NCBI RefSeq assembly: GCF_034932065.1 | Contig: NZ_JAYGHP010000013.1 | Location: forward strand, 1 to 64,000 | Direction of reading: 5' to 3' | Length of the DNA stretch: 64,000 nucleotides | From: Crocosphaera sp. UHCC 0190 | Lineage (GTDB): Bacteria > Cyanobacteriota > Cyanobacteriia > Cyanobacteriales > Microcystaceae | Shown: positions 1 through 64,000 of the stretch, piece by piece | How the letters are laid out: each line of letters opens with the position of its first letter | Position numbering within the stretch: the stretch's first letter is position 1 | Notes under the pieces: model-generated | The model's input: the letters and a program-made list of their open reading frames with translations, nothing else | What the model was told of the DNA's origin: nothing | The model's database searches: none | Program-made: the position numbers and the translations under genes

Positions 1-68
1 CTAATAGCATCGTCAATAGCATTAGCTTGATTGGGCTTGATTACCCCTTTCATCTCTAAGACAATCAT
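1..68 (-). CDS. tnpB: RNA-guided endonuclease TnpB family protein, N-terminal fragment (runs off left edge)
   Basis: Reading the minus strand from the ATG at 66-68 gives 22 complete codons beginning MIVLEMKGVIKP and ending NAIDDAI before the edge. This matches the usual start of cyanobacterial TnpB/OrfB proteins, where a short first beta strand (IVLE.K) is followed by a helix. TnpB is a RuvC-type nuclease guided by an RNA transcribed from the element's right end. The catalytic residues lie beyond the window, so activity cannot be judged. Family assignment rests on only 22 residues plus the context of the end palindrome. Confidence 0.65.
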   Translation of the reverse strand, partial: MIVLEMKGVIKPNQANAIDDAI

Positions 69-95
69 TGTTTTTCGACCTCAAACAACTATATT

Positions 96-127
96 ATTAT
101 GCTAAGTCCTGTAGCACAAGATGTCAA
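96..127 (-). promoter_or_regulatory. Putative promoter for tnpB
   Basis: On the minus strand a TTGACA box (122-127) is followed 17 nt later by TAGCAT (99-104), with CATAAT (96-101) as an overlapping alternative -10. The tnpB start codon lies about 30 nt further on. The box is a perfect -35, but no transcription evidence exists. Confidence 0.4.
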
Positions 128-163
128 GAGGGAAAGTATGGACGCTGCGCGGTTTGTTTACTG

Positions 164-217
164 GTCGGGGTTTCATCCCACCGCTAACATCCGTGTAACG
201 GGGGTCTTCACCCCGAC
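164..217. repeat. Imperfect palindrome at the left end of the TnpB element
   Basis: The outer arms GTCGGGGT (164-171) and ACCCCGAC (210-217) are perfect complements, and the inner part contains further complementary stretches (ACCGC...ACGG). Subterminal hairpins of this kind are the recognition structures of IS200/IS605-family elements. The sequence CCCCGACA also occurs at the palindromic boundary of the segment near 28.7 kb. Confidence 0.6.
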
Positions 218-360
218 ATTAAGAGATAAATCATTAAAATTAGCCAGCCAACCAAGGCGAATTTAATACTTTTTCCTTCTCTCAACCATAACCAAACCAA
301 ATAACCGCCGCCGATTTCACAAAGCCCCGCTAAGATAAAGTAAATTAAAGACTTGAACAT
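208..360 (-). pseudogene. UPF0060/YnfA family membrane protein, truncated by insertion element
   Basis: The minus-strand ATG at 358-360 opens a frame starting [20 protein letters not shown] and continuing [11 protein letters not shown]. These are the first two membrane helices and the highly conserved [14 protein letters not shown] region of the UPF0060 (YnfA) small multidrug-transporter-like family, normally about 105-110 residues. Similarity ends after roughly 45 residues, where the frame enters the palindromic end of the TnpB element and stops at 208-210. The gene begins 15 bp after the ecfT-like stop on the same strand, so the two were probably co-transcribed. The missing C-terminal half is expected beyond the other end of the element, left of this window. 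Confidence 0.7.
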
Positions 361-375
361 TTTCTAAATTTACAT

Positions 376-1245
376 TTATCCCCAAATAAACCGCGCATAC
401 CAAAAAGGAATTAACATTCCTAAAGCGATCCAATCTCCTTGAATTAAGCGTAATTGATGCCATTGTACTCGATGTTCATTCGGACTCGTAAACCCCCGAA
501 TTTCCATGGCAATTGCAATTTCTTCGGCCCGCATTAATAAGTTTTCTAAGAGTTTTTCAACGACAACTAACCAAACTTGTAAACTGCGTTTAATCCCCAA
601 TTTTTGCCAATTAATTGCCCTAGTCCGAATCGATCTAATTAGGTTTTGAACTTCCTCTAAGACTAAGGGAATAAATCGCAAAGAAAGGGTTAAGGTTAAT
701 ATAATTTCTGTAATCGGAATTTTGAAACGGCGTAAGGGTTCCAGTAAATCTTCTAATCCGGCGGTAATTTCTTCTGGTGCTGTGGTTAATAAATAAAGAT
801 TAGTGCTATAAATTAGAATAAAAATCAAGGTGCTAATTCTAATGCCCAAGTCGAGGGAATGACGGGTAATAAATAAGGGTTTTTTGTCTAATAAAACATA
901 ACTATATGAGGTTGGTTGAGGGAGAGATAAATTACTCTCTAAAAGTCTAGGTTGAGAGGTAACAGCTAAACCATCAGGTGCTAAAGCTGTAATAAGAAAA
1001 ACTAGGATAGATAACATGATTAACCAGCCCATTTGTTGTCGCCAAACTCTTAAAGGAATTCGCGCAATTAAGGTTAAGATTATCAATAATCCTACTAATA
1101 CTAATCGCCACTCGGAATTGCATAAAATAGGGGCAAGTAAAAAGGACATTAACCAAATTAATTTGACCCTAGGATCGAGTTTATGTAACCAAGTTAGGGG
1201 TTTTTCAAGATAGAGTCCAATGGGAAGCGATCGCAGTAAATCCAT
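376..1245 (-). CDS. Energy-coupling factor (ECF) transporter transmembrane protein, CbiQ/EcfT family
   Basis: This 289-residue integral membrane protein has several hydrophobic segments (about residues 28-62, 72-90, 135-155 and 262-285). It carries the EcfT signature AMEIRGF near residues 246-252, within the cytoplasmic coupling helices that contact the ATPase subunits. EcfT proteins couple ATP hydrolysis to vitamin or metal uptake by a substrate-binding S component. No S component or ATPase gene is seen nearby, so the substrate is unknown; cyanobacteria often carry EcfT as a stand-alone gene. A CDS of the UPF0060 family follows immediately and is broken by a transposon. Confidence 0.85.
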   Translation of the reverse strand: MDLLRSLPIGLYLEKPLTWLHKLDPRVKLIWLMSFLLAPILCNSEWRLVLVGLLIILTLIARIPLRVWRQQMGWLIMLSILVFLITALAPDGLAVTSQPRLLESNLSLPQPTSYSYVLLDKKPLFITRHSLDLGIRISTLIFILIYSTNLYLLTTAPEEITAGLEDLLEPLRRFKIPITEIILTLTLSLRFIPLVLEEVQNLIRSIRTRAINWQKLGIKRSLQVWLVVVEKLLENLLMRAEEIAIAMEIRGFTSPNEHRVQWHQLRLIQGDWIALGMLIPFWYARFIWG

Positions 1246-1307
1246 AGTTGATTATTGAGTCGATTTCTCTGACAATTGAAAATTAATAAACCTGGGTTTT
1301 GTTTGTA

Positions 1308-1364
1308 GGGGCGGGTTTTTGTTAAAATCTATGATTTCTACAAATAAGTCAAACTAACCCGCCC
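1308..1364. repeat. Inverted repeat with long loop (GGGCGGGTT/AACCCGCCC)
   Basis: Arms at 1309-1317 and 1356-1364 (9 bp, perfect) are separated by 38 bp. It sits between the divergent ecfT-like gene and the PLD gene. It resembles other intergenic inverted repeats of this window that begin with GTAGGGG. Confidence 0.45.
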
Positions 1365-1521
1365 TTATCTTCAATTAGTTAGGCTTAGAAACTTAAGAAT
1401 TATTTTTAGTTTTGACTAATCTTATTATCTCACAATGTTCGATACAATAGGTAAAGGAGTTAGCATTTATTGTATTTTTTAGTTCATGAGATGAGTTAAT
1501 TTGCTTGGGAAGAAAGGGATA

Positions 1522-3159
1522 ATGAAACGATTTTATCAAAAAACAGTCCTATTTATCTTATCATTTATCCTGGGATTCTGGGGATTAATTGCGTGTAATC
1601 CTTCCCTTAAAATTGAGCGACCTCAACCTTTACCCCAAGATTCCTTAATTCAAGTTTATTTTAACCAAAATCAAGCTAAAGGGGCTGATTATACCGATCC
1701 CTATCGTCAAATTAACCGTCCTGGGGATAATTTAGAAGATATTCTCATTAATACTCTGAATTCTGCCCAGTCAAGCGTTGATATGGCCGTTCAAGAATTT
1801 CGGTTGCCAAACCTAGCAAAAGCCCTAGTTAAACAAGCTAAAAAAGGGGTTAAAGTTCGTGTTATTTTAGAAAATAGCTATAACCAGTCTATTAGTCAGT
1901 TTACTCCAGAAATAGTTGCTCAAATGGAAGCAAGGGAGAAACAAAGATATGACCAATATTTTGAATTTATTGACCTTGATAACAACAAACTAATTACTGA
2001 TGAAGAACTGAATAAACGGGATGCCTTAACTATTTTAAATCAAGGTAATATACCAATTATTGATGATACAGAAGATGGTTCAAAAGGAACTGGTTTAATG
2101 CACCATAAATTCATGATTGTTGATGGGAAAATAGTAATTATAAGTTCTGCTAATTTTACCTTAAGCGGGGTTCATGGTGATTTTGATGCCCCAGAAACCA
2201 GAGGCAATGCTAACAATTTACTTAAGATTCAATCCTCAGAATTAGCTCAAATTTTTACCGAAGAATTTAATCTGATGTGGGGCGATGGAATGGGAGGAAA
2301 AAAAGATAGTAAATTTGGCATCAATAAACCCCCACGATCACCCAAAAAATTAACCATTGGCACATCACAAGTTACGGTTAAATTTTCCCCCAATTCATCA
2401 AAAGACAATTGGGAAATTACAACCAATGGATTAATTGGCGAAACCTTAAATAAGGCACAAAACTCAGTTAATTTAGCCCTATTTGTATTTAGTGAACAAC
2501 AACTTGCTAATATTCTCGAAAACAAACATAATCAAGCTGTAGAAATTAAAGCATTAATTGATCCAGAATTTGCCTTTCGGAGTTACAGCGAAGGGTTAGA
2601 TATGTTAGGGGTTGCTGTCAGTAATAACTGTCAATATGAAAAAGATAATAAACCTTGGACACAAAACATTAATACCGTTGGCATTTCTAACCTTCCCAAA
2701 GGAGATAAACTCCATCATAAATTTGGTATTATTGATGATAATATGATAATTACAGGTTCTCATAATTGGTCAGCCTCAGCTAACTTTCAAAATGATGAGA
2801 CATTAATAATAATTAAAAATCCGACAATTACTGCTCATTATCTGAAAGAATTTGAGAAATTATATAATAATTCCACCTTGGGTATTCCTGAATTTATCAA
2901 TAATAAAATCAAAAAAGATGATCAAAACTGCCCTAATCTATTAGAAACAGAAAAACAAGATAATGAAACAAAAATTATCAATTTAAACACAGCCACACAA
3001 GCAGAATTAGAAACCTTACCAGGAGTGGGAGAACAATTAGCAATTAGAATTATTGAAGCCCGTCAAACTCAAAAATTCACTTCTCTAGAAGACTTAAAAA
3101 AAGTCAAAGGAATCGGTAAAAATAAGAGTAAAAAATTAGATGGGAAAGTTACTTGGTAA
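1522..3159 (+). CDS. Phospholipase D-like lipoprotein with EF-hand and C-terminal helix-hairpin-helix domain
   Basis: The start is placed at ATG 1522, preceded by AAGAAAGGG, which gives 545 residues. The N-terminus is a lipoprotein signal (hydrophobic segment, then LIAC with Cys25), so the protein is probably membrane-anchored outside the cytoplasm. Two HKD half-sites are complete: HHKFMIVD at about 194-201 and HHKFGIID at about 398-405, each followed by the usual N/S-rich stretch (SSANFTLSG, GSHNWSAS). A canonical EF-hand loop (DLDNNKLITDEE, about 150-162) lies inside the first catalytic half. The last 60 residues form a ComEA-type helix-hairpin-helix (NLNTATQAELETLPGVG), a DNA-binding module. 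The combination suggests a secreted, possibly calcium-responsive nuclease; a phospholipase role is also possible. Confidence 0.85.
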   Translation: MKRFYQKTVLFILSFILGFWGLIACNPSLKIERPQPLPQDSLIQVYFNQNQAKGADYTDPYRQINRPGDNLEDILINTLNSAQSSVDMAVQEFRLPNLAKALVKQAKKGVKVRVILENSYNQSISQFTPEIVAQMEAREKQRYDQYFEFIDLDNNKLITDEELNKRDALTILNQGNIPIIDDTEDGSKGTGLMHHKFMIVDGKIVIISSANFTLSGVHGDFDAPETRGNANNLLKIQSSELAQIFTEEFNLMWGDGMGGKKDSKFGINKPPRSPKKLTIGTSQVTVKFSPNSSKDNWEITTNGLIGETLNKAQNSVNLALFVFSEQQLANILENKHNQAVEIKALIDPEFAFRSYSEGLDMLGVAVSNNCQYEKDNKPWTQNINTVGISNLPKGDKLHHKFGIIDDNMIITGSHNWSASANFQNDETLIIIKNPTITAHYLKEFEKLYNNSTLGIPEFINNKIKKDDQNCPNLLETEKQDNETKIINLNTATQAELETLPGVGEQLAIRIIEARQTQKFTSLEDLKKVKGIGKNKSKKLDGKVTW

Positions 3160-3178
3160 GTCTAAAATTAACACCGAA

Positions 3179-3246
3179 ATACAGCCTCAAGGCTGATTCT
3201 ACAAAAAAGAACAAAGGCTGTATAAACAGCCTAATTATAAGCCCGT
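3179..3246. repeat. Dispersed ~65-bp intergenic repeat, copy 1
   Basis: This stretch has a close copy at 46892-46955. Both contain ATACAG, ATTCTA, ACAAAGGCTGT and ACAGCCTAATT.TAAGCC in the same order and spacing. Each copy has internal complementary parts (AAGGCTGT against ACAGCCT) and could fold into a hairpin. Confidence 0.6.
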
Positions 3247-3260
3247 GCAGACGGGCTTTG
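3240..3260. terminator. Hairpin terminator downstream of the PLD gene
   Basis: AGCCCGT (3240-3246) pairs with ACGGGCT (3251-3257) around a GCAG loop, followed by TTGTCT. It lies between the convergent PLD and hslO genes. The T-run is short, so termination strength is uncertain. Confidence 0.5.
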
Positions 3261-3340
3261 TCTATATAGCTTAACCCTTTAGGGTTCAAGTGTATAATTG
3301 CCAATAGTTTAACATCCTAGGTTCAGCAAAACCTAATTAA

Positions 3341-4240
3341 TCAAACAGATTCCGCCTGTAAATCCTCAATTAATTGGGCTAAATGATGACGACTAGCTTG
3401 ATAAATTTCTCCACAAAATTCACAAGTTGCCTCTGCCCCATCATCCTTTTCAATCATATCCTGTAATTCCACTTCTCCCAGTAATTTTAAAGCCCCTAAA
3501 ACTCGACTAAAAGAACAACGACAATCAAAGCGCAACATCTGAACTTCTGGGAAAATAACTAACCCTAAATCCCCCAATAATTCCTCGAAAATATCCGGTA
3601 AAGTTTTCCCTGCTCTTAACAGTGGCGTAAACCCTGAAAGTTTGCCCACACGGGACTCTAAGACAGTCACTAATTCTTCATCTCTAGCCGCTTTAGGCAT
3701 AACTTGTAATAGCAAGCCCCCGGCTGCTGTCACCCCTTCTGACCCCACAAATACCCCTAATAATAAGGCCGAAGGAGTCTGCTCAGAAGTCGCTAAATAA
3801 TGAGTCACATCGTCCCCCACTTCCCCAGATACTAATTCAACTGTACTGGAATAGGGATAACCATAACCAATATCTCGTACCACATAGAGAAAACCCTCGT
3901 TGCCGATCGCCCTTCCCACATCCAATTTACCCAAAGGGTTAGGGGGTAATTCCACATCAGGATGAGCGACATAACCCCTTACCGTCCCATCTAACCCCGC
4001 ATCCACTAACAACCCCCCCAAGGGGCCATTACCTTTGATTCTGAGGTTAACACGGGAGCCTTCTCGTTTCATATTAGACGCTAATAAGAGGCCCGCAGTC
4101 ATCGCCCGTCCCAAAGCAGCAGTCGCCACATAGGAAAGCTTGTGTCGTTGTCTTGCGTCTTCTGTGAGTCGGGTAGAAATGATACCGACTGCCCGAATAC
4201 CGCCATCTGCTGCCATTGCTCGTATCAGTTGATCCGCCAT
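3341..4240 (-). CDS. hslO: Redox-regulated molecular chaperone Hsp33
   Basis: The start is taken at ATG 4240 (MADQLIRAMAADGG), because the family begins with this motif; the open frame extends 23 codons further upstream without family character. The product is 299 residues, normal for Hsp33. The C-terminal zinc-binding redox switch is intact: a CxC pair (DCRCSF, about 238-240) and a CxxC pair (CEFCGE, about 271-274). Hsp33 is a cytoplasmic holdase activated by disulfide formation under oxidative stress. It is divergent from chlM, with which it shares a 139-bp upstream region. Confidence 0.95.
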   Translation of the reverse strand: MADQLIRAMAADGGIRAVGIISTRLTEDARQRHKLSYVATAALGRAMTAGLLLASNMKREGSRVNLRIKGNGPLGGLLVDAGLDGTVRGYVAHPDVELPPNPLGKLDVGRAIGNEGFLYVVRDIGYGYPYSSTVELVSGEVGDDVTHYLATSEQTPSALLLGVFVGSEGVTAAGGLLLQVMPKAARDEELVTVLESRVGKLSGFTPLLRAGKTLPDIFEELLGDLGLVIFPEVQMLRFDCRCSFSRVLGALKLLGEVELQDMIEKDDGAEATCEFCGEIYQASRHHLAQLIEDLQAESV

Positions 4241-4379
4241 GAAAATCCTTACATTTCTTAATGTCTTTTTTGATCTAACATAACAAAGTTTGGCACGAAT
4301 TTGTGTCATTACTTAGGTGAGGACGAAGGAACGATACAATAGAAAGTTGTCCTAAATTATCTCAACTACTTTTACATCT

Positions 4380-5069
4380 ATGAATACCACCACCGACGAC
4401 AAAACCATTGTCAAAGATTACTTTAACGCCACAGGATTCGACCGTTGGCGCAGAATTTATGGCGATGGGGAAGTTAACAAAGTTCAAAAAAATATTCGCC
4501 TAGGACATCAACAAACCATTGATACAGTAATCGACTGGTTAGAAACTGATGGAAACTTGGCAGATTTATCGATTTGTGATGCTGGATGTGGGGTAGGAAG
4601 TTTAAGCATTCCTCTAGCAAAATCTGGGGCGAAAATTTTTGCCAGTGATATTTCCGAAAAAATGGTACAAGAGGCAACAGAAAGAGCAAAAAGCACCTTA
4701 GAAAATGCGAATAATGTAACTTTTTCGGTGCAGGATTTAGAAGGGTTAACAGGTAAATATCACACCGTTATTTGTTTAGATGTTTTAATTCATTATCCTC
4801 AAGAAGATGCAGCTAAAATGATCACTCATTTAGCCTCTTTAGCTGAATCTCGTTTAATCCTAAGTTTTGCACCCAAAACCCTTTGTTTAACCCTTCTTAA
4901 AAAGATTGGTGAATTTTTTCCTGGCCCTAGTAAAACCACTCGCGCCTATCAACACAAAGAAAAAGATATCATTGCAATCTTAGAAAGTAATGGCTTTAAA
5001 ATTAAACGTGAAGGTATGACAAGCACCAATTTTTATTATTCTCGAATTCTCGAAGCCGTTAAAGAATAA
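4380..5069 (+). CDS. chlM: Magnesium protoporphyrin IX O-methyltransferase
   Basis: The 229-residue protein matches ChlM/BchM throughout: an N-terminal YFNATGFDRWRRIYGDG segment typical of the family, then the SAM-binding motif I DAGCGVGSLS (starting at residue 67) and the acidic motif FASDISEKM. It transfers a methyl group from S-adenosylmethionine to Mg-protoporphyrin IX in chlorophyll biosynthesis, probably at the thylakoid or envelope membrane surface. The gene is divergent from hslO. A GATACAAT sequence about 50 bp before the start could be a -10 element. Confidence 0.95.
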   Translation: MNTTTDDKTIVKDYFNATGFDRWRRIYGDGEVNKVQKNIRLGHQQTIDTVIDWLETDGNLADLSICDAGCGVGSLSIPLAKSGAKIFASDISEKMVQEATERAKSTLENANNVTFSVQDLEGLTGKYHTVICLDVLIHYPQEDAAKMITHLASLAESRLILSFAPKTLCLTLLKKIGEFFPGPSKTTRAYQHKEKDIIAILESNGFKIKREGMTSTNFYYSRILEAVKE

Positions 5070-5075
5070 ATGTAG

Positions 5076-5095
5076 GGGTCAACGGCCGTTGACCC
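5076..5095. repeat. Perfect 20-bp palindrome between chlM and panB
   Basis: GGGTCAACGG followed directly by its complement, flanked by GTAG and a near-match CTTAC. It belongs to the GTAGGG...CCCTAC palindrome family of this window. No T-run follows, so a role as a terminator is not certain. Confidence 0.6.
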
Positions 5096-5137
5096 TTACC
5101 CTTCTGTTAAAATATTGTTGTCACGGTACTTAATTCC

Positions 5138-5917
5138 ATGCCACTTACAACGCAACAACTGATTGAATGGAAACAGCAAGGCCGTCCCCTGGTAGTTTTA
5201 ACGGCTTGGGATTATGCCTTTGCTCAACTGTTAGATATGGCCGGAATTGATATTATTTTAGTGGGGGATTCTTTGGCCATGGTTGCCCTCGGCCATGACA
5301 CAACCTTACCCGTTACTCTTGATGAAATGTTACACCATGCGGCCGCTGTGCGTCGTGGGGTCAAACGGGCTTTAGTTGTCTGCGATTTACCCTTTTTAAG
5401 CTATCAGGAAAGCGTCAGTCAAGCCATTCATGCCGCAGGAAGGGTTTTGAAAGAAACAGGGGTGCAAGGGGTTAAATTAGAAGGGGGACACCCTGCCGCA
5501 GTAGAAACCGTGGCCCGATTAACTGATATTGGTATTCCTGTCATGGCCCATGTCGGGTTAACGCCTCAATCTGTCCATCGTTTGGGCTATCGTCAACAGG
5601 GCAAAACTGAAGCAGAAGCCGAGCGCATTCTTTCAGAGGCGATCGCATTATCTGAAGCGGGAGCCTTTGCCATAGTATTAGAGCATATTCCGTCCCAATT
5701 GTCAAGAGCAATTACCGCAAAAATTCCGATTCCTACCATTGGGATTGGTGCAGGGCCGGACTGTGATGGTCAAGTATTAGTTACCGCAGATTTATTAGGA
5801 TTGTCCCCTAAAAAACCTCCTTTTGCTAAGTCTTATGTTAATTTAAGAGAGATTATTACTGAGGCGGTTGGGGAATTTGCCAAAGAAGTCCGAGAGGGTC
5901 AATTTCCTGAGTCTTAA
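5138..5917 (+). CDS. panB: 3-methyl-2-oxobutanoate hydroxymethyltransferase (ketopantoate hydroxymethyltransferase)
   Basis: The 259-residue protein covers the full family length. Recognisable motifs include [19 protein letters not shown] (metal-binding Asp, about residue 43), KLEGG (about 114-118), [10 protein letters not shown] (about 135-145) and LEHIPS, with the catalytic Glu at about 180. It transfers a hydroxymethyl group from methylenetetrahydrofolate to 2-oxoisovalerate, the first committed step of pantothenate synthesis. The next step's ligase, PanC, is encoded about 47 kb away as a fusion with Cmk. Its 3' end overlaps the convergent hicA frame by 75 bp. Confidence 0.95.
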
Positions 5918-6175
5918 AGAGTGTTTATAAATCAATTGTTTTAACAAATTTTCAATTTCTTCATCTGTAAAACCAAATTGTCTAAAAATACGCAAAACAT
6001 AAGCAGGAGACATTTCTTTTGCACCTATATCTATGGGAACGATTCGACGCTTTTGATCAACTTCTCGAAGATATAAACGATGATCTCCTTTTCCTTCTCG
6101 ATGAAATTTACAGCCTCCTTTTTCTAGAATTTTAATTAGTGCTTTAGGTTTGAGAGAAGGAATATTTTTAGGCAT
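5843..6175 (-). CDS. hicA: HicA family mRNA interferase toxin
   Basis: The 110-residue product has a typical HicA fold in residues 1-78: a helix with [10 protein letters not shown], then [15 protein letters not shown] containing the conserved Gly-x-His active-site motif, and a strand with IVPIDIG. HicA toxins are small double-stranded-RNA-binding ribonucleases. The last ~32 residues are unlike the family and are encoded over the opposite strand of panB, so an ancestral stop may have been lost. It overlaps the hicB stop by 8 bp and is translated with it. hicB lies upstream, the reverse of the hicA-first order known from E. coli. Confidence 0.85.
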
Positions 6176-6431
6176 AAACTTTTCTCAGTTCGTAGGTTTC
6201 AGAAGATTCAGGATCTTCGATGGTTAAGAATTCATGAAGTTCATCAATATGAATTGGACTGGAATAAACATTGTCTTCGCTGCGATAAACTTCTAAAAAA
6301 GATTCTATCGCTTCTTTAAGTTTATCAATAGCTTGTTCTGGTGTTTCTCCTTGTCCAACTAATCCATTTTCGAGACATAATGAAACCCAATAACCTGAAC
6401 TTTCTCTGAGAATTACTGTGTAAAACATCAT
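6168..6431 (-). CDS. hicB: HicB family antitoxin
   Basis: The start is placed at ATG 6431 because AAAGGA lies 8 nt upstream; further in-frame ATGs exist at 6428, 6437 and 6467. The product (MMFYTVILRESSGYWVSL...) is an 87-residue HicB-like protein with the partial RNase-H-fold core: a strand with YWVSLCLENGLVGQGETPEQAIDKLKEAIE. That GxGxTxxEAxxxLxxA pattern is the family hallmark. It should bind and neutralise HicA. No obvious DNA-binding domain is visible in the C-terminal 35 residues, so autoregulation is uncertain. Confidence 0.85.
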   Translation of the reverse strand: MMFYTVILRESSGYWVSLCLENGLVGQGETPEQAIDKLKEAIESFLEVYRSEDNVYSSPIHIDELHEFLTIEDPESSETYELRKVYA

Positions 6432-6760
6432 GCTCATTTTCCTTTGATTATTTTGGTTTAAAAACATTTCGACTAGCTTGAATTATATATCTTTCCATTC
6501 TCTAGCGTCAATAAACATATTAATAAACTTTATCAACTTTAGCAAATCTAATAATTATCGCGCCTAGTTTCTGACATTTTCTAATCAAAAAATTTTGCCA
6601 AGGGGTTGCATTATCCCGAAAAGTGTGAGTTAATTAAATTTAATGCTTCATAATGGGAATATTACGATGTAACCATAAAAGCAAACAATTTCCATTATGA
6701 AACATAATACCACAAACCGCAACCCTGTGGATCATTGAAACGAAAAATTTAAGATTTTTT
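6432..6760. other. Gene-free AT-rich stretch with an inverted repeat
   Basis: No convincing gene is seen. The stretch contains an inverted repeat with arms at 6647-6660 and 6688-6701 (TTCATAATGGGAAT against its complement, 13 of 14 pairing) around a 27-bp loop. The hicBA promoter must lie at its left side, but no clear boxes stand out. Confidence 0.5.
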
Positions 6761-7576
6761 TCAACTTAATAAAAATTTATGAATAGCCTTAGCCACGCCA
6801 TCAAATTCTACATCAGGAGCAACCCATTTAGCAACCTGTTTCACCTCTTTCGGTGCATCACCCATAGCAATACCTAGCCCCACATATTGTAACATTTCCA
6901 AATCATTAAAATTATCGCCGATCGCCATCACTTGATCAGAGGTTAATTGTAATAATTCTTCAGCCAAAAACTTCACACCAAACCCCTTATTTGCGTTGGG
7001 ATGAGTCGCTTCAAAATAAATTGGGGTTGATTGAGTAACATAAAGCTGATCACGGGAATAACGCTGTCGTAAATCAGATAATAACTTACCCATTAATTGA
7101 GACTTCCCAATGGCTAAAACCTTTGTGGTTTCCAAAGCAACAATGGAGCGTAAATCTTCTACTACAATTGGCTCAATGCCTGAGCGTTTCCGATAAACTT
7201 CCGTTCTAGCAGTAAACTCTCGAACATATAAACGATCATCAATATAACAATGAACCTCTAATTTTTTCAGCCAATGAGGTTGTTCAAAATAGTCCAATAA
7301 CTGTAAAGCAATATCAGGAGAAACGGGAAAATGATGATGACGAATACCCGTCAAGGGACATTGAATCCAGGCCCCATTATAAGCAATAATCGGTAATTCA
7401 GAGGCAATTAACCCATGAAACCGTAGAGCAGAATAATACATTCTCCCCGTTGCCAAAGCCACTTGAATTCCTTGAGTTTGAGCCAATTTAATCGCATCTT
7501 TAACCGATTGACTGACAGTGTTAGATTTGCCAGCAATGGTTCCATCAATATCAAGAACTAATAAACGAATCGTCAT
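6761..7576 (-). CDS. HAD-superfamily hydrolase, Cof type
   Basis: The 271-residue protein has HAD motif I DIDGT (residues 9-13), motif II ATGR (about 42-45) and motif III/IV GDNFNDLEML (about 218-227). The cap inserted between motifs II and III is of the Cof (C2B) type. Such enzymes dephosphorylate sugar phosphates, nucleotides or flavin precursors in the cytoplasm; the substrate cannot be told from sequence. It is divergent from the DUF1517 gene. Confidence 0.9.
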   Translation of the reverse strand: MTIRLLVLDIDGTIAGKSNTVSQSVKDAIKLAQTQGIQVALATGRMYYSALRFHGLIASELPIIAYNGAWIQCPLTGIRHHHFPVSPDIALQLLDYFEQPHWLKKLEVHCYIDDRLYVREFTARTEVYRKRSGIEPIVVEDLRSIVALETTKVLAIGKSQLMGKLLSDLRQRYSRDQLYVTQSTPIYFEATHPNANKGFGVKFLAEELLQLTSDQVMAIGDNFNDLEMLQYVGLGIAMGDAPKEVKQVAKWVAPDVEFDGVAKAIHKFLLS

Positions 7577-7712
7577 CTTTCACATTTTTAGGGAACTATG
7601 GAACAATTGCAGTTTAGGCAGCTTGGGCCTCAAGAATAAGAATCTCGTTACACTATAAATAGGGTTCAAAGGAATTGTAACCCATTAGTATCGAAATCAT
7701 CTCTATTGTTGT

Positions 7713-8642
7713 ATGTTTAACAAACTCAAGCCTTTTTTGAAATCCTTACTCATTCTTAGCCTAGTCCTAATCTTGTCTCTAGGGGACATTAGCAGTGCCT
7801 TAGCCGCCCGTAGTGGGGGTCGAATAGGCGGGGGATCATTTAGAAGTCCTAGTCGTAGCTATAGCTCTCCTGGTGGGAGTTATCGTGGAGGAGGTTATGG
7901 TTATGGTGGGGGAGGGTTTGGCTTTCCCTTCTTAATCCCCTTCTTTGGGTTTGGCGGTTTTGGGAGTTTATTCACCATTCTCATTTTCATTGCTTTGGCT
8001 AACTTTTTAATTAAAACTGTAGGCAATCTAAGTGGACAAGGGAACGGAAACGAGGATAACTATCTTCAAGTCTCTGTGGCTAAAGTTCAAGTAGGATTAT
8101 TAGCCAGTGGACGTTATCTTCAAAAAGAACTCAATGAACTAGCCGAAACAGCAGATACCGATACCGCAGTCGGACGCGCTATGGTACTGCAAGAAGCCAG
8201 TCTTGCGTTACTCCGTCACCCCGAATATTGGGTTTATGGGTTGAGCGAAGCACAAACAGCTTCTATGAATGCAGCAGAAAGCAAGTTCAATCAAATGGCC
8301 TTGACAGAAAGGAGTAAATTCACCGCAGAAACCCTATCTAATGTCAATAACCAATTGAGACAGAGTGCGCCAAGCAACTTATTAGAAGGGACACAAGAGT
8401 CATCCTTATTAACGGAGTCCCGTGAGTATATTGTGGTGTCTTTAATTGTGGGAGTTGCCGGAAAATTAGAACTGCCGACCATTAATGAAGCAGAAGATTT
8501 ACGTTCAGCACTGCAAAAAATTGCAGGTATGGGAGGCGATAGTTTATTGGCCATGGAAATTCTCTGGACTCCCCAAGCAGAAGCCGACACCTTAACCACC
8601 GACGATATTTTGGCCCATTATCCAAATTTGAGATTAGTTTAG
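7713..8642 (+). CDS. DUF1517 domain membrane protein
   Basis: The 309-residue protein starts with a signal peptide or membrane anchor (about 8-30), followed by a Gly/Ser/Arg/Tyr-rich linker (about 33-70). A second hydrophobic segment follows (FGFPFLIPFFGFGGFGSLFTILIFIALANFLI). The rest is a soluble DUF1517 domain with helix-rich sequence (about 105-309). The family is conserved in cyanobacteria and chloroplasts. Its function is not established. Confidence 0.8.
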   Translation: MFNKLKPFLKSLLILSLVLILSLGDISSALAARSGGRIGGGSFRSPSRSYSSPGGSYRGGGYGYGGGGFGFPFLIPFFGFGGFGSLFTILIFIALANFLIKTVGNLSGQGNGNEDNYLQVSVAKVQVGLLASGRYLQKELNELAETADTDTAVGRAMVLQEASLALLRHPEYWVYGLSEAQTASMNAAESKFNQMALTERSKFTAETLSNVNNQLRQSAPSNLLEGTQESSLLTESREYIVVSLIVGVAGKLELPTINEAEDLRSALQKIAGMGGDSLLAMEILWTPQAEADTLTTDDILAHYPNLRLV

Positions 8643-8655
8643 AGACAAAACACTG

Positions 8656-8681
8656 TAGAGGCAATTCATGAATTGCCTCTA
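8656..8681. repeat. Perfect 26-bp palindrome downstream of the DUF1517 gene
   Basis: TAGAGGCAATTCA is followed directly by its complement. The core GGCAATTCATGAATTGCC closely resembles the palindrome at 43226-43253. It could serve as a terminator hairpin, but no T-run follows. Confidence 0.7.
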
Positions 8682-9020
8682 TATTACTGGTGGAAAGGAG
8701 GAAATAAGGTATTATCCGAAATTCTTATTAAAGATTGTGTGAACTCCGCAAATTACTTAAGTAAATCTAGCTGTTAAGCCAATCAAATCATCTATTTCCC
8801 TGAAATAACCCGCCGTATTTTTACGAATTCATGGATTATTCTGGGAAATTTTTGACCAATATGTTTGTTAAGGAAGATTTTGGGGAACTTTAAAACTAGC
8901 AGAGAGAAAGACAAGATAACGCTCTCAATCTGTTCTGAGCAAGGGGTAAATTATCATTTGCCTCCCGTTCAGATTATATTTCCGTAGTTTCTCTAAACCT
9001 CGATTAAGTGGGATTTTGTG
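8682..9020. other. Gene-free stretch upstream of the GAF/kinase-like gene
   Basis: No gene, RNA or repeat is recognised here besides the palindrome at its left end. It probably contains the promoter of the downstream gene. Confidence 0.4.
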
Positions 9021-10547
9021 ATGCAAGTGCAAGCAGTAAATTTAGGGGTAAATGTCAGTATGCTCAGCGCAACCAATCGTCTTTTTTGTCGTTTGGATGG
9101 CTTGAGTCCCGCAGTGCGAGAACAAAAGCGAGTCAACACCTTAAAACAGTTAGGACTATTGGACACTGAAACCATTCCCATCTTTGAGGAAGCCACCCAA
9201 ACTGCTGCTCGCTTCATAGAAGCCCCTATCTGTATTTTAGGGACAATGGTTAAGGATGACCTCTGGCTAAAGTCAGCCGTCGGGTTATCAAGATTAGGCT
9301 TGATGAATCAATTGGCATCATCTCGACGCATTCCTCGCCAAGAAGCTTTTAGCACCTATATTGTTGACAGTGAACAACCCTTAGTCATCAATGATACCTT
9401 ACAAGATCCGATTTTTGCTCGTAGTGCCTTAGTGCAACATTATGGAATTCGGGCATTTTTAGGCACTCCCTTAATCACAGCAGAAGGGGAATGTATCGGA
9501 GCTTTAGGGGTGATGGATTTAGTCCCTCGCCAGTTTACCCCTAGAGACTTAGAATTTTTAACCTTAACTGCCCGTTGGTGTTTACGGGAATTTGAGCGGA
9601 ATCATCTTCTCAAACGTGAGTCCCCTCAAGATGATGAATGGCTGACCTTAGCACAACCAAACCTCAAAGTAACTCCCGACAATGAAGGAATCTTATCATC
9701 AACGGCCGCAGCTTCTATCAGTAGTATTAAACTAAAGTTATTACGACAGTTAATAGAAGAACTACGAACCCCCTTAACCTCTGTGATTGGAATGTCTAGT
9801 GTTTTGCAGGGTGGCATATTTGGCAGTTTAAGTCACAAACAAAAAGAATACCTAGAGATTATTCATAATAGTGGTCAACAGATGAACTCATTGGTCAAGG
9901 AAATTTTCAAATTAGGGATGACCAATGATAACCTGTCCCAATTACACCTCAATCCCGTTAATATTGAAATGCTCTCTCAGCAAGCGATTAATAGTCTTTG
10001 CGAAGTGGCTAATCAGAAACGGCAAACCCTGCGTTTATCTGTAGAACCAGGTAAACGGATTTGGTTGTTAGACAAAGAAATCCTACGACAAGCCTTATAT
10101 TATTTGATGATTAGTGTTTTAGAATCTTCGGAAGTGGGGGGAGAAATTCGCGTTCATGTTTCCCGTCGCAGTAAAACCCTGAATATTGCGGTTTGGGTGT
10201 CTCATCCCTGGTTGGGGGATGGTTTACCCCAAGTTAATTTATATCCTTCATCTAACCAGCATGAATTAACTCAACTCCATAATTCTTTGGCTGCTTTACA
10301 TCAAGGTGATACGGTGGCAAACCCTGTCGGAGACCATGTTTTAAGTGCCTCGTCTCTCGAAAAAATGATTTATGGAGAACAAACTAACCAACTCCCTGGT
10401 AAGAGTTCTCAAGAGTTGCTCGGTTTATTATTGAGTTGTTACTTAACCGAGAGTCATGGCGGTAAAATCATTGTTCAAGGTTCTCCTGAATCGGGCTATC
10501 GCTATGTTTTAATGTTGCCGAAAATTTCAACGGAAGAAAAAATTTGA
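9021..10547 (+). CDS. GAF-domain protein with degenerate histidine-kinase module
   Basis: The start is placed at ATG 9021; a GTG lies one codon earlier. The 508-residue protein has a GAF domain (about 40-195) of the type following LLDTETIPIFEEATQTAA. A HisKA-like helix pair (about 238-300) and an HATPase-like region (about 350-505) come next. The H-box reads LIEELRTPL, with Glu246 where the phosphorylated His of LSHELRTPL would be. The ATPase part lacks a recognisable N-box Asn and has a long insertion, keeping only ESHGGKI...SGYRYVLMLP at the end. It therefore probably does not autophosphorylate and may act as a sensor or scaffold partner. Confidence 0.75.
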   Translation: MQVQAVNLGVNVSMLSATNRLFCRLDGLSPAVREQKRVNTLKQLGLLDTETIPIFEEATQTAARFIEAPICILGTMVKDDLWLKSAVGLSRLGLMNQLASSRRIPRQEAFSTYIVDSEQPLVINDTLQDPIFARSALVQHYGIRAFLGTPLITAEGECIGALGVMDLVPRQFTPRDLEFLTLTARWCLREFERNHLLKRESPQDDEWLTLAQPNLKVTPDNEGILSSTAAASISSIKLKLLRQLIEELRTPLTSVIGMSSVLQGGIFGSLSHKQKEYLEIIHNSGQQMNSLVKEIFKLGMTNDNLSQLHLNPVNIEMLSQQAINSLCEVANQKRQTLRLSVEPGKRIWLLDKEILRQALYYLMISVLESSEVGGEIRVHVSRRSKTLNIAVWVSHPWLGDGLPQVNLYPSSNQHELTQLHNSLAALHQGDTVANPVGDHVLSASSLEKMIYGEQTNQLPGKSSQELLGLLLSCYLTESHGGKIIVQGSPESGYRYVLMLPKISTEEKI

Positions 10548-10616
10548 GGAGGTATTAAATAACCTCAATAATATTAATTTAAAGTTAACTGTGAAATAAG
10601 GAAACAGGAAAGAAAA

Positions 10617-10651
10617 AAATAGAGACACGAACAAATATCATGTCTCTATTT
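10617..10651. terminator. Bidirectional terminator hairpin between convergent genes
   Basis: AAATAGAGACA (10617-10627) pairs perfectly with TGTCTCTATTT (10641-10651) around a 13-nt loop, with A/T runs on both sides. It lies between the GAF/kinase-like gene and the cyclophilin gene, whose 3' ends face each other. Confidence 0.65.
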
Positions 10652-10669
10652 AGTAATTTTGTAACAGTT

Positions 10670-11860
10670 TTAACTAGCTTGGGGTTCGACTAAATTATCT
10701 AACCCATCGATCACTTTAGCGGAAACAATTTTATCCTTGTCTGTGATAGTTTCTAACACCTCTTTGCCATCAACCACATAGCCAAACACAGAATAACGAC
10801 CATCCATTAAATTAAAGCCAGGAGGCGTTAATTCATTATCAAACTTAAAGAAGAAAAATTGTGATGATCCCCCATTAGGATCGAGACTGGGACGGGCTAA
10901 AGCCACAGCCCCATAAGCATTAAAAGGAAGGACTAAATCAGGTAAATAAATCCCTAACTCTTCAAGAGTCGTCCCATAGATCGGTGATTGATCGCCTCTT
11001 ACTAAAATTTCTAAAGGAATTGCTCGATATTCTCCCGTTTTTGGGTCAATAAACCCAGCATCTGCCCCTGGGGGATCCCCCGCTTGTACGACAAAATCAT
11101 CCCCTGAGCGAATAAACGGTAAATCATCGTAGAAACCCCGTTGAACTAAGTCCACAAAGTTTCCCGCATTGACAGGCGCACTGTAACCATCTAGCACTAG
11201 GGTAAGATTACCTTTGGTGGTTTCAATTTCTACCGTAGCCCGTCCTTTCAACTGAGGTAAGTCAGCATATTCCCCAGGCACTTCAAAGGGGAACCCTTCC
11301 ACCATCAAATCTTCAAGATCGGTAATTTGATTAAGGATGGCCCGTCGTTTTGACCCAACCTCTGCCCTGTCCTTATTATCTACCGCCTCTTGAAGTTCTG
11401 TAACCCCTGTTTTAATGTCTTCGAGGAGAGTTTTTGCTTGGGGTTGGCGATCGCTAGGAACGCTTGCCACAATTTGCTCACTCCGTAAAGTTAACAAAAA
11501 CGAAGCTGTCTTTACATCTTTAGCAATGGGGGGCCAACGCTTCCCCCGAAGATGATTGGAAATATCTTCGATCGCCTCTTGTACTTTACGAATGGGTTCG
11601 CTATCAATGGGTAAGGCATAGCGTAAGATAGCCTTGGGGTCAGTAATAGCGTTCCCCTGGGCTAAAACGCTAATTAACATCGAATTTGTGTTAGGTTGGC
11701 TCCAGGTTGCTCCACACAAACTAATAGACAGGGTCATGATTATGCTCATGACTATACTTGTTTTCCACAAATGCCCAACTTTTCTCAAGATTTGGGGCCA
11801 AAAACTTTGTTTTAGTTTCATTAACCTAAGGGTTCTTATGAACGACCATACCGCTTTCAC
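10670..11860 (-). CDS. Cyclophilin-type peptidyl-prolyl isomerase, CYP38/TLP40-like
   Basis: The 396-residue protein (ATG at codon 14 is an alternative start) has an N-terminal hydrophobic signal (about 36-54). A helical domain (about 70-200) with ILRYALPID and RKVQEAIEDISNHLRGKRW is characteristic of the CYP38 family. A C-terminal cyclophilin domain (about 205-390) contains NFVDLVQRGFYDDLPFIR, FVVQAGDPPG and SSQFFFF. In plants CYP38 is a thylakoid-lumen factor for photosystem II assembly; the cyanobacterial homologue is presumed to act in the lumen or periplasm. Several canonical catalytic residues appear replaced, as in CYP38. Confidence 0.85.
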   Translation of the reverse strand: MKAVWSFIRTLRLMKLKQSFWPQILRKVGHLWKTSIVMSIIMTLSISLCGATWSQPNTNSMLISVLAQGNAITDPKAILRYALPIDSEPIRKVQEAIEDISNHLRGKRWPPIAKDVKTASFLLTLRSEQIVASVPSDRQPQAKTLLEDIKTGVTELQEAVDNKDRAEVGSKRRAILNQITDLEDLMVEGFPFEVPGEYADLPQLKGRATVEIETTKGNLTLVLDGYSAPVNAGNFVDLVQRGFYDDLPFIRSGDDFVVQAGDPPGADAGFIDPKTGEYRAIPLEILVRGDQSPIYGTTLEELGIYLPDLVLPFNAYGAVALARPSLDPNGGSSQFFFFKFDNELTPPGFNLMDGRYSVFGYVVDGKEVLETITDKDKIVSAKVIDGLDNLVEPQAS

Positions 11861-12006
11861 TGTTTCTATTTACCATAATTTGAGGGGACATTGATACCCC
11901 CTGAAGAGGGTTTTTGAAATTTTAGAGAAGTAATTGAGAGGTTTTTGGCTTAAAATTTTATTGATCAACAGTCTCTAATCATCTTCTTAGTCTAGGAAAT
12001 TTAACA

Positions 12007-12417
12007 ATGGAACGAGGTCTTTTATGGTTGCCTTTACTCATGGTTTTCTTTGGGTTAGCTTGGAGTGGCTGGAATGAATATCAAAAATTAGAAGCTTATG
12101 GTCGATGGGCGGAAAAATTCGACCAAGCTAAATATGATATATATGCCATTATTGGGGTAAAAGGAAAACAAATAACTTGGGGTAAACCTGGTCGTTTTAT
12201 TCCTGATAATTTACCTAATTTTTCTTTAAATGATATTGACAATATTCAACTGTTAATCAATGATCGAATCGTTGAATTAACGGAGTTACCAACCAAAGGA
12301 AAAGCCGCAATACAATTTAGTTTTTTCGAGCAAAATACCCCATCCATTAAAATTCTTTTTACGGAAATTCCCTTGGCAGCTAAATGGACTGTGTATTTAG
12401 AGGAATTGAAGGGGTGA
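12007..12417 (+). CDS. Conserved cyanobacterial membrane-anchored protein of unknown function
   Basis: This 136-residue protein has one N-terminal membrane segment (WLPLLMVFFGLAWSGW, about 7-22) and a soluble, mostly beta-strand domain. I do not recognise a named family. It lies 70 bp upstream of a lipoprotein gene on the same strand, and the two may form an operon. Confidence 0.65.
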   Translation: MERGLLWLPLLMVFFGLAWSGWNEYQKLEAYGRWAEKFDQAKYDIYAIIGVKGKQITWGKPGRFIPDNLPNFSLNDIDNIQLLINDRIVELTELPTKGKAAIQFSFFEQNTPSIKILFTEIPLAAKWTVYLEELKG

Positions 12418-12487
12418 ACTATTTTTCTAAATGTAAAGATTACCTTGACAAATTCCCAAGTCGATTTGGTAAGATAACATTTTTATC

Positions 12488-14050
12488 ATGAAACTGTTCA
12501 TCGCTCTTTTCAGTCTTGCTTGGTTACTCAATAGTTGTAGCGACCCCAAACAATCAGGGGTTAATTCCGAGCAAAACTGTCCTTCTCCTCCTTCATCTCC
12601 TCCGATGTTTAAAATCAAGGGAGAGGAAGAAATTTATCGTCATTGGCAAAGCCTAGATATTATTGAAACTGAGGAGACAATTACTTTTAAAAGTGCTTAC
12701 TATGACTTTATTTTTTGTCAGGGAAATCAAAGTTGGATCGTGAAGAAAGGAACCTATAAACCGGCTGAAACTCCGCCGAAAACCTATGAAGATGCGATCG
12801 CACAATTAGGTGATCCTCCCTATAAAACCCTGGAATGGCAAGGAAAATCCTATCAATATCGGGTGTTTCTTGATCCTAATCCTTTTCCCGATTTTAAAGT
12901 TGAACCCAAACAAGTTATTTTAGAACTGATTCAACCGGATAATAATCAGCCTCAGCGTCAGATTTTATACACCCTAGACCAAGTTAAAGCGAAAAAAACC
13001 GGAATTCAATTGGGTATCCCCGCCATTACAGCTAGTATTATTGACCAAGATCGCTTTTATTGGGCTATTTCCCCAGAACAAGGGGAAGGCAACGGGGGAA
13101 TTGCTACCCTTGTGACTTATGACCCTAAATTGCAGAAAATTAGCCTGATTCAACCCCCAGAATTAGCCAAAGCACAAATTAATGATCTAGCGATCGCCAA
13201 AACCTCAACTGGACTAATTTTTTGGTTAGGGACACAAATTAGTGGTGAGGGAAACCCCTACTTAGGGGGAATGGGACTGGTTTCCTATGATCCTAAGTCT
13301 CAGGTTATTAAATCCTATAATCCGCGAAATAGTCCTCTTATTGGGGTCATTCCCCAGAAATTAGCCTTGTATCAAGACAAATTATGGGTTGCTACGGGGA
13401 ATGGTGTTTGTCAGGTAAAATGGCAAAAAGTCCAGGTTGCTGAGAGTTGGCAATGTTGGCAGTTTAAGTTACAAGCCAAGATCCCAAAAGAGGAAATTAA
13501 GTTATATTCTAGTTTGTTAGATGGGACTCCAGATGCTACCCTGAAACCTGCTGAGACAGGGAAAACCCTTGAGGTGTTATGGTGGTCGCCTCAAGATTAT
13601 CAAATTCCTAAAGGACGCTATGAAATCGTCTATCAGTCCGGTTTTAAGGCAACTTTAAAAGAGAATGGGGCTATTCTTTGGTCAGAAATTTATCAAGACT
13701 CCCAAAAACCCCATTCTTGGCAAGCTATTTTATATTGGCCGGGGAGAGATTGGGTGTGGAAAGGTGATCGCTTTGTACGTCCCTTTGATAGTGTTCCTCT
13801 CAATAGTTTTGGGGGTGGGCCAGGGGGAATTAGTACCTGGAATATGCCTCAACAACAACGGCCAGAAATTTATGCTATGCGCGGCAATTTAGATTTAATT
13901 AAATTGACCAAAAATTTAACAGAGGTAAAACATTATTCTGCCTGGGTTGATGATAGTTTATTACAACCTTCTGTGAATATTGTTCCTGTCAGCAAACCCG
14001 AAACCTTGAAACCGAATCCTTTACAGGCTATCTTGGAAAAACTTAAATAA
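12488..14050 (+). CDS. Putative lipoprotein of unknown function, possible beta-propeller
   Basis: The 520-residue product begins with a lipoprotein signal (MKLFIALFSLAWLLNSC, Cys17). The body is rich in strands with repeated blocks such as GGIATLVTYDPKLQKISLI and GLVSYDPKSQVIKSYNP, which suggests propeller-like repeats around residues 195-300. No catalytic motif or named family is recognised. It is probably attached to the cell envelope. Confidence 0.65.
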   Translation: MKLFIALFSLAWLLNSCSDPKQSGVNSEQNCPSPPSSPPMFKIKGEEEIYRHWQSLDIIETEETITFKSAYYDFIFCQGNQSWIVKKGTYKPAETPPKTYEDAIAQLGDPPYKTLEWQGKSYQYRVFLDPNPFPDFKVEPKQVILELIQPDNNQPQRQILYTLDQVKAKKTGIQLGIPAITASIIDQDRFYWAISPEQGEGNGGIATLVTYDPKLQKISLIQPPELAKAQINDLAIAKTSTGLIFWLGTQISGEGNPYLGGMGLVSYDPKSQVIKSYNPRNSPLIGVIPQKLALYQDKLWVATGNGVCQVKWQKVQVAESWQCWQFKLQAKIPKEEIKLYSSLLDGTPDATLKPAETGKTLEVLWWSPQDYQIPKGRYEIVYQSGFKATLKENGAILWSEIYQDSQKPHSWQAILYWPGRDWVWKGDRFVRPFDSVPLNSFGGGPGGISTWNMPQQQRPEIYAMRGNLDLIKLTKNLTEVKHYSAWVDDSLLQPSVNIVPVSKPETLKPNPLQAILEKLK

Positions 14051-14108
14051 ACTTTCCCTTATCTATCCATTGCCTGTAGCTCAAAGGCGATTTCTGGAGG
14101 AGCATGGG

Positions 14109-14441
14109 CTAATTTGACCAAAAAATGCGCCGTTGAGTAGGCTGAAGACGGGGACTTTGTTCTTGCATAACCTTTTTAATTTGGTAAGGATCAAAATTGT
14201 GACGAAAATCTTGTCTTAATTCTGAAACCCGTCTTTCCGTTTCTTGAACTTCTACTTCTACTTCTTTGAGTTTAGCCTGTTGTGACCACTGGTAAGGAAT
14301 TAATTTGAACAAAGTCACCACAGCAATGGCTGATAAAATCCCATTAACAGCCAATTTTACCGTAATTTCAGTGGCAACCCATTGGTGATCAGGGTTGGAA
14401 CCTTGGTGAGGTTGACGACGGGAACGACGTTGACGAGACAT
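14109..14441 (-). CDS. Small single-pass membrane protein with coiled coil, conserved cyanobacterial
   Basis: The start is set at ATG 14441 (MSRQRRSRRQ); ATG 14447 is equally possible and an upstream GTG is less likely. The 110-residue product has a basic N-terminus, one membrane helix (about 32-50, ITVKLAVNGILSAIAVVTLFKLIP) and then a charged helix (KLKEVEVEVQETERRVSELR) likely to form a coiled coil. Function is unknown. It is followed on the same strand, upstream, by psaM. Confidence 0.65.
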   Translation of the reverse strand: MSRQRRSRRQPHQGSNPDHQWVATEITVKLAVNGILSAIAVVTLFKLIPYQWSQQAKLKEVEVEVQETERRVSELRQDFRHNFDPYQIKKVMQEQSPRLQPTQRRIFWSN

Positions 14442-14566
14442 TACCATAGCTAAACAAACCACAGATTAATAATAGACTACTCATCTCGGACAAAAACCTT
14501 AAGAAATCATTTTCTCTGGGGTTTGTTGTCGAGATGAGCAGGGATCTGTTTTATTAAACGAACGGT

Positions 14567-14659
14567 TTACTTATAAAGTTCCGTGGCTAAGCGAAAAGCA
14601 AGAATGCCAGGAATTAAAGCAATAACTAAGGCAACGAGAACTTGGGTATCAGATAACAT
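14567..14659 (-). CDS. psaM: Photosystem I reaction centre subunit XII
   Basis: The minus strand from ATG 14659 encodes a 30-residue protein beginning MLSDTQVLVALVIALIPGI and ending LAFRLATELYK. This matches PsaM over its whole length, including the SDTQ start and the FRL.TELYK end. PsaM is a single-helix subunit at the trimer-facing side of photosystem I in the thylakoid membrane. The spacer between it and the downstream 110-aa gene is about 125 bp. A possible HLR1 element lies 75-92 bp upstream. Confidence 0.95.
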   Translation of the reverse strand: MLSDTQVLVALVIALIPGILAFRLATELYK

Positions 14660-14733
14660 GGGTCATAAACTCCTTGAATGTGACTGATTCAACCATTACT
14701 TTGCGTCATAACTGACGTTTTGTGAAACATCTT

Positions 14734-14751
14734 GTTACAAAGATTTAACTT
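14734..14751 (-). promoter_or_regulatory. HLR1-like motif upstream of psaM
   Basis: Two TTAC-type octamers, GTTACAAA and TTTAACTT, are separated by exactly 2 bp, the geometry of the HLR1 element bound by RpaB. The second half matches the consensus in six of eight positions. RpaB/HLR1 control of photosystem I genes by light is established; its presence here is an inference from the motif. Confidence 0.35.
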
Positions 14752-14784
14752 TGAGGGAGTGAGGAGAAAAATTGTCTTAATGAT

Positions 14785-14808
14785 CCCATCACCCCATCAC
14801 CCCATCAC
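14785..14808. repeat. Tandem repeat CCCATCAC x3
   Basis: Three perfect 8-bp units end directly against the stop codon of the universal stress protein gene (14809-14811). A looser ATCACCCC run occurs near 15772-15795, at the other side of the same gene. Confidence 0.7.
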
Positions 14809-15663
14809 CTAAATACCCTCTTTGCGGGCTAATAAGACGGGACAATTGGCATTAACCCTGACATAATCAGAAAGGGAGGTTCCGAGGAGGCGATCGAGAT
14901 CAGGCAACCCTTTAGCGACAGAAGGACGGCGATCAGGTGATCCTAATATTAGGAGATCGGCGTTATACTCTTCTGCTAACTGGCAAATGCTTTCCCCAGG
15001 ACGACCCCCTGTTACCACACAACGATAGGAAACCCCCATTCGTTTAGCTTTGGCTGCGGCTTCAGCTACAATAGGGTTATTATCCATTTCCGCTTTAGAG
15101 AGGGGCAGGAGTTCGGGTTTAATATCTGGATTAACCCGCGCTAAGATCAATTCAGCTTCCCCGTAGTCCCGTAATAAGTAAAGGGCTAATTCTAGGGCAT
15201 AGTCTGCGGGGGAAGACTTATCAAGGGCCACCATTACCCGTTTGATCTTTTTGACGTAAATATCGTCTTTTACCAACAACATTGGGTGGTTGGTGAGTTG
15301 AAAAACGTACTGACTGACGGAGTTTTCGAGGATCGCTTCGAGGCGTTTTAGTCCCCGTGATCCCATAATAATTAAATCGGCGTTGATCTCATCGGCCACT
15401 TGACAAACGGTGTCTTTGGGTTCTCCCTGACGTAGCATGGTAGAGACACGACTGGGATCTAGTTGTAAGTTTTCGAGGATACCTGCGATCATTTTTCCTC
15501 CCTCTTCCCATTTAGCGGCGATCGCATCGGTGGTAATTTGGGGGGGGACAACGTGCAGAATATTGAGGGATGCTTTTTTAATGGCGGGAAGATCCATCAA
15601 AACTTTGAGCATTTCTTGAGTCGTACCTGTTCCTGAGTCCGCGTATAATATTTTGTCCAGCAT
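14809..15663 (-). CDS. Tandem universal stress protein (UspA family)
   Basis: The 284-residue protein contains two Usp domains (about 1-140 and 146-280). The first has MGSRGLKRLEAILENSVSQYV and the second LGSPDRRP...LLGTSLSDYV, the ATP-binding-loop region of the family. Both domains retain an N-terminal Asp-rich strand (YADSGTG, ALDKSSPADYAL). The role is presumed to be stress response by nucleotide-dependent signalling; the partner is unknown. Confidence 0.9.
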   Translation of the reverse strand: MLDKILYADSGTGTTQEMLKVLMDLPAIKKASLNILHVVPPQITTDAIAAKWEEGGKMIAGILENLQLDPSRVSTMLRQGEPKDTVCQVADEINADLIIMGSRGLKRLEAILENSVSQYVFQLTNHPMLLVKDDIYVKKIKRVMVALDKSSPADYALELALYLLRDYGEAELILARVNPDIKPELLPLSKAEMDNNPIVAEAAAKAKRMGVSYRCVVTGGRPGESICQLAEEYNADLLILGSPDRRPSVAKGLPDLDRLLGTSLSDYVRVNANCPVLLARKEGI

Positions 15664-15809
15664 AGATTGAAACTCTATGAATTAACCATGATTTAGCTGT
15701 CTCTGCTATCAGAATACTGCGATGTTCGCCTTTCGTATTTAACAATTTATTACAAACTCCTTTGGATCATCTCATCACCCCCTAACTCTATCACCCTTTC
15801 AACCAAGGT

Positions 15810-16589
15810 TTAGGGTTTTTTTCGCTGTAAACGCTGTCCTGTACGCAAAATTTGACCCGCTAAAATTGCCGCCCCAAACCCATTATCAATGTTCACCACA
15901 CCGATCCCACTAGCACAAGAATTCAACATGGTTAATAGAGGGGCCACGCCGCCAAAACTTGTGCCATAACCCACACTGGTAGGCACGCCAATCACGGGAC
16001 AGTCTACCATCCCTGCGACGACACTGGGTAAGGCCCCTTCCATTCCTGCTACCACAATTAACACATCTGCTTGACTAATTAATTCTCGATGACTCAATAA
16101 CCTGTGAATACCCGCAACCCCCACATCCCAGAGACGTTGTACCTCAAACCCACATAACTGGGCAGTGATGGCGGCTTCCTCAGCGACGGGTAAATCGGCT
16201 GTACCTGCCGTTAATACGGAAATGACTCCCAACCCCTGAGATGGCAATTCACCCGTCTTCAGGGCGCAAATACGAGCAGTAGGATAGTAAATTAAAGAGG
16301 GGATCTCGGCTTCGAGTTGTTCGGCGATCGCGGTTTCAATGCGGGTGGCCATGACAACGGGACTATGATGGGCCATCGTGGTCATAATTTGCACAATTTG
16401 TTCGGGGGTTTTCCCTGGCCCCCAAATCACTTCGGGAAATCCTGTCCTAAGGTGACGATGATGATCTATTTTGGCAAAGTCTGCGACGGGTTCAAAACTA
16501 AGATGTTTAAGCTTGTCTAGGGCAGTATTGGGGGTAATTTCTCCTCTGGCGATCGCATTGAGGAGAGTTTGAAGCGCGTCAGGGTTCAT
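15810..16589 (-). CDS. larB: Nickel pincer cofactor biosynthesis protein LarB (NCAIR-mutase-like)
   Basis: The 259-residue protein matches LarB: an N-terminal helical part (LLNAIARGEITPNTALDKLKHLSFE), then HRHLRTGFPEVIWGPGKTPEQI. The PurE-like core follows, with VLTAGTADLPVAEEA, VVAGMEGALPSVVAGMV and GVPTSVGYGTSFGG. LarB carboxylates and hydrolyses nicotinic acid adenine dinucleotide as the first step of nickel-pincer nucleotide synthesis for lactate racemase. larC and larE are not in the window. Its start is 72 bp from the divergent TPR gene. Confidence 0.9.
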   Translation of the reverse strand: MNPDALQTLLNAIARGEITPNTALDKLKHLSFEPVADFAKIDHHRHLRTGFPEVIWGPGKTPEQIVQIMTTMAHHSPVVMATRIETAIAEQLEAEIPSLIYYPTARICALKTGELPSQGLGVISVLTAGTADLPVAEEAAITAQLCGFEVQRLWDVGVAGIHRLLSHRELISQADVLIVVAGMEGALPSVVAGMVDCPVIGVPTSVGYGTSFGGVAPLLTMLNSCASGIGVVNIDNGFGAAILAGQILRTGQRLQRKKP

Positions 16590-16661
16590 TCAGGCTTAGG
16601 CTATGATTGCAGAGATGATGTTAGTTATTATAACTATTTTAGGAGTCATATATTCACTATC

Positions 16662-18479
16662 ATGTCTGATACTAATTCTCTTGCTAATCGTTATCATGGC
16701 TTAATTGATTCTATTGTTGAGATTACCCTTGAGGGAAAAATTCGTTCTAAAGAACAAGTTTATCGAATGCTGGTGAAAGAGATTGAGTCGGGAACGGGAG
16801 AAATTTTTGAGCGCATTCTCGATGAACATATTAATAAAACCAAGGCACAATTAGAAACCAAATTAAAAGCAACTAGAGTTTTACGGGCCTTAGAAACCAT
16901 TGAGGGAGAATGGAAAAGATGGCAAAAAGAAAATCAAACTGATGCCGCGATCGCCACAGCAACGGAACAGATTAAAAATGCTGAATCTAACCATTCTTTG
17001 GCTTCTTTTTTAAAACTTCTTGATAGTAGTAACGCCCAAAATTTAACTAGAGAGCAATTGCAAAAATTATCTCAGTCCCTCAAATCATCAAGTAACTCTC
17101 AAGAAACCCTAGAATTAGCTAATGGTATTATAGATGGTCTAAATGCCTTTGTCCTCTTAGAACCGGATTTAATTAGTTGGATTTATGAACAAAATAAAAG
17201 TGCTTTAGGGTTTGGGGAAGAAAAACAAGGCCCTTGGCCTTGGTGGGAGAAAAAGATTGATCGACCTTTAGCCAAAATGTTATTTCAAAGTTTAGGGAGA
17301 AATGAATCAATTAGATTATTAGCTGAAAAAAGTTATCAAGTTGAATTAAGGGCTTGGGTTGAACTAATTATTCTCTTACAATACTTACAACAAGGGTTAG
17401 TTAAATGGTTTGATCAACAGCCTTATAATGCTAAATTTGGTCAACGATTATCCTATAGTACCTTGTTAACCTTTGCCGTCATTTTTGCTCAACTCTCCCA
17501 AGGATTTGAAGGGATAAATAGCAACTTAAAAGAAGGCTGTTTTTTGATGATGTTACAATTATTACGTCAGTTTTCCAGACGAAAGGATTTTCCTTTGTAT
17601 GGGGGGATTTTTGCCTCTTTTTCTGGGGATAACTTACGGGAGACTTTAAGTTATTTTGATGATCCCTTAAAAGAAGTAGAAAGAACCCAAGAAAAAGCCC
17701 GTATTCTTACTTTGTTAGCCTATTCTCAACGCACATTAGGGAATTATGAACGCGCAAAATCCTTTCATTTAGAAGCCTTGGGAATTGCCCGTGAAGCCTT
17801 AGATAAACCCTGTGAAATTGCCAATCTTAATCATCTGAGTCGTATTTATATCTATGAGAAAAATTATAGTGAAGCGATTAGTCATAGTCAACGAGCTTTA
17901 GTATTTTCTCGTCAAGTTGGTGATAAATTAGGGGAAGCCAATGGATTAATTAATGTAGGTTATAGTGAAGTATTTCGGGCGCGAGAAATTGAACAAATAG
18001 AACCAGAAATCTATGAATCTGCCATTAATTATCTCGAACAAGGATTAACCTTAGCAGAAAGATTAGGGGAGTATCAAAGTCAGGCATTAGCTTATAATAG
18101 TTTAGGCATTGCTTATGTAGTATTGTCCCAACCGGCGGCAGCAATTACTGCTTTAGAAAAGGGCAATCAAATGGCTTTAAATTCTGGAGATGTTTATCTT
18201 CAAGGGTTAAATTTCACTTATTTAGCTGAAGCTTACTATACATTAGGAAATCTCTCAACATCTGTTTATTATAGTTGTTTGGCAATGTATCTTTTAGAAC
18301 AAATAAAGTCAAGTGAGTGGCGACAGTCTGCGGGGTTGCTGATGGTTATTAAAGGACAAATGACAGCAGAAGAATTTCAGAAAATCTTAGAACAAAATCG
18401 ACCACAAATTATTAAGTTTATTGGAGTAGATGGTTATGATGAATTACCGAAAATTTTAGAAAAATATCGAGGTCAATAA
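16662..18479 (+). CDS. Tetratricopeptide-repeat protein, function unknown
   Basis: The start is placed at ATG 16662 (MSDTNSLANRYHGLIDSIVE) because the longer frame would overlap larB. The product has 605 residues. The N-terminal ~330 residues are mostly helical with no recognised domain. The C-terminal part (about 345-560) contains at least five TPR-like units, such as TLGNYERAKSFHLEALGIAREA, IYEKNYSEAISHSQRALVFSRQ and VLSQPAAAITALEKGNQMAL. TPR proteins are protein-interaction scaffolds. Similar stand-alone TPR proteins are common in cyanobacteria. Confidence 0.75.
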   Translation: MSDTNSLANRYHGLIDSIVEITLEGKIRSKEQVYRMLVKEIESGTGEIFERILDEHINKTKAQLETKLKATRVLRALETIEGEWKRWQKENQTDAAIATATEQIKNAESNHSLASFLKLLDSSNAQNLTREQLQKLSQSLKSSSNSQETLELANGIIDGLNAFVLLEPDLISWIYEQNKSALGFGEEKQGPWPWWEKKIDRPLAKMLFQSLGRNESIRLLAEKSYQVELRAWVELIILLQYLQQGLVKWFDQQPYNAKFGQRLSYSTLLTFAVIFAQLSQGFEGINSNLKEGCFLMMLQLLRQFSRRKDFPLYGGIFASFSGDNLRETLSYFDDPLKEVERTQEKARILTLLAYSQRTLGNYERAKSFHLEALGIAREALDKPCEIANLNHLSRIYIYEKNYSEAISHSQRALVFSRQVGDKLGEANGLINVGYSEVFRAREIEQIEPEIYESAINYLEQGLTLAERLGEYQSQALAYNSLGIAYVVLSQPAAAITALEKGNQMALNSGDVYLQGLNFTYLAEAYYTLGNLSTSVYYSCLAMYLLEQIKSSEWRQSAGLLMVIKGQMTAEEFQKILEQNRPQIIKFIGVDGYDELPKILEKYRGQ

Positions 18480-18811
18480 TAACTAATAATTTGATTCAAG
18501 TAGGGTATGTTAGACGGCTAAAAATTTTTTAGGACGGTTTCGGCGAGAAAATGAATTAACGGTAACGATGATGGGGAAGATAACGGGGTTAGGGGGGAAC
18601 TATTGGACGTTGGGAGAAGTTTTGTTTTATTCCTACTCCCACTGAGGAGGAGTTAACAGTGTTATTTGAGGTGGTACAGGTAGAGGTGGAGAGTTTATGG
18701 CAAATGTTTACCCCAAAAGGAGTGGGAATGAAGCATCAACCGATTCGTTTGCAACACCCAAGAAGCAGACTCGAAAGTTAACAATTTTATTATAGTATTT
18801 TAGGATTTTCA
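18480..18811. other. Intergenic stretch with a frameshifted coding remnant
   Basis: No intact gene is present. A coding-like segment that changes frame once is described separately at about 18513-18780. The rest is featureless and AT-rich. Confidence 0.5.
18513..18780 (+). pseudogene. Frameshifted remnant of an unrecognised gene
   Basis: One frame reads FLGRFRRENELTVTMMGKI and then GLGGNYWTLGEVLF before a stop. In another frame, starting beside that point, it continues FIPTPTEEELTVLFEVV and on through QMFTPKG to a stop at about 18780. Both halves have coding-like composition and join with a single frameshift. The family is not identified. It may be the end of a gene lost when the neighbouring unusual segment arrived. 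Confidence 0.35.
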
Positions 18812-21670
18812 CTAATTTTCTAAGGGTATAATATATCCTTGAAATTCAGGATGCTTTCTAAATTTAAAGTTTTCAATGATTTTGATCGAAACCTGTTCTT
18901 CTAAATATTCTTGCTGTTGCTTTCTACCTCCTTTTTCTAATAACAATTCAGAAGGGTTATCTAGAAAATTAGTTAGTAATTCAGCGTCTTCTGAAAAGGC
19001 TTTTATATCTATATTAAACTGTTGAGGTTTTTCCGTATTTTCATTATCATACAAGTATTGTATTAAATTTCCCAATCGGGATTTATTTAAAATTAATATA
19101 TTGTTCTCAGTGATTTGAGAGTCTATAAATAAGACAGGTATTTGAGATTGTTTATAGAGATAATATCCTTTAAAACTTTTTAAGTTAAGTCGTTTAATAT
19201 CGGGATAACATTTATCTTTGAATTTTTGAAGATTACGCCAATTCTCCATAACTTCAAAAGAAGCAATTATAAATATATCTTGTATGATCTCCTTAAGGTT
19301 ATCGAGGATATTTTCTAATGAATTTTTATCTACTATTTCACAAGATTCTGAAATGTCTTGAATAATTTTCTTGTTTTCACTGATTGCTAATTCTCTGGCG
19401 AAACTTTCACCCATGTTTTCACCAGAAGTTGAAAAATTAGACCAGTTTTCAAGCAGGAAAGTTTTATCTAGACTTGTAATATATCCGTAGTCTTTTTCCA
19501 CTTTATTGTTATTAACTTTTTCTTCATATAAACCAAAATTTTCAAATATTTCTCTCGCATGAGATAACTCAGAAAAACTTTTAAGAAATCCATCTTTAAA
19601 ATCTTGAACTTTTTTTGTGCTAATTTTCTGCTTTCTTTTCAGGATAATGATTTTTTCTTCTGCTTTAATTTTCAACGCTTGTAAAAAAGGAATAACACCT
19701 TGTTCGATAGATTTAGAAACCTTAGTTAAGTCAAAATCTAAGTTTCTAAGTAAGTTATCATCTTGTTTAATTTCTTCAGATACTTTAATATGTTCATCGA
19801 TATAACATTTAATCAAAAATAAGTTATTATGATCTAACTGCTCAGCAAGCTTAAAATTATCAATCGTTAATTGATAATTATTTGGATCAATCTTAGAAAA
19901 TTCTTTTATTAACAATAGTAAAAAATATTTTTTGACATAGATTTCACTTCCATGATGATCATCCCACCAATATCTTCGTTGAATTAGGTTACTTTTAAAG
20001 TAAAAATAAATTATGTTTCCAAGTCCTGATGGTACAATATTACGATTCACAAAGCTTGCATCTGCATCGGAAGGTTGATTAAAATTCCATAGATATTTAA
20101 TATAGTAAAATTGTTCTTTAAAAAGACAATAAGCTGCTGTATAAAAAATAATAACTTTCAAATTTTTGTATTTAAACTCATCAGTCACATCTCTAATAAT
20201 AGTTTGAACTGATTCTACATCAGATTGAATATTAGGCTTGTTTGCTATCTGCTTAAGCTCTATATCAACAATGTTCTTTAACTTATAAAATTGATTAATC
20301 CAATTATTTAGTTCATCTTGTGTATAGATATGATGCCTTTTTAAGTGTAAGTTTAAAAGATTATCTGCAATTTCATTATCATAGGTTTTTGAGTAATGGG
20401 TATACCTCTGAAAATAATTATATATATTTTTATCTGGTGAACTGATAGAGATAGTTATTCCTTCCGTTACTGTAGAAACTAAACCGTTAAAAATTTGTAT
20501 TTTGTCTTGGGCTATTATATATTTAATACTTGACCATAAGTATTGATCAAAAATATCCAAATATGACAAATCAAATTGATTATAGTCACTAAATACTATA
20601 TTTGTGTACCATCTTATAAAGGCAACATGAGCAGAACTATTTTGATTTTTAATCGAAATTCTGCCCATATCAGTTAAATCATTTAGAAGTTTTTTGACCA
20701 CTAAATTATTACCAGAATTTAAACTTATTTCTTTAAGAAGAAAAATAATGTTATAAACACTATAATTACTAATTTCATCATTCTTGAAATTAATAGCAGT
20801 CTCATGTATTCTTGTGATTTGATTTACTGCTGTTGTCAAAGTTATTAATGTTTCATCTGAATTAAATGATAATCTAAATGAAGCTTCTTGAGGATTTTCC
20901 TGAGATAAGTTATAAAAATCAGACGAAACAAGCAAACGTTCAAAAAGTTCTGTATTTATTTCCTTGATTTGAAAAAGAATAATAATTGAATCTTTAATTT
21001 TTAGAAAACCATTTTTAATCGTTTTATTGGCTTTTTTATCACTAACTTCAAAAACCAAAATATCTCCAATTGCTTCAAAAGATTCAATCAAATTATTTTG
21101 TATTATTTCTAGTTTTTTCTTGTCTTTGATTTTAAGTAATTTATCAATACTAAGATTTTTATCTATATCCTGATAAATCTGATTAAGTAAATATGATGTA
21201 TTAACCGAATAATTTTTGACAATGTTAAAGAATAAGGCTAAAACGACTAAAACTATCAGAAAGCAAACAAAAGCAAGCCATAAAAAAAAGATTTCCCAGA
21301 AAAATTTTGGCTCATTTGTTATAAAAAATTTTAAGCAAACTGATAAACCAATATTAACGATTAGTAGCAAAGGTAAAATTTGAACTTGCCACTGCTGATT
21401 AAATTTATTAATAATGGCCGATGACTTATATCTCTCAGAAATTCTAGAAATAACATCAAAACTAATCGGTATTGCAATGGAAATAACAGCAGCTTGAACA
21501 GCAATAATATCTGACAAAAATACTGTGCTTGGAGTAAAAAATTTTAACCAATAAACTATTCTTATCCCCAGAATAAAACCTAAGCCATAACTTAGTCTTG
21601 ATTTTGTGATAATTTTTTTATCTTTAATAATATAGTCAAAAACTCCCATAAGTATCTTTTTTAGCATCAT
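18812..21670 (-). CDS. Large membrane protein of unknown function (952 aa)
   Basis: The first ~165 residues contain four likely membrane segments: about 28-46, 50-72, 95-117 and 125-150 (FFWEIFFLWLAFVCFLIVL). The following ~780 residues are soluble, helix-rich and very high in Lys, Ile and Asn, with no recognised catalytic motif. Base composition is clearly more AT-rich than its neighbours, and no HIP1 octamer is seen in the gene. No partner gene adjoins it: tRNA-Val lies upstream, and a broken remnant and a TPR gene lie downstream. Horizontal acquisition is likely. The architecture (short membrane domain plus large cytoplasmic domain) would fit a membrane-tethered effector or sensor, but no function can be assigned. 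Confidence 0.8.
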   Translation of the reverse strand: MMLKKILMGVFDYIIKDKKIITKSRLSYGLGFILGIRIVYWLKFFTPSTVFLSDIIAVQAAVISIAIPISFDVISRISERYKSSAIINKFNQQWQVQILPLLLIVNIGLSVCLKFFITNEPKFFWEIFFLWLAFVCFLIVLVVLALFFNIVKNYSVNTSYLLNQIYQDIDKNLSIDKLLKIKDKKKLEIIQNNLIESFEAIGDILVFEVSDKKANKTIKNGFLKIKDSIIILFQIKEINTELFERLLVSSDFYNLSQENPQEASFRLSFNSDETLITLTTAVNQITRIHETAINFKNDEISNYSVYNIIFLLKEISLNSGNNLVVKKLLNDLTDMGRISIKNQNSSAHVAFIRWYTNIVFSDYNQFDLSYLDIFDQYLWSSIKYIIAQDKIQIFNGLVSTVTEGITISISSPDKNIYNYFQRYTHYSKTYDNEIADNLLNLHLKRHHIYTQDELNNWINQFYKLKNIVDIELKQIANKPNIQSDVESVQTIIRDVTDEFKYKNLKVIIFYTAAYCLFKEQFYYIKYLWNFNQPSDADASFVNRNIVPSGLGNIIYFYFKSNLIQRRYWWDDHHGSEIYVKKYFLLLLIKEFSKIDPNNYQLTIDNFKLAEQLDHNNLFLIKCYIDEHIKVSEEIKQDDNLLRNLDFDLTKVSKSIEQGVIPFLQALKIKAEEKIIILKRKQKISTKKVQDFKDGFLKSFSELSHAREIFENFGLYEEKVNNNKVEKDYGYITSLDKTFLLENWSNFSTSGENMGESFARELAISENKKIIQDISESCEIVDKNSLENILDNLKEIIQDIFIIASFEVMENWRNLQKFKDKCYPDIKRLNLKSFKGYYLYKQSQIPVLFIDSQITENNILILNKSRLGNLIQYLYDNENTEKPQQFNIDIKAFSEDAELLTNFLDNPSELLLEKGGRKQQQEYLEEQVSIKIIENFKFRKHPEFQGYIIPLEN

Positions 21671-21802
21671 ATAGTGGAGTAAAAAGCGAATAAAATGTAT
21701 GATTAAATGGCAGTTATATTAACTTATGACCAGACAAGACCATAAAGAGTTAAATGTAAGATTATGTACTATAATTATATTATACAGATCCTTCAAAAAA
21801 TA

Positions 21803-21876
21803 TGGACGTAACTGGACTCGAACCAGTGACCCCATCGATGTCAACGATGTACTCTAACCAACTGAGCTATACGTCC
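21803..21876 (-). tRNA. tRNA-Val (anticodon GAC)
   Basis: The minus strand reads as a complete cloverleaf. The acceptor stem GGACGTA/TACGTCC is perfect. The D arm holds AGCTCAGTTGG, the anticodon stem CATCG/CGATG encloses loop TTGACAT (anticodon GAC), and the T arm contains GGTTCGAGTCC. The discriminator base is A and the CCA end is not encoded. Its 3' end faces the 952-aa gene. Confidence 0.95.
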
Positions 21877-22018
21877 GCACAAGTTTCTAATATAACATAC
21901 AAGTTTAAAAAATCACAACCCACGCCACCAAGTTACATAGATTTCCTTAAGAGATGGGGGAGTTGACCCCATTGGGGGGTGTAATGAAAAGACGACACCT
22001 GAATTATCAATACATTCT

Positions 22019-23446
22019 ATGTACGAAAAACTGACACCCCCTACCACTGGCTCTACAATCACCTTTAAAGACGGTAAACCCATTGTTCCTAATGATCCCA
22101 TTATTCCCTTCATCCGTGGCGATGGAACAGGGGTTGATATTTGGCCTGCTACCGAAAAAGTGATCGATGCTGCGATCGCAACTGCTTATGGAGGCAGCAA
22201 AAAAATCAATTGGTTTAAGGTCTATGCAGGGGATGAAGCTTGTGAGCTTTATGGAACCTATCAATACTTACCTGAAGATACCTTAACCGCCATCAAAGAG
22301 TATGGTGTTGCTATCAAAGGCCCCTTAACAACGCCCATTGGTGGGGGTATTCGCTCCCTAAACGTCGCATTACGGCAAATTTTTAATTTATATGCTTGTG
22401 TGCGTCCCTGTCGCTATTATCCTGGGACTCCTTCTCCCCATAAGTTCCCTGAAAAATTAGATGTCATTGTTTATCGGGAAAACACCGAAGATATTTATTT
22501 AGGAATTGAATGGCGAGAAGGTTCAGAAATTGGGAAAAAACTGATCAATTATTTGAACAATGAACTGATTCCTGCTACCCCTGAACATGGAAAGAAACAA
22601 ATTCGTTTAGACTCAGGAATTGGCATTAAACCCATTAGTAAAACTGGCTCGCAATTGTTAGTGCGTCGGGCCATGGAACACGCTTTAAAGCTACCTAAAG
22701 CGAAGCAAATGGTCACTTTAGTGCATAAAGGCAATATTATGAAATACACTGAAGGAGCCTTTCGTGATTGGGGATACGAACTCGCAACCTCAGAATTTAG
22801 AGATGTTTGTGTGACGGAACGAGAATCTTGGATTTTGAGTAATAAAGAAAAAAAAGCTGACCTCAGCATTGAAGATAATGCTCGTCAAGTTGAACCTGGT
22901 TATGATGCTCTAACCCCAGATAAGAAACAGGAAGCTTGTGAAGAAGTCAAGACTGTTCTTGCTGCTATTTGGGATAGTCATGGTAATGGAAAATGGAAAG
23001 ATAAAATTATGGTCAATGACCGTATTGCTGATAGTATTTTCCAACAAATTCAAACCCGTCCTGATGAATATTCCATTCTTGCAACTATGAACTTAAACGG
23101 GGATTATTTATCGGATGCTGCGGCCGCTGTTGTGGGTGGTTTAGGAATGGGGCCAGGTGCTAATATTGGGGATACTTGCGCTATTTTTGAAGCAACCCAT
23201 GGAACTGCCCCTAAACACGCAGGATTAGATAGAATTAATCCTGGATCGGTCATTCTTTCTGGGGTGATGATGTTAGAATATATGGGATGGCAAGAAGCCG
23301 CCGATTTGATTAAAAAAGGTCTAGGAAATGCGATCGCCAACCGTCAAGTTACTTATGATTTGGCCCGGTTAATGGAACCTCCCGTTGATCCGCCTTTGAA
23401 ATGTTCGGAGTTTGCTCAAGCAATTATTGATCATTTTAATGATTAA
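22019..23446 (+). CDS. icd: NADP-dependent isocitrate dehydrogenase
   Basis: The 475-residue protein matches the cyanobacterial/E. coli-type enzyme over its full length. Key blocks include [36 protein letters not shown] (the substrate-binding Ser region) and [14 protein letters not shown]. Further on come the catalytic Lys/Asp region ([30 protein letters not shown]) and [21 protein letters not shown]. It converts isocitrate to 2-oxoglutarate, supplying the nitrogen-status signal and ammonium acceptor. No clear NtcA site was found upstream. Confidence 0.97.
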
Positions 23447-23457
23447 TTTTGACAACT

Positions 23458-23485
23458 GTAGGGACAATTGATGAATCGTCCCTAC
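23458..23485. repeat. Inverted repeat between icd and surE
   Basis: GTAGGGAC (23458-23465) pairs with GTCCCTAC (23478-23485) around AATTGATGAATC. It is a member of the GTAGGG...CCCTAC palindrome family and lies between two genes on the same strand. Confidence 0.6.
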
Positions 23486-23516
23486 GATAAAAAGAATTAA
23501 GCAGAGCATCAAAATT

Positions 23517-24194
23517 ATGACCTTTATTTTAACAAATGATGATGGCATTGATGCCCCTGGAATTCGTGCTTTATCCAATGCTTTAGGGGGTCAAGGAATT
23601 ATTGTGGCCCCGAAAGAACCTCATTCCGGTTGTGGTCATCGTGTCACCACTCATAAACCCATTCATTTAGATAAGCGTTCCCCGACAGAATATGCAGTCG
23701 ATGGCACACCTGCAGACTGTACTCGTATTGCTTTAAAACATATTGAAACAGAAACAAAATGGGTTTTATCGGGCATTAATGCAGGGGGGAATTTAGGGGT
23801 TGATGTTTATATTTCGGGAACCGTTGCAGCAGTCAGAGAAGCAGCAATGCACGGGGTTCCAGGAATTGCCATTTCTCATTGGATTAAACAACCCTTAATA
23901 ATTGATTGGGGATTAGCCACAAAATGGACAGAAAAGGTGTTAGAAACTCTTTGGAATATTCCCCTGAAACCTGGTAGTTTTTGGAATGTTAATCTGCCTC
24001 ATTTAGAAATAGGTTCTCCTGACCCAGAAATTGTATTTTGTGAAGGCAGTACCCATCCCTTACCAGTTAATTATCGTGTTGAAGATGATTATTTTTATTA
24101 TTATGGAGAATATGCCAAAAGACAGCGAACAGAAGGTACAGATGTCGATGTTTGTTTTGCCGGAAATATTGCCGTAACTTTGATTAAGTTGTAA
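23517..24194 (+). CDS. surE: 5'/3'-nucleotidase SurE
   Basis: The 225-residue protein has the N-terminal metal-binding NDDG (residues 7-10, Asp8 and Asp9), then GCGHRVTTHKP, GTPADCTRIAL and SGINAGGNLGVDVYISGTVAAVREA, all hallmarks of SurE. The enzyme dephosphorylates nucleoside monophosphates in the cytoplasm and is linked to stress survival. It lies 70 bp after icd on the same strand, separated by an inverted repeat. Confidence 0.95.
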   Translation: MTFILTNDDGIDAPGIRALSNALGGQGIIVAPKEPHSGCGHRVTTHKPIHLDKRSPTEYAVDGTPADCTRIALKHIETETKWVLSGINAGGNLGVDVYISGTVAAVREAAMHGVPGIAISHWIKQPLIIDWGLATKWTEKVLETLWNIPLKPGSFWNVNLPHLEIGSPDPEIVFCEGSTHPLPVNYRVEDDYFYYYGEYAKRQRTEGTDVDVCFAGNIAVTLIKL

Positions 24195-24198
24195 ATCC

Positions 24199-24238
24199 AT
24201 ACCTTTACTATCCGCAGGTTTATAGGAGATAAAGGTAT
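24199..24238. terminator. Hairpin between convergent surE and a hypothetical gene
   Basis: ATACCTTTA (24199-24207) pairs with TAAAGGTAT (24230-24238). It fills the gap between two genes whose 3' ends face each other, so it may terminate both. Confidence 0.45.
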
Positions 24239-24942
24239 CAAAAAACTTCATTATTTTCCGCTAATTCTTGGTGAACAACCGCCCTCAATTTTCCATAAAA
24301 CTCTGAAGAATCACCATGGGGAACAAATTGATGAATTTGCCCATTAACATAACCATTAACCTGAACTGATAAAGTTGATTTATTAACAATACTTGGGTCA
24401 TTTTTGAGAATAGTTAAATCAGTTTCATCCTGGTTATCATCTAAATTATCTGGGGAAGCTTCAGACAAGAAAAAGACCTTTTCTTGAGAAGTTGATAAAG
24501 AAGATTCTGAGGAAATTTGGTGATCAGGTGCTAACTTTTTTAGCAATTCTTGAACAGGGGTTAAGGTAATAGATTGGGTCGTAATTTCTTCAGTAACCGT
24601 CTCTATTTCTTGATGATTAATTGCGACATCATCAGACTCCATAGAATCAGGAGTTAAGTCATCCCACACAAGATTACGATTGATTAAACGTTCAAAATCT
24701 TGGGTAAAGTGATAAGTGGGTTGTCCTAGTCGTTTCCAAAGGGTCAAAATATGTTCAACCGAAATCGCTTTATAACGACCTTGATAAAGAGCTTCTACAA
24801 TGGCCAAACGAATCCAGTAAACTGAATAGGAATCTAACCAGCCCTCAAGTAATTCAGGAATGGTAATCCGTTTTAATTCAAACCCATAGCGAGACAGTAA
24901 TACTGCGACTTGGGTAATGGTTTTATCTTTAGCCTGAAGCAT
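24238..24942 (-). CDS. Conserved cyanobacterial protein of unknown function
   Basis: The 234-residue protein has a well-ordered N-terminal ~110 residues with the blocks LLSRYGFELKRITIPELLEGWL and YQGRYKAISVEHILTLWKRLGQPTYHF. An acidic, low-complexity region (about 110-195) and a short conserved end (VNGQIHQFVPHGDSSEFYGKLRAVVHQE) follow. No named domain is recognised. It ends convergently with surE. Confidence 0.65.
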   Translation of the reverse strand: MLQAKDKTITQVAVLLSRYGFELKRITIPELLEGWLDSYSVYWIRLAIVEALYQGRYKAISVEHILTLWKRLGQPTYHFTQDFERLINRNLVWDDLTPDSMESDDVAINHQEIETVTEEITTQSITLTPVQELLKKLAPDHQISSESSLSTSQEKVFFLSEASPDNLDDNQDETDLTILKNDPSIVNKSTLSVQVNGYVNGQIHQFVPHGDSSEFYGKLRAVVHQELAENNEVF

Positions 24943-25097
24943 GGAAATGCCCTAATCCATTGCGCCACTTTTATAACACGCTTTTTGTGTCAATGATAAA
25001 TTGATAAACGAATTTCTACCAATTTTACTACGAGGACTGACCTTAACTTACTGTTAACCTAATCACCTTAACCAGCATCATCAAAACGAATAATTGT

Positions 25098-26513
25098 TCA
25101 ATCTTTTAACCCAATAAACCAAGTTAATACCCCACCTGCGATCGCCATTACCCCCAACCCCAATAATACAGGTGGCAACCCGACCAAAGTTTCGGCAATC
25201 CCTGCTAAAGCTAAGGGTAAAGACAACGCAATATTAACCGCATTATTTTGTAACCCAAAGACTTTACCCCGCATATCGACGGGAGTTTCTGATTGAATGA
25301 TAGTTTGCATGGGAACCCCGACAAACGCCGCAAATAGCCCTAAAAAAGTGGTCATCAGTAAGGTTATCCAGAGACTCGAAGTCCCCAAGGATAATCCTAC
25401 CAAAGACACAGCCATCCCAATTGATCCCCATAATCCTAATTGATGATTCCGAAAACGTTGCCCCCAATTCCCTAAAATTGCCGCCCCAAAGGCCATTCCT
25501 AAGCCACCCGTTGCCAGTAAAAAGCCAAATTGTTCCGCTTTCATTCCCGGAATTGTTTCAGCCATACGGACAGCTAAAACCGATAAGGCAGCAAAAATGG
25601 AAAACAGAATGACCAACTGAATTAAGGCATTGCGTACCCGATAATTATTGCTTAAATAACTAATCCCATCTTTAATATCATCAAAAACATGGGGACGTTC
25701 TTTTTCGTAATGTTCCCGCTTTTCTCCTGTTCTCAAGAAAGATAAAATTAACCCCGCGATTAAATAGGAAAATCCCACCACGGAAGCTTTGCCTTCTTCC
25801 CAAGAAAGATTAATCGTGTTAGCCATATTTGCTGCTAATTCTAACAAAGGTTCTCCAATTGCAAAACCAATAATGGTCATGGCCATCATGGTTGTAGTAA
25901 ATAGAGAATTAGCTGATAGTAGATGACGACGTTTAACAATAAGGGAAATGGTAGCCTGTTCAGCAGGGGCAAAAAATTGAGTAATCGTGGAATCAATAAA
26001 AGTCATTACTAATAAAACTAAGAAACCCAGGGGCAAGAAAAACACATCTTGGGTTTGATGTTGCCAACGTCGCAACCAGTCAGGCAACCAAGCCACCGTA
26101 ATCGCTACGGTATCATCTTGGCATAACCATAATAACGGGGGAATAATAAACACAAAGGCGGCCCGAATTAGGTTAGAAATGACTAAAACCCCTTTTTTTG
26201 ACCAACGATCTACATAAACCCCGGCCAAAGAACCAAATAAAACAGCAGGAATGGTAAAGGCAATCATAATGGCTGATACCCAACCACTGATGGGTTGATT
26301 TTCCCCTTGAAAGTTACCCGCAATTAAGGCAATCATCAACACCAAATATATTTTATCCGCAAGTTGGGAAAAGACTTGACCAACCCAAAGAGTTAAAAAT
26401 CGAGGATTATCCAATACAGGGGCAAATCCTTGACGGGGGGATTTTTTGGGGATGGGGGGGCGATCCATAGGGCTTTCTGTGGTGGAAGTGGTTTCAGAAT
26501 TAGAAACTGGCAT
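25098..26513 (-). CDS. Major facilitator superfamily transporter
   Basis: The 471-residue protein has about 12 membrane segments between residues 30 and 470. The conserved loop-2 motif (GSLAGVYVDRWSKK, about 95-108) is present. It resembles the EntS/MFS_3-type exporters with a long cytoplasmic loop after helix 6. The substrate is unknown. It is on the same strand as recO and 46 bp downstream of its stop. Confidence 0.85.
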   Translation of the reverse strand: MPVSNSETTSTTESPMDRPPIPKKSPRQGFAPVLDNPRFLTLWVGQVFSQLADKIYLVLMIALIAGNFQGENQPISGWVSAIMIAFTIPAVLFGSLAGVYVDRWSKKGVLVISNLIRAAFVFIIPPLLWLCQDDTVAITVAWLPDWLRRWQHQTQDVFFLPLGFLVLLVMTFIDSTITQFFAPAEQATISLIVKRRHLLSANSLFTTTMMAMTIIGFAIGEPLLELAANMANTINLSWEEGKASVVGFSYLIAGLILSFLRTGEKREHYEKERPHVFDDIKDGISYLSNNYRVRNALIQLVILFSIFAALSVLAVRMAETIPGMKAEQFGFLLATGGLGMAFGAAILGNWGQRFRNHQLGLWGSIGMAVSLVGLSLGTSSLWITLLMTTFLGLFAAFVGVPMQTIIQSETPVDMRGKVFGLQNNAVNIALSLPLALAGIAETLVGLPPVLLGLGVMAIAGGVLTWFIGLKD

Positions 26514-26559
26514 GGTTAGGGGTTCATTAAGTAAGCAATCTCACAATGTTTATTAAACC

Positions 26560-27417
26560 TTAAAACTCCATCGAAGATACGCTATCCACTAAAGTTGCTG
26601 ACCGAAATGATCGCCCTAACTGATATTGGGCATAGTCTCTGAGGAGATGTTCCACTTCTACCCAGGGAACAATAAAAAGACTGTTTAGGATTTCTGGGGG
26701 AAACAGTTTGCCTGGATGGGGCAATGAAGAATAATTTAACTGTTGTAAGAGGCTTAATTCTGTTGCTCTGACTTGATTATTAAGGGTTGGTAACACATAA
26801 GGACTATTTTGGTTTACAGGCATCTTTAAGGTGGCTTTTAGGCTGTCTCGAAGGGCTAAATCGATCACTCCTCCTGCCTCAAAACTAAACCCGACTCGCC
26901 AATTAGGATCGCTAAAATTGGGATTAAGGGTGTTTTGGGTTAGACAACAGCGATGGACTTGAGGGGCAATCCCTGCGATCGCCAATAAATGAAAGACTGC
27001 TTGGGCTAAATAACCATGTAAACTTTCCGAGGTAGACATCTTTTCTAAACGACGGAGATGTTCATTTAACAGTCCATATAATTCTCCTTGGGGTTGATCA
27101 ATTAAGGCTAAACTTAACACTAATTCCGCTAAATATTGACCTGCGGCCAGTTTTCCTAAATCCTTACTTAACCCCGGATAGGATTCAATCGTGTCTGCTT
27201 GGGTAACTTTATCCAGCGATCGCCCTTTGGCAATTAGTAACTGATTGACCATAAATAATTCACAGCGTCCCCTTAACTGAGATTTTGGCTTTCTCGCCCC
27301 AGGAACCACCGCCCGAATTAATCCCCATTCAGGAGATAAAATCGTCACCAGACGATCGGCTTCTCCGAGAGGCATTCCTTTTAATATAATTCCTGTCGCT
27401 TGATAGGTTCGACTCAT
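26560..27417 (-). CDS. recO: DNA repair protein RecO
   Basis: The 285-residue protein begins with the RecO OB-fold motif ([39 protein letters not shown]). The helical middle domain ([21 protein letters not shown]) and a C-terminal half typical of RecO follow. RecO anneals single strands and loads RecA with RecR in recombinational repair. Only HRCC remains of the cysteine cluster that binds zinc in many bacterial RecO proteins. Confidence 0.9.
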
Positions 27418-27432
27418 TGATTCATTATTTTC

Positions 27433-27496
27433 GTAGGGTTATGGCATCAGTAAGACTTTCCATTCTATCCGAAATCTTAGTATTGCTATGCCCCTA
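27433..27496. repeat. Imperfect inverted repeat, shares GGCATCAGTAA with the repeat at 30365
   Basis: Arms 27433-27446 and 27483-27496 are imperfect complements starting GTAGGG and ending CCCTAC. The left arm runs into GGCATCAGTAA, which is found again at 30375-30385 in a similar inverted repeat. Confidence 0.45.
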
Positions 27497-27581
27497 CATT
27501 AAAGAATAGTAGAAAGACGGGGTTTTCAACCCAATTCTCTGATAAATTGCCGCTTCGGGAATAATAATAAATAAATTCAGT

Positions 27582-28022
27582 TTAGGGGAGTAGATCCTCT
27601 AAAGTATAAGGGCATTGGCTAGGTAAGCTGATTTCATATTCGGACTCGACAATTTCAACGGCATCTTGATAAATTTCTGAAAACTCTTTTTGAAGCTTGG
27701 GTTTCATACTGGGTGCTATTTTACGCTTCATATTCTTTTTAAAAGCGACAACCTCAGACTTCCACTTGTTACGGCATTCAGGTAAAGGAACATAGTCAAT
27801 CTTTAAACGGTGTTCAATTTGTCTGATGAGCAAGCTGACCACTGCATTATATTCACTACGTCCCAAAGCTTCGATCTCCTCAATAATATTGTCCCAGTCT
27901 ACGTTCTCTAAATGTTTCAATTCCTGATGGGTATTCACAAGCTCTCGTAACGCCTTGGCTTGTTCTATTGACCATTGATGGTAATCTCTCTCGTAAGTCA
28001 ATTTCGATATTGTCTGGCTCAT
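27582..28022 (-). CDS. DUF29 family protein
   Basis: The 146-residue protein carries the DUF29 pattern: Y..D...W...Q...LR (YERDYHQWSIEQAKALREL), DWDNIIEEIEALGRSE, LLIRQIEHRLKIDY and a C-terminal SLPSQCPYTLEDLLP. DUF29 proteins are numerous in cyanobacteria, often near mobile DNA, and their function is unknown. Confidence 0.85.
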   Translation of the reverse strand: MSQTISKLTYERDYHQWSIEQAKALRELVNTHQELKHLENVDWDNIIEEIEALGRSEYNAVVSLLIRQIEHRLKIDYVPLPECRNKWKSEVVAFKKNMKRKIAPSMKPKLQKEFSEIYQDAVEIVESEYEISLPSQCPYTLEDLLP

Positions 28023-28197
28023 GGGTTAAACTCCGGTGGAGAATCATTTTTTCGAGATGTCCCCTTGGTAATAATATTAAGCCCAAGAAACATCAAAGTA
28101 TCGGGTTGAATGATAGTGACATCCTCCCACGCACGCCACTACGTTTTGTGCGGGGAACCTCCCTAACTCACGATAGGGCATTCCTGGTTATTCTCGC

Positions 28198-28454
28198 TCA
28201 TGCGAGGTTTCGCCACTTATCTAAAACTCGTTGGTACAAATGATGATAAACATCTCCCACCGTTGGTTCCCCGACAGAACGACTAATCAGGCGTTTTCGT
28301 TTTCCAGAGTCCCTGGATACTTGTCGATTTGTTCAATTTTTTGTCGTATTTCCCAAGCTCGGTCGGTTCCGTCAATTGACTACCTTTCACTCTCATCTTG
28401 GATGGGTACACCCCAACTCTGGCTCAATTTAGGTTTTTTACCTGGCGGCCACAT
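28198..28454 (-). pseudogene. Degraded reading frame inside the palindrome-rich segment
   Basis: From ATG 28454 the frame gives MWPPGKKPKLSQSWGVPIQD and ESER, then a TAG (28380-28382). It continues SIDGTDRAWEIRQKIEQIDK to a TGA at 28287-28289. Near the end of that stretch another frame opens, reading KRKRLISRSVGEPTVGDVYH and HLYQRVLDKWRNLA, to a stop at 28198-28200. The whole looks like a gene broken by one stop and one frameshift. I do not recognise the family. The coding appearance may also be coincidental if the segment encodes a structured RNA. Confidence 0.35.
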
Positions 28455-28478
28455 CTATTATGTCACAAAACTGTTGCT

Positions 28479-28530
28479 TTGGCGAGAAATCCCTCGATTT
28501 TCGTTCCTCAATCGGGGATTTCTCGCCAAA
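28479..28530. repeat. Long hairpin-forming inverted repeat
   Basis: TTGGCGAGAAATCC (from 28479) is complementary to GGATTTCTCGCCAA (to 28528), with pairing extended by one bulge through TCGATT/AATCGG. The stem is about 20 bp with a short loop. It lies inside the putative decayed element. Confidence 0.75.
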
Positions 28531-28651
28531 AAGAGGTTAAACCCCGACAGACACTGATCGCCCTTTAGCTTTCCTAATTCCCTGTTTCAATTGTCAGGAT
28601 TTTCTTTTTCCGGCAGGGGTCTGCAAGCGCACGGATTTCCCATTATCTATA

Positions 28652-28680
28652 GAATATCATGTCAAGTCAAGGTTGTCAAG
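28652..28680 (-). promoter_or_regulatory. Promoter-like sequence reading into the palindrome-rich segment
   Basis: On the minus strand TTGACA is followed 17 nt later by TATTCT. It faces the degraded frame. The local repetition of TTGAC makes alternative spacings possible. Confidence 0.35.
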
Positions 28681-28703
28681 AACAATTGCAACAGCAAAGC
28701 ATA

Positions 28704-28724
28704 GGGTTTAATAGTATTAAACCC
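28704..28724. repeat. Subterminal palindrome at boundary of decayed element
   Basis: GGGTTTAAT (28704-28712) pairs with ATTAAACCC (28716-28724) around AGT. It is followed by CGACA. TTAAACCCCGACA recurs at 28537-28549 as a direct repeat. Confidence 0.7.
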
Positions 28725-28761
28725 CGACAAATAGCGATGGCTTTCACTATCCAAGTCTTGC

Positions 28762-28965
28762 CTAAACTGTTGATAATCCCAACATTGCCTTTAAGGTAAA
28801 ATAAAGCAGAGAAAAGACCCCGACTACAATGCCACTCATAGCGATCGCAGTAACCGGATTTTTAAATAAGGGTCTAATCCATTCAAAAAATGACCAAAAG
28901 ACCCCCAAAGAAAAGCTAATCAGATAACGGGGGTAGCGTGAAACGTTGTCAAAAAATTCTCCCAT
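28762..28965 (-). CDS. DUF751 (Ycf33-like) small membrane protein
   Basis: The 67-residue protein MGEFFDNVSRYPRYLISFSL... matches the DUF751/Ycf33 pattern: N-terminal NVSRYPRYLISFSLGVFW, then RPLFKNPVTAIAM and a C-terminal helix ending LRAMLGL-like (LKAMLGLSTV). It has two membrane segments. The family is conserved in cyanobacteria and some plastids, with unknown function. Confidence 0.8.
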   Translation of the reverse strand: MGEFFDNVSRYPRYLISFSLGVFWSFFEWIRPLFKNPVTAIAMSGIVVGVFSLLYFTLKAMLGLSTV

Positions 28966-29074
28966 AGTTCAACCTTCCAACTTAACAATCGTCTTTCATC
29001 ATATCAGTCAAGCGATCGGACAACATTCTACGCTATCCTCTAACATAGAAAACCTGAATACTTAATGATTAATC

Positions 29075-30358
29075 ATGGCACAAAATCTTTTTGATCGGGG
29101 TGCTGATGCCCTCGTTATTTTCAGTCGTCTCTGGGGTCGTCAAACTTGGTTTATTTTTCTGATTCTCTTTGGCTTATATTTAACCTTAATTCCCTTTACC
29201 TGGCCCAATATTGCCCAAGCTCGCAATCAACCCACAGAAATTCGTGGGGTCTGGCTAACCAATATTGATAGTGATGTTCTGTTTGATAAAAATAGTCTAA
29301 CTGAAGGCATCAATACCCTCTCTCAGTTAAATTTTAATACGCTTTATCCCACGGTTTGGAATTGGGGTTACACACTTTATCCTTCTACTGTTGCTGAATC
29401 TGTCATTGGACAAAAATTAGATCCCACAGAAGGATTACAAGGACGGGATATTCTGCAAGAAACGATAGAACAAGGTCATAAAAAAGGTATGGCTGTAATC
29501 CCTTGGTTTGAATTTGGGTTTATGGCTCCTGCTGATTCAGAATTAGCCAAACGCCATGATCAATGGTTAACCAACCGTCAAGATGGTAGCAAAATTTGGT
29601 TAGAAGGGAATGTCCATCAACGAGTCTGGTTAAATCCATTTCATCCCGAAGTTCAAGGATTTATTACTCAGTTAATTACAGAACTGGTTACTAATTATGA
29701 TATCGATGGTATCCAAGTTGATGATCATTTTGGTATCCCCTTTGATTTTGGTTACGATGATTTCACCGTAAAACTCTATCAACAAGAACATAATGGTCAG
29801 TTGCCTCCTAAACCGCCAGCAAATTTAAAAATGGGCAGTAATAATTGTATGGTCAATGATGCTGCTTGGACAGAATGGACACAATGGAGAGCTAATAAAA
29901 TTACTGATTATATGGGAGAATTATTTACAGCGATTAAAGCAGCTAATCCTAAAGTAATTGTTTCGGTTTCTCCTAACCCTCAGACTTTCTCCGCTAATTG
30001 TTTTCTTTTAGACTGGCAGACTTGGCAGCAAAAAGGACTGATTGAAGAGTTAGTATTACAAGTATATCGGGAAAACTTAAGGGATTTTCAACGAGAAATT
30101 AATAGTCCTGAAGTGCAGCAAGCAAAAGCTAATATTCCCTTTGGCGTTGGGGTTCTTTCTGGGTTAAAAGGTCGTCCGGTTTCCATGAATAAAATTTCTG
30201 AGCAAGTCGCTGCAAGCCGTAAACAAAAGTTGGCAGGGGTTTCTTTTTTCTTCTATGAAAGTTTATGGAACTTTGGCCCTAAATCTCCCAAAGAACGACA
30301 ATTTATGTTTAAACAGATTTTCCCCACTCTTGTTAGTCGTCCCTCCATTAATCCTTAG
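29075..30358 (+). CDS. Family-10-like glycosyl hydrolase (GHL10/DUF187 type)
   Basis: The 427-residue protein has an N-terminal membrane anchor or signal (about 25-48). A TIM-barrel glycosidase-like domain follows, starting at TEIRGVWLTNIDSDVLF. Characteristic blocks are FNTLYPTVWNWGYTLYPS, GMAVIPWFEFGFMAP, YDIDGIQVDDHFGIPFDFGYD and VSVSPNPQTF. The D-x-D-D region near 210 (IDGIQVDDHF) is the likely catalytic area. It probably acts on cell-wall or extracellular polysaccharide in the periplasm; the true substrate is unknown. Confidence 0.85.
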   Translation: MAQNLFDRGADALVIFSRLWGRQTWFIFLILFGLYLTLIPFTWPNIAQARNQPTEIRGVWLTNIDSDVLFDKNSLTEGINTLSQLNFNTLYPTVWNWGYTLYPSTVAESVIGQKLDPTEGLQGRDILQETIEQGHKKGMAVIPWFEFGFMAPADSELAKRHDQWLTNRQDGSKIWLEGNVHQRVWLNPFHPEVQGFITQLITELVTNYDIDGIQVDDHFGIPFDFGYDDFTVKLYQQEHNGQLPPKPPANLKMGSNNCMVNDAAWTEWTQWRANKITDYMGELFTAIKAANPKVIVSVSPNPQTFSANCFLLDWQTWQQKGLIEELVLQVYRENLRDFQREINSPEVQQAKANIPFGVGVLSGLKGRPVSMNKISEQVAASRKQKLAGVSFFFYESLWNFGPKSPKERQFMFKQIFPTLVSRPSINP

Positions 30359-30835
30359 TTTTAGGTAGGGGCAAGGCATCAGTAAATTATATTGATTCGC
30401 GCAAAATCTCTTTATTTTGCCTTGCCCACACTTAAATTAAAATGTTATTTTAAAGCCATTTTGTCTAGGAAAACTGCTGTCAGAAGATCTTCTCGCAATT
30501 AATTAATCTTAACTCATCTAACACAATGTAATATATTTGTATTTTTTATGTTTATATTTTTGACAAAAACTGTAACATTCAATACAAAACATCCCAAAAA
30601 AACATTAAAAATGTTCACTCCAAGCAAAATTAATCAAAAGAATTCTCATTAAGCAACGAAAGAATGGGGTTGACAACCCATACTACTTTTTGCTATGCTA
30701 ATGGACGATAGTAACGGTAGGATAGGCCAAAACTATATTTCTAAATACTCCTTATTTCTGGTTAGTCTTCTGTAACATCGAAGAGTCGCAATAACCGCTA
30801 AGATTGAAACCAGATAGGATTAAGGAGAGATATTT
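30359..30835. other. 477-bp gene-free stretch upstream of the prohibitin-like gene
   Basis: No gene is seen. At its left is an inverted repeat (GTAGGGGCAAGGCA at 30365-30378 against 30418-30429) that shares GGCATCAGTAA with the repeat at 27433-27496. The middle is AT-rich. The right side carries a promoter-like sequence at 30670-30699. Confidence 0.5.
30670..30699 (+). promoter_or_regulatory. Putative sigma-70-type promoter of the prohibitin-like gene
   Basis: TTGACA (30670-30675) and TATGCT (30694-30699) are separated by 18 bp, about 140 bp upstream of the GTG start. A short GGGTTGACAACCC palindrome overlaps the -35 box and could be an operator. Confidence 0.45.
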
Positions 30836-31681
30836 GTGAATCGTCAATCACCCCCTAGCTTACAACCGTTAATCGGTGGTATCATTGCTGCCTTATTGGT
30901 TGTCATCAGTTTTAACTCATTTATTGTGGTTAACCCTGGACAGGCAGGAGTATTAAGCATTTTAGGCAAAGCGCAAGACGGAGTATTATTGGAAGGCATA
31001 CACTTTAAACCGCCGATTATTTCTACGGTAGACGTGTATGATCTTACTGTACAGAAATTTGAAGTTCCGGCCGAAAGTTCCACCAAAGATTTACAAAATC
31101 TTAGTGCAAGTTTTGCCATTAATTTTCGTCTTGATCCCTTGCAAGTTGTTGATATTCGTCGAACCCAAGGAACCCTACAGAATATCGTTTCTAAAATTGT
31201 CGCTCCCCAAACCCAAGAATCCTTTAAAATTGCCGCAGCAAGGCGTACAGTAGAACAGGCAATTACCCAAAGGAGTGAACTCAAAGAAGACTTTGACAAT
31301 GCCTTAAATTCTCGGTTAGAAAAGTACGGAATTATTGTGCTTGACACTAGCGTTATTGATTTGAACTTTTCTCCTGAATTTTCTCGTGCAGTAGAAGAAA
31401 AACAAATTGCTGAACAGAGGGCGCAACGTGCTGTTTATATTGCCCAAGAAGCAGAACAGGAAGCACAAGCGGATATTAACCGAGCCAAAGGTAGAGCAGA
31501 AGCACAACGTTTATTAGCAGAAACCTTGAAAGCGCAAGGAGGGGAATTAGTGCTACAAAAAGAAGCCATTGAAGCGTGGAAACAAGGAGGCGCACAAATG
31601 CCTAAAGTGTTAGTTATGAGCGGGGATAATAAGAGTAGTATTCCTTTCCTATTTAATTTAGGAGATATACAAACTCAGTAA
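30836..31681 (+). CDS. Prohibitin/SPFH (Band 7) family membrane protein
   Basis: The start is a GTG at 30836, chosen because AAGGAGAG lies just upstream. The 281-residue product has one N-terminal membrane segment (about 10-32) and an SPFH domain with VNPGQAGVLSILGKAQDGVLLEGIHFKPP. A helical C-terminal region rich in Ala, Glu and Gln (EEKQIAEQRAQRAVYIAQEAEQEAQADI) typical of prohibitins follows. Such proteins form large ring scaffolds in membranes. The cyanobacterial one is found in the plasma or thylakoid membrane. Confidence 0.9.
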   Translation: MNRQSPPSLQPLIGGIIAALLVVISFNSFIVVNPGQAGVLSILGKAQDGVLLEGIHFKPPIISTVDVYDLTVQKFEVPAESSTKDLQNLSASFAINFRLDPLQVVDIRRTQGTLQNIVSKIVAPQTQESFKIAAARRTVEQAITQRSELKEDFDNALNSRLEKYGIIVLDTSVIDLNFSPEFSRAVEEKQIAEQRAQRAVYIAQEAEQEAQADINRAKGRAEAQRLLAETLKAQGGELVLQKEAIEAWKQGGAQMPKVLVMSGDNKSSIPFLFNLGDIQTQ

Positions 31682-31732
31682 AGAGTTAATCCCTAATTGT
31701 TGATAGTGATTGGTTAATAGCTGATCACTTTT

Positions 31733-31951
31733 TTATTCTTCTGTAACTGAAAAATCAACTTTGTCATAGAGATCTTCAAGTTCAAACTTAAAGTTAATTG
31801 AGGATAAAGAAATCACATCTTGAGGGTTATTATATTCAATAAATAACCAGTGATTGGGTGCAGTTTTAAGATAATGTTCCAGATGGATTGTATCCTGATC
31901 AATCAACAAATATTCTTGAAAATTGACCGCTTTACTGATGATTATATCCAT
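31733..31951 (-). CDS. Short Uma2/DUF820-like protein, probably a C-terminal remnant
   Basis: The 72-residue product (EYLLIDQDTIHLEHYLKTAP then WLFIEYNNPQDVISLSSINF and ELEDLYDKVDF) resembles the last third of Uma2-family putative endonucleases, where EY.L.....E......W...EY......L.S......L..IY is typical. The normal ~190-residue family includes an N-terminal catalytic part that is absent here. It may therefore be a decayed gene, or a short antitoxin-like derivative. Confidence 0.5.
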   Translation of the reverse strand: MDIIISKAVNFQEYLLIDQDTIHLEHYLKTAPNHWLFIEYNNPQDVISLSSINFKFELEDLYDKVDFSVTEE

Positions 31952-32061
31952 ATTACCTATTCCCTAAAACCGACAATTCTCGACCTCATCCATAGACGAT
32001 CGCTTTTGAGACAAGATTTGCTAGACTAAAAGGCTAAGGCACATTAACGAAGTTAAAACGA

Positions 32062-32088
32062 AGTGGGTCAGAACCCGCTTTTTTTATT
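32062..32088 (+). terminator. Hairpin with T-run directly before rimP (possible attenuator)
   Basis: AGTGGGT (32062-32068) pairs with ACCCGCT (32073-32079) through one G-T pair around a short loop, followed by seven T residues. It ends 10-20 nt before the rimP ATG (32098). This has the form of an intrinsic terminator placed at the head of the rimP-nusA-infB operon. It could end transcription from upstream or act as an attenuator for NusA-dependent feedback; which is not shown. Confidence 0.65.
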
Positions 32089-32097
32089 GTCTGAGCA

Positions 32098-32553
32098 ATG
32101 ACCCATCCTTTGATTCCCCAAATTATCGATTTAGCCACCCCCATCGTCCAAGAAATGGGGTTAGAAGTGGTGGACGCGGTTTTTCAAACCAACAAACGCC
32201 CCCCCGTTCTACGGATTGATATTCGCAACCTAACCAGTGATACTAGCTTAGACGACTGCGTAAAAGTCAGTCGGGTCTTAGAAACCATGCTAGATGAAGC
32301 TGAGGTCATTCCGTGGGCTTATGTACTAGAGATTTCGAGTCCAGGAATTTCTCGACAACTGAACAGCGATCGGGACTTCATTGCCTTTAAAGGATTTGCC
32401 GTTATTGTCAAAACCAACGCCCCCTACTTAGAGCAAACAGAATGGCGAGGTCAACTCCGGGGGCGAGACTCAGAAGCCATTTATATCAACCAAAAAGGGC
32501 GAGCGATCGCCATTCCCCGTTCCTTAATCGCCCATGTCCAACTCGATGACTAA
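32098..32553 (+). CDS. rimP: Ribosome maturation factor RimP
   Basis: The 151-residue protein matches RimP, with LATPIVQEMGLEVVDAVFQTN, VLRIDIRN, LDDCVKVSRVLETMLDEAEVIPWAYVLEISSPGISRQL and a C-terminal SH3-like domain (RDFIAFKGFAVIVKT). It assists 30S subunit maturation. It is the first gene of the conserved rimP-nusA-ylxR-infB operon. Confidence 0.95.
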   Translation: MTHPLIPQIIDLATPIVQEMGLEVVDAVFQTNKRPPVLRIDIRNLTSDTSLDDCVKVSRVLETMLDEAEVIPWAYVLEISSPGISRQLNSDRDFIAFKGFAVIVKTNAPYLEQTEWRGQLRGRDSEAIYINQKGRAIAIPRSLIAHVQLDD

Positions 32554-32596
32554 AACCCAGTCATCTTCAATTTAATCGCCAAGGAGGTGTCTATTT

Positions 32597-33847
32597 ATGT
32601 CTCTCGTTAGTTTACCCGGCTTAACTCGTATGATTGAAGAAATTAGCCAACGGCACAATTTACCCAAACCCGCCGTTCAAGAAGCCTTACGAGAAGCTCT
32701 TTTAAAAGGATATGAAAGGTTTCGCCGTTCCCAAAGCCTAGATCGTCAACAATTCCATGACGACTACTTTGATAACTTTGAAGTCGAACTAGATACCGAA
32801 GAAGAAGGGTTTCGCATTTTATCAACCAAAAAAATTGTCGAAGCCGTTGATAACACCGATCATCATATTTCCCTAGAAGAAGTCCAAGAAGTCGCGGCTG
32901 AGGCCCAACTTGGGGATGAAGTCGTCTTAGATGTCACCCCTGAACAAAGGGACTTTGGGCGCATGGCCGCCATTCAAACCAAACAAGTCCTCCTACAAAA
33001 ACTCAGAGATCAACAGCGAAAACTGATTCAAGAGGAATTCAATGAACTTGAAGGCACGGTTCTCAATGCCAGAGTGTTGCGATTTGAACGACAAGACGTG
33101 ATCGTCGCCGTTCAAAGTGCCTTTGGTCAACCCGAAGTAGAAGCCGCCTTACCCAAAAGGGAACAGTTACCCAACGACAACTATCGGGCCAATGCCGCCT
33201 TTAAAGTCCTACTCAAAAAAGTTCGAGAAGGTTCCCATCGTGGGCCACAATTAATTGTCTCCCGCGCGGCGGCGGGGTTAGTGGTGGATATGTTCACCGT
33301 GGAAGTCCCCGAAATAGAAGAAGAAATCGTGCGGATAGTCGCCGTTTCTCGTGAAGCAAACCCCCCCTCTCGTCATGTCGGCCCCAGAACCAAAATTGCG
33401 GTTGATACCCTAGAGAGAGATGTTGATCCGGTTGGGGCTTGTATTGGGGCTAGGGGATCACGCATTCAAGCCGTAGTCAATGAACTCAGGGGAGAAAAAA
33501 TCGATGTCATTCGTTGGTCACCCGATCCAGCCACCTACATCGCCAATGCCCTCAGTCCCGCCAGAGTTGATCAAGTCGTGTTAATTAATCCTGATGAGCG
33601 TCATGCCATTGTGTTGGTAGCAGAAGATCAGTTAAGCTTAGCCATTGGTAAAGAAGGACAAAACGTCAGATTAGCCGCCCGTTTAACCGGATGGAAAATT
33701 GATATCAAAGATGTCGTTGCCTATCAAGCTGAACTCGAAAAACAAAAACAGCGCGTCCTAGAGGAAGAGGAGGAATTAACTGATGAGTGGGAACAACCCG
33801 AAGAAATGTCAGAAATCTTAACCTCATCTCTCAGTGAAGCCGAATAG
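32597..33847 (+). CDS. nusA: Transcription termination/antitermination factor NusA
   Basis: The 416-residue protein has the NusA N-terminal domain (about 1-130), S1 domain (about 135-200) and two KH domains (about 225-370) with CIGARGSRIQAVVNELRGEKIDVIRW and SLAIGKEGQNVRLAARLTGWKIDI. It is shorter than the E. coli protein, lacking the C-terminal acidic repeats, as expected for cyanobacteria. An unusually strong ribosome site, AAGGAGGT (32581-32588), lies 8 nt before the ATG. It binds RNA polymerase and modulates pausing and termination. Confidence 0.97.
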   Translation: MSLVSLPGLTRMIEEISQRHNLPKPAVQEALREALLKGYERFRRSQSLDRQQFHDDYFDNFEVELDTEEEGFRILSTKKIVEAVDNTDHHISLEEVQEVAAEAQLGDEVVLDVTPEQRDFGRMAAIQTKQVLLQKLRDQQRKLIQEEFNELEGTVLNARVLRFERQDVIVAVQSAFGQPEVEAALPKREQLPNDNYRANAAFKVLLKKVREGSHRGPQLIVSRAAAGLVVDMFTVEVPEIEEEIVRIVAVSREANPPSRHVGPRTKIAVDTLERDVDPVGACIGARGSRIQAVVNELRGEKIDVIRWSPDPATYIANALSPARVDQVVLINPDERHAIVLVAEDQLSLAIGKEGQNVRLAARLTGWKIDIKDVVAYQAELEKQKQRVLEEEEELTDEWEQPEEMSEILTSSLSEAE

Positions 33848-33853
33848 TCCCTG

Positions 33854-34126
33854 ATGAAGCCCAATTATCGACGTTGTATCAGTTGCCGTAAAGTTGCTCC
33901 CAAAGAAGCATTTTGGCGAATTGTGCGAGTCTATCCATCTCGGCAGGTACAATTAGATCAGGGAATGGGAAGATCTGCCTATTTGTGTCCTCAAGAAAGT
34001 TGTTTGCGGCTTGCCAGCAAAAAAAATCGCTTAGGACGGGCCCTCAAAGCCTCGCCCCCCGATAGTATTTATCAGCAATTGTGGGGGCGTTTAGAGAAAA
34101 TAGAAACAGAGACTTCCTCAAGTTAG
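33854..34126 (+). CDS. ylxR: YlxR family RNA-binding protein (DUF448)
   Basis: The 90-residue basic protein begins RRCISCRKVAPKEAFWRIVRV and contains GMGRSAYLCPQESCL, the conserved motifs of the YlxR family. It starts 6 bp after the nusA stop and belongs to the same operon, as in most bacteria. YlxR proteins bind RNA, and one has been linked to RNase P; the role here is unknown. Confidence 0.9.
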   Translation: MKPNYRRCISCRKVAPKEAFWRIVRVYPSRQVQLDQGMGRSAYLCPQESCLRLASKKNRLGRALKASPPDSIYQQLWGRLEKIETETSSS

Positions 34127-34317
34127 AATCCTCAGATAACTTTCTCAAAAAAAGTAGATCCCAGGAGACTTTTAATCGTTAGCATAGGAGAGAACCTTGT
34201 TTTCCAAATCATTATGATAAAAGTTAAATGGAACGGCTCAAACCAAGAGCTTACCCGTGCCTTCCATCGGGAGTCTCAACAATCAATGTAGCAACAACCT
34301 AGTCAGGGGGATAGTGG

Positions 34318-37300
34318 ATGAACAACGCACAAAAAGTTAGAATTTACGATTTATCGAAAGAATTGAATTTAGAGAACAAAGACATCTTGGAAATTTGCTC
34401 ACAGCTTAACATTGCTGTTAAGAGCCACAGTAGCACTATTACTGAATCTCAAGCAGAACGGATTAAGGCAATGGCGGAAAAATATGTCGCCACTCAAGGA
34501 ACTCATCAACCAGAGGAAGCGTCCTCATTAGGAGAACGGAAACAACAGATATTGGCCATTCATCATAAGCAACCTAACTCTCGTCCCACCCAGAATGACC
34601 AAGATTCCCGGACAGAATCTTCCTCTGCCTTAGTGACTCCGCCTAGACCTCCTGTTAAGCCTCGGCCATCTGCTACCATTACTCCCCCCCAAAAGCCAAT
34701 TCCCCCTGCCCTAGTGAAACCCCAGGTTGGTGCTGTGGCTGAAAAACCCCAGCCTACCCCTCAGTCAGTGCGGCCAACCCCCCCAACAGAAGTCCCTCCA
34801 GAACCAGAGGCGACTTTGTCAGAACCACCGCAAATGCTTAAGCCTCCGGTGAAATCTTCAGAAGCAGACAGTCCAAAAGCCAAAGATCTTCAGCCGAAAC
34901 CGTCTTCTGAGGGGCCGAGTAAGGTTCAACTGCCCCAAAAACCGGTGAAGGTGAATCTGCCCAAACCCAAAGATCGAGGGGAAAAAGTTGACAATGGGGA
35001 GAAAGTTGCTGTTTCTGACGGGAAAAAACCCCTAACCAAATCAATTACTCGCAAAGCCAAACCGGAACTACAGCGGCCCTTATCTCTGAAGTCCGAGGAA
35101 GAAGAAACCCTCAAATTAGTAGCACCTTCCATTAAACCCGTTTCCGAAGCTCCAGAAGAAACGGATGTGGATGATGACACCATTGACACTGAACTCAAGC
35201 CAAAACCCCAATTAAAACGTCCGGCCCCCCCACGAATCTCCAAACGGAAAACTTGGGACGAAGAGGAAGAAGAACAAGAAACCAAAGCTAAAGCCGCGAA
35301 AGGGGCTGCCGCGAAAGGAAAGCGACGTTCCCAACGCCTCGATCAAGAGGACGAAGATTTTGAGTCCGAATTAGACACCAGTCCCGTCTCTCTGAGTGTC
35401 AGTTTATCGATGGCCCGTCCGCCGAAACCGAAGTCTCAGAATCAACCCGTTACTGCAGTCTATAAACCCAAAAAACCCACCCTAAAAACGGCTGAGACAG
35501 GGGGAGAACGAACCAAATCTGACCGTCGGGAACGTCAAGAGGTTAGCCAACGACCTGAGCAAATTATCCTTGATAGCAACTTAACCCTGAGAGAACTGGC
35601 TGAAAGGTTGCAAATTGCAGAAACGGAAATTATTAAGAGTCTCTTTTCCAAAGGTATTGCGGTCAATATTACCCAAACCCTTGATCAAGAAACCGCTACC
35701 ATGGTGGCAGAGGAATTAGGGGTTTTGGTGGAAGTTCCCCAAGTACAATCCGCCGCAACCAAGAATACGGAAATGATCGAGACGAAAGACTTGGAATATC
35801 TCCAACGTCGTCCCCCTGTGGTGACTATTATGGGTCACGTTGACCACGGGAAAACCACCTTGCTTGATTCTATCCGTAAAACGAAAGTGGCTCAAGGAGA
35901 AGCCGGAGGCATTACCCAACATATCGGGGCCTACCACGTGGATATTGAGCATAATGGTGTCCCAGAGCAAATTGTCTTTTTAGACACCCCTGGTCACGAA
36001 GCCTTCACTGCTATGCGGGCGAGAGGAGCAAGAGTCACCGATATGGCCATTCTCGTCGTAGCTGCGGATGATGGGGTACAACCTCAAACCAGAGAAGCTA
36101 TCAGTCACGCCAAAGCGGCTGGAGTGCCAATTGTGGTTGCTATCAATAAAGTTGATAAGCCAGAAGCAAACCCCGATCGCATTAAACAAGAACTCTCTGA
36201 CTTGGCCTTAGTTCCTGAAGAATGGGGCGGAGACACCATTATGGTTCCCGTGAGTGCGCTCAAAGGAGAAAATCTGGATACTTTGTTGGAAATGCTACTG
36301 CTCGTCTCAGAAGTAGAAGAATTAGTGGCTAACCCTGATCGCCTTGCAAAAGGAACAGTGATCGAGGCGAATTTAGATCGGACCCGCGGCCCTGTGGCTA
36401 CCCTCCTGGTGCAAAATGGCACCTTAAGGGTGGGAGATGCGATCGTCGCTGGCTCCGTGTTTGGCAAGATTCGCGCCATGATTGATGACCGAGGTGACAA
36501 AGTTGAGGCTGCTTCTCCATCCTTTGCGGTGGAGATTTTAGGACTCAACAGCGTGCCAGAGGCTGGGGACGAGTTTGATGTCTATTCCAACGAAAGAGAA
36601 GCCCGTGTCATCGCGGAACAAAATGCTGAAAACCATCGTCAGACGCGATTACAACAGGCCATGTCTTCCCGTCGTATCACCCTCAGTACCCTATCAGCCC
36701 AAGCCCAAGAGGGAGAACTCAAAGAACTCAACTTAATCCTCAAAGCCGATGTTCAAGGGTCTGTTGAGGCGATTTTAGGGGCCTTAGAACAGTTGCCACA
36801 AAATGAGGTACAAATCCGCATTCTCTTGGCTTCAGCCGGGGAAATTACTGAAACGGATGTTGATTTGGCCGCTGCTAGTGGCGCGGTGATTGTTGGCTTT
36901 AATACGACCTTGGCCAGTGGTTCAAGGGCAGCGGCAGATCAAGAAGGGGTGGATATTCGGGAGTACGATATTATTTACAAGCTCCTAGATGATATCCAAG
37001 GCGCGATGGAAGGGTTACTGGAACCCGAAGAAGTCGAGTCTGCCCTAGGACAAGCCCAAGTCCGTGCCGTCTTCCCTGTGGGACGGGGGGCTGTGGCTGG
37101 TTGTTATGTACAATCGGGCAAAGTGGTGCGTAACCGTTTCATCAGAGTGCGTCGTGGTGGCAATGTGATTTATCAAGGTATCCTTGATTCTCTCAAGCGG
37201 ATGAAAGAAGATGCACGAGAAGTTAATGCTGGATACGAATGCGGTATTGGCATTGATAAGTTCAGTAACTGGCAAGAGGGCGATCTAATCGAAGCCTACG

Positions 37301-37344
37301 AAATGGTGACGAAACGTCGTACTTTAGCTGGAAAAACCAGTTAG
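34318..37344 (+). CDS. infB: Translation initiation factor IF-2
   Basis: The 1008-residue protein has an N-terminal IF2_N helical domain ([22 protein letters not shown]). A ~380-residue Pro/Lys/Glu-rich linker and a second IF2_N domain (about 415-475) come before the G domain. GTP-binding motifs are GHVDHGKT (506-513), DTPGHEAF and NKVDKPEA. C-terminal beta-barrel domains follow. IF-2 delivers initiator tRNA to the ribosome. The long, low-complexity N-terminal linker is typical of cyanobacterial and plant-plastid IF-2. Confidence 0.97.
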
Positions 37345-37352
37345 CATTAGAA

Positions 37353-37378
37353 GATCCCCTATGGTGTCATAGGGGATC
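37353..37378 (+). terminator. Terminator after infB
   Basis: GATCCCCTATG (37353-37363) pairs perfectly with CATAGGGGATC (37368-37378) around GTGT. The downstream sequence has only scattered T residues. It closes the rimP-infB operon. Confidence 0.65.
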
Positions 37379-37420
37379 ACTTGTTTTGCCGAGAAAAATA
37401 TTAAAAAATAAAATTGAGTC

Positions 37421-37618
37421 TTAATCAATAACCCAGAAGCCATTTTTGCGCCAATATTGTTCTTTGAGGGCAATTTCTAGCTGATCATTCATAATTAAAC
37501 CTTTTTGAATCAGCAACTCTCCCAATTTGGCTTTGTGAGCCGTTTGCAGATTGATGGTTTCTTCGAGTTGATGGGAAGAAATCCAGTTTTTCTGAAGTAA
37601 GATTTGACCTAATTGCAT
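37421..37618 (-). CDS. Small protein with a single MshE/GspE N-terminal-like domain
   Basis: The start is taken at ATG 37618 (MQLGQILLQKNWISSHQLEE), because the family motif LGQ(I/L)L....LIS..QLEEAL begins there. The 65-residue product continues QTAHKAKLGELLIQKGLIMN with NDQLEIALKEQY, the second half of the same motif. In type II secretion and pilus ATPases this domain (MshEN) can bind cyclic di-GMP; here it occurs alone. A stand-alone form is seen in cyanobacteria. Convergence with infB is 76 bp away. Confidence 0.65.
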   Translation of the reverse strand: MQLGQILLQKNWISSHQLEETINLQTAHKAKLGELLIQKGLIMNDQLEIALKEQYWRKNGFWVID

Positions 37619-38335
37619 AAGAAACCTAGGGATTTTCCCTGAAGAACGCTTAACTAGCTTTAACTCATATATGAGCATATATTATCAAGCCATTGCCAAG
37701 ATTTTACCGTAATTTTACTAACTTTTCACAAAAATTTATATGGTGCGCTTAAAATGCCTAAAACCCTTGCTATTGAAGGAGGCAGGAGGCAGAGGGCAGA
37801 AGGGCGGATAAAAATTTAGAGGCAGCCTATCCTACCTTAAGCAGTCGGACACCATTAAATTAGGGTATGAGAATGCTATACAGTTAACTTTAATTTTGTC
37901 CGACTACTTATGTATGTCCAACTCAAATCATGATTAATCAGCATAAATACAGTAATTAACAAAACCAATTTTTCTAAAATTCCATAATTATTCACTGGTT
38001 ATTTTGACAAAAAATACTTAGACTGTTCATTTTATTATACCAAAAACCTGTGATTGATATCACTGATTCTATAGGGATTCACTCACAGAAATATAAATTT
38101 ATTGAAAGCATAATATAAAGACAGGAAGAAGATTTTCCAAAAAAACAAGAAATATCAGTAAGAACACGAGATTTATTTTCTGATAAAAAATAGTAGAATA
38201 GAAAAAATAAGTACATTAGTTGACTGATAAGTTGCTGAAAAGATTTAAGTTTAAAAATCTCTATTTGATTAGATGTAATAAACAAGGTTTATCAGGATCA
38301 AGATTTTCGTTTTTTGTCATTAATCAACCAACATT
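37619..38335. other. Gene-free stretch upstream of pilG
   Basis: No gene is recognised in these ~715 bp. A purine-rich patch (about 37780-37806, GGAGGCAGGAGGCAGAGGGC) and an inverted repeat at 37837-37912 stand out. The remainder is AT-rich. The pil operon promoter should be in the right part. Confidence 0.5.
37837..37912. repeat. Inverted repeat with ~48-bp spacer
   Basis: TTAAGCAGTCGGAC (37837-37850) and GTCCGACTACTTAT (37899-37912) are nearly complementary. The flanks inside also show partial pairing (ATTAAATTA against TTTAAT). It resembles the ends of a small insertion sequence or MITE. Confidence 0.5.
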
Positions 38336-39598
38336 ATGAATCTAGAAATTGTGAACAAGATTTCTCTAAATCAGATAGAAGAAACTCCAAGTTTCTCTGG
38401 GATCAATTTTTTAGGAAGAATTGCCCAAGTTCAAGCCAGTGGATGTTTAATTGTGTCCGATAATTCAGTAACTTGGCGTATTTATGTGCAAGGAGGAAAA
38501 CTCATTTATGCCAACCATTCCCTAGACTCTTTTGATCGCTTAGAACGTCATTTACGTCGGTTAAGTTATCAAGTTTCTTCTCTGACGGGCATAGTGCGTA
38601 ATCAAGCCAGATTAAACTTTGATCATGATAGCAAAAATCTTGAAGATTGTCCCCCTGAATATCAAGCAATTAGTTGGTTAGTTAACGAAAAATATCTTCA
38701 GGCTAATCAAGCTGCTAGTCTTGTAAAAACTTTGAGCATAGAGGTATTTGATTCATTCTTATTACTGAAAAAAGGTCAATATAAATTTATCAAAAATACT
38801 GAAATAATCCCGCCGTTTGTGAAGCTTGATTTAAAAGATTTGATTGAAGAATGTAAGCAAAGATTAAAGGGTTGGGCAGCTTTAGCTCCTGTGATTACTT
38901 CCCCAGATCAAAGACCTTATTTTTTCAGTCAAAATCAAGGAAAAAAACAAATTTCTCCTGAAAGAATTCAAAAGCTCAGCAAATTTTTAAGGGGGTTTAG
39001 TTTTAGACAACTAGCAGTTTTAACCAATCAAGATGACCTCAAGATTGCTCAATATCTTCATCAATTAATTATTGATAAAATTGTTGTTTTACGGGAACCT
39101 CAATCTCCCTTTGATAAACTTCCCCAAATTGGCGAAACTAAATTTTTACTCCCTAATAAATCTATAGAAAAACCGACTTCCATAACCGAGCAAATAACTT
39201 TTAATAACCCACCATCTTTCTCCGATTCTCAAAAAACCTCTAAACTGCTTTGTGTTGATGATAGTCCCACAATTCTGAGAGAAATTAGTCGATTTCTTGA
39301 GAATCAAAACCTATCAATTCAAGCAATTAATGATTCTCAGAAAGCATTATTAGAGATTATTAGATTTAAACCAGATATTATTTTATTAGATGTAGGAATG
39401 CCTGGAATCGATGGATATAAGCTTTGTCAATTAATTAGAAATCATCCTTTATTTAAAAATACACCCATTGTCATGGTTACAGGAAATCGTAGCTTAATTG
39501 ATCGGGCAAAAGCAAGAGTTGCCGGAGCATCAGACTACTTGACAAAGCCCTTTACTCAAGCTGATTTATTAAAAATGGTTTTTCGTTATTTGACTTAA
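38336..39598 (+). CDS. pilG: PatA-type response regulator, PilG-like
   Basis: The 420-residue protein has an N-terminal PATAN/DUF4388-like domain (about 15-150; LGRIAQVQASGCLIVSDNSVTWRIYVQGGKLIYA) and a C-terminal receiver domain (about 300-420). The receiver contains CVDDSPTI, phospho-acceptor DVGMPGIDGY and KPF. It is the first gene of a six-gene cluster matching the cyanobacterial pilG-H-I-J-L/tax3 type, which controls type IV pilus assembly and motility. No receptor of the PixJ type (with GAF photoreceptor domains) is present, so the pil rather than pix naming is used. Confidence 0.85.
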   Translation: MNLEIVNKISLNQIEETPSFSGINFLGRIAQVQASGCLIVSDNSVTWRIYVQGGKLIYANHSLDSFDRLERHLRRLSYQVSSLTGIVRNQARLNFDHDSKNLEDCPPEYQAISWLVNEKYLQANQAASLVKTLSIEVFDSFLLLKKGQYKFIKNTEIIPPFVKLDLKDLIEECKQRLKGWAALAPVITSPDQRPYFFSQNQGKKQISPERIQKLSKFLRGFSFRQLAVLTNQDDLKIAQYLHQLIIDKIVVLREPQSPFDKLPQIGETKFLLPNKSIEKPTSITEQITFNNPPSFSDSQKTSKLLCVDDSPTILREISRFLENQNLSIQAINDSQKALLEIIRFKPDIILLDVGMPGIDGYKLCQLIRNHPLFKNTPIVMVTGNRSLIDRAKARVAGASDYLTKPFTQADLLKMVFRYLT

Positions 39599-39723
39599 AT
39601 AACTAAAGAGAAAAAAGAAAATTAGCCAACCTGTTAGTTTTTCGGTAAATCTTGGGAATATTAAGAGTAAGCAACTGATTTAGCCCACGCTTTTCAACCT
39701 TTATATTTTGAGGATATATACCG

Positions 39724-40083
39724 ATGTCTAAAGTTTTAGTTGTAGAAGATACCATCTCGGAAATGGAGTTAATTAGTGATTACTTGCGGGATAGTGGTTA
39801 TACTGTCATCAGTACCAACGATGCCAAAGATGCCCTAGGAAAAGTCGAACAACACAAACCTGATATTGTGGTAACTGACTTAGTGATGCCAGGGATGAGT
39901 GGTTTAGAATTGTGCCGTAGTTTGAAGAAAAATCCTGAGACAAAGAATTTATCGATTGTGGTTTGTACTTCAAAAAATCAAGATTTAGATCGAATGTGGG
40001 CCATGAAACAAGGGGCAGATGTTTATATTACTAAACCCTTTACCAAAGAACAATTAGTTAGGGCTGTAAAATCTGTTGAATAA
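39724..40083 (+). CDS. pilH: CheY-like response regulator, PilH-like
   Basis: The 119-residue single receiver domain contains VVEDTISEMELI, acceptor VVTDLVMPGMSG (Asp near 53), CTSKNQ and KPFTKEQL. It lies 125 bp after pilG on the same strand. In the homologous system it takes phosphate from the CheA-like kinase and modulates pilus motor activity. Confidence 0.9.
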   Translation: MSKVLVVEDTISEMELISDYLRDSGYTVISTNDAKDALGKVEQHKPDIVVTDLVMPGMSGLELCRSLKKNPETKNLSIVVCTSKNQDLDRMWAMKQGADVYITKPFTKEQLVRAVKSVE

Positions 40084-40291
40084 ATAATCCTATCCCTGAT
40101 GCAACAAGTAATCTAGCAATCCTATTGAATTTATGTGCTAGGACAAATTTTCCATTATTTTTTCCTAAGAAAAGAGAGTAGAAATAGAGTAAATTATCCT
40201 AACTTTACTATCTCTTTTCTGGTTTAATTGGCTAATAATATTGAAGCCAATAAAGCCAATTAAGATTATCGTAAGCCTCCCGAAAGTTTAT

Positions 40292-40795
40292 ATGAATCTT
40301 CCAAGTTTTGAAACTCAAACCTTGCGCTCAAAAAAAGCAGTTGGCGATCCCTATCTTCAACTGCAAATCAACAGTCAAACCCAAGTTGCCTTACCCATGA
40401 ACATGACGCAAGAGGTATTAATTACTTCAGCTAGTCGTTTAACAATAATGCCAAATATGCCCCCTTGTTTGTTGGGATTATTGAATCAAAGAAGTCGTAT
40501 TTTTTGGGTAATTGACTTAGCTTTGTTACTCGGTTTACAGCCATTAGGGTTGGAACTTCAACAGTATTCTATCGCCATTATTCGCTCAAGAAACAATGCC
40601 CTAGGATTAGCAGTAGAAGCCGTTAAAGGGGTCATTCGTTTTCCCAAAGAAGTCATACAGTCTCCCATTGGAACTGTTGAACCAGAGTTAACCCCTTATT
40701 TACAGGGATGTATTGCTCAAGAAAGACAAATTTTACTAATTTTATCTCCTGAAGCCATTCTTAACGCTCCTATTTTACAGCACAATCTCTCTTAA
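40292..40795 (+). CDS. pilI: CheW-like coupling protein, PilI-like
   Basis: The start is placed at ATG 40292 (MNLPSFETQTL); a TTG-started longer frame from 40241 is less likely. The 167-residue product has a CheW-type domain with blocks MTQEVLITSASRLTIMPNMPPCLLGLLNQR, IFWVIDLALLLGL and LGLAVEAVKGVI. CheW links the receptor to the kinase. It ends 17 bp before pilJ. Confidence 0.8.
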   Translation: MNLPSFETQTLRSKKAVGDPYLQLQINSQTQVALPMNMTQEVLITSASRLTIMPNMPPCLLGLLNQRSRIFWVIDLALLLGLQPLGLELQQYSIAIIRSRNNALGLAVEAVKGVIRFPKEVIQSPIGTVEPELTPYLQGCIAQERQILLILSPEAILNAPILQHNLS

Positions 40796-40812
40796 ATTAA
40801 AGGAATTAACCC

Positions 40813-43191
40813 ATGACTGCCACGAATAATAATAACGGAAACCTAACCCCTGTCAATGATAATAACCAACCGATTATTATCGAAAAAGAAGTCACCTTCA
40901 ATAGTGTAGAAACCCCCAATAGTTTGCCTAGGATAGCTGAATCAAATGCCAAGATGAGGCACAAAAAATGGGGCATTAGGGCCAAAGCAACCCTGTTAGC
41001 CATGGCCATAGGAACCTTACCCGTTATGGCCGTTGGGGGAATTGCTTATACTTTAGCCAATCAGTCAATTAATCGACAAATTGATACCTTTGAAAAAACA
41101 AATGTTACGCAATTACAAGATAAGATTCACGTTTATATGAAGGATCGTTTTTCAGATATCCAAGCCATGGCTAGTTTGGATATTTTTACGAACCCGAAAT
41201 GGCGAGAAACTGCAACCAGAGAAGAAAAAGATGCAGCCCTGACTAAGATGTTAAAAGCTTACGGTATTTATGATAGTATTGCGGTTTTTGATATCAAAGG
41301 AAATGTCATTGCTCAAACGGCAGGAACTCCCTTAAAAAATCATATTGACCGAACCTATATTCAAGCGGCCCTAAAAATTAATGGCCCCGTCTTAAGTCAA
41401 CCTTCTATTTCCACCACAGAAGGAACCTTTAATGTTTATGCGGCCTCTACCTTAAAAGATCCCACCACAGGCGAACCCATTGGCTTTATTCGCGCCCGTA
41501 TGCCTGTAAAATTCTTAGAAAAAATCATTGATAACTATAAAACCGAAGGACAAACCTTTTATTTAATTAATGGTGATAGACAAATCTTTTTAGGGCCAGA
41601 AGGGGAATATGTGGTTCAAACTCTGTCCAGTGGAAAAGCAATGACTAACCGCACCGATGAATATAAAGCCATTGACGCTGCCCAAATTTTCCCAATTATT
41701 GAACAACTTGAACAACAAAACAAGGCTAATGTTATCCCTGGTCAAAATCTGAAAGCCCAGACAGAACAACTGTTGGCCTATGCCCCACCGATTAAATTTG
41801 AAGGCTTACCGGATCTTAATTGGCGTGCTATCATTGCCACCGATGCGGATATTGTGTTTGCCTCTCAAAGACAGTTACGATGGTTGTTATTGTTAGGAAC
41901 AGCAGCCACGTCGTTAATTGTGGGCATAATTGCCGTAATTGTTGCCAATCGTGCCACCCGTCCCATTTTACAATCAAGTCAGGTGGTTAAACGATTAGGA
42001 GAAGGGGACTTTGCACAACGGGTTCAAGTAGTTGGGGATGATGAAATTGCTCAACTGGGGTCTGATATTAATACTATGGCGCAACAGATCCAAGAATTAT
42101 TAATCGAACAACAAGCAGCGGCCCAACGGGAAAAAGAAGATCAAGCCGCATTTGCCCGTCAACAAGGTGAATTAGCAGAACAAGAAAGAGAAAGGAGTGA
42201 AAAACTACAACGGGAACTGATTAAACTCTTGACAGAAGTAGAAGGTGCTTCAGAAGGTGATTTAACAGTACGGGCCGAAATTAGTGCAGGGGAAATTGGT
42301 ATTGTTGCGGATTTCTTTAACTCCATTGTGGAAAGTTTACGGGACGTTGTGAGTCAGGTAAAACAGACAGCAACCCAGGTAAATAGTTCTATTACCACCA
42401 ATGAGGGGTCAATTCGTCAATTAGCCTCTGAAGCGATCGCCCAAGCGTCTCAAATCACCCAAACCTTGAATTCTGTGGAAGAAATGACCCAATCAATTCA
42501 AGTGGTGGCAGATAACGCCAAAGCCGCCGCCGCAGTAGCAAAAACCGCCTCAACTACCGCAGAAATGGGCGGGGCCGACATGGAACAAACCGTAGCCAAT
42601 ATCTTCCAATTACGGGATACCGTAGCTGAAACGACCAAGAAAGTGAAGCGGTTAGGGGAATCTTCCCAACAGATTTCTAAAGTTGTTTCTTTAATTAACC
42701 AAATTGCCCTACAAACCAACTTACTCGCTATTAATGCCAGTATTGAGGCAGCCCGCGCTGGAGAGGAAGGCCGAGGCTTTGCAGTGGTTGCGGAAGAAGT
42801 GGGACAATTAGCGGCCCAGTCAGCCGCCGCGACCAAAGAAATTGAGAAAATTGTGGAAACCATTCGACAAGAAACCTCAGCCGTGGTGGAAGCCATGGAA
42901 TTAGGGACAACCCAGGTGGTTGAAGGAACCCGTTTGGCAGAGAAAACCAAGGCAAGTTTAGGGCAAATTGTGGAAGTTTCCCGCCAAATCGATCAATTAT
43001 TAGAGTCCATCTCCCAAGCTACCGTATCCCAGGCCAACACCTCCCAGTCTGTGACGCAATTAATGGAAGAAGTGGCTAAAGTGTCCCAAAAAACCTCTGA
43101 TTCTTCCCGTCAAGTTTCCGGTTCCCTACAAGAAACTGTTGCGATCGCAAATCAATTACAAGCCTCTGTGGGGACATTTAAGGTGAGTTAG
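40813..43191 (+). CDS. pilJ: Methyl-accepting chemotaxis protein, PilJ-like
   Basis: The 792-residue protein has a first membrane helix (about 58-80), a periplasmic dCache-type sensor (about 85-345; [35 protein letters not shown]) and a second helix (about 355-380). HAMP follows (about 380-435), then a helical linker and a signalling domain (about 500-790). The hairpin tip contains [20 protein letters not shown]. There is no bilin-binding GAF domain, so it is unlike PixJ. It would report an external small molecule or mechanical cue to the pilus signalling kinase. Confidence 0.9.
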
Positions 43192-43225
43192 GAGGCAACA
43201 CTTAAGTACCTAGACAAAATTAATT

Positions 43226-43253
43226 GTAGGGTCAATTCATGAATTGACCCTAC
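43226..43253. repeat. Perfect 28-bp palindrome inside the pil operon
   Basis: GTAGGGTCAATTCA is followed directly by its exact complement, between pilJ and pilL. The arms match the GTAGGG...CCCTAC family of this window and share TCAATTCATGAATTGA with 8656-8681. It could form a stable RNA hairpin that reduces expression of pilL relative to pilJ. Confidence 0.8.
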
Positions 43254-43269
43254 CAATAGGGAGAAAATC

Positions 43270-46200
43270 ATGGCTAAGGATAAGGAACAAGAGATTAGGT
43301 GGCAATTTCTGGGAGAAGCTCAGGAATACTTAAATGCTTTAGAATCGGGTTTATTAGGGTTAGCTACCCATGGGGTTGATCGTCAACAGATGGACGGAGC
43401 ATTACGGGCCGCCCATTCGATCAAAGGTGGGGCGGCCATGATGGGATTTCAAACCCTATCGGAGTTAGCCCACCGTTTAGAAGACTTTTTGAAAGTCCTT
43501 AAGGTGGGGGGTTCTCATTCGGTTGATCGGAGCTTAGAAAGCCTATTATTAACGAGTATTGACCATCTGCGTCAGGTGGCTCAATGGAATCGTCAAGGGA
43601 TAGATATTGACCGATCTTGGTTAGAAACCCAGGTTAACCCTTTGATGGCTGCTCTTTATGAACGTTTGGGCGATCCTCAACCGGAAGATGCCACCACCCT
43701 GTTATCAGAAGAAGCAGGGGAAGATATGGTCTTGTTGATGTTTCAAACGGAAGTAGAAGGCTGTTTGCAACGCTTAGAATCAGTGTTAGACAACCCCCAA
43801 CAGCCTTGTTTACTGGAAGAATTTGTGATTGCGGCCCAAGAATTAGAAGGGTTGGGGCAAATGCTACAATTAGAGGCATTTTCCGCCCTCTGTCAATCCA
43901 TTATCCAGGGGTTAGAAACTTATCAAGAGCAAATTCAAACTATTGCCCCTTTAGGGTTGCAAGCTTGGCGGCGATCGCAGGCCATGGTGATCATTGGACA
44001 GAGGGAAATGATGCCCACAGAACTCGATTTGTCCCATCTTTCCTCTATGCCAGCTATTGAAGATAATCTGTCACTCTCTCTCGCTGATGCAGAATCAGAA
44101 ATCTGGGATAATAGCTTTGTAGATTTAGAAGATACGCCCTTATCCTTTGGGTTTCCTTCTTCTGGTTTTCTCTCCTCTGGTACTCCCCAACCTTTGTTTC
44201 CCGATGAGTCGTCACAACTTCCAGGAGAGACGACTTTACCTCTACCTTGGGAATTGGAACAGGAAACGGAAGAATTAAACATTCTCATGACCCCAGATGC
44301 CTTAAAATCCTATGTCACCACGAAGGAATTTACAGAAGAGGCCCAGGAATTTTTGGCCCAGTTAAACGCCGATAAAATTGAAACGGCCAATGACTTTATT
44401 GTTTCCCCTTCTCCTAGGAGTACAGAAGATATTGACACAGGGGAAGAACAAGAGACAATTCGTGTCCCTATCAAGCAATTAGAAGCCCTCAGTGATCTGT
44501 TTGGGGAACTTACCATTGAACGTAATGGCTTAAATTTACAACTGAAACGTTTAAGAAATCTCGTTGAATTATTAAGTGACAGGGTACAAACATTAGAACA
44601 ATCTAACGCTCATCTGAAAAACACTTATGATCAAGTGGGAGAGCGATCGCCTGACAAAGATTCAACCCTTAAATCAGGGCAATTAAGCCTTCAAGACTTC
44701 GATCTGTTGGAAATGGATCGTTATAGTGATCTTCATGTCGCGTCCCAAGAAATGATGGATACCATGGTACAACTTCAGGAAGTAACTAGGGATCTTCAGA
44801 CCAACTTAGACGAAACAGAAGGATCTTCACGGGCTTTTTCCCGCACCTTTAAATTAATGCAAACCACCATCACCCAATTGCGAATGCGTCCCATTGCTGA
44901 TTTGGTGGGGCGTTTTCCCATGGGGTTACGACAAATGGAACTCCAATACGGTAAACAGGTGGATTTGAAGATTAAAGGGGGATCTACTTTGGTGGATCGA
45001 ACCATTTTAGAGGCGTTAAATGACCCCTTATTACATCTTTTACGCAATGCGTTTGATCATGGTATTGAAACCCCCGAAGTCCGTCAAGCAGCCGGAAAAC
45101 CTGAAACTGGAACTATTGAAATTAGTGCCACTTATCGGGGAAATAAAACTATTATTACGGTTCAAGATGATGGGGCGGGGATTAATTTAGATAAAATCAG
45201 AGTTAAGGCCTTACAAATGGGGTTAAATCAGTCTGATCTCGCAGAAGCAACTAATAAAGAGTTATTAGATCTTATTTTTGAGCCAGGGTTTACTACTGCT
45301 GAGGCCGTGACAGACTTATCAGGCCGGGGTGTGGGTATGGATGTGGTACGCACTAACCTGCGTCAAATTCGGGGAGAAATTGCCGTGGCCACCAAACCAG
45401 GCCAAGGAACAAGCTTTATCCTGACAGTTCCCTTTACTTTGTCAGTGATACGGGTATTATTGGTGGAAAGTGGCGGAATGCTGTTGGCTTTTCCTAATAG
45501 TGTGATTGAAGAAATGATTAGTCTTGACCCTGAAATGATGATGATGGGAACAGGACAAAATGTACTTAATTGGGATGGTCAGTTAGTTCCCCTGATTGCT
45601 TTAGGGCAACAATTGGATTTTGCTCGTCCTCATCCGATCACCCCCATAGAAGCAATGGCTGTCATTGATCAACCCACCGTTTTAATGATAGCTCAAGGTC
45701 ATGATTTTGTGGGGATTCAGGTGGATCGCTATTGGGGCGAACAAGAAGTCACTATTCGTCAGGTGGAAGGAAACTTAGGAATGCCTTCTGGGTTTTCTGG
45801 TTGTACTATTTTAGGAGATGGTCGCGTGGTTCCTTTGATAGATGCAACTGCTTTGTTACGTTGGATCAATGAGGAAAATCGTCCCTTATTGCGATCGCAA
45901 CCTCCAACCTTAGCAGATTTAGATCTGAGATTTACTGAGACTAAGGCGATCGCCCCTACCATCATGATTGTGGATGATTCGATTAATGTGCGTCGTTTCT
46001 TGGCCTTAACCCTCGAAAAAGCGGGTTATCAGGTGGAACAGGCCAAAGATGGTCAAGATGCCCTAGAAAAGCTGCAAGGGGGCTTATTATCTAAGATTCA
46101 ATTAATTATCAGTGATCTTGAAATGCCCCGTCTGGATGGTTATGGCTTATTATCTCATCTAAAATCTGACTCCATGCTTAAATATCTTCCTGTGGTGATG

Positions 46201-46338
46201 TTAACTTCTCGTAGTGGGGATAAACATCGTCAACTAGCCATGAATTTAGGCGCGTCTGCTTATTTTTCTAAACCGTTTAAGGAAACTGAATTATTAGCCA
46301 CATTAGAACAGTTAATTAAAGCATCTTTAGTTAAGTAA
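43270..46338 (+). CDS. pilL: Hybrid CheA-type histidine kinase with response regulator, PilL-like
   Basis: The 1022-residue protein has an HPt domain (1-115) with phospho-His49 in AAHSIKGGA. A second HPt-like domain (about 150-235) has AAQELEGLG in place of the His motif (188-196). Dimerisation helices (about 400-500), a CheA ATPase domain (about 570-720; LLRNAFDHGIE, DDGAGIN, GRGVGMDVV), a CheW-like domain (about 730-870) and a C-terminal receiver (about 895-1020; VDDSINVRRF, SDLEMPRLDG, KPF) follow. It is the kinase of the pil chemotaxis pathway. The second HPt cannot be phosphorylated at the usual position. Confidence 0.92.
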   Translation: MAKDKEQEIRWQFLGEAQEYLNALESGLLGLATHGVDRQQMDGALRAAHSIKGGAAMMGFQTLSELAHRLEDFLKVLKVGGSHSVDRSLESLLLTSIDHLRQVAQWNRQGIDIDRSWLETQVNPLMAALYERLGDPQPEDATTLLSEEAGEDMVLLMFQTEVEGCLQRLESVLDNPQQPCLLEEFVIAAQELEGLGQMLQLEAFSALCQSIIQGLETYQEQIQTIAPLGLQAWRRSQAMVIIGQREMMPTELDLSHLSSMPAIEDNLSLSLADAESEIWDNSFVDLEDTPLSFGFPSSGFLSSGTPQPLFPDESSQLPGETTLPLPWELEQETEELNILMTPDALKSYVTTKEFTEEAQEFLAQLNADKIETANDFIVSPSPRSTEDIDTGEEQETIRVPIKQLEALSDLFGELTIERNGLNLQLKRLRNLVELLSDRVQTLEQSNAHLKNTYDQVGERSPDKDSTLKSGQLSLQDFDLLEMDRYSDLHVASQEMMDTMVQLQEVTRDLQTNLDETEGSSRAFSRTFKLMQTTITQLRMRPIADLVGRFPMGLRQMELQYGKQVDLKIKGGSTLVDRTILEALNDPLLHLLRNAFDHGIETPEVRQAAGKPETGTIEISATYRGNKTIITVQDDGAGINLDKIRVKALQMGLNQSDLAEATNKELLDLIFEPGFTTAEAVTDLSGRGVGMDVVRTNLRQIRGEIAVATKPGQGTSFILTVPFTLSVIRVLLVESGGMLLAFPNSVIEEMISLDPEMMMMGTGQNVLNWDGQLVPLIALGQQLDFARPHPITPIEAMAVIDQPTVLMIAQGHDFVGIQVDRYWGEQEVTIRQVEGNLGMPSGFSGCTILGDGRVVPLIDATALLRWINEENRPLLRSQPPTLADLDLRFTETKAIAPTIMIVDDSINVRRFLALTLEKAGYQVEQAKDGQDALEKLQGGLLSKIQLIISDLEMPRLDGYGLLSHLKSDSMLKYLPVVMLTSRSGDKHRQLAMNLGASAYFSKPFKETELLATLEQLIKASLVK

Positions 46339-46358
46339 GAAGTTAAAAGGTAAAAATC

Positions 46359-46850
46359 ATGACTCTCTACTCTCCCCGTCGTTCTCGTCTTCTCGCCGCT
46401 AATAAAATAGAAAAAACTCAACAAATGATTGCTTTTATCTTGGGTAAAGAAGGGTTTGCTTTACCTATTGATGCAGTTCAAAAAGTAGTCCCCATGGGCA
46501 AAATCTATGGTGATCCTCAAGAGAAAGGTATTAGTTTAACCCATTATCAAGACCAAAAATTATTAGTGATTGATGTTGATCGTTGTATCTTTGGTATCAC
46601 ATCAATGCCATCCGAGCAAGAAATTACTGAACAACGTTTTTTATTAATTATTCACAATAAAGTCCATAAAATTGTCGGATTACCCATAGATTCTCCCCCC
46701 TCTCTTCGTCGTGTTCCTGAATCAGCATTTATGGCATTACCCGAAAATTATTTAACCCAAGGGAATATTCATTGTATTAGTTCTACCATGATTCAAATTC
46801 CTAATCAAGAGCCTTTATTTTTATTAGATGTTGATAAATTGATCCCTTAA
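46359..46850 (+). CDS. CheW-like domain protein, end of pil operon
   Basis: This 163-residue protein resembles CheW/PilI: MIAFILGKEGFALPIDAVQKVVPMGKIYGDP, LLVIDVDRCIFG and LLDVDKLIP. It starts 20 bp after pilL. It is a second coupling protein in the same cluster, and may compete with PilI at the receptor-kinase array. It is more divergent in its middle than canonical CheW. Confidence 0.75.
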   Translation: MTLYSPRRSRLLAANKIEKTQQMIAFILGKEGFALPIDAVQKVVPMGKIYGDPQEKGISLTHYQDQKLLVIDVDRCIFGITSMPSEQEITEQRFLLIIHNKVHKIVGLPIDSPPSLRRVPESAFMALPENYLTQGNIHCISSTMIQIPNQEPLFLLDVDKLIP

Positions 46851-46891
46851 GTTCGGTAGAACTGAACTTGCCATGTAAAATTAATAAATGA

Positions 46892-46955
46892 ATACAGACT
46901 AAAGCCTTATTCTATAAGCACAAAGGCTGTCTACACAGCCTAATTTTAAGCCTGG
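46892..46955. repeat. Dispersed ~65-bp intergenic repeat, copy 2
   Basis: This is a close copy of 3179-3246, with the same order of ATACAG, ATTCTA, ACAAAGGCTGT and ACAGCCTAATT.TAAGCC. It lies directly after the last pil cluster gene. Confidence 0.6.
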
Positions 46956-47118
46956 GTAAGCTGTTGTGCATTTAAACTGCGTATTGTTTAAATTAATAAA
47001 AAAGGCTGTAGAGCCTTAAATTCTATCCTAAGTTAACCAATCAAGAGGATTTTTCCGAAATCTTCACCCTTCAGCATGAAGACAATTAAAGAATACTGCT
47101 GTGAGAAGGGTAAGGAAA

Positions 47119-47286
47119 ATGACTATTAAATGGAAAATTCTTATTAGTAAATTAGCGGTTTGGATAATGATTGAAATTATCCTCAACTGTTTAGGATTAG
47201 ATAATCTAGCTGATTATGGTGAATTTGTCCAGAAACGTTATCCTCTATTGATTTCTTTTCCTGTTCAGGTGATGCTGAAATCCTAG
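47119..47286 (+). CDS. Small hydrophobic protein of unknown function
   Basis: The start is placed at ATG 47119, 3-10 nt after GGGTAAGGAAA; a GTG at 47101 is a weaker alternative. The 55-residue product has one membrane segment (ILISKLAVWIMIEIILNCLGL) followed by a short tail with NLADYGEFVQKR. It has a coding-like ribosome site, but only weak support otherwise. Confidence 0.5.
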   Translation: MTIKWKILISKLAVWIMIEIILNCLGLDNLADYGEFVQKRYPLLISFPVQVMLKS

Positions 47287-47375
47287 TTTTAATAGCCAAA
47301 TACGATATTATTATACAAGGTTTCTAGAATGGTGATATTGTCCATATTCTCTAAAATATATATGGTTAAGAATCA

Positions 47376-47392
47376 GGTGAGTATTGCTCACC
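47376..47392 (-). terminator. Hairpin after the sodium/solute symporter gene
   Basis: GGTGAG (47376-47381) pairs with CTCACC (47387-47392). On the minus strand it follows the transporter stop by about 20 bp. The surrounding GTAGGGTGAGCAATACTCACC resembles the hairpin at 51153-51169. Confidence 0.4.
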
Positions 47393-47412
47393 CTACCTAC
47401 TATTAGTTTAAC

Positions 47413-49263
47413 CTAAAACCCATCATCTAATCCAGGTCTAGGCATAGGTACAATAGTTTTTTTGTTCAATTGACGTAACCAAATTCCTCCAATAACTGCA
47501 ATTGTTAATGATAGAAATCCGGTCATAGATTGTAATAGTAAAAAGCCACCAATCGCAAACATACTGCCAAACATTAATAAAGTAGCCGCCACAACTCTTA
47601 GGATATCTGTTCTTAAATCTTGGGCTGATTTTAACCCCGTTTTATATTGTTGATATTGCCAACCGATTCCCCCTGGACGAACCAGAGTATAAAAATTTAA
47701 GAGGGTTTCTTCATCTTCAGGGGGCGTTAAAAACATAACCGTTATCCACACCACTGCAGTCATTACAGAAATGCCTAATAATCGCCAACCAAAGTCAGGA
47801 AAAATATTATTAATTGCAGGATTGATCGTGGTAACTAAACCAATTATAAACCCGGCAATCATTGCTGATAACTCGGCTGCGGCATTGATTCGCCACCAAA
47901 ACCAACGTAAAATTAAGACTAATCCTGGCCCCGTACCAATGGCAATCACTAAACGAAACACTGTCGTAATATCCGTTGCATAAAAAGCAGCAATTGACCC
48001 GAAAACCGTCACCAAAACTGATGATATTCTCACAGCATTGGTTAACTCAAAATCAGAGGCTTGAGGACGGAAAAAACGACGATAAAGGTCATTAGTTAAA
48101 TAAGAAGCACCCCAGTTAATAGAAGTGGAAATGGTACTCATAAAGGCAGCAATTAATGAAGCCACCACTAACCCCAATAAAGCGGAAGGTAAATACTTTA
48201 ACATCAGGGTTGGATAAGCTAATTCAGGGTCTTCTAAATTAGGTAATAAAACTATTGCAGCTAAAGCCGTAATAATCCAAGGCCAAGTTCTCACAATATA
48301 GTGCAAAATATTAAAAAACCAAGTTGCTTTTTCCGCTTCTTTCTTAGCTGCTGCCTCCGTATTTCCTTTCACAGCTAATAATCTTTGCACAAATTCACCA
48401 CCCCCATCACTCCGACGAAATGACCACCATTGCACAAATAAATAAGCTGAAAATGTCGTCGCTGTAATCCCTGCTGCATCATTCCAAGTAAACCCAAACC
48501 CCCCATTACTGGTAATAGGAATAAAAGATAAAACATCAAACTCTGTTACCCCTTGCACTTTGGGAATTAATTGATGGATTCCTCCCACATCATGAAGGGC
48601 AATACCTGCGACAATCATTGCCCCTAATAAACCGAGAAAAAATTGAAAGAAATCTGTAATCACCACACCCCAAAGCCCCGAAACTCCCGTGTAAATGAGA
48701 ACAAAGATACTCAAAAAAATCACTGTCCAAAGTTTGCCTGATTCTCCCGGATTAAGGCCTAAACTTTGCCATAGTTGCAAAGCATCCACGACTTTTACCA
48801 TCGCTAACATGGCGTATCCAATACCAATACAGTTGATGGGAACTGCAAATAAAAAGGCCTTCGTTGCCCGTAAAATAGCTGCCGTTGACCCACCATAACG
48901 CAGTTCTGTTAATTCAGCATCAGTTACCACTTCAGAACGTCGCCACAGCCCCGCAAAGATGTAAATTAAGACAATATGGGCAATACCAAAACTCCACCAT
49001 TCCCAGTTCCCTGCAATACCTCTGGTTGCCACCACACCACAGATGTACAAGGGAGTATCAATCGAAAAAGTTGTGGCGGCCATACTGGTTCCCGCTAACC
49101 ACCAAGGAAGGTTTCTTCCGGCCAAGAGGTTATCAACCAGACTTTTGGGTTCTTTTTCCTCCCCTGTTGTTGAGGGTTTGCTTTCTTTGTGAGATAAAAA
49201 TAACCCTAACACCATTGTGGCGATGAGATAAATTACGATAATAATCCAATCAATCGGTTGCAT
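47413..49263 (-). CDS. Sodium:solute symporter family protein
   Basis: The 616-residue protein has about 13 membrane segments and the SSS-family pattern: N-terminal DWIIIVIYLIATMVLGLFLSHK, NLLAGRNLPWWLAGTSMAATTFSIDTPL and the later AAFMSTISTSINWGASYLTNDLY. It uses a sodium gradient to import an organic solute; the substrate cannot be inferred. It is divergent from the GT39-like gene, only 50 bp apart. Confidence 0.9.
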   Translation of the reverse strand: MQPIDWIIIVIYLIATMVLGLFLSHKESKPSTTGEEKEPKSLVDNLLAGRNLPWWLAGTSMAATTFSIDTPLYICGVVATRGIAGNWEWWSFGIAHIVLIYIFAGLWRRSEVVTDAELTELRYGGSTAAILRATKAFLFAVPINCIGIGYAMLAMVKVVDALQLWQSLGLNPGESGKLWTVIFLSIFVLIYTGVSGLWGVVITDFFQFFLGLLGAMIVAGIALHDVGGIHQLIPKVQGVTEFDVLSFIPITSNGGFGFTWNDAAGITATTFSAYLFVQWWSFRRSDGGGEFVQRLLAVKGNTEAAAKKEAEKATWFFNILHYIVRTWPWIITALAAIVLLPNLEDPELAYPTLMLKYLPSALLGLVVASLIAAFMSTISTSINWGASYLTNDLYRRFFRPQASDFELTNAVRISSVLVTVFGSIAAFYATDITTVFRLVIAIGTGPGLVLILRWFWWRINAAAELSAMIAGFIIGLVTTINPAINNIFPDFGWRLLGISVMTAVVWITVMFLTPPEDEETLLNFYTLVRPGGIGWQYQQYKTGLKSAQDLRTDILRVVAATLLMFGSMFAIGGFLLLQSMTGFLSLTIAVIGGIWLRQLNKKTIVPMPRPGLDDGF

Positions 49264-49313
49264 AGTTTGAATTTTAAGTTATTTTATTTAAAGTTTGGTT
49301 GTGAGGATAGTCA

Positions 49314-51086
49314 GTGTTAAAACTTCAGTCGTCTAAACAGTGGGTGAGTCAGGTATCTCAAGTCAATGACTGGGTACTTTTGTGTTTATGGGTGTTTCTT
49401 GGTAGTATTCTCCGCTTTGCAAATTTGACAGCTAAACCCCCTTGGACAGATGAATTTGCCACCATGGTATTTAGCTTAGGGAACAATTTTACCTCCGTTC
49501 CTCTGAATCAGGTTATTTCATTAGATACCCTTTTGCAACCACTTAGTTTGAACCCTGACGCAAATATCGGGGATGTTGTTTCTTTATTATTACGAGAAGA
49601 TAATCATCCGCCTCTTTATTTTGTTTTGGTTCATTTATGGGTGAAATTGTTTCCTTCTTCCGGGGAGTATGTTGATGTTTGGGTCATGCGATCGCTGCCT
49701 GCTTTATTGGGAGTTTTATCGATTCCTGCTGTTTATTTTCTAGCAAAAATCGCTTTTCGTTCTCGTCTCATTGCCCAAATTAGTGCGGCTTTAATGGCGG
49801 TTTCTTCCTATGGTATTTTCTTGGCCCAAGAAGCGCGTCATTACACCTTAGCTATTTTGTTTGTCATTTTTTCTTTAAGCTGTTTAGTTGTCTCTTTGAG
49901 ACATCTTTATCAGCAAACATTAATCCCATTATGGTTGGTTTTTTCTTGGATTTTGATCAATAGTTTGGGTTTATCAGTTCATTACTTTTTTTGTTTAACC
50001 CTGGTGGCAGAAGCCATTACATTAGGGATTTTAAGTTATTTCAAATTTCAACAAAATGTATCTGCTTCATTACAACGTAATTTAATCCGTATTCTCTTGG
50101 TAATTGTGGGAACGACTACCACCGGTTTAATCTGGATGTTTGTGGTAATTCCCCAAGGATACGGTAATAATATGATTACTTGGATTCATCCTTTAAGTCA
50201 TATTTTATACGCCATTAGTCCCCCATTCCAATTGTTAGCGGTATGGGTTCCGATGATTTCTTTGTTACCTGTAGAATCGGATTCTATTCCCATTGTTATT
50301 CTGTCTGGTTTAATCTTACTGTTGTTTTTTATTTGGTTTATTCCTTATATCAACAGAGGAATTAAAACAGGAATGCAGTTAAATCAATTTCGCTTACCTT
50401 TGCTGATTTTGATGACATTTATTGGGGGTGTAATTAGTTTATTTCTCATCATTACTTATGTCATCGGACAAGATTTAACTCGTGCTGCTCGCTATAGTTT
50501 TACTTACTTCCCTGCTGTTATGGTTTTAGTTGGGGCAAGTTTAGGGATTTTGTGGAATGAAGTTAAACCGGAAAATATCATTTTACAACAGCAAAAAACA
50601 TTAAATCCCCTAATTTTACTCCGCAAACTTTATGACAAATTAAACTCTAATGGGAAGTTAGCTTGTACGGCTGTTTGGGTAATGGGATTTTTAGGGGCAA
50701 TTACAGTTATGGTTAATTTGGGTTATCAAAAATATTATCGCCCAGAACAATTTATTTCTGTGATTAAAGAAACCGCATCTCAACCTGTTTTAATCGCTAC
50801 GACTCATAAAAGTTTAGTCCAAACCGGAGAAATGATGGGTATAGGTTTAGAATTACATCGACAATCTGAATTAGAAAATATTTCATTTTTGTTAATTCAT
50901 CAAGAGCAAGATAATTCCCCTGAAACAACAGATAAACTACAACAAACCGTAGAAAAGCTGTCTCATCCCCTAGAAGTTTGGACAGTTAATTTTATAGCAC
51001 CTATTGACTTGAAAAATTGTACTGTTGATGTCAAAAACCATCCTTATATTGATGGTTACGGATATAAAAGATATATTTGTAATTGA
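49314..51086 (+). CDS. GT39-like membrane glycosyltransferase
   Basis: The start is a GTG at 49314. The 590-residue protein has about ten membrane segments. The conserved first extracytoplasmic loop is KPPWTDEFATMVFSLG (Asp-Glu near 45) and the second is LREDNHPPLYFVLVHLWVKL. This is the form of the ArnT/PMT (GT39) superfamily, which transfers sugars from polyprenyl phosphate donors. The acceptor is unknown. A soluble C-terminal domain (about 460-590) has no recognised fold. Confidence 0.8.
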   Translation: MLKLQSSKQWVSQVSQVNDWVLLCLWVFLGSILRFANLTAKPPWTDEFATMVFSLGNNFTSVPLNQVISLDTLLQPLSLNPDANIGDVVSLLLREDNHPPLYFVLVHLWVKLFPSSGEYVDVWVMRSLPALLGVLSIPAVYFLAKIAFRSRLIAQISAALMAVSSYGIFLAQEARHYTLAILFVIFSLSCLVVSLRHLYQQTLIPLWLVFSWILINSLGLSVHYFFCLTLVAEAITLGILSYFKFQQNVSASLQRNLIRILLVIVGTTTTGLIWMFVVIPQGYGNNMITWIHPLSHILYAISPPFQLLAVWVPMISLLPVESDSIPIVILSGLILLLFFIWFIPYINRGIKTGMQLNQFRLPLLILMTFIGGVISLFLIITYVIGQDLTRAARYSFTYFPAVMVLVGASLGILWNEVKPENIILQQQKTLNPLILLRKLYDKLNSNGKLACTAVWVMGFLGAITVMVNLGYQKYYRPEQFISVIKETASQPVLIATTHKSLVQTGEMMGIGLELHRQSELENISFLLIHQEQDNSPETTDKLQQTVEKLSHPLEVWTVNFIAPIDLKNCTVDVKNHPYIDGYGYKRYICN

Positions 51087-51108
51087 GTGAATTTTATCAA
51101 TTTTGTGT

Positions 51109-51138
51109 AGAGACGTTTCATAAAACGTCTCTTTTTTA
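51109..51138 (+). terminator. Intrinsic terminator after the GT39-like gene
   Basis: AGAGACGTTT (51109-51118) pairs perfectly with AAACGTCTCT (51123-51132) around CATA, followed by six T residues. This is a standard intrinsic terminator. Confidence 0.85.
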
Positions 51139-51152
51139 ATCTTATCAAGTAG

Positions 51153-51169
51153 GGTGGGCAATGCCCACC
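51153..51169 (-). terminator. Hairpin before the ferredoxin gene 3' end
   Basis: GGTGGGCA (51153-51160) and TGCCCACC (51162-51169) form a tight hairpin. It lies just beyond the stop of the ferredoxin gene (51188) on the minus strand. It resembles the hairpin near 47376. Confidence 0.55.
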
Positions 51170-51187
51170 TTACTTACTACAATCAGG

Positions 51188-51505
51188 TTAAGGTTGGGGA
51201 AACTGTCGATTATAAACCATGTCTTCTTTTTTCGTTTCCACTTTTAGGTTAGAACGAGGATAGGAGACACATAATAGGGCATAACCTTCTCCTTGTAACT
51301 CAGGAGATAACCCCATCCCTTCACTTTGATCAACCTCTCCCTCTAACAATTGTGCGGCGCAAGTGGTACAAACTCCCGCACTACAAGAAAAGGGCAAGTC
51401 AATGTTAGCCTCTTGGGCAGCAGTAAGCACCGTTTTATCGTCGGGAACTTCAATGGTGTAGGTTTCCCCTTCGTGATGAATTTCAACAGTATAAATATTT
51501 GACAT
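51188..51505 (-). CDS. [2Fe-2S] plant-type ferredoxin
   Basis: The 105-residue protein has the cluster ligands Cys41, Cys46, Cys49 and Cys79 in the order C-x4-C-x2-C...C (SCSAGVCTTC, LLC). It is a plant-type ferredoxin with a C-terminal extension (SYPRSNLKVETKKEDMVYNRQFPQP) longer than the major PetF. It carries electrons in the cytoplasm, and the extension suggests a specialised partner. Confidence 0.9.
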   Translation of the reverse strand: MSNIYTVEIHHEGETYTIEVPDDKTVLTAAQEANIDLPFSCSAGVCTTCAAQLLEGEVDQSEGMGLSPELQGEGYALLCVSYPRSNLKVETKKEDMVYNRQFPQP

Positions 51506-51702
51506 AAGTCCCGTAAAACTCGATAAGCTTTCCTTGATCTAATGTATCTTTATTGGGCAACCCCTGGCTATTGTTAAGAAATATAGCTAAACTTAAAGCT
51601 TGATTGCAGTTTGCTTGATTTGCTGACAGAGAACCCCAACAGAATGTTATTTTTGAGCAACGCTTAATTAATGCGTCTCAAAATTGCTATCGGAAAGGGT
51701 AT

Positions 51703-51879
51703 ATGTACAATAAAAATACAGATAAAGACTTAGTGGCTGCTGGCTTAACCGCTGCCTTGGGTGCCGGAATTGTGACATCTTTTGCCGTTGGACAAGGACA
51801 AGATCCTTTACTGGCATTAGGAATCACTGCGATCGCTGCCATTTGTGGGGTGATCTTTCATCAATTTGATATTATTTAA
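51703..51879 (+). CDS. Small membrane protein (58 aa), unknown function
   Basis: From ATG 51703, preceded by GGAAAGGG, the frame encodes 58 residues. They begin [20 protein letters not shown] and include [20 protein letters not shown] and [12 protein letters not shown]. It has two hydrophobic segments (about 10-30 and 36-53). Its last 8 bp overlap the convergent ridA stop. The composition and ribosome site look real, but no family is recognised. Confidence 0.6.
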
Positions 51880-52264
51880 TCACAGCAATACATTCAATTT
51901 CTACTAACACATCTTTGGGTAAGCGGGAAACTTCAACGCAAGCACGAGCCGGGGCAGTTGCTTCGTCAAAATATTGGGCATAAACTTGATTCATTGGGAC
52001 AAAATGCGCTAAATTTTTCAGAAAAACCGTTGTTTTGATCACATTTTCCCAAGTCGTGCCTGCGGCTTCTAAAATGGCTCCGATATTTTTCATAACTTGT
52101 TGGGTTTGTTGCGTAATGTCTTCCGATCCAACAATTTGTGATGTTTGGGGATCTAAGGGAATTTGGCCAGCAATAAATAAGAGTTGTCCCTGGACGGCGA
52201 TCGCTTGATTATAGGGGCCAACAGGGGCCGGTGCATTTTCTGTACGGATAACTGTTTTACTCAT
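51872..52264 (-). CDS. ridA: RidA family reactive intermediate/imine deaminase
   Basis: The 130-residue protein matches the RidA family, with [30 protein letters not shown] near the start. The conserved Arg in [25 protein letters not shown] is near residue 105, and Gly/Pro positions are typical. RidA hydrolyses reactive enamines and imines such as 2-aminoacrylate, protecting PLP enzymes. It is soluble. Confidence 0.93.
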
Positions 52265-52330
52265 TAATCATATTCAACTTGCTTACCAGGCTTGATCTTA
52301 TCATTGTTGTCTGTCTGATCGACCCTATAG

Positions 52331-52356
52331 GTAGGGGGAATTGATGAATTACCCCG
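52331..52356. repeat. Imperfect palindrome upstream of panC-cmk
   Basis: GTAGGGGGAATT and AATTACCCC flank GATG, with one mismatch. It is another member of the GTAGGG family, here between divergent ridA and panC-cmk. Confidence 0.5.
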
Positions 52357-52431
52357 ACAAACAACAGCATATATTGATTATGATCATATTTGGGCTAATT
52401 GCTCTTATTGTTTGATTTAATCGATAAAAAA

Positions 52432-53955
52432 ATGCGTTTGTTTAAAACTGTGGCAGGGTTACGGGCTTATTTAGCTTCCCGACGAAACACCCAAAGCATC
52501 GGCCTAGTCCCCACCATGGGGGCTTTACATGAAGGCCATATTAGTTTAATTCGTCGGGCTATGACAGAAATGGATCTGGTGGTGGTTAGTATTTTTGTTA
52601 ACCCCCTGCAATTCGCTCCCCAGGAAGATTTAGACAAATATCCCCGTCAATTGGCTCAAGATTGTCAATATTGCGAAGAATTAGGCGTAAAGGCTGTTTT
52701 TGCCCCAACCCCTGAAGAAATGGGCATTGATGAGATGACAACGAGAGTAATTCCTCCCCCTTCAATGCTCTCTCAATTGTGTGGCCCCTTACGGCCAGGA
52801 CATTTTCAAGGGGTAGCAACCATTGTCACCAAACTTTTGAATATTGTCAGTCCCCAGGTGGCTTATTTTGGGGAAAAAGATGCTCAACAGTTGGCGATCA
52901 TTCGTCAGTTAGTCACTGATTTAAAGTTACCAATTTTAATTAAAAGTTGTCCAATTATTCGGGAACCATCGGGCCTCGCTTATAGTTCTCGCAATCAATA
53001 TCTTTCGGCTCAAGAACGAGATCAAGCCTTAGTTTTATATCATAGTCTTCAGCAAGCAAAACAAGCTTTTCAGCAAGGAGAAAGACAAGGGCCAATATTA
53101 ATTGATTTAGTTCAGCAAAAATTGGCGTTTACTCCATTCCTTAAGGTGCAGTATGTGTCATTAGTTCACCCTGAAACCCTGAATTCCTTAGAGACTGTTG
53201 AAGAAGTAGGGTTATTGGCGATCGCCGCTTATGTGGGATCAACCCGTTTAATTGATAATGTTATGCTTAAGGTACGTCAACCGATTATCGCTATTGATGG
53301 GCCCGCCGGAGCAGGGAAATCAACCGTAACCCGTCGGGTAGCTCAAGCCCTTAATTTAACTTATTTAGATACAGGGGCTATGTATCGGGCGATCGCTTGG
53401 CTGCTGTTACAGTCTGGTATTGCCTTAGAAGATGAAAGTGCGATCGCCGAATTGGTGGCTCAAGCACGGTTAGAATTTCATAATCCCCCCCAAATTATAA
53501 TTAATGGGGAAGATGTTACCCAGGCCATTCGTACCCCGGAAGTGACGGCTCTCGTCTCTCAAATTTCGGCTCAAGGGGCTGTGCGTAATCAGTTGCTTAA
53601 GTATCAACAAGAAATGGGAAAACGAGGCGGTATTGTGGCCGAAGGGCGAGATATTGGGACTCATGTGTTTCCTGATGCAGAGGTGAAAATTTTCTTAACG
53701 GCCTCAGTACAGGAAAGGGCCAGACGACGTTTATTAGATTTTCAGGCTCAAGGACAAGCCGAGATTAATTTAGCGCAACTTGAACAAGAGATTGAACAAA
53801 GAGATTATCGAGATAGTCACCGTTTAATTGCCCCCCTTCGTCAAGCGATCGATGCCATTGAACTGAACACAGATGGGTTAACGATTCAAGAAGTTACTGA
53901 TAAGATTATTGCTCTTTGTCAAGCCAAACTGCCTGAGTTAAGAGCCGTTAATTAA
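52432..53955 (+). CDS. panC/cmk: Bifunctional pantoate--beta-alanine ligase/cytidylate kinase
   Basis: The start is placed at ATG 52432 (MRLFKTVAGLRAYLAS); the longer TTG-started frame lacks family similarity. The 507-residue fusion contains PanC (about 1-275; GLVPTMGALHEGHISLIRRA, KLLNIVSPQVAYFGEKDAQQ, SSRNQYLS) and Cmk (about 283-505; P-loop IDGPAGAGKST, LDTGAMYRAIA, EGRDIGTHVFPDA). The fusion is a known cyanobacterial arrangement. It joins pantothenate synthesis to CMP/dCMP phosphorylation on one chain. PanB is about 47 kb away. Confidence 0.95.
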   Translation: MRLFKTVAGLRAYLASRRNTQSIGLVPTMGALHEGHISLIRRAMTEMDLVVVSIFVNPLQFAPQEDLDKYPRQLAQDCQYCEELGVKAVFAPTPEEMGIDEMTTRVIPPPSMLSQLCGPLRPGHFQGVATIVTKLLNIVSPQVAYFGEKDAQQLAIIRQLVTDLKLPILIKSCPIIREPSGLAYSSRNQYLSAQERDQALVLYHSLQQAKQAFQQGERQGPILIDLVQQKLAFTPFLKVQYVSLVHPETLNSLETVEEVGLLAIAAYVGSTRLIDNVMLKVRQPIIAIDGPAGAGKSTVTRRVAQALNLTYLDTGAMYRAIAWLLLQSGIALEDESAIAELVAQARLEFHNPPQIIINGEDVTQAIRTPEVTALVSQISAQGAVRNQLLKYQQEMGKRGGIVAEGRDIGTHVFPDAEVKIFLTASVQERARRRLLDFQAQGQAEINLAQLEQEIEQRDYRDSHRLIAPLRQAIDAIELNTDGLTIQEVTDKIIALCQAKLPELRAVN

Positions 53956-54020
53956 TGGCTGAAAAATCCTAAGATTTTCTAATGATAATGATTAAAAAAA
54001 TCAATGGTGTTTAAAGGTTA

Positions 54021-54137
54021 ATGATGGTAAAATTTTCAGTGACAACTAGGTACGGGAAACCCCGTATTGAAGAGAGTAAATTTTCCCATGCTATTTTGAG
54101 AGCTTTGGGTTACACTGAAAAAGAATACCTATACTGA
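54021..54137 (+). CDS. Putative small protein (38 aa)
   Basis: ATG 54021 is preceded by AAAGG. The product starts MMVKFSVTTRYGKPRIEE and ends LGYTEKEYLY. It is basic and has no membrane segment. There is no recognised family. A second small frame follows 23 bp later. Confidence 0.35.
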   Translation: MMVKFSVTTRYGKPRIEESKFSHAILRALGYTEKEYLY

Positions 54138-54160
54138 ACTTTTAAATTGAGTTGATTTTT

Positions 54161-54244
54161 ATGAAGCCTGAAGACTTGCAAGTTATCTGGATTACATTGA
54201 TTACTTCTCTTTTTTCCTTATTTCTTACCTTAAGCCTAGCTTAA
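54161..54244 (+). CDS. Putative single-helix membrane miniprotein (27 aa)
   Basis: ATG 54161 opens a frame MKPEDLQVIWITLITSLFSL then FLTLSLA. It is a single hydrophobic segment with an acidic start, the size and form of small photosynthetic or respiratory complex subunits. It matches none that I recognise (PsbX, PetL and PetN were considered). A ribosome site is weak (GAGTTG). Confidence 0.35.
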   Translation: MKPEDLQVIWITLITSLFSLFLTLSLA

Positions 54245-54285
54245 TCAAACGTTCATCTAAAAAATATGCTAAATTAAGTCATGGT

Positions 54286-54335
54286 GCGTGTACCACTAAT
54301 TCCAGAGCAAACCAGGAAGGTACACGCTTTCTTTT
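54286..54335 (+). terminator. Terminator after the tiny reading frames
   Basis: GCGTGTACC (54286-54294) pairs perfectly with GGTACACGC (54319-54327) around a 24-nt loop, followed by TTTCTTTT. The stem ends just before the convergent rhomboid stop, and it may serve both directions. Confidence 0.65.
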
Positions 54336-54924
54336 AAGAATAAAATCGTTTTTCATTAGCAATCAATTTAGCCGCTAAAACTCCTCCTAAAAAGCCAAAA
54401 AGATGACCTTGCCAAGAAATTCCAGGACGACCCGGTAAAACGCCAAATATTAGTCCTCCATAGAGAACTCCGACAATAACTGAGAGAAAAATTGAAGCAA
54501 AATTTCGCTGAAAATAGCCTCTCAATAACAAAAAGCCTAAATAGCCAAAAATCAGAATACTTGCCCCAATATGTACTGATCCTGGTGCGCCAAAAAACCA
54601 TACCCCTAAACCACCGATAATCATGGTTAAGAAAGTAACAATCCAAAAATCACTGGTTTCTTGTAACATGACTAACCATCCTAATACTAGAAAAGGAATG
54701 GTATTACTAATTAAATGGGCAAAATTTCCATGTAAAAAAGGGGCAAATAAAATGCCTCTCAACCCAATAAGACTGTGAGGAACAATACCAAAGCGATCTA
54801 AGCTTCCCCTCAACATAAATGTATCTAATAATTCTGTTACCCAGAAAATTGCGACAAAACCGCCTAGAATCATAGCGTGGTTTTTCATCTCACGGGAGAT
54901 AGAATTTTGTTTGCGATCACTCAT
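54334..54924 (-). CDS. Rhomboid family intramembrane serine protease
   Basis: The 196-residue protein has six likely membrane segments. Family motifs are HGNFAHLISNTIPFLVLG (conserved HxxHxxxN-like segment), the catalytic Ser loop PGSVHIGASILIFGYLGF and the catalytic His in WQGHLFGFLGG. The Ser is followed by Ile rather than the usual Gly (GASI versus GxSG), so activity may be altered. Rhomboids cleave transmembrane helices of membrane proteins. Confidence 0.85.
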   Translation of the reverse strand: MSDRKQNSISREMKNHAMILGGFVAIFWVTELLDTFMLRGSLDRFGIVPHSLIGLRGILFAPFLHGNFAHLISNTIPFLVLGWLVMLQETSDFWIVTFLTMIIGGLGVWFFGAPGSVHIGASILIFGYLGFLLLRGYFQRNFASIFLSVIVGVLYGGLIFGVLPGRPGISWQGHLFGFLGGVLAAKLIANEKRFYS

Positions 54925-55111
54925 CTTCTCGATCCTAAAATTAATCAGTTAGTGATTAAACTTGTACCTTATATTAACCATCATAATCATTATTCTCAAT
55001 TTTAATGCTACATAACTTAATCTGAGACTCTTAGAGAAAAGTTTACAATGGAGATAGGAGAATCTACTGAGAAAAGACTCAGACGCTTCTCGGCAGAATT
55101 GAGGTGGTCTT

Positions 55112-55477
55112 ATGTTCAATAAGTCTTTTAGCCTAATGTTAGGCATAACCCTCTTGATGAGTGGGTTTCCTAAAGATATCTTAGCCTATCCCGTCCAGAT
55201 TAGAACCAATCCCTATTCAGGCATTCATCGCACAATCATCGCACCTAATACTCAACCTAGTCGATCTTATTATCGAGGTAATTCCTACTATGGTGGGGGA
55301 GGCAATTCCTATTCGAGAGAAAGGATTATTATTGAACGGAATCAACGAGGATATTGCGGTAATTGTGATTATCCTAACCATTCTTATCCGTCTCAATATA
55401 ATCGCGGCTATCAAAGATATTATAATCCTAACCGATCTAATATTTCGCCAGGCAATAATTATCCCGGTTATGATTGA
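55112..55477 (+). CDS. Small secreted Tyr/Asn/Gly/Ser-rich protein
   Basis: The 121-residue protein has a signal peptide (about 1-26, cut after ILAYP or nearby) and a low-complexity body with YRGNSYYGGGGNSY, CGNCDYPNHSYPSQYNRGYQ and RYYNPNR. Two Cys are spaced CxxC (about 83-86). It ends 3 bp before the convergent SLC13 gene. It may be a cell-surface or matrix protein; no family is recognised. Confidence 0.6.
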   Translation: MFNKSFSLMLGITLLMSGFPKDILAYPVQIRTNPYSGIHRTIIAPNTQPSRSYYRGNSYYGGGGNSYSRERIIIERNQRGYCGNCDYPNHSYPSQYNRGYQRYYNPNRSNISPGNNYPGYD

Positions 55478-55480
55478 TTC

Positions 55481-57283
55481 CTAAGACAGTCCATAAATTT
55501 TGGCAATGAGTAAGGGAACAATCAAAGTTAAGGTCAAAGTAAGAGGAAGTCCGACACGGGTAAAATCCAAAAATCGGTATCCTCCTGGCCCGTAGACCAT
55601 GGTATTTGTTTGATAACCAATGGGAGTCATATAGCTATTAGAAGCAGCAAACATAACAGCTAACATAAAGGCCAAGGGGTTAAGACCGAGATTTTTAGCC
55701 ACTTCAGCGGCCACAGGTAACATCAAAAGAACCGAGGCATTATTAGAGAGAATTTCCGTCAGTAAAGCAGTGGCTAAATAAAATAGAACCAACACCCAGT
55801 AACTGGATAAATGACTACCCAAAACAACAATATATTGAGCGATAAGTTGATTGGCTCCTGAGTTTTCCATGGCAATTCCTAGAGGAATTAATCCAGCTAA
55901 TAGGAAAATAATATCCCAACGAACGGCCCCATAAATTTCACCAGGTTTTAGACATCCGGTAAATATCATGAGCATTACTCCCACTAAACTACTGACTAAA
56001 ATCGGGAGTAAATTAAAAGCAGCAGTCAGAACAACACCACAAATAATGGCAAGAGAAATATAAGCTTTATCTTGGCGTAGGGTTTCTATATCTCTTTCTT
56101 CAAGCACTAATAATTCTCTCGTTGTTTGTAACCCAATAAAACTTTCTTTAGGCCCTTGAACTAATAATAAATCCCCAAAGCGTAGCCGAACTTTACCGAG
56201 TCTTTCTCGCAGTAATTCTTCCCCTCGACGAATAGCGATAACTGTGGCATTATACCGTTGTCGAAAGCGTAAATCTTTGAGGGTAGAACCAATTAAACGG
56301 GAATTAGAAAGAATCAAAACTTCAGCCACTTTATCTTCTCCAAAACTGAGTTCTTCTTCAATTGTATTTTTGTCAAATTGAACATCAGCTAAGATATCTA
56401 CTCCTCTTTCATCTCGAATTTGCAGTAAATCATCTTTGCTTCCCCTGACTAATAAAATATCACCTAATGATAAAACTTTATCTGCCAAAGGTTGAGGAAA
56501 ATGAAGATCATTATGGATGATTTCTAAGACATCAATGTCAAATTTTCGTTGAATTCCACTTTGACGCAATGTTTGCCCAATGAGATTAGAACGAGGGGTA
56601 ATAATGATTTCACTAACGTAATCTTTCATGCCATAATCTACATTAACTCCCTGATTATTAGTCGACTTACGTTCCGGTAATAATCGAGGAGCAATAAAAG
56701 TCAAATAAGTTAGCCCAATGAAGAAAGTAGGAATACCAACAGGGGTAATTAAAAAAATACTAAATTCACCATAACCCAACTTTTTTGATAATCCACTGGC
56801 TAGGATATTAGTTGATGTACCAATGATAGTAATTACGCCACCTAAAATAGCGGTGTAGGACAGAGGAATGAGTAATTTTGAGAGAGAAATTTTGCGTTTT
56901 TTTCCCCAAGCTTCTACAATGGGAAGAAAAACAGCGACGACAGCTGTGTTATTAATAAAAGCACTGATAAAACCCACAATTAATCCCATAGAAACAATTT
57001 GTTTACTGAGACTTCTTCCCCCTAATTGAAATAACAAATCTCTAACAATTTGTAAAACTCCCGTTCGGGTAATTCCGGCACTTAAAATAAACATAGCCAT
57101 GACGGTAATTGTGGCAGAATTACTAAATCCAGAAATACCTTCTTCGGGAGTCACTAAACCACATAGAATTAATAATATGGCAATCCCTATCGCTGTGGTA
57201 TCCACAGGTAAAAACTCAAAAATAAAGCTAATTAAGGCTAAGAGCAAAATCCCTAATGTTAAGGCAATAGGAGGAATAGACAT
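55481..57283 (-). CDS. SLC13-family permease with two RCK_C domains
   Basis: The 600-residue protein begins with membrane segments of the SLC13/CitT superfamily (about 5-190). Two TrkA-C (RCK_C) domains follow in the middle (about 215-290 and 305-385; KFDIDVLEI..., YNATVIAIRRGEELLRERLGKVRLRFGDLLLVQGPK). Further membrane segments follow (about 400-600), with LTEILSNNASVLLMLPVAAEVAKNLGLNP. This architecture is typical of sulfate or other anion permeases in cyanobacteria. The substrate is not determined. Confidence 0.88.
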   Translation of the reverse strand: MSIPPIALTLGILLLALISFIFEFLPVDTTAIGIAILLILCGLVTPEEGISGFSNSATITVMAMFILSAGITRTGVLQIVRDLLFQLGGRSLSKQIVSMGLIVGFISAFINNTAVVAVFLPIVEAWGKKRKISLSKLLIPLSYTAILGGVITIIGTSTNILASGLSKKLGYGEFSIFLITPVGIPTFFIGLTYLTFIAPRLLPERKSTNNQGVNVDYGMKDYVSEIIITPRSNLIGQTLRQSGIQRKFDIDVLEIIHNDLHFPQPLADKVLSLGDILLVRGSKDDLLQIRDERGVDILADVQFDKNTIEEELSFGEDKVAEVLILSNSRLIGSTLKDLRFRQRYNATVIAIRRGEELLRERLGKVRLRFGDLLLVQGPKESFIGLQTTRELLVLEERDIETLRQDKAYISLAIICGVVLTAAFNLLPILVSSLVGVMLMIFTGCLKPGEIYGAVRWDIIFLLAGLIPLGIAMENSGANQLIAQYIVVLGSHLSSYWVLVLFYLATALLTEILSNNASVLLMLPVAAEVAKNLGLNPLAFMLAVMFAASNSYMTPIGYQTNTMVYGPGGYRFLDFTRVGLPLTLTLTLIVPLLIAKIYGLS

Positions 57284-57451
57284 CAGTAAAAATTTTAAAC
57301 ATAAAATTCACAATATTATATCATAATCAGTTAATAAAAAAACTTAATTCAAGAGAAATATCAGAGTTATTTATAACAATTGCCCTAAAAATTTAATAAT
57401 TTTTGTATATTATGTATAATTTACACAGGCAGTCACAACAGCTTAAAGATA

Positions 57452-59197
57452 ATGGTACGCTCTAAGAGCAAAAGAAAAGCAACCAAAGGTCAAAAAGGGA
57501 CTTCAGTCATTGATATCAAAGAAAAACTGGCCCAAAAACGCCAAGGGAGAGAAAAAAGGAGAAAACTCATGAGTTTGATCGGATTCTCTTTATTCTTTGC
57601 GATTATTGTGGGAGTGACTTTGAGTTTCAGTATTAGCCCGAAAGTCGGTATTAGCGTTGGCGTTTTAGTGCCAACCATGGTTATTTGTTACAATTATCCC
57701 CGAACGGCTATGTGGGCCTTTCTCATTTATATGCCATTCAGTGGTACGGCAACCTACTGGATTGGTGGGGGAAATGCCCTTTTTCAAATATCCAAAGATG
57801 GGTTTTATATTCCTGCTTTACTTGGCTTCATAACAGAGTGTCGCCGCAAAAGAAAACCCATTATCGTGGCCAAACAATTGCTTCCTACTTTACTTTTGAT
57901 CTTAACCTGTAGCCTGCTCACACTATTTTTAGTCAATGGATTGCAACATTTTTTGCCTACTTGTGATTCTCTCAGTGACTATGAAGAATTTTTGCGGGAT
58001 GCCAATGGAAACTTTATTTTAGATAGCAACGGAATCATTATACGAACCCCATGTCGAAGTGGAATTCCCTTTCTACAAGGGGTAATAGGATTAAAAGTAT
58101 TACTTGGTTATGTTCCCTTGATTTTTTGTGCTTATTACTTAATTGAAGATAAAAAAAAGTTACTTTTTTTTGGTCGCTTGCTGGTTGTTTTAGCGATTAT
58201 TTGTTGTTTGTTAGGCTTGGCTCAATATTGGATGTTGAAAACAGGTCGATGTCGGGGAACAGATTACCTAACAGGACTCAAATTATTCCAGCCCCAATTA
58301 ACGGCTAAATGTTTAGTAGGAGGTTCTTTACTTTATAGTCCCAGTCAAGGACAAATTCGACTACCTGGAACTTTTGTCTCTCCTTGGCACTGGGCATGGT
58401 TTTTAATAGGAAATGCGGCTATTACTTTTGCTGTTGCTTTTAGTGATACATCTTTCTTTTGGCGCAATACTGGTTTAGTGGGTATGGCCCTAGTTTTTAT
58501 TAATGCGATTGTCTGTGGACAAAGAATAGCCTTAGCGATGGTGCCAGCATTAATTGTTATTTTACTATTTCTCACGGGACAAGTTGCTAACCTGAAGCGA
58601 TTTATTCCCATTGGAATTGGTCTTGCTTTTGTTCTATTTGTTGGATTTTCTTTTATAAATCCGGATTTTATTCAAGAAAGAATTGACAGTTTTGTGGCTC
58701 GGTGGAATGCGGCTCCTCCCTATGTTTTTATGCAAGACCAATTCCTATATGCCCTAGATAACCAAAAAGGAATTTTAGGGAGGGGTCTGGGTAAAGCAAC
58801 AAACTCTACTCGAATTTTTGGTTCTGTTTCTTTAGTAGAAACCTATCATCCTAAACTTTTATTTGAAATTGGGTTTTTAGGTTTAGGAGCCTTTATGATT
58901 TTTGTCAGTCATTTATCCTTTCTTACTTTTAAGGCGATGAAACCCTTAAAAGATAAAGCCCTAAAAAGTTTTGCTTCTGGGTTTTGGGTGTTTATCTTAA
59001 TTATTAGCTATTTCCCCTATTGGTATCCCTTGGACACTGATCCAGTTTGTGTCTATTATTGGCTATTTGCTGGTATTATTTTAAAATTGCCCCTTATTGA
59101 TAAAGAGGAACAAGCGAAGTTAAAAGCCCAAAAAGACGCAGAAGACGCTAAGAAAAAGAGAGTTAAAACCACTAAAAAAGTTCCATCAGCCACCTAA
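57452..59197 (+). CDS. O-antigen ligase/polymerase-like membrane protein, HpsL-like
   Basis: The 581-residue protein has a basic N-terminus, about ten or more membrane segments and the large extracytoplasmic loop of the Wzy/WaaL superfamily (about 160-200 and 260-300). It strongly resembles the proteins named HpsL in hormogonium-polysaccharide loci, including in unicellular relatives. The two following genes are glycosyltransferases 4 and 28 bp apart, so the three form an exopolysaccharide operon. A promoter-like TATGTATAAT lies about 40 bp upstream. Confidence 0.7.
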   Translation: MVRSKSKRKATKGQKGTSVIDIKEKLAQKRQGREKRRKLMSLIGFSLFFAIIVGVTLSFSISPKVGISVGVLVPTMVICYNYPRTAMWAFLIYMPFSGTATYWIGGGNALFQISKDGFYIPALLGFITECRRKRKPIIVAKQLLPTLLLILTCSLLTLFLVNGLQHFLPTCDSLSDYEEFLRDANGNFILDSNGIIIRTPCRSGIPFLQGVIGLKVLLGYVPLIFCAYYLIEDKKKLLFFGRLLVVLAIICCLLGLAQYWMLKTGRCRGTDYLTGLKLFQPQLTAKCLVGGSLLYSPSQGQIRLPGTFVSPWHWAWFLIGNAAITFAVAFSDTSFFWRNTGLVGMALVFINAIVCGQRIALAMVPALIVILLFLTGQVANLKRFIPIGIGLAFVLFVGFSFINPDFIQERIDSFVARWNAAPPYVFMQDQFLYALDNQKGILGRGLGKATNSTRIFGSVSLVETYHPKLLFEIGFLGLGAFMIFVSHLSFLTFKAMKPLKDKALKSFASGFWVFILIISYFPYWYPLDTDPVCVYYWLFAGIILKLPLIDKEEQAKLKAQKDAEDAKKKRVKTTKKVPSAT

Positions 59198-59201
59198 AAT
59201 T

Positions 59202-60233
59202 ATGACCTATCCCTTGATTTCTTTAATTATTCCTACCTACCGCCGAGAACAAATCTTAAAGGATACCCTTGAAGATGTTCTGAAGCAAGATTATCCCCAT
59301 CTTGAAATTATCGTCGTTGATCAAACTCTTACCCATGAACCAAGCATTCAAGCTTATTTAGAACAGCTAGTTAACACCCATAAAATCCAGTGGTTTCGCG
59401 TTAATTGGGCTAGTTTACCAGGGGCTAGAAATTATGGTGTTCGACGGGCTAAAGGGGAGATCATTCTCTTTATTGATGATGATGTTCAATTACCCCCAAA
59501 CTATCTATATGCTCACGTAGAAGCTTATCAGAAAGATCCAAGGATTGGAGCTATTGCGGGACGGGTTTTAGACCGAATGAAATTGGCTGATTCTGAAAAG
59601 GTTGCTAACCCTGAATCTCCCTATACTATTGAGATTTTACCACCAGAAGCAATGGATCCTGGTATTGCTTGGTATCATATTGATTTGGTTCATACAACGA
59701 AACCACAACAAGTTATTTCAACCCGTGGTTGTAATATGTCTTTTAGAAAGGAAATTTTTACTAAATATAATATTTGGTTCGATGAAAGATTTCGAGGGAG
59801 TGCCGTTAGAGAAGAGTCTGATTTTTGCTTAAGGCTAAGACAAACAGGTTATAAAATTTGGTATGAACCTGATGCTTATTTAGTGCATTTAGGAGAAGAA
59901 ACAGGAGGATGTCACGACATTAGTACCCGTTCTTTTAATTATCAACTCACTTTCTATCATAATCATTTTTTAATGGCCCTGAAAAATCTAAACCTTAATC
60001 AACAATTACGTTTATATGCTAAACTTTTTGACTGTCATGTATTAGGAAATCCCCCCTGCAATAAAGGTGGTTCACCCCTTAAAATTCTGGTACGTTTGTT
60101 TTTTTATAGTTTGGGTTTATTGGATGCTATGAAAACAGTTATTCTTGCCAAGGGTAGTGATGGACAAATTTATAGTCAAGAAGATTTAAACAACTCTCAA
60201 TTGAATCAGAATCAACTCTCTCAGATAGCTTAA
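59202..60233 (+). CDS. Family 2 glycosyltransferase (HpsE-like)
   Basis: The 343-residue protein has a GT-A fold: LISLIIPTYRREQILKDTLEDVLKQDYPHLEIIVVDQT (nucleotide-sugar binding), FIDDDVQLPPNY (metal-binding DDD near 92) and RGCNMSFRKEIF plus VREESDFCLRLRQTGYKIWYEPDA. It starts 4 bp after the HpsL-like gene. It probably adds a sugar to the growing polysaccharide from the cytoplasm. Confidence 0.85.
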   Translation: MTYPLISLIIPTYRREQILKDTLEDVLKQDYPHLEIIVVDQTLTHEPSIQAYLEQLVNTHKIQWFRVNWASLPGARNYGVRRAKGEIILFIDDDVQLPPNYLYAHVEAYQKDPRIGAIAGRVLDRMKLADSEKVANPESPYTIEILPPEAMDPGIAWYHIDLVHTTKPQQVISTRGCNMSFRKEIFTKYNIWFDERFRGSAVREESDFCLRLRQTGYKIWYEPDAYLVHLGEETGGCHDISTRSFNYQLTFYHNHFLMALKNLNLNQQLRLYAKLFDCHVLGNPPCNKGGSPLKILVRLFFYSLGLLDAMKTVILAKGSDGQIYSQEDLNNSQLNQNQLSQIA

Positions 60234-60261
60234 ATAAACTTGATTGTTAATTAACACTAAT

Positions 60262-61437
60262 ATGAAAATTTTAGTTGCTAGTCACACCTATATTGTTGAT
60301 CTCAACTGTGAAAAATTCAGGACTCTAGCCAATCTTGAACCGAATATTGAGGTCATAATTGTTGTCCCGAAACAATGGCGGCCAGGTGGGGTACAAAATA
60401 AACTAATTGAGACAAAACCTCGCACTGAGGGAAATTTTAAGGTAATTCCGCTTTCTAATTTTAGTAAAAATAATCAAGGATTATTAACATTTGGATTAGA
60501 GATTATTTCTTTATTACAAGAGTTTAAGCCCCAAATTATTCAAGTTGAACAAGGAGTTAAATCCTTTGCTTATGCTCAATTAATCACCCTTAATCGCGGG
60601 TTAAATCTCAAGGCAAAAAATCTATTTTTTACTTGGTGGAATCTTCCCTATGCTTCCAAATTCCCCATTGCTTTGTTAGAACAATATAACCTCAAAAATA
60701 CTGATGGGTTAGTCGCTGGAAATCAAGATGCGGCTGATATTTTACAAGATCATGGTTATAATAAAGCTGTTCAAGTAATGCCGCAATTGGGAGTAGACGA
60801 AACTTTGTTTTCTCCCCAAAAACAGCCTGAATTAGCCAATGAACTAGGTATTAAACCAGAAGAATTCGTGATTGGATTTGTGGGAAGATTTGTAACAGAG
60901 AAAGGAATTTTAACTTTATTAAAATCCGTGGCTAAGTTATCTCATTATTCTTGGAAACTCCTCTTATTGGGTAGGGGAGAATTAAAAGAAACAATTCTTA
61001 ATCAAGCTCAAGAACTTGGACTTAAAGATAGATTAATTATTATTGAAAGTGTTCCCCACGCTCAAGTCCCTCGTTATATTAACTTGATGAATGTTTTAGT
61101 TTTACCCTCAGAAACAACCTATGAATTTAAAACCTTAACTGCTGTAGGTTGGAAAGAACAATTTGGTCATGTTTTAATTGAAGCTATGGCCTGTAAAGTT
61201 CCCGTTATTGGCTCTAATTCTGGGGAAATTCCTAATGTTATTGAAGACGCTGGATTGATTTTTCCTGAAGGAGATGATCACGCCTTACAAGTTTGTTTAA
61301 CTCAACTCATAGAAAAGCCACAGTTAGCCCAAGAATTAGCAGAGAAAGGCTATCAAAGAGTCTTAGAAAAATATACCAATAAAGCCCTCGCACAACAATT
61401 ATTAATTTTTTATCAAAAACTCTTACAATCATCTTGA
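60262..61437 (+). CDS. Family 4 glycosyltransferase
   Basis: The start is placed at ATG 60262 (MKILVASHTYIVDLNCEKF). The 391-residue protein has the GT-B fold: a C-terminal domain with IGFVGRFVTEKGILTLLKSV, LLLGRGELKE, and the EX7E-type motif around GHVLIEAMACKVPVIGSNSGEIPNVIEDAG. It is the third gene of the likely polysaccharide operon. Confidence 0.87.
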   Translation: MKILVASHTYIVDLNCEKFRTLANLEPNIEVIIVVPKQWRPGGVQNKLIETKPRTEGNFKVIPLSNFSKNNQGLLTFGLEIISLLQEFKPQIIQVEQGVKSFAYAQLITLNRGLNLKAKNLFFTWWNLPYASKFPIALLEQYNLKNTDGLVAGNQDAADILQDHGYNKAVQVMPQLGVDETLFSPQKQPELANELGIKPEEFVIGFVGRFVTEKGILTLLKSVAKLSHYSWKLLLLGRGELKETILNQAQELGLKDRLIIIESVPHAQVPRYINLMNVLVLPSETTYEFKTLTAVGWKEQFGHVLIEAMACKVPVIGSNSGEIPNVIEDAGLIFPEGDDHALQVCLTQLIEKPQLAQELAEKGYQRVLEKYTNKALAQQLLIFYQKLLQSS

Positions 61438-61556
61438 AATAACCAAGACGCAAAAAGTCAGCAATTCTTGAAAAAATATCCTTAACATCATTGTCCACAA
61501 ATAGGGATTATACTGCTAAGCTAGAGGGAGAAACTTTTTGAATCCAGATCAAGACC

Positions 61557-61751
61557 ATGTTAATTTTACCAGGCACAACAGTACGCATCACTAATCCTAA
61601 TGATACTTACTACCGTTTTGAAGGACTGGTACAGCGAGTAAGTGACGGAAAAGCTGCTGTATTATTTGAAGGTGGAAATTGGGATAAACTCGTTACTTTT
61701 CTGTTATCTGAAATAGAAGCTGTTGATCTAACTTCAGGCAAGAAAAAGTAA
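61557..61751 (+). CDS. ndhS: NAD(P)H-quinone oxidoreductase subunit S
   Basis: The 64-residue protein [20 protein letters not shown]... matches NdhS (DUF3252), with [20 protein letters not shown] and [19 protein letters not shown]. NdhS forms an SH3-like domain at the ferredoxin-binding site of the cyanobacterial NDH-1 complex and is needed for cyclic electron flow. It is an isolated gene. Confidence 0.95.
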
Positions 61752-61788
61752 GATTATTGGATTGAATTAAATTATTTTATTTTTTGAT

Positions 61789-61808
61789 AGACGCAAAATT
61801 TTGCGTCT
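61789..61808. repeat. Perfect 20-bp palindrome after ndhS
   Basis: AGACGCAAAA is followed directly by its complement TTTTGCGTCT. The stem overlaps the 5' end of the longer reading frame of the next gene. It may terminate ndhS transcription. Confidence 0.65.
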
Positions 61809-61828
61809 CTATAGTTGTTGATTTAATT

Positions 61829-62497
61829 ATGCGTCTTCCCTTACCCCAATTTGCCACAGATAGTCGTCATCCCGATCATATTGCGGAAGTGATTGAAACA
61901 TCAACCACGCAATTTTTAGCCCAATGTTTGGAACCAGAAACCTTAAGTTTTCCTATTATGCCACCTTTTGGCAGTTGGGTAAAATCCTTAGATGAAGAAT
62001 CAGGCAATAAGATTTTGGGAATTGTTACCTATGCGACGACAACCCCCATTGATTCCGTCCATCGTGCGAGAGCATTAGGATTATCTTTAGCCGATTTACG
62101 GGAACAACAACCCCAAATTTTTGCTATGCTCAAAACTGAGTTTCGGGCCGCAATTGTTGGCTTTGAATCTCCTCAAAATATGGGCAATGGCAATGGACAA
62201 AATTTAGGAAAAGTTTATCAATTTTTGCCTCCTCGTCCCCCTCAAATTCATCAAGCTGTACATCGGTGTCAACCCATCGAAATCGTTTATTTTAGTGAGC
62301 AAGTGGAATTTTTACGGATTCTTTTGCAAGTTAAAGAAGCTCCATCAGAAGCATTAATCGCGGCGGCAATTAGAGAAATTTACTTGTTACGAAAAGCTGA
62401 CAGAGATTGGTTAGTTAGAGTCGGACGAACGTTAAGCATTTTATTAAAAGATGATTATGATCGTTTACAATATATTCTCAGCCAAGTCACCTTATAA
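61829..62497 (+). CDS. Conserved cyanobacterial protein, HAS-barrel-like
   Basis: The start is placed at ATG 61829 (MRLPLPQFATDSRHPDHIAE) because the longer frame would run through the palindrome. The 222-residue protein has an N-terminal beta-barrel-like domain with FGSWVKSLDEESGNKILGIVTYATTTPIDSVHRARALG. This resembles the HAS-barrel of ATPases such as HerA, but here no ATPase follows. Function is unknown. Confidence 0.7.
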   Translation: MRLPLPQFATDSRHPDHIAEVIETSTTQFLAQCLEPETLSFPIMPPFGSWVKSLDEESGNKILGIVTYATTTPIDSVHRARALGLSLADLREQQPQIFAMLKTEFRAAIVGFESPQNMGNGNGQNLGKVYQFLPPRPPQIHQAVHRCQPIEIVYFSEQVEFLRILLQVKEAPSEALIAAAIREIYLLRKADRDWLVRVGRTLSILLKDDYDRLQYILSQVTL

Positions 62498-62712
62498 AAA
62501 CCATTAATTGATGAAATGTTAAGGGATGCTGAAGTAGAATTTTGGCAATCAGATCACTGACAGGTTGTGACTTCTTTTCAACTGAAACCACCCATCAATC
62601 CTTCCTGGGGAAATTGCCCCTAATTCGGTTCGGTTCTACCACTATTCTTAATCCCTTGATTCCATTACCATCAGAGATGTTAGAGGTCAATTGTTTGCAC
62701 TGAGAGAAATTC

Positions 62713-64000
62713 ATGATTGTGTCTGAGGGAGTATTAGGGAAACTAAGCGATATTATTAATCGTCACGAAGAGACGGTGATTCAACCTTGTGTGTCTCAAC
62801 AAACCACCGAGGAAATTGACCAACTTCGACTTAAGGCCCAAGGACAATGGTTTAGTGCGATCGCCGCTTTAGAAACCTTACTGTTATCTGAAATTGAGAA
62901 GACAACGGAGGTAGGATTTACCTCTCAAGGACTGATTTTATCAGCCCCTACCCCCATCCTTTGTCATACCACCCTCACCAACCAACTTCAGACGGGAATT
63001 TTTACTTTACAAATGGGTCAAAACTTGGTACGAAAACGGTTTCAGTTACCAGCGGCCCAATCAACTTGTGTAAATACCGATTCCCCAGGAATTACCGAAC
63101 TGCCTTTGTCCCCTCAAGATCCTCTGCTTACTGAACAATTTTGCCTGGTTTTGACCCCTCATTTTGGTTTAATGATGGTTTTAGGGGAAGATCCTCTAGG
63201 ACTGCCCGCCTTTCAATTTTCCTTTGATCCTGATGTGGTAGAAGAAGGTTGGTTAACCTTGCGATCGCGTCTTGTCATGACCCATCATCCTCAATTACGG
63301 CAGTTAGATAGGTGTTTTCAAGAATTTCCCCCAGTTGCGCCTAATTATCGTATTGTTAGCCAATTTAGTCGCTTACTTCTCCATTATTTGCCTCAATTTC
63401 CTGCTCTTTCTTCTCGAAAAATTCATTCTTTTTGTGAGTTAGAAACATCTAAAAAAACGGCGAAAAAAGTGGCTGATATTCCTTTACATATTCCAGGAAT
63501 TGATGAAGCCACAGATATTGCTTTATTACAGGCATTAACCCATGAAATTCGCACGCCTTTGACCAGTATTCGTACGATGACAAGGCTATTATTAAGGGGT
63601 CGAGAATTAGAGCCAAAAATGAGAAAATTATTAGAGAATATTGATCAAGAATGTACGGAACAAATTAATCGCATGGAATTGATTTTCCGGGCCACAGAAC
63701 TGAAAAGCAAAACTAATCACAACTTAGGGGTTGAATTAGTACCAACGTCTTTAGAAGGTTTGTTAAATCAATGTATTCCCCGTTGGAAAAAACTAGCCCA
63801 ACGACGAAATGTAGTGCTTGATGTGGGACTTCCCAAGAAATTACCCCAAGTGGTTAGTGATCCAGGAATGTTGGATCAAGTGTTAACTGGATTGATTGAA
63901 AAATGTACTCGTAATCTAACAAGTGGGGGACATCTTCGGGTGCAAGTTAGCACTGCTGGTCATCAATTAAAGTTACAATTTCAAACAGAATCTAATCAAC
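62713..64000 (+). CDS. Sensor histidine kinase (partial, runs off right edge)
   Basis: From ATG 62713 the frame is open to the window end (429 codons). The first ~260 residues have no domain I can name. The HisKA domain (about 275-335) contains the H-box ALTHEIRTPLTS with the phospho-acceptor His intact. An HATPase domain starts around residue 380 (VVSDPGMLDQVLTGLIEKC). This contrasts with the His-less kinase-like gene at 9021. The ligand is unknown and the C-terminus is outside the window. Confidence 0.85.
   Translation, partial: MIVSEGVLGKLSDIINRHEETVIQPCVSQQTTEEIDQLRLKAQGQWFSAIAALETLLLSEIEKTTEVGFTSQGLILSAPTPILCHTTLTNQLQTGIFTLQMGQNLVRKRFQLPAAQSTCVNTDSPGITELPLSPQDPLLTEQFCLVLTPHFGLMMVLGEDPLGLPAFQFSFDPDVVEEGWLTLRSRLVMTHHPQLRQLDRCFQEFPPVAPNYRIVSQFSRLLLHYLPQFPALSSRKIHSFCELETSKKTAKKVADIPLHIPGIDEATDIALLQALTHEIRTPLTSIRTMTRLLLRGRELEPKMRKLLENIDQECTEQINRMELIFRATELKSKTNHNLGVELVPTSLEGLLNQCIPRWKKLAQRRNVVLDVGLPKKLPQVVSDPGMLDQVLTGLIEKCTRNLTSGGHLRVQVSTAGHQLKLQFQTESNQ

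Follow-up and report, generated by a model that had tools for sequence, protein, structure and literature searches.

A transposase-free IS200/IS605-type element in Crocosphaera carries a conserved structured RNA that may act as a stand-alone TnpB guide

TnpB is the ancestor of CRISPR-Cas12, and the known guide RNAs of this nuclease belong to the tnpB 3′ region. In ISDra2, TnpB is guided by a right-end RNA whose last ~16 nt are taken from the flank, and cleavage occurs beside the target motif (PMC8612924). This reRNA of about 150 nt matches the tnpB 3′ end and the right end (RE) of the element (PMC8612924, PMC10097598), and the bases just before the guide form a pseudoknot with bases about 102 to 106 nt upstream (PMC10097598). 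The palindrome-associated transposable elements (PATEs) of Haloquadratum have IS605-type ends, a near-terminal palindrome and a targeting motif at one end and are too short to encode a transposase (PMC3119063).

Here, we analyzed a 64,000-nt stretch of the genome of Crocosphaera sp. UHCC 0190 (the window; NZ_JAYGHP010000013.1). An earlier note had flagged positions 28110 to 28730 as a palindrome-bounded segment that could be either a decayed IS200/IS605-type element or a structured noncoding RNA locus using the same ends. Both proposals proved partly right, as the data point to a combination of them, namely, a TnpB-less mobile element with IS200/IS605-type ends that carries a conserved structured RNA as cargo. 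With moderate confidence, we read the locus as a PATE-like, nonautonomous IS200/IS605-type element in which tnpB has been replaced by a dedicated RNA gene, whose transcript would guide TnpB in trans.

Ends and dispersal of the element

No credible gene was found between the DUF29 gene (27582–28022) and the DUF751 gene (28762–28965), both on the minus strand, which upholds the description of the segment as gene free. About 415 bp of the flagged region shared 86% identity with a locus of a different genus. When 50 genomes of the family were searched with positions 28020–28780 as the query, 30 gave matches, in part via the element and in part via a repeat at 28617–28687; several matches lay at contig ends, as expected of repeats. 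Ten copies from other genera (G012, G013, G015, G016, G017, G018, G019, and G039; 77 to 86% identity) were aligned with the window. Conservation set in directly behind a TTTAA-like motif and continued to the right end, which reads ...GATGTCAC, with immediate divergence outside. As copies elsewhere begin and end at or near these points, the element comprises 421 bp of the minus strand (28116–28536), with the left end (LE) at 28536 and the RE at 28116, where the alignment defines a terminal GTCAC (28116–28120). The right boundary at 28730 had been misplaced: positions 28540–28730 are different sequence that includes a dispersed repeat.

A TTTAA that resembles a target site or TAM adjoins the left end (28537–28541, minus strand). 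Inside it lies a minus-strand hairpin (28478–28530) with two perfect 16-nt arms (28478–28493 and 28515–28530), in agreement with the stem of about 20 bp previously noted at 28479–28530; relatives have an imperfect homologous hairpin. The LE thus carries the subterminal hairpin of IS200/IS605 elements. The TnpA (Y1) or TnpB that such elements encode is missing, as no tnpA or tnpB open reading frame (ORF) was found in the element and a tblastn search with three TnpBs (1e-5) detected no TnpB-like DNA at 25001–31000, so that no tnpB overlaps the element in cis. Left-end motifs were tabulated for 28 loci whose left end was recognizable by eye, giving 18 of TTTAA and 10 of TCATC type. TTTAA preceded the LE in 12 of 13 stand-alone loci, including the window, and in 4 of 5 tnpB-linked loci (the exceptions were L056 and L141; for L058, L112, and L142, it was counted by reading inside the printed match). 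Among the tabulated loci, the TTTAA target motif and the GTCAC right end are therefore common to tnpB-linked and stand-alone elements. TTTAA is also the TAM of the ISAam1 TnpB (PMC12433972). The combination of TCATC with a GTCAA right end was found at the TnpB on contig C25 of the same Crocosphaera genome (G000) and at 8 of 9 stand-alone loci (the exception, L202, has TTATC, and the motif of L123 lies one base further out).

The earlier note had proposed a search for further copies and empty sites. In addition to the ten copies in other genomes, one empty site was identified: both flanks of the G018 copy are present without the element in G012, ending at GGTTTTTA. Because some 50 bp of a second repeat are also contained in the filled site of G018, the junction is not base-perfect. 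Its IS605-type ends, lack of a transposase, and dispersal place the element with the PATEs. A second copy in the same genome consists of the 3′ domain only (C22:26961–27166) and ends about 21 bp before what we take to be a PsbO-like gene. The copy at L057:1023–2322 (G015) is interrupted by decayed TnpB-like sequence with its own end-like hairpins, as judged by eye, between the left end and the 5′ domain; we take this relic for another element that has inserted into the copy. Stand-alone RNA elements that are nearly identical but differ in their flanks were observed in three genomes of one genus (L187 to L189; G024, G025, and G033), suggesting recent mobility. A TnpB or TnpA that could mobilize the element had also been proposed as a check. 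TnpBs are present in the Crocosphaera genome, but its one Y1 transposase match, a 191-aa protein at G000:C14 (L017:1336–1908), is not at the element and is presumably RAYT-like. Present mobility in this genome is for this reason doubtful.

The short repeats on which the flagged boundaries had been based exist: TTAAACCCCGACA is present at 28537 and at 28717, and the 21-bp palindrome GGGTTTAATAGTATTAAACCC lies at 28704. The interpretation of CCCCGACA copies as ends failed, however. The TTAAACCCCGACA 13-mer has two exact matches genome-wide, both at this locus, and the pattern searched, with up to one mismatch, occurred at 13 places in the genome, compared to 11 for a reversed control; thus, TTAAACCCCGACA and CCCCGACA do not mark element ends. 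The palindrome region (28701–28728) has one 28-bp, 93% similar counterpart at C4:223387–223414. The repeat at 28617–28687 is a separate, dispersed, promoter-like sequence (minus strand, CTTGAC..TTGACATGATATT..ATAATGG..) with five more copies in the same genome. Another genus has 11 copies of it within 3.2 kb, 8 of the 10 spacings being 248 to 288 bp, and one copy there precedes what is presumably a HicB/HicA-like pair.

Kinship of the 3′ domain with tnpB-linked RNAs

The 207 bases at 28116–28322 (minus strand) form a 3′ RNA domain that is homologous to the RNA at the tnpB 3′ end and right end. A covariance model of this half (R1, 205 positions) matched 164 of the 291 genomes of the order at an E value of ≤1e-4. 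A script classified 57 loci, mostly among the best-scoring R1 matches rather than a random sample, and in 27 of them a TnpB-like frame bearing a zinc-finger pattern extended into the RNA; long TnpB ORFs were present in 12 of the first 30 R1 loci. The tnpB-linked loci reach about 1.5 to 1.6 kb to each side. As in reRNAs and omega RNAs, homologous RNA is therefore located at the tnpB 3′ end and terminates at the RE. In the Crocosphaera genome, R1 matched the ends of the TnpB genes on C25 and C7 and other loci without tnpB.

The remaining 30 of the 57 loci were provisionally solitary. Five of these entered alignment A4, which comprised 15 rows (the window, nine copies of one cluster, and these five loci), 11 entered alignment A5, and 14 were left out, either for frames resembling a tnpB tail (L096, L103, L111, L117, L132, L134, and L135) or as duplicates or loci with an unclear or unalignable 5′ domain (L079, L092, L095, L112, L123, L125, and L133). 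In the 3′ domain, 96.7% of the cells were paired, and 12 of 36 pairs had changed on both sides. The covariation score was reached by 0 of 500 shuffles, and the number of pair types was not unusual (286 of 500 shuffles). This and the two further structures described below (two from RNAalifold and one drawn by hand) were derived from the sequences on which they are scored, which favors them somewhat. The best identity of each window-group RNA to the 27 tnpB-linked RNAs in the 3′ domain was 51 to 59%, and this comparison yielded no close tnpB-linked relative for the group.

R1 and the model of the 5′ domain (R2), both of which have the window copy among their training rows, recovered the element with E values of 1e-74 and 1.4e-29, and the next-best matches in the window had values of 0.35 and 3.3. 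The window copy keeps 36 of 36 and 20 of 22 modeled base pairs. A GTGGC at 28212–28216, which starts 101 nt from the 3′ end, is complementary to the terminal GTCAC and could form a pseudoknot of the omega RNA type. Pairing of the two segments is possible in 14 of 14 rows, with no variation at either side. The copies diverge exactly at the flank immediately 3′ of the RNA (28100–28115, minus strand), the would-be guide. Based on this complementarity and the ISDra2 precedent, we infer that the transcript may be a stand-alone guide RNA for TnpB in trans.

The 5′ domain, its distribution, and a promoter-like box

A second RNA domain lies upstream of the 3′ domain in loci without tnpB and spans 28318–28463 of the minus strand in the window. 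In the window group (15 rows), 95.5% of the cells pair, 10 of 22 pairs had changed on both sides, the covariation score was reached by 0 of 500 shuffles, and sliding the partners reduced pairing to at most 51%. A related 5′ domain (model R3, 11 rows, among them loci of the same genome near C3:206 kb and C1:399 kb) showed 93.2% pairing, with 14 of 17 pairs changed on both sides and 0 of 500 shuffles reaching the score. R2 was detected in 18 of the 291 genomes of the order at 35 or more places and R3 in 113 of the 291; with a stricter cut, R3 was found in 37 of the 386 genomes of an overlapping sample of the phylum, 36 of them of the same order. Copy numbers for R1, R2, and R3 are lower bounds, based on the best 7 to 10 candidates per genome. 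Thirty of the 35 R2 matches and 20 R3 loci were examined as loci. In 21 of the 30 R2 loci (7 of these being R2 training rows), R1 followed after at most 131 nt, and it lay downstream of R3 in 15 of the 20 R3 loci (none of them R3 training rows); the 20 R3 loci included 6 with weak R1 scores (E values of 8e-6 to 2.4e-3) and 5 without R1 at an E value of ≤0.01.

These data bear on a rather unlikely alternative, namely, that the element is a plain PATE or MITE, a parasitic internal-deletion relic that moves via its two retained ends and has inherited an RNA structure without a guide function of its own. Further-reduced derivatives do exist (L064 retains 96 bp of the LE and 116 bp of the RE, and L062 retains 34 and 146 bp), and an origin of PATEs by core deletion of IS605-type elements has been published (PMC3119063). 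However, R2 and R3 were found in 0 of the 27 tnpB-linked loci at an E value of ≤0.01 (best values of 0.77 and 2.6), which shows that in this set the 5′ domain is not leftover tnpB-element sequence, and this domain covaries as RNA across genera. Together with the retention of the modeled pairs, its absence from those 27 loci also fits poorly with the term "decayed".

The tblastn search with the three TnpBs (1e-5) detected no TnpB-like DNA in the 20 R3 loci. Among 83 sequences without a linked tnpB (duplicates included, 20 being the R3 loci), three contained such DNA at 1e-5: L130 and L155, records of one locus where a separate TnpB occupies the opposite strand, and L123, which has a tail of 36 aa. 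The same test missed the L057 relic. In L130/L155 (G215:C96), the stand-alone RNA adjoins a TnpB frame of the C7 type, 70% identical over residues 2 to 379, on the other strand.

A −10-like box, CATAAT (28457–28462, minus strand), is located at a fixed offset from the first RNA hairpin. Over 15 copies, the hexamer at this offset had a mean match to TATAAT of 4.2 of 6, compared to 1.7 over all offsets (rows L056 and L093 were anchored about 1 base off). A TTGACA match of at least 4 at a spacing of 16 to 18 nt was present in 2 of 15 rows (4 of 6 in the window and 6 of 6 in L059). Transcription probably starts near 28450. The folding energy of the window RNA alone gave no support for the RNA strand, since the proposed strand was not unusual (z = −0.29), whereas the other strand was lower than the shuffles (z = −2.14). 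Assignment to the minus strand rests on an excess of G-U over A-C cells (27 versus 11) among pairs that are mostly Watson-Crick, on the −10 box, and on homology.

The promoter-like box would also suit a stand-alone regulatory RNA, or an RNA for another protein, that has captured IS605-type ends, a reading we regard as improbable. In two G019 copies (L078 and L081), a small divergent ORF, which we assume to be RHH-like, lies beside the stand-alone RNA, and in L081 the operator-like palindrome GTACCAATATGGTACAAT is found between them. However, a motif scan showed the ORF beside these two loci only, Pfam did not confirm an RHH domain, and the 3′ domain is of the kind carried by TnpB elements. A known Rfam family was rejected as the identity of the RNA. 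In the 64-kb window, a tRNA at 21803–21876 was the only match to reach the gathering score, and a search of 28000–28800 and nine related loci with a relaxed threshold gave no match to HEARO (IscB associated) or to group I or II introns.

The coding-like frame broken by one stop and one shift, which had been part of the original description, is plausible: in relatives, DNA homologous to the 3′ domain overlaps the tail of tnpB, and the frame may in part be a ghost of this overlap. That the locus is a decayed protein gene is nevertheless highly improbable. A vestigial frame could match the region overlapping the tnpB C-terminal tail, but the copies differ by short indels and by variable insertions in stems, and with the negative tblastn result at 25001–31000 this led us to reject a coding remnant as the main content.

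Guidance in trans and comparison with known systems

We therefore return to the PATE-like element with a dedicated guide RNA gene. According to this model, the internal promoter would yield an RNA of about 335 nt extended by flanking sequence, in which the distinct 5′ domain would be followed by the 3′ domain, the reRNA/omega RNA homolog, and by the flank as guide. TnpB made elsewhere would bind this RNA in trans and cleave the donor site, once vacated, beside TTTAA, so that the element would be kept in place, and movement would require a Y1 transposase supplied in trans. The candidate partner is the TnpB at G000:C7. The TnpBs at C25 and C7 were confirmed by Pfam (OrfB_IS605 and Cas12f1-like_TNB domains) and have no stop in 417 and 390 aa. 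Homologs of the C7 TnpB at an E value of ≤1e-90 were counted by eye in 18 of 18 R2-positive genomes and in 133 of 273 other genomes; at ≤1e-180, the counts were 12 of 18 and 22 of 273. Within family f19, homologs at ≤1e-180 were present in 8 of 12 R2-positive and 6 of 11 listed R2-negative genomes. The association is significant overall and largely follows phylogeny; because of this confounding, we do not use it as proof of a partnership.

A broader reading is possible but doubtful: these loci may belong to a large class of RNAs that guide TnpB in trans, are driven by promoters, and have gained a 5′ domain. Dispersed through the order with IS605-type ends, they would be a present-day "split omega RNA" intermediate linking TnpB to Cas12 systems that use tracrRNA, with some copies possibly domesticated as programmable regulators. 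Such RNAs may have been missed earlier, because a 2009 screen for cyanobacterial noncoding RNAs removed transposon-associated repeats (PMC2662882). Neither stand-alone TnpB guide RNAs nor the element RNA was found in titles and abstract openings among the open-licence matches listed. If the guide reading is true, one TnpB could serve many mobile RNAs per genome. Widespread nuclease-less elements that keep the scaffold and add a covarying 5′ domain and their own promoter would then illustrate how guide RNAs can come apart from their nucleases, the step proposed for the origin of tracrRNA.

IscB-associated omega RNAs without a linked iscB are likewise guide-like RNAs without a linked nuclease, but they belong to a different nuclease family and carry the guide at the other end. 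The element resembles the ISDra2 reRNA in the homology of its 3′ domain to the tnpB 3′ end and right end, its termination at the element boundary, the adjoining flank, and the TAM-like motif at the LE (PMC8612924, PMC10097598), and the complementarity of its terminal bases to a segment about 100 nt upstream parallels the ISDra2 pseudoknot (PMC10097598). It differs from a TnpB reRNA in having no tnpB in cis, its own promoter-like box, and an extra 5′ domain of about 130 nt. With the PATEs, it shares the ends, near-terminal palindrome, shortness, and one-end targeting motif, but some PATEs are fused IS605-type ends, and the element carries a conserved RNA with two covarying domains (PMC3119063). 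The known kinds are thus the PATE for the element and the reRNA for the 3′ domain; in the literature listings searched, their combination with a covarying 5′ domain and an own promoter was not seen. As a guide-scaffold RNA gene apart from its nuclease, the element is also reminiscent of the stand-alone tracrRNA of some Cas12 proteins, for which a split omega RNA origin has been hypothesized (PMC10097598), with the difference that here the guide would remain attached in cis, at the 3′ end.
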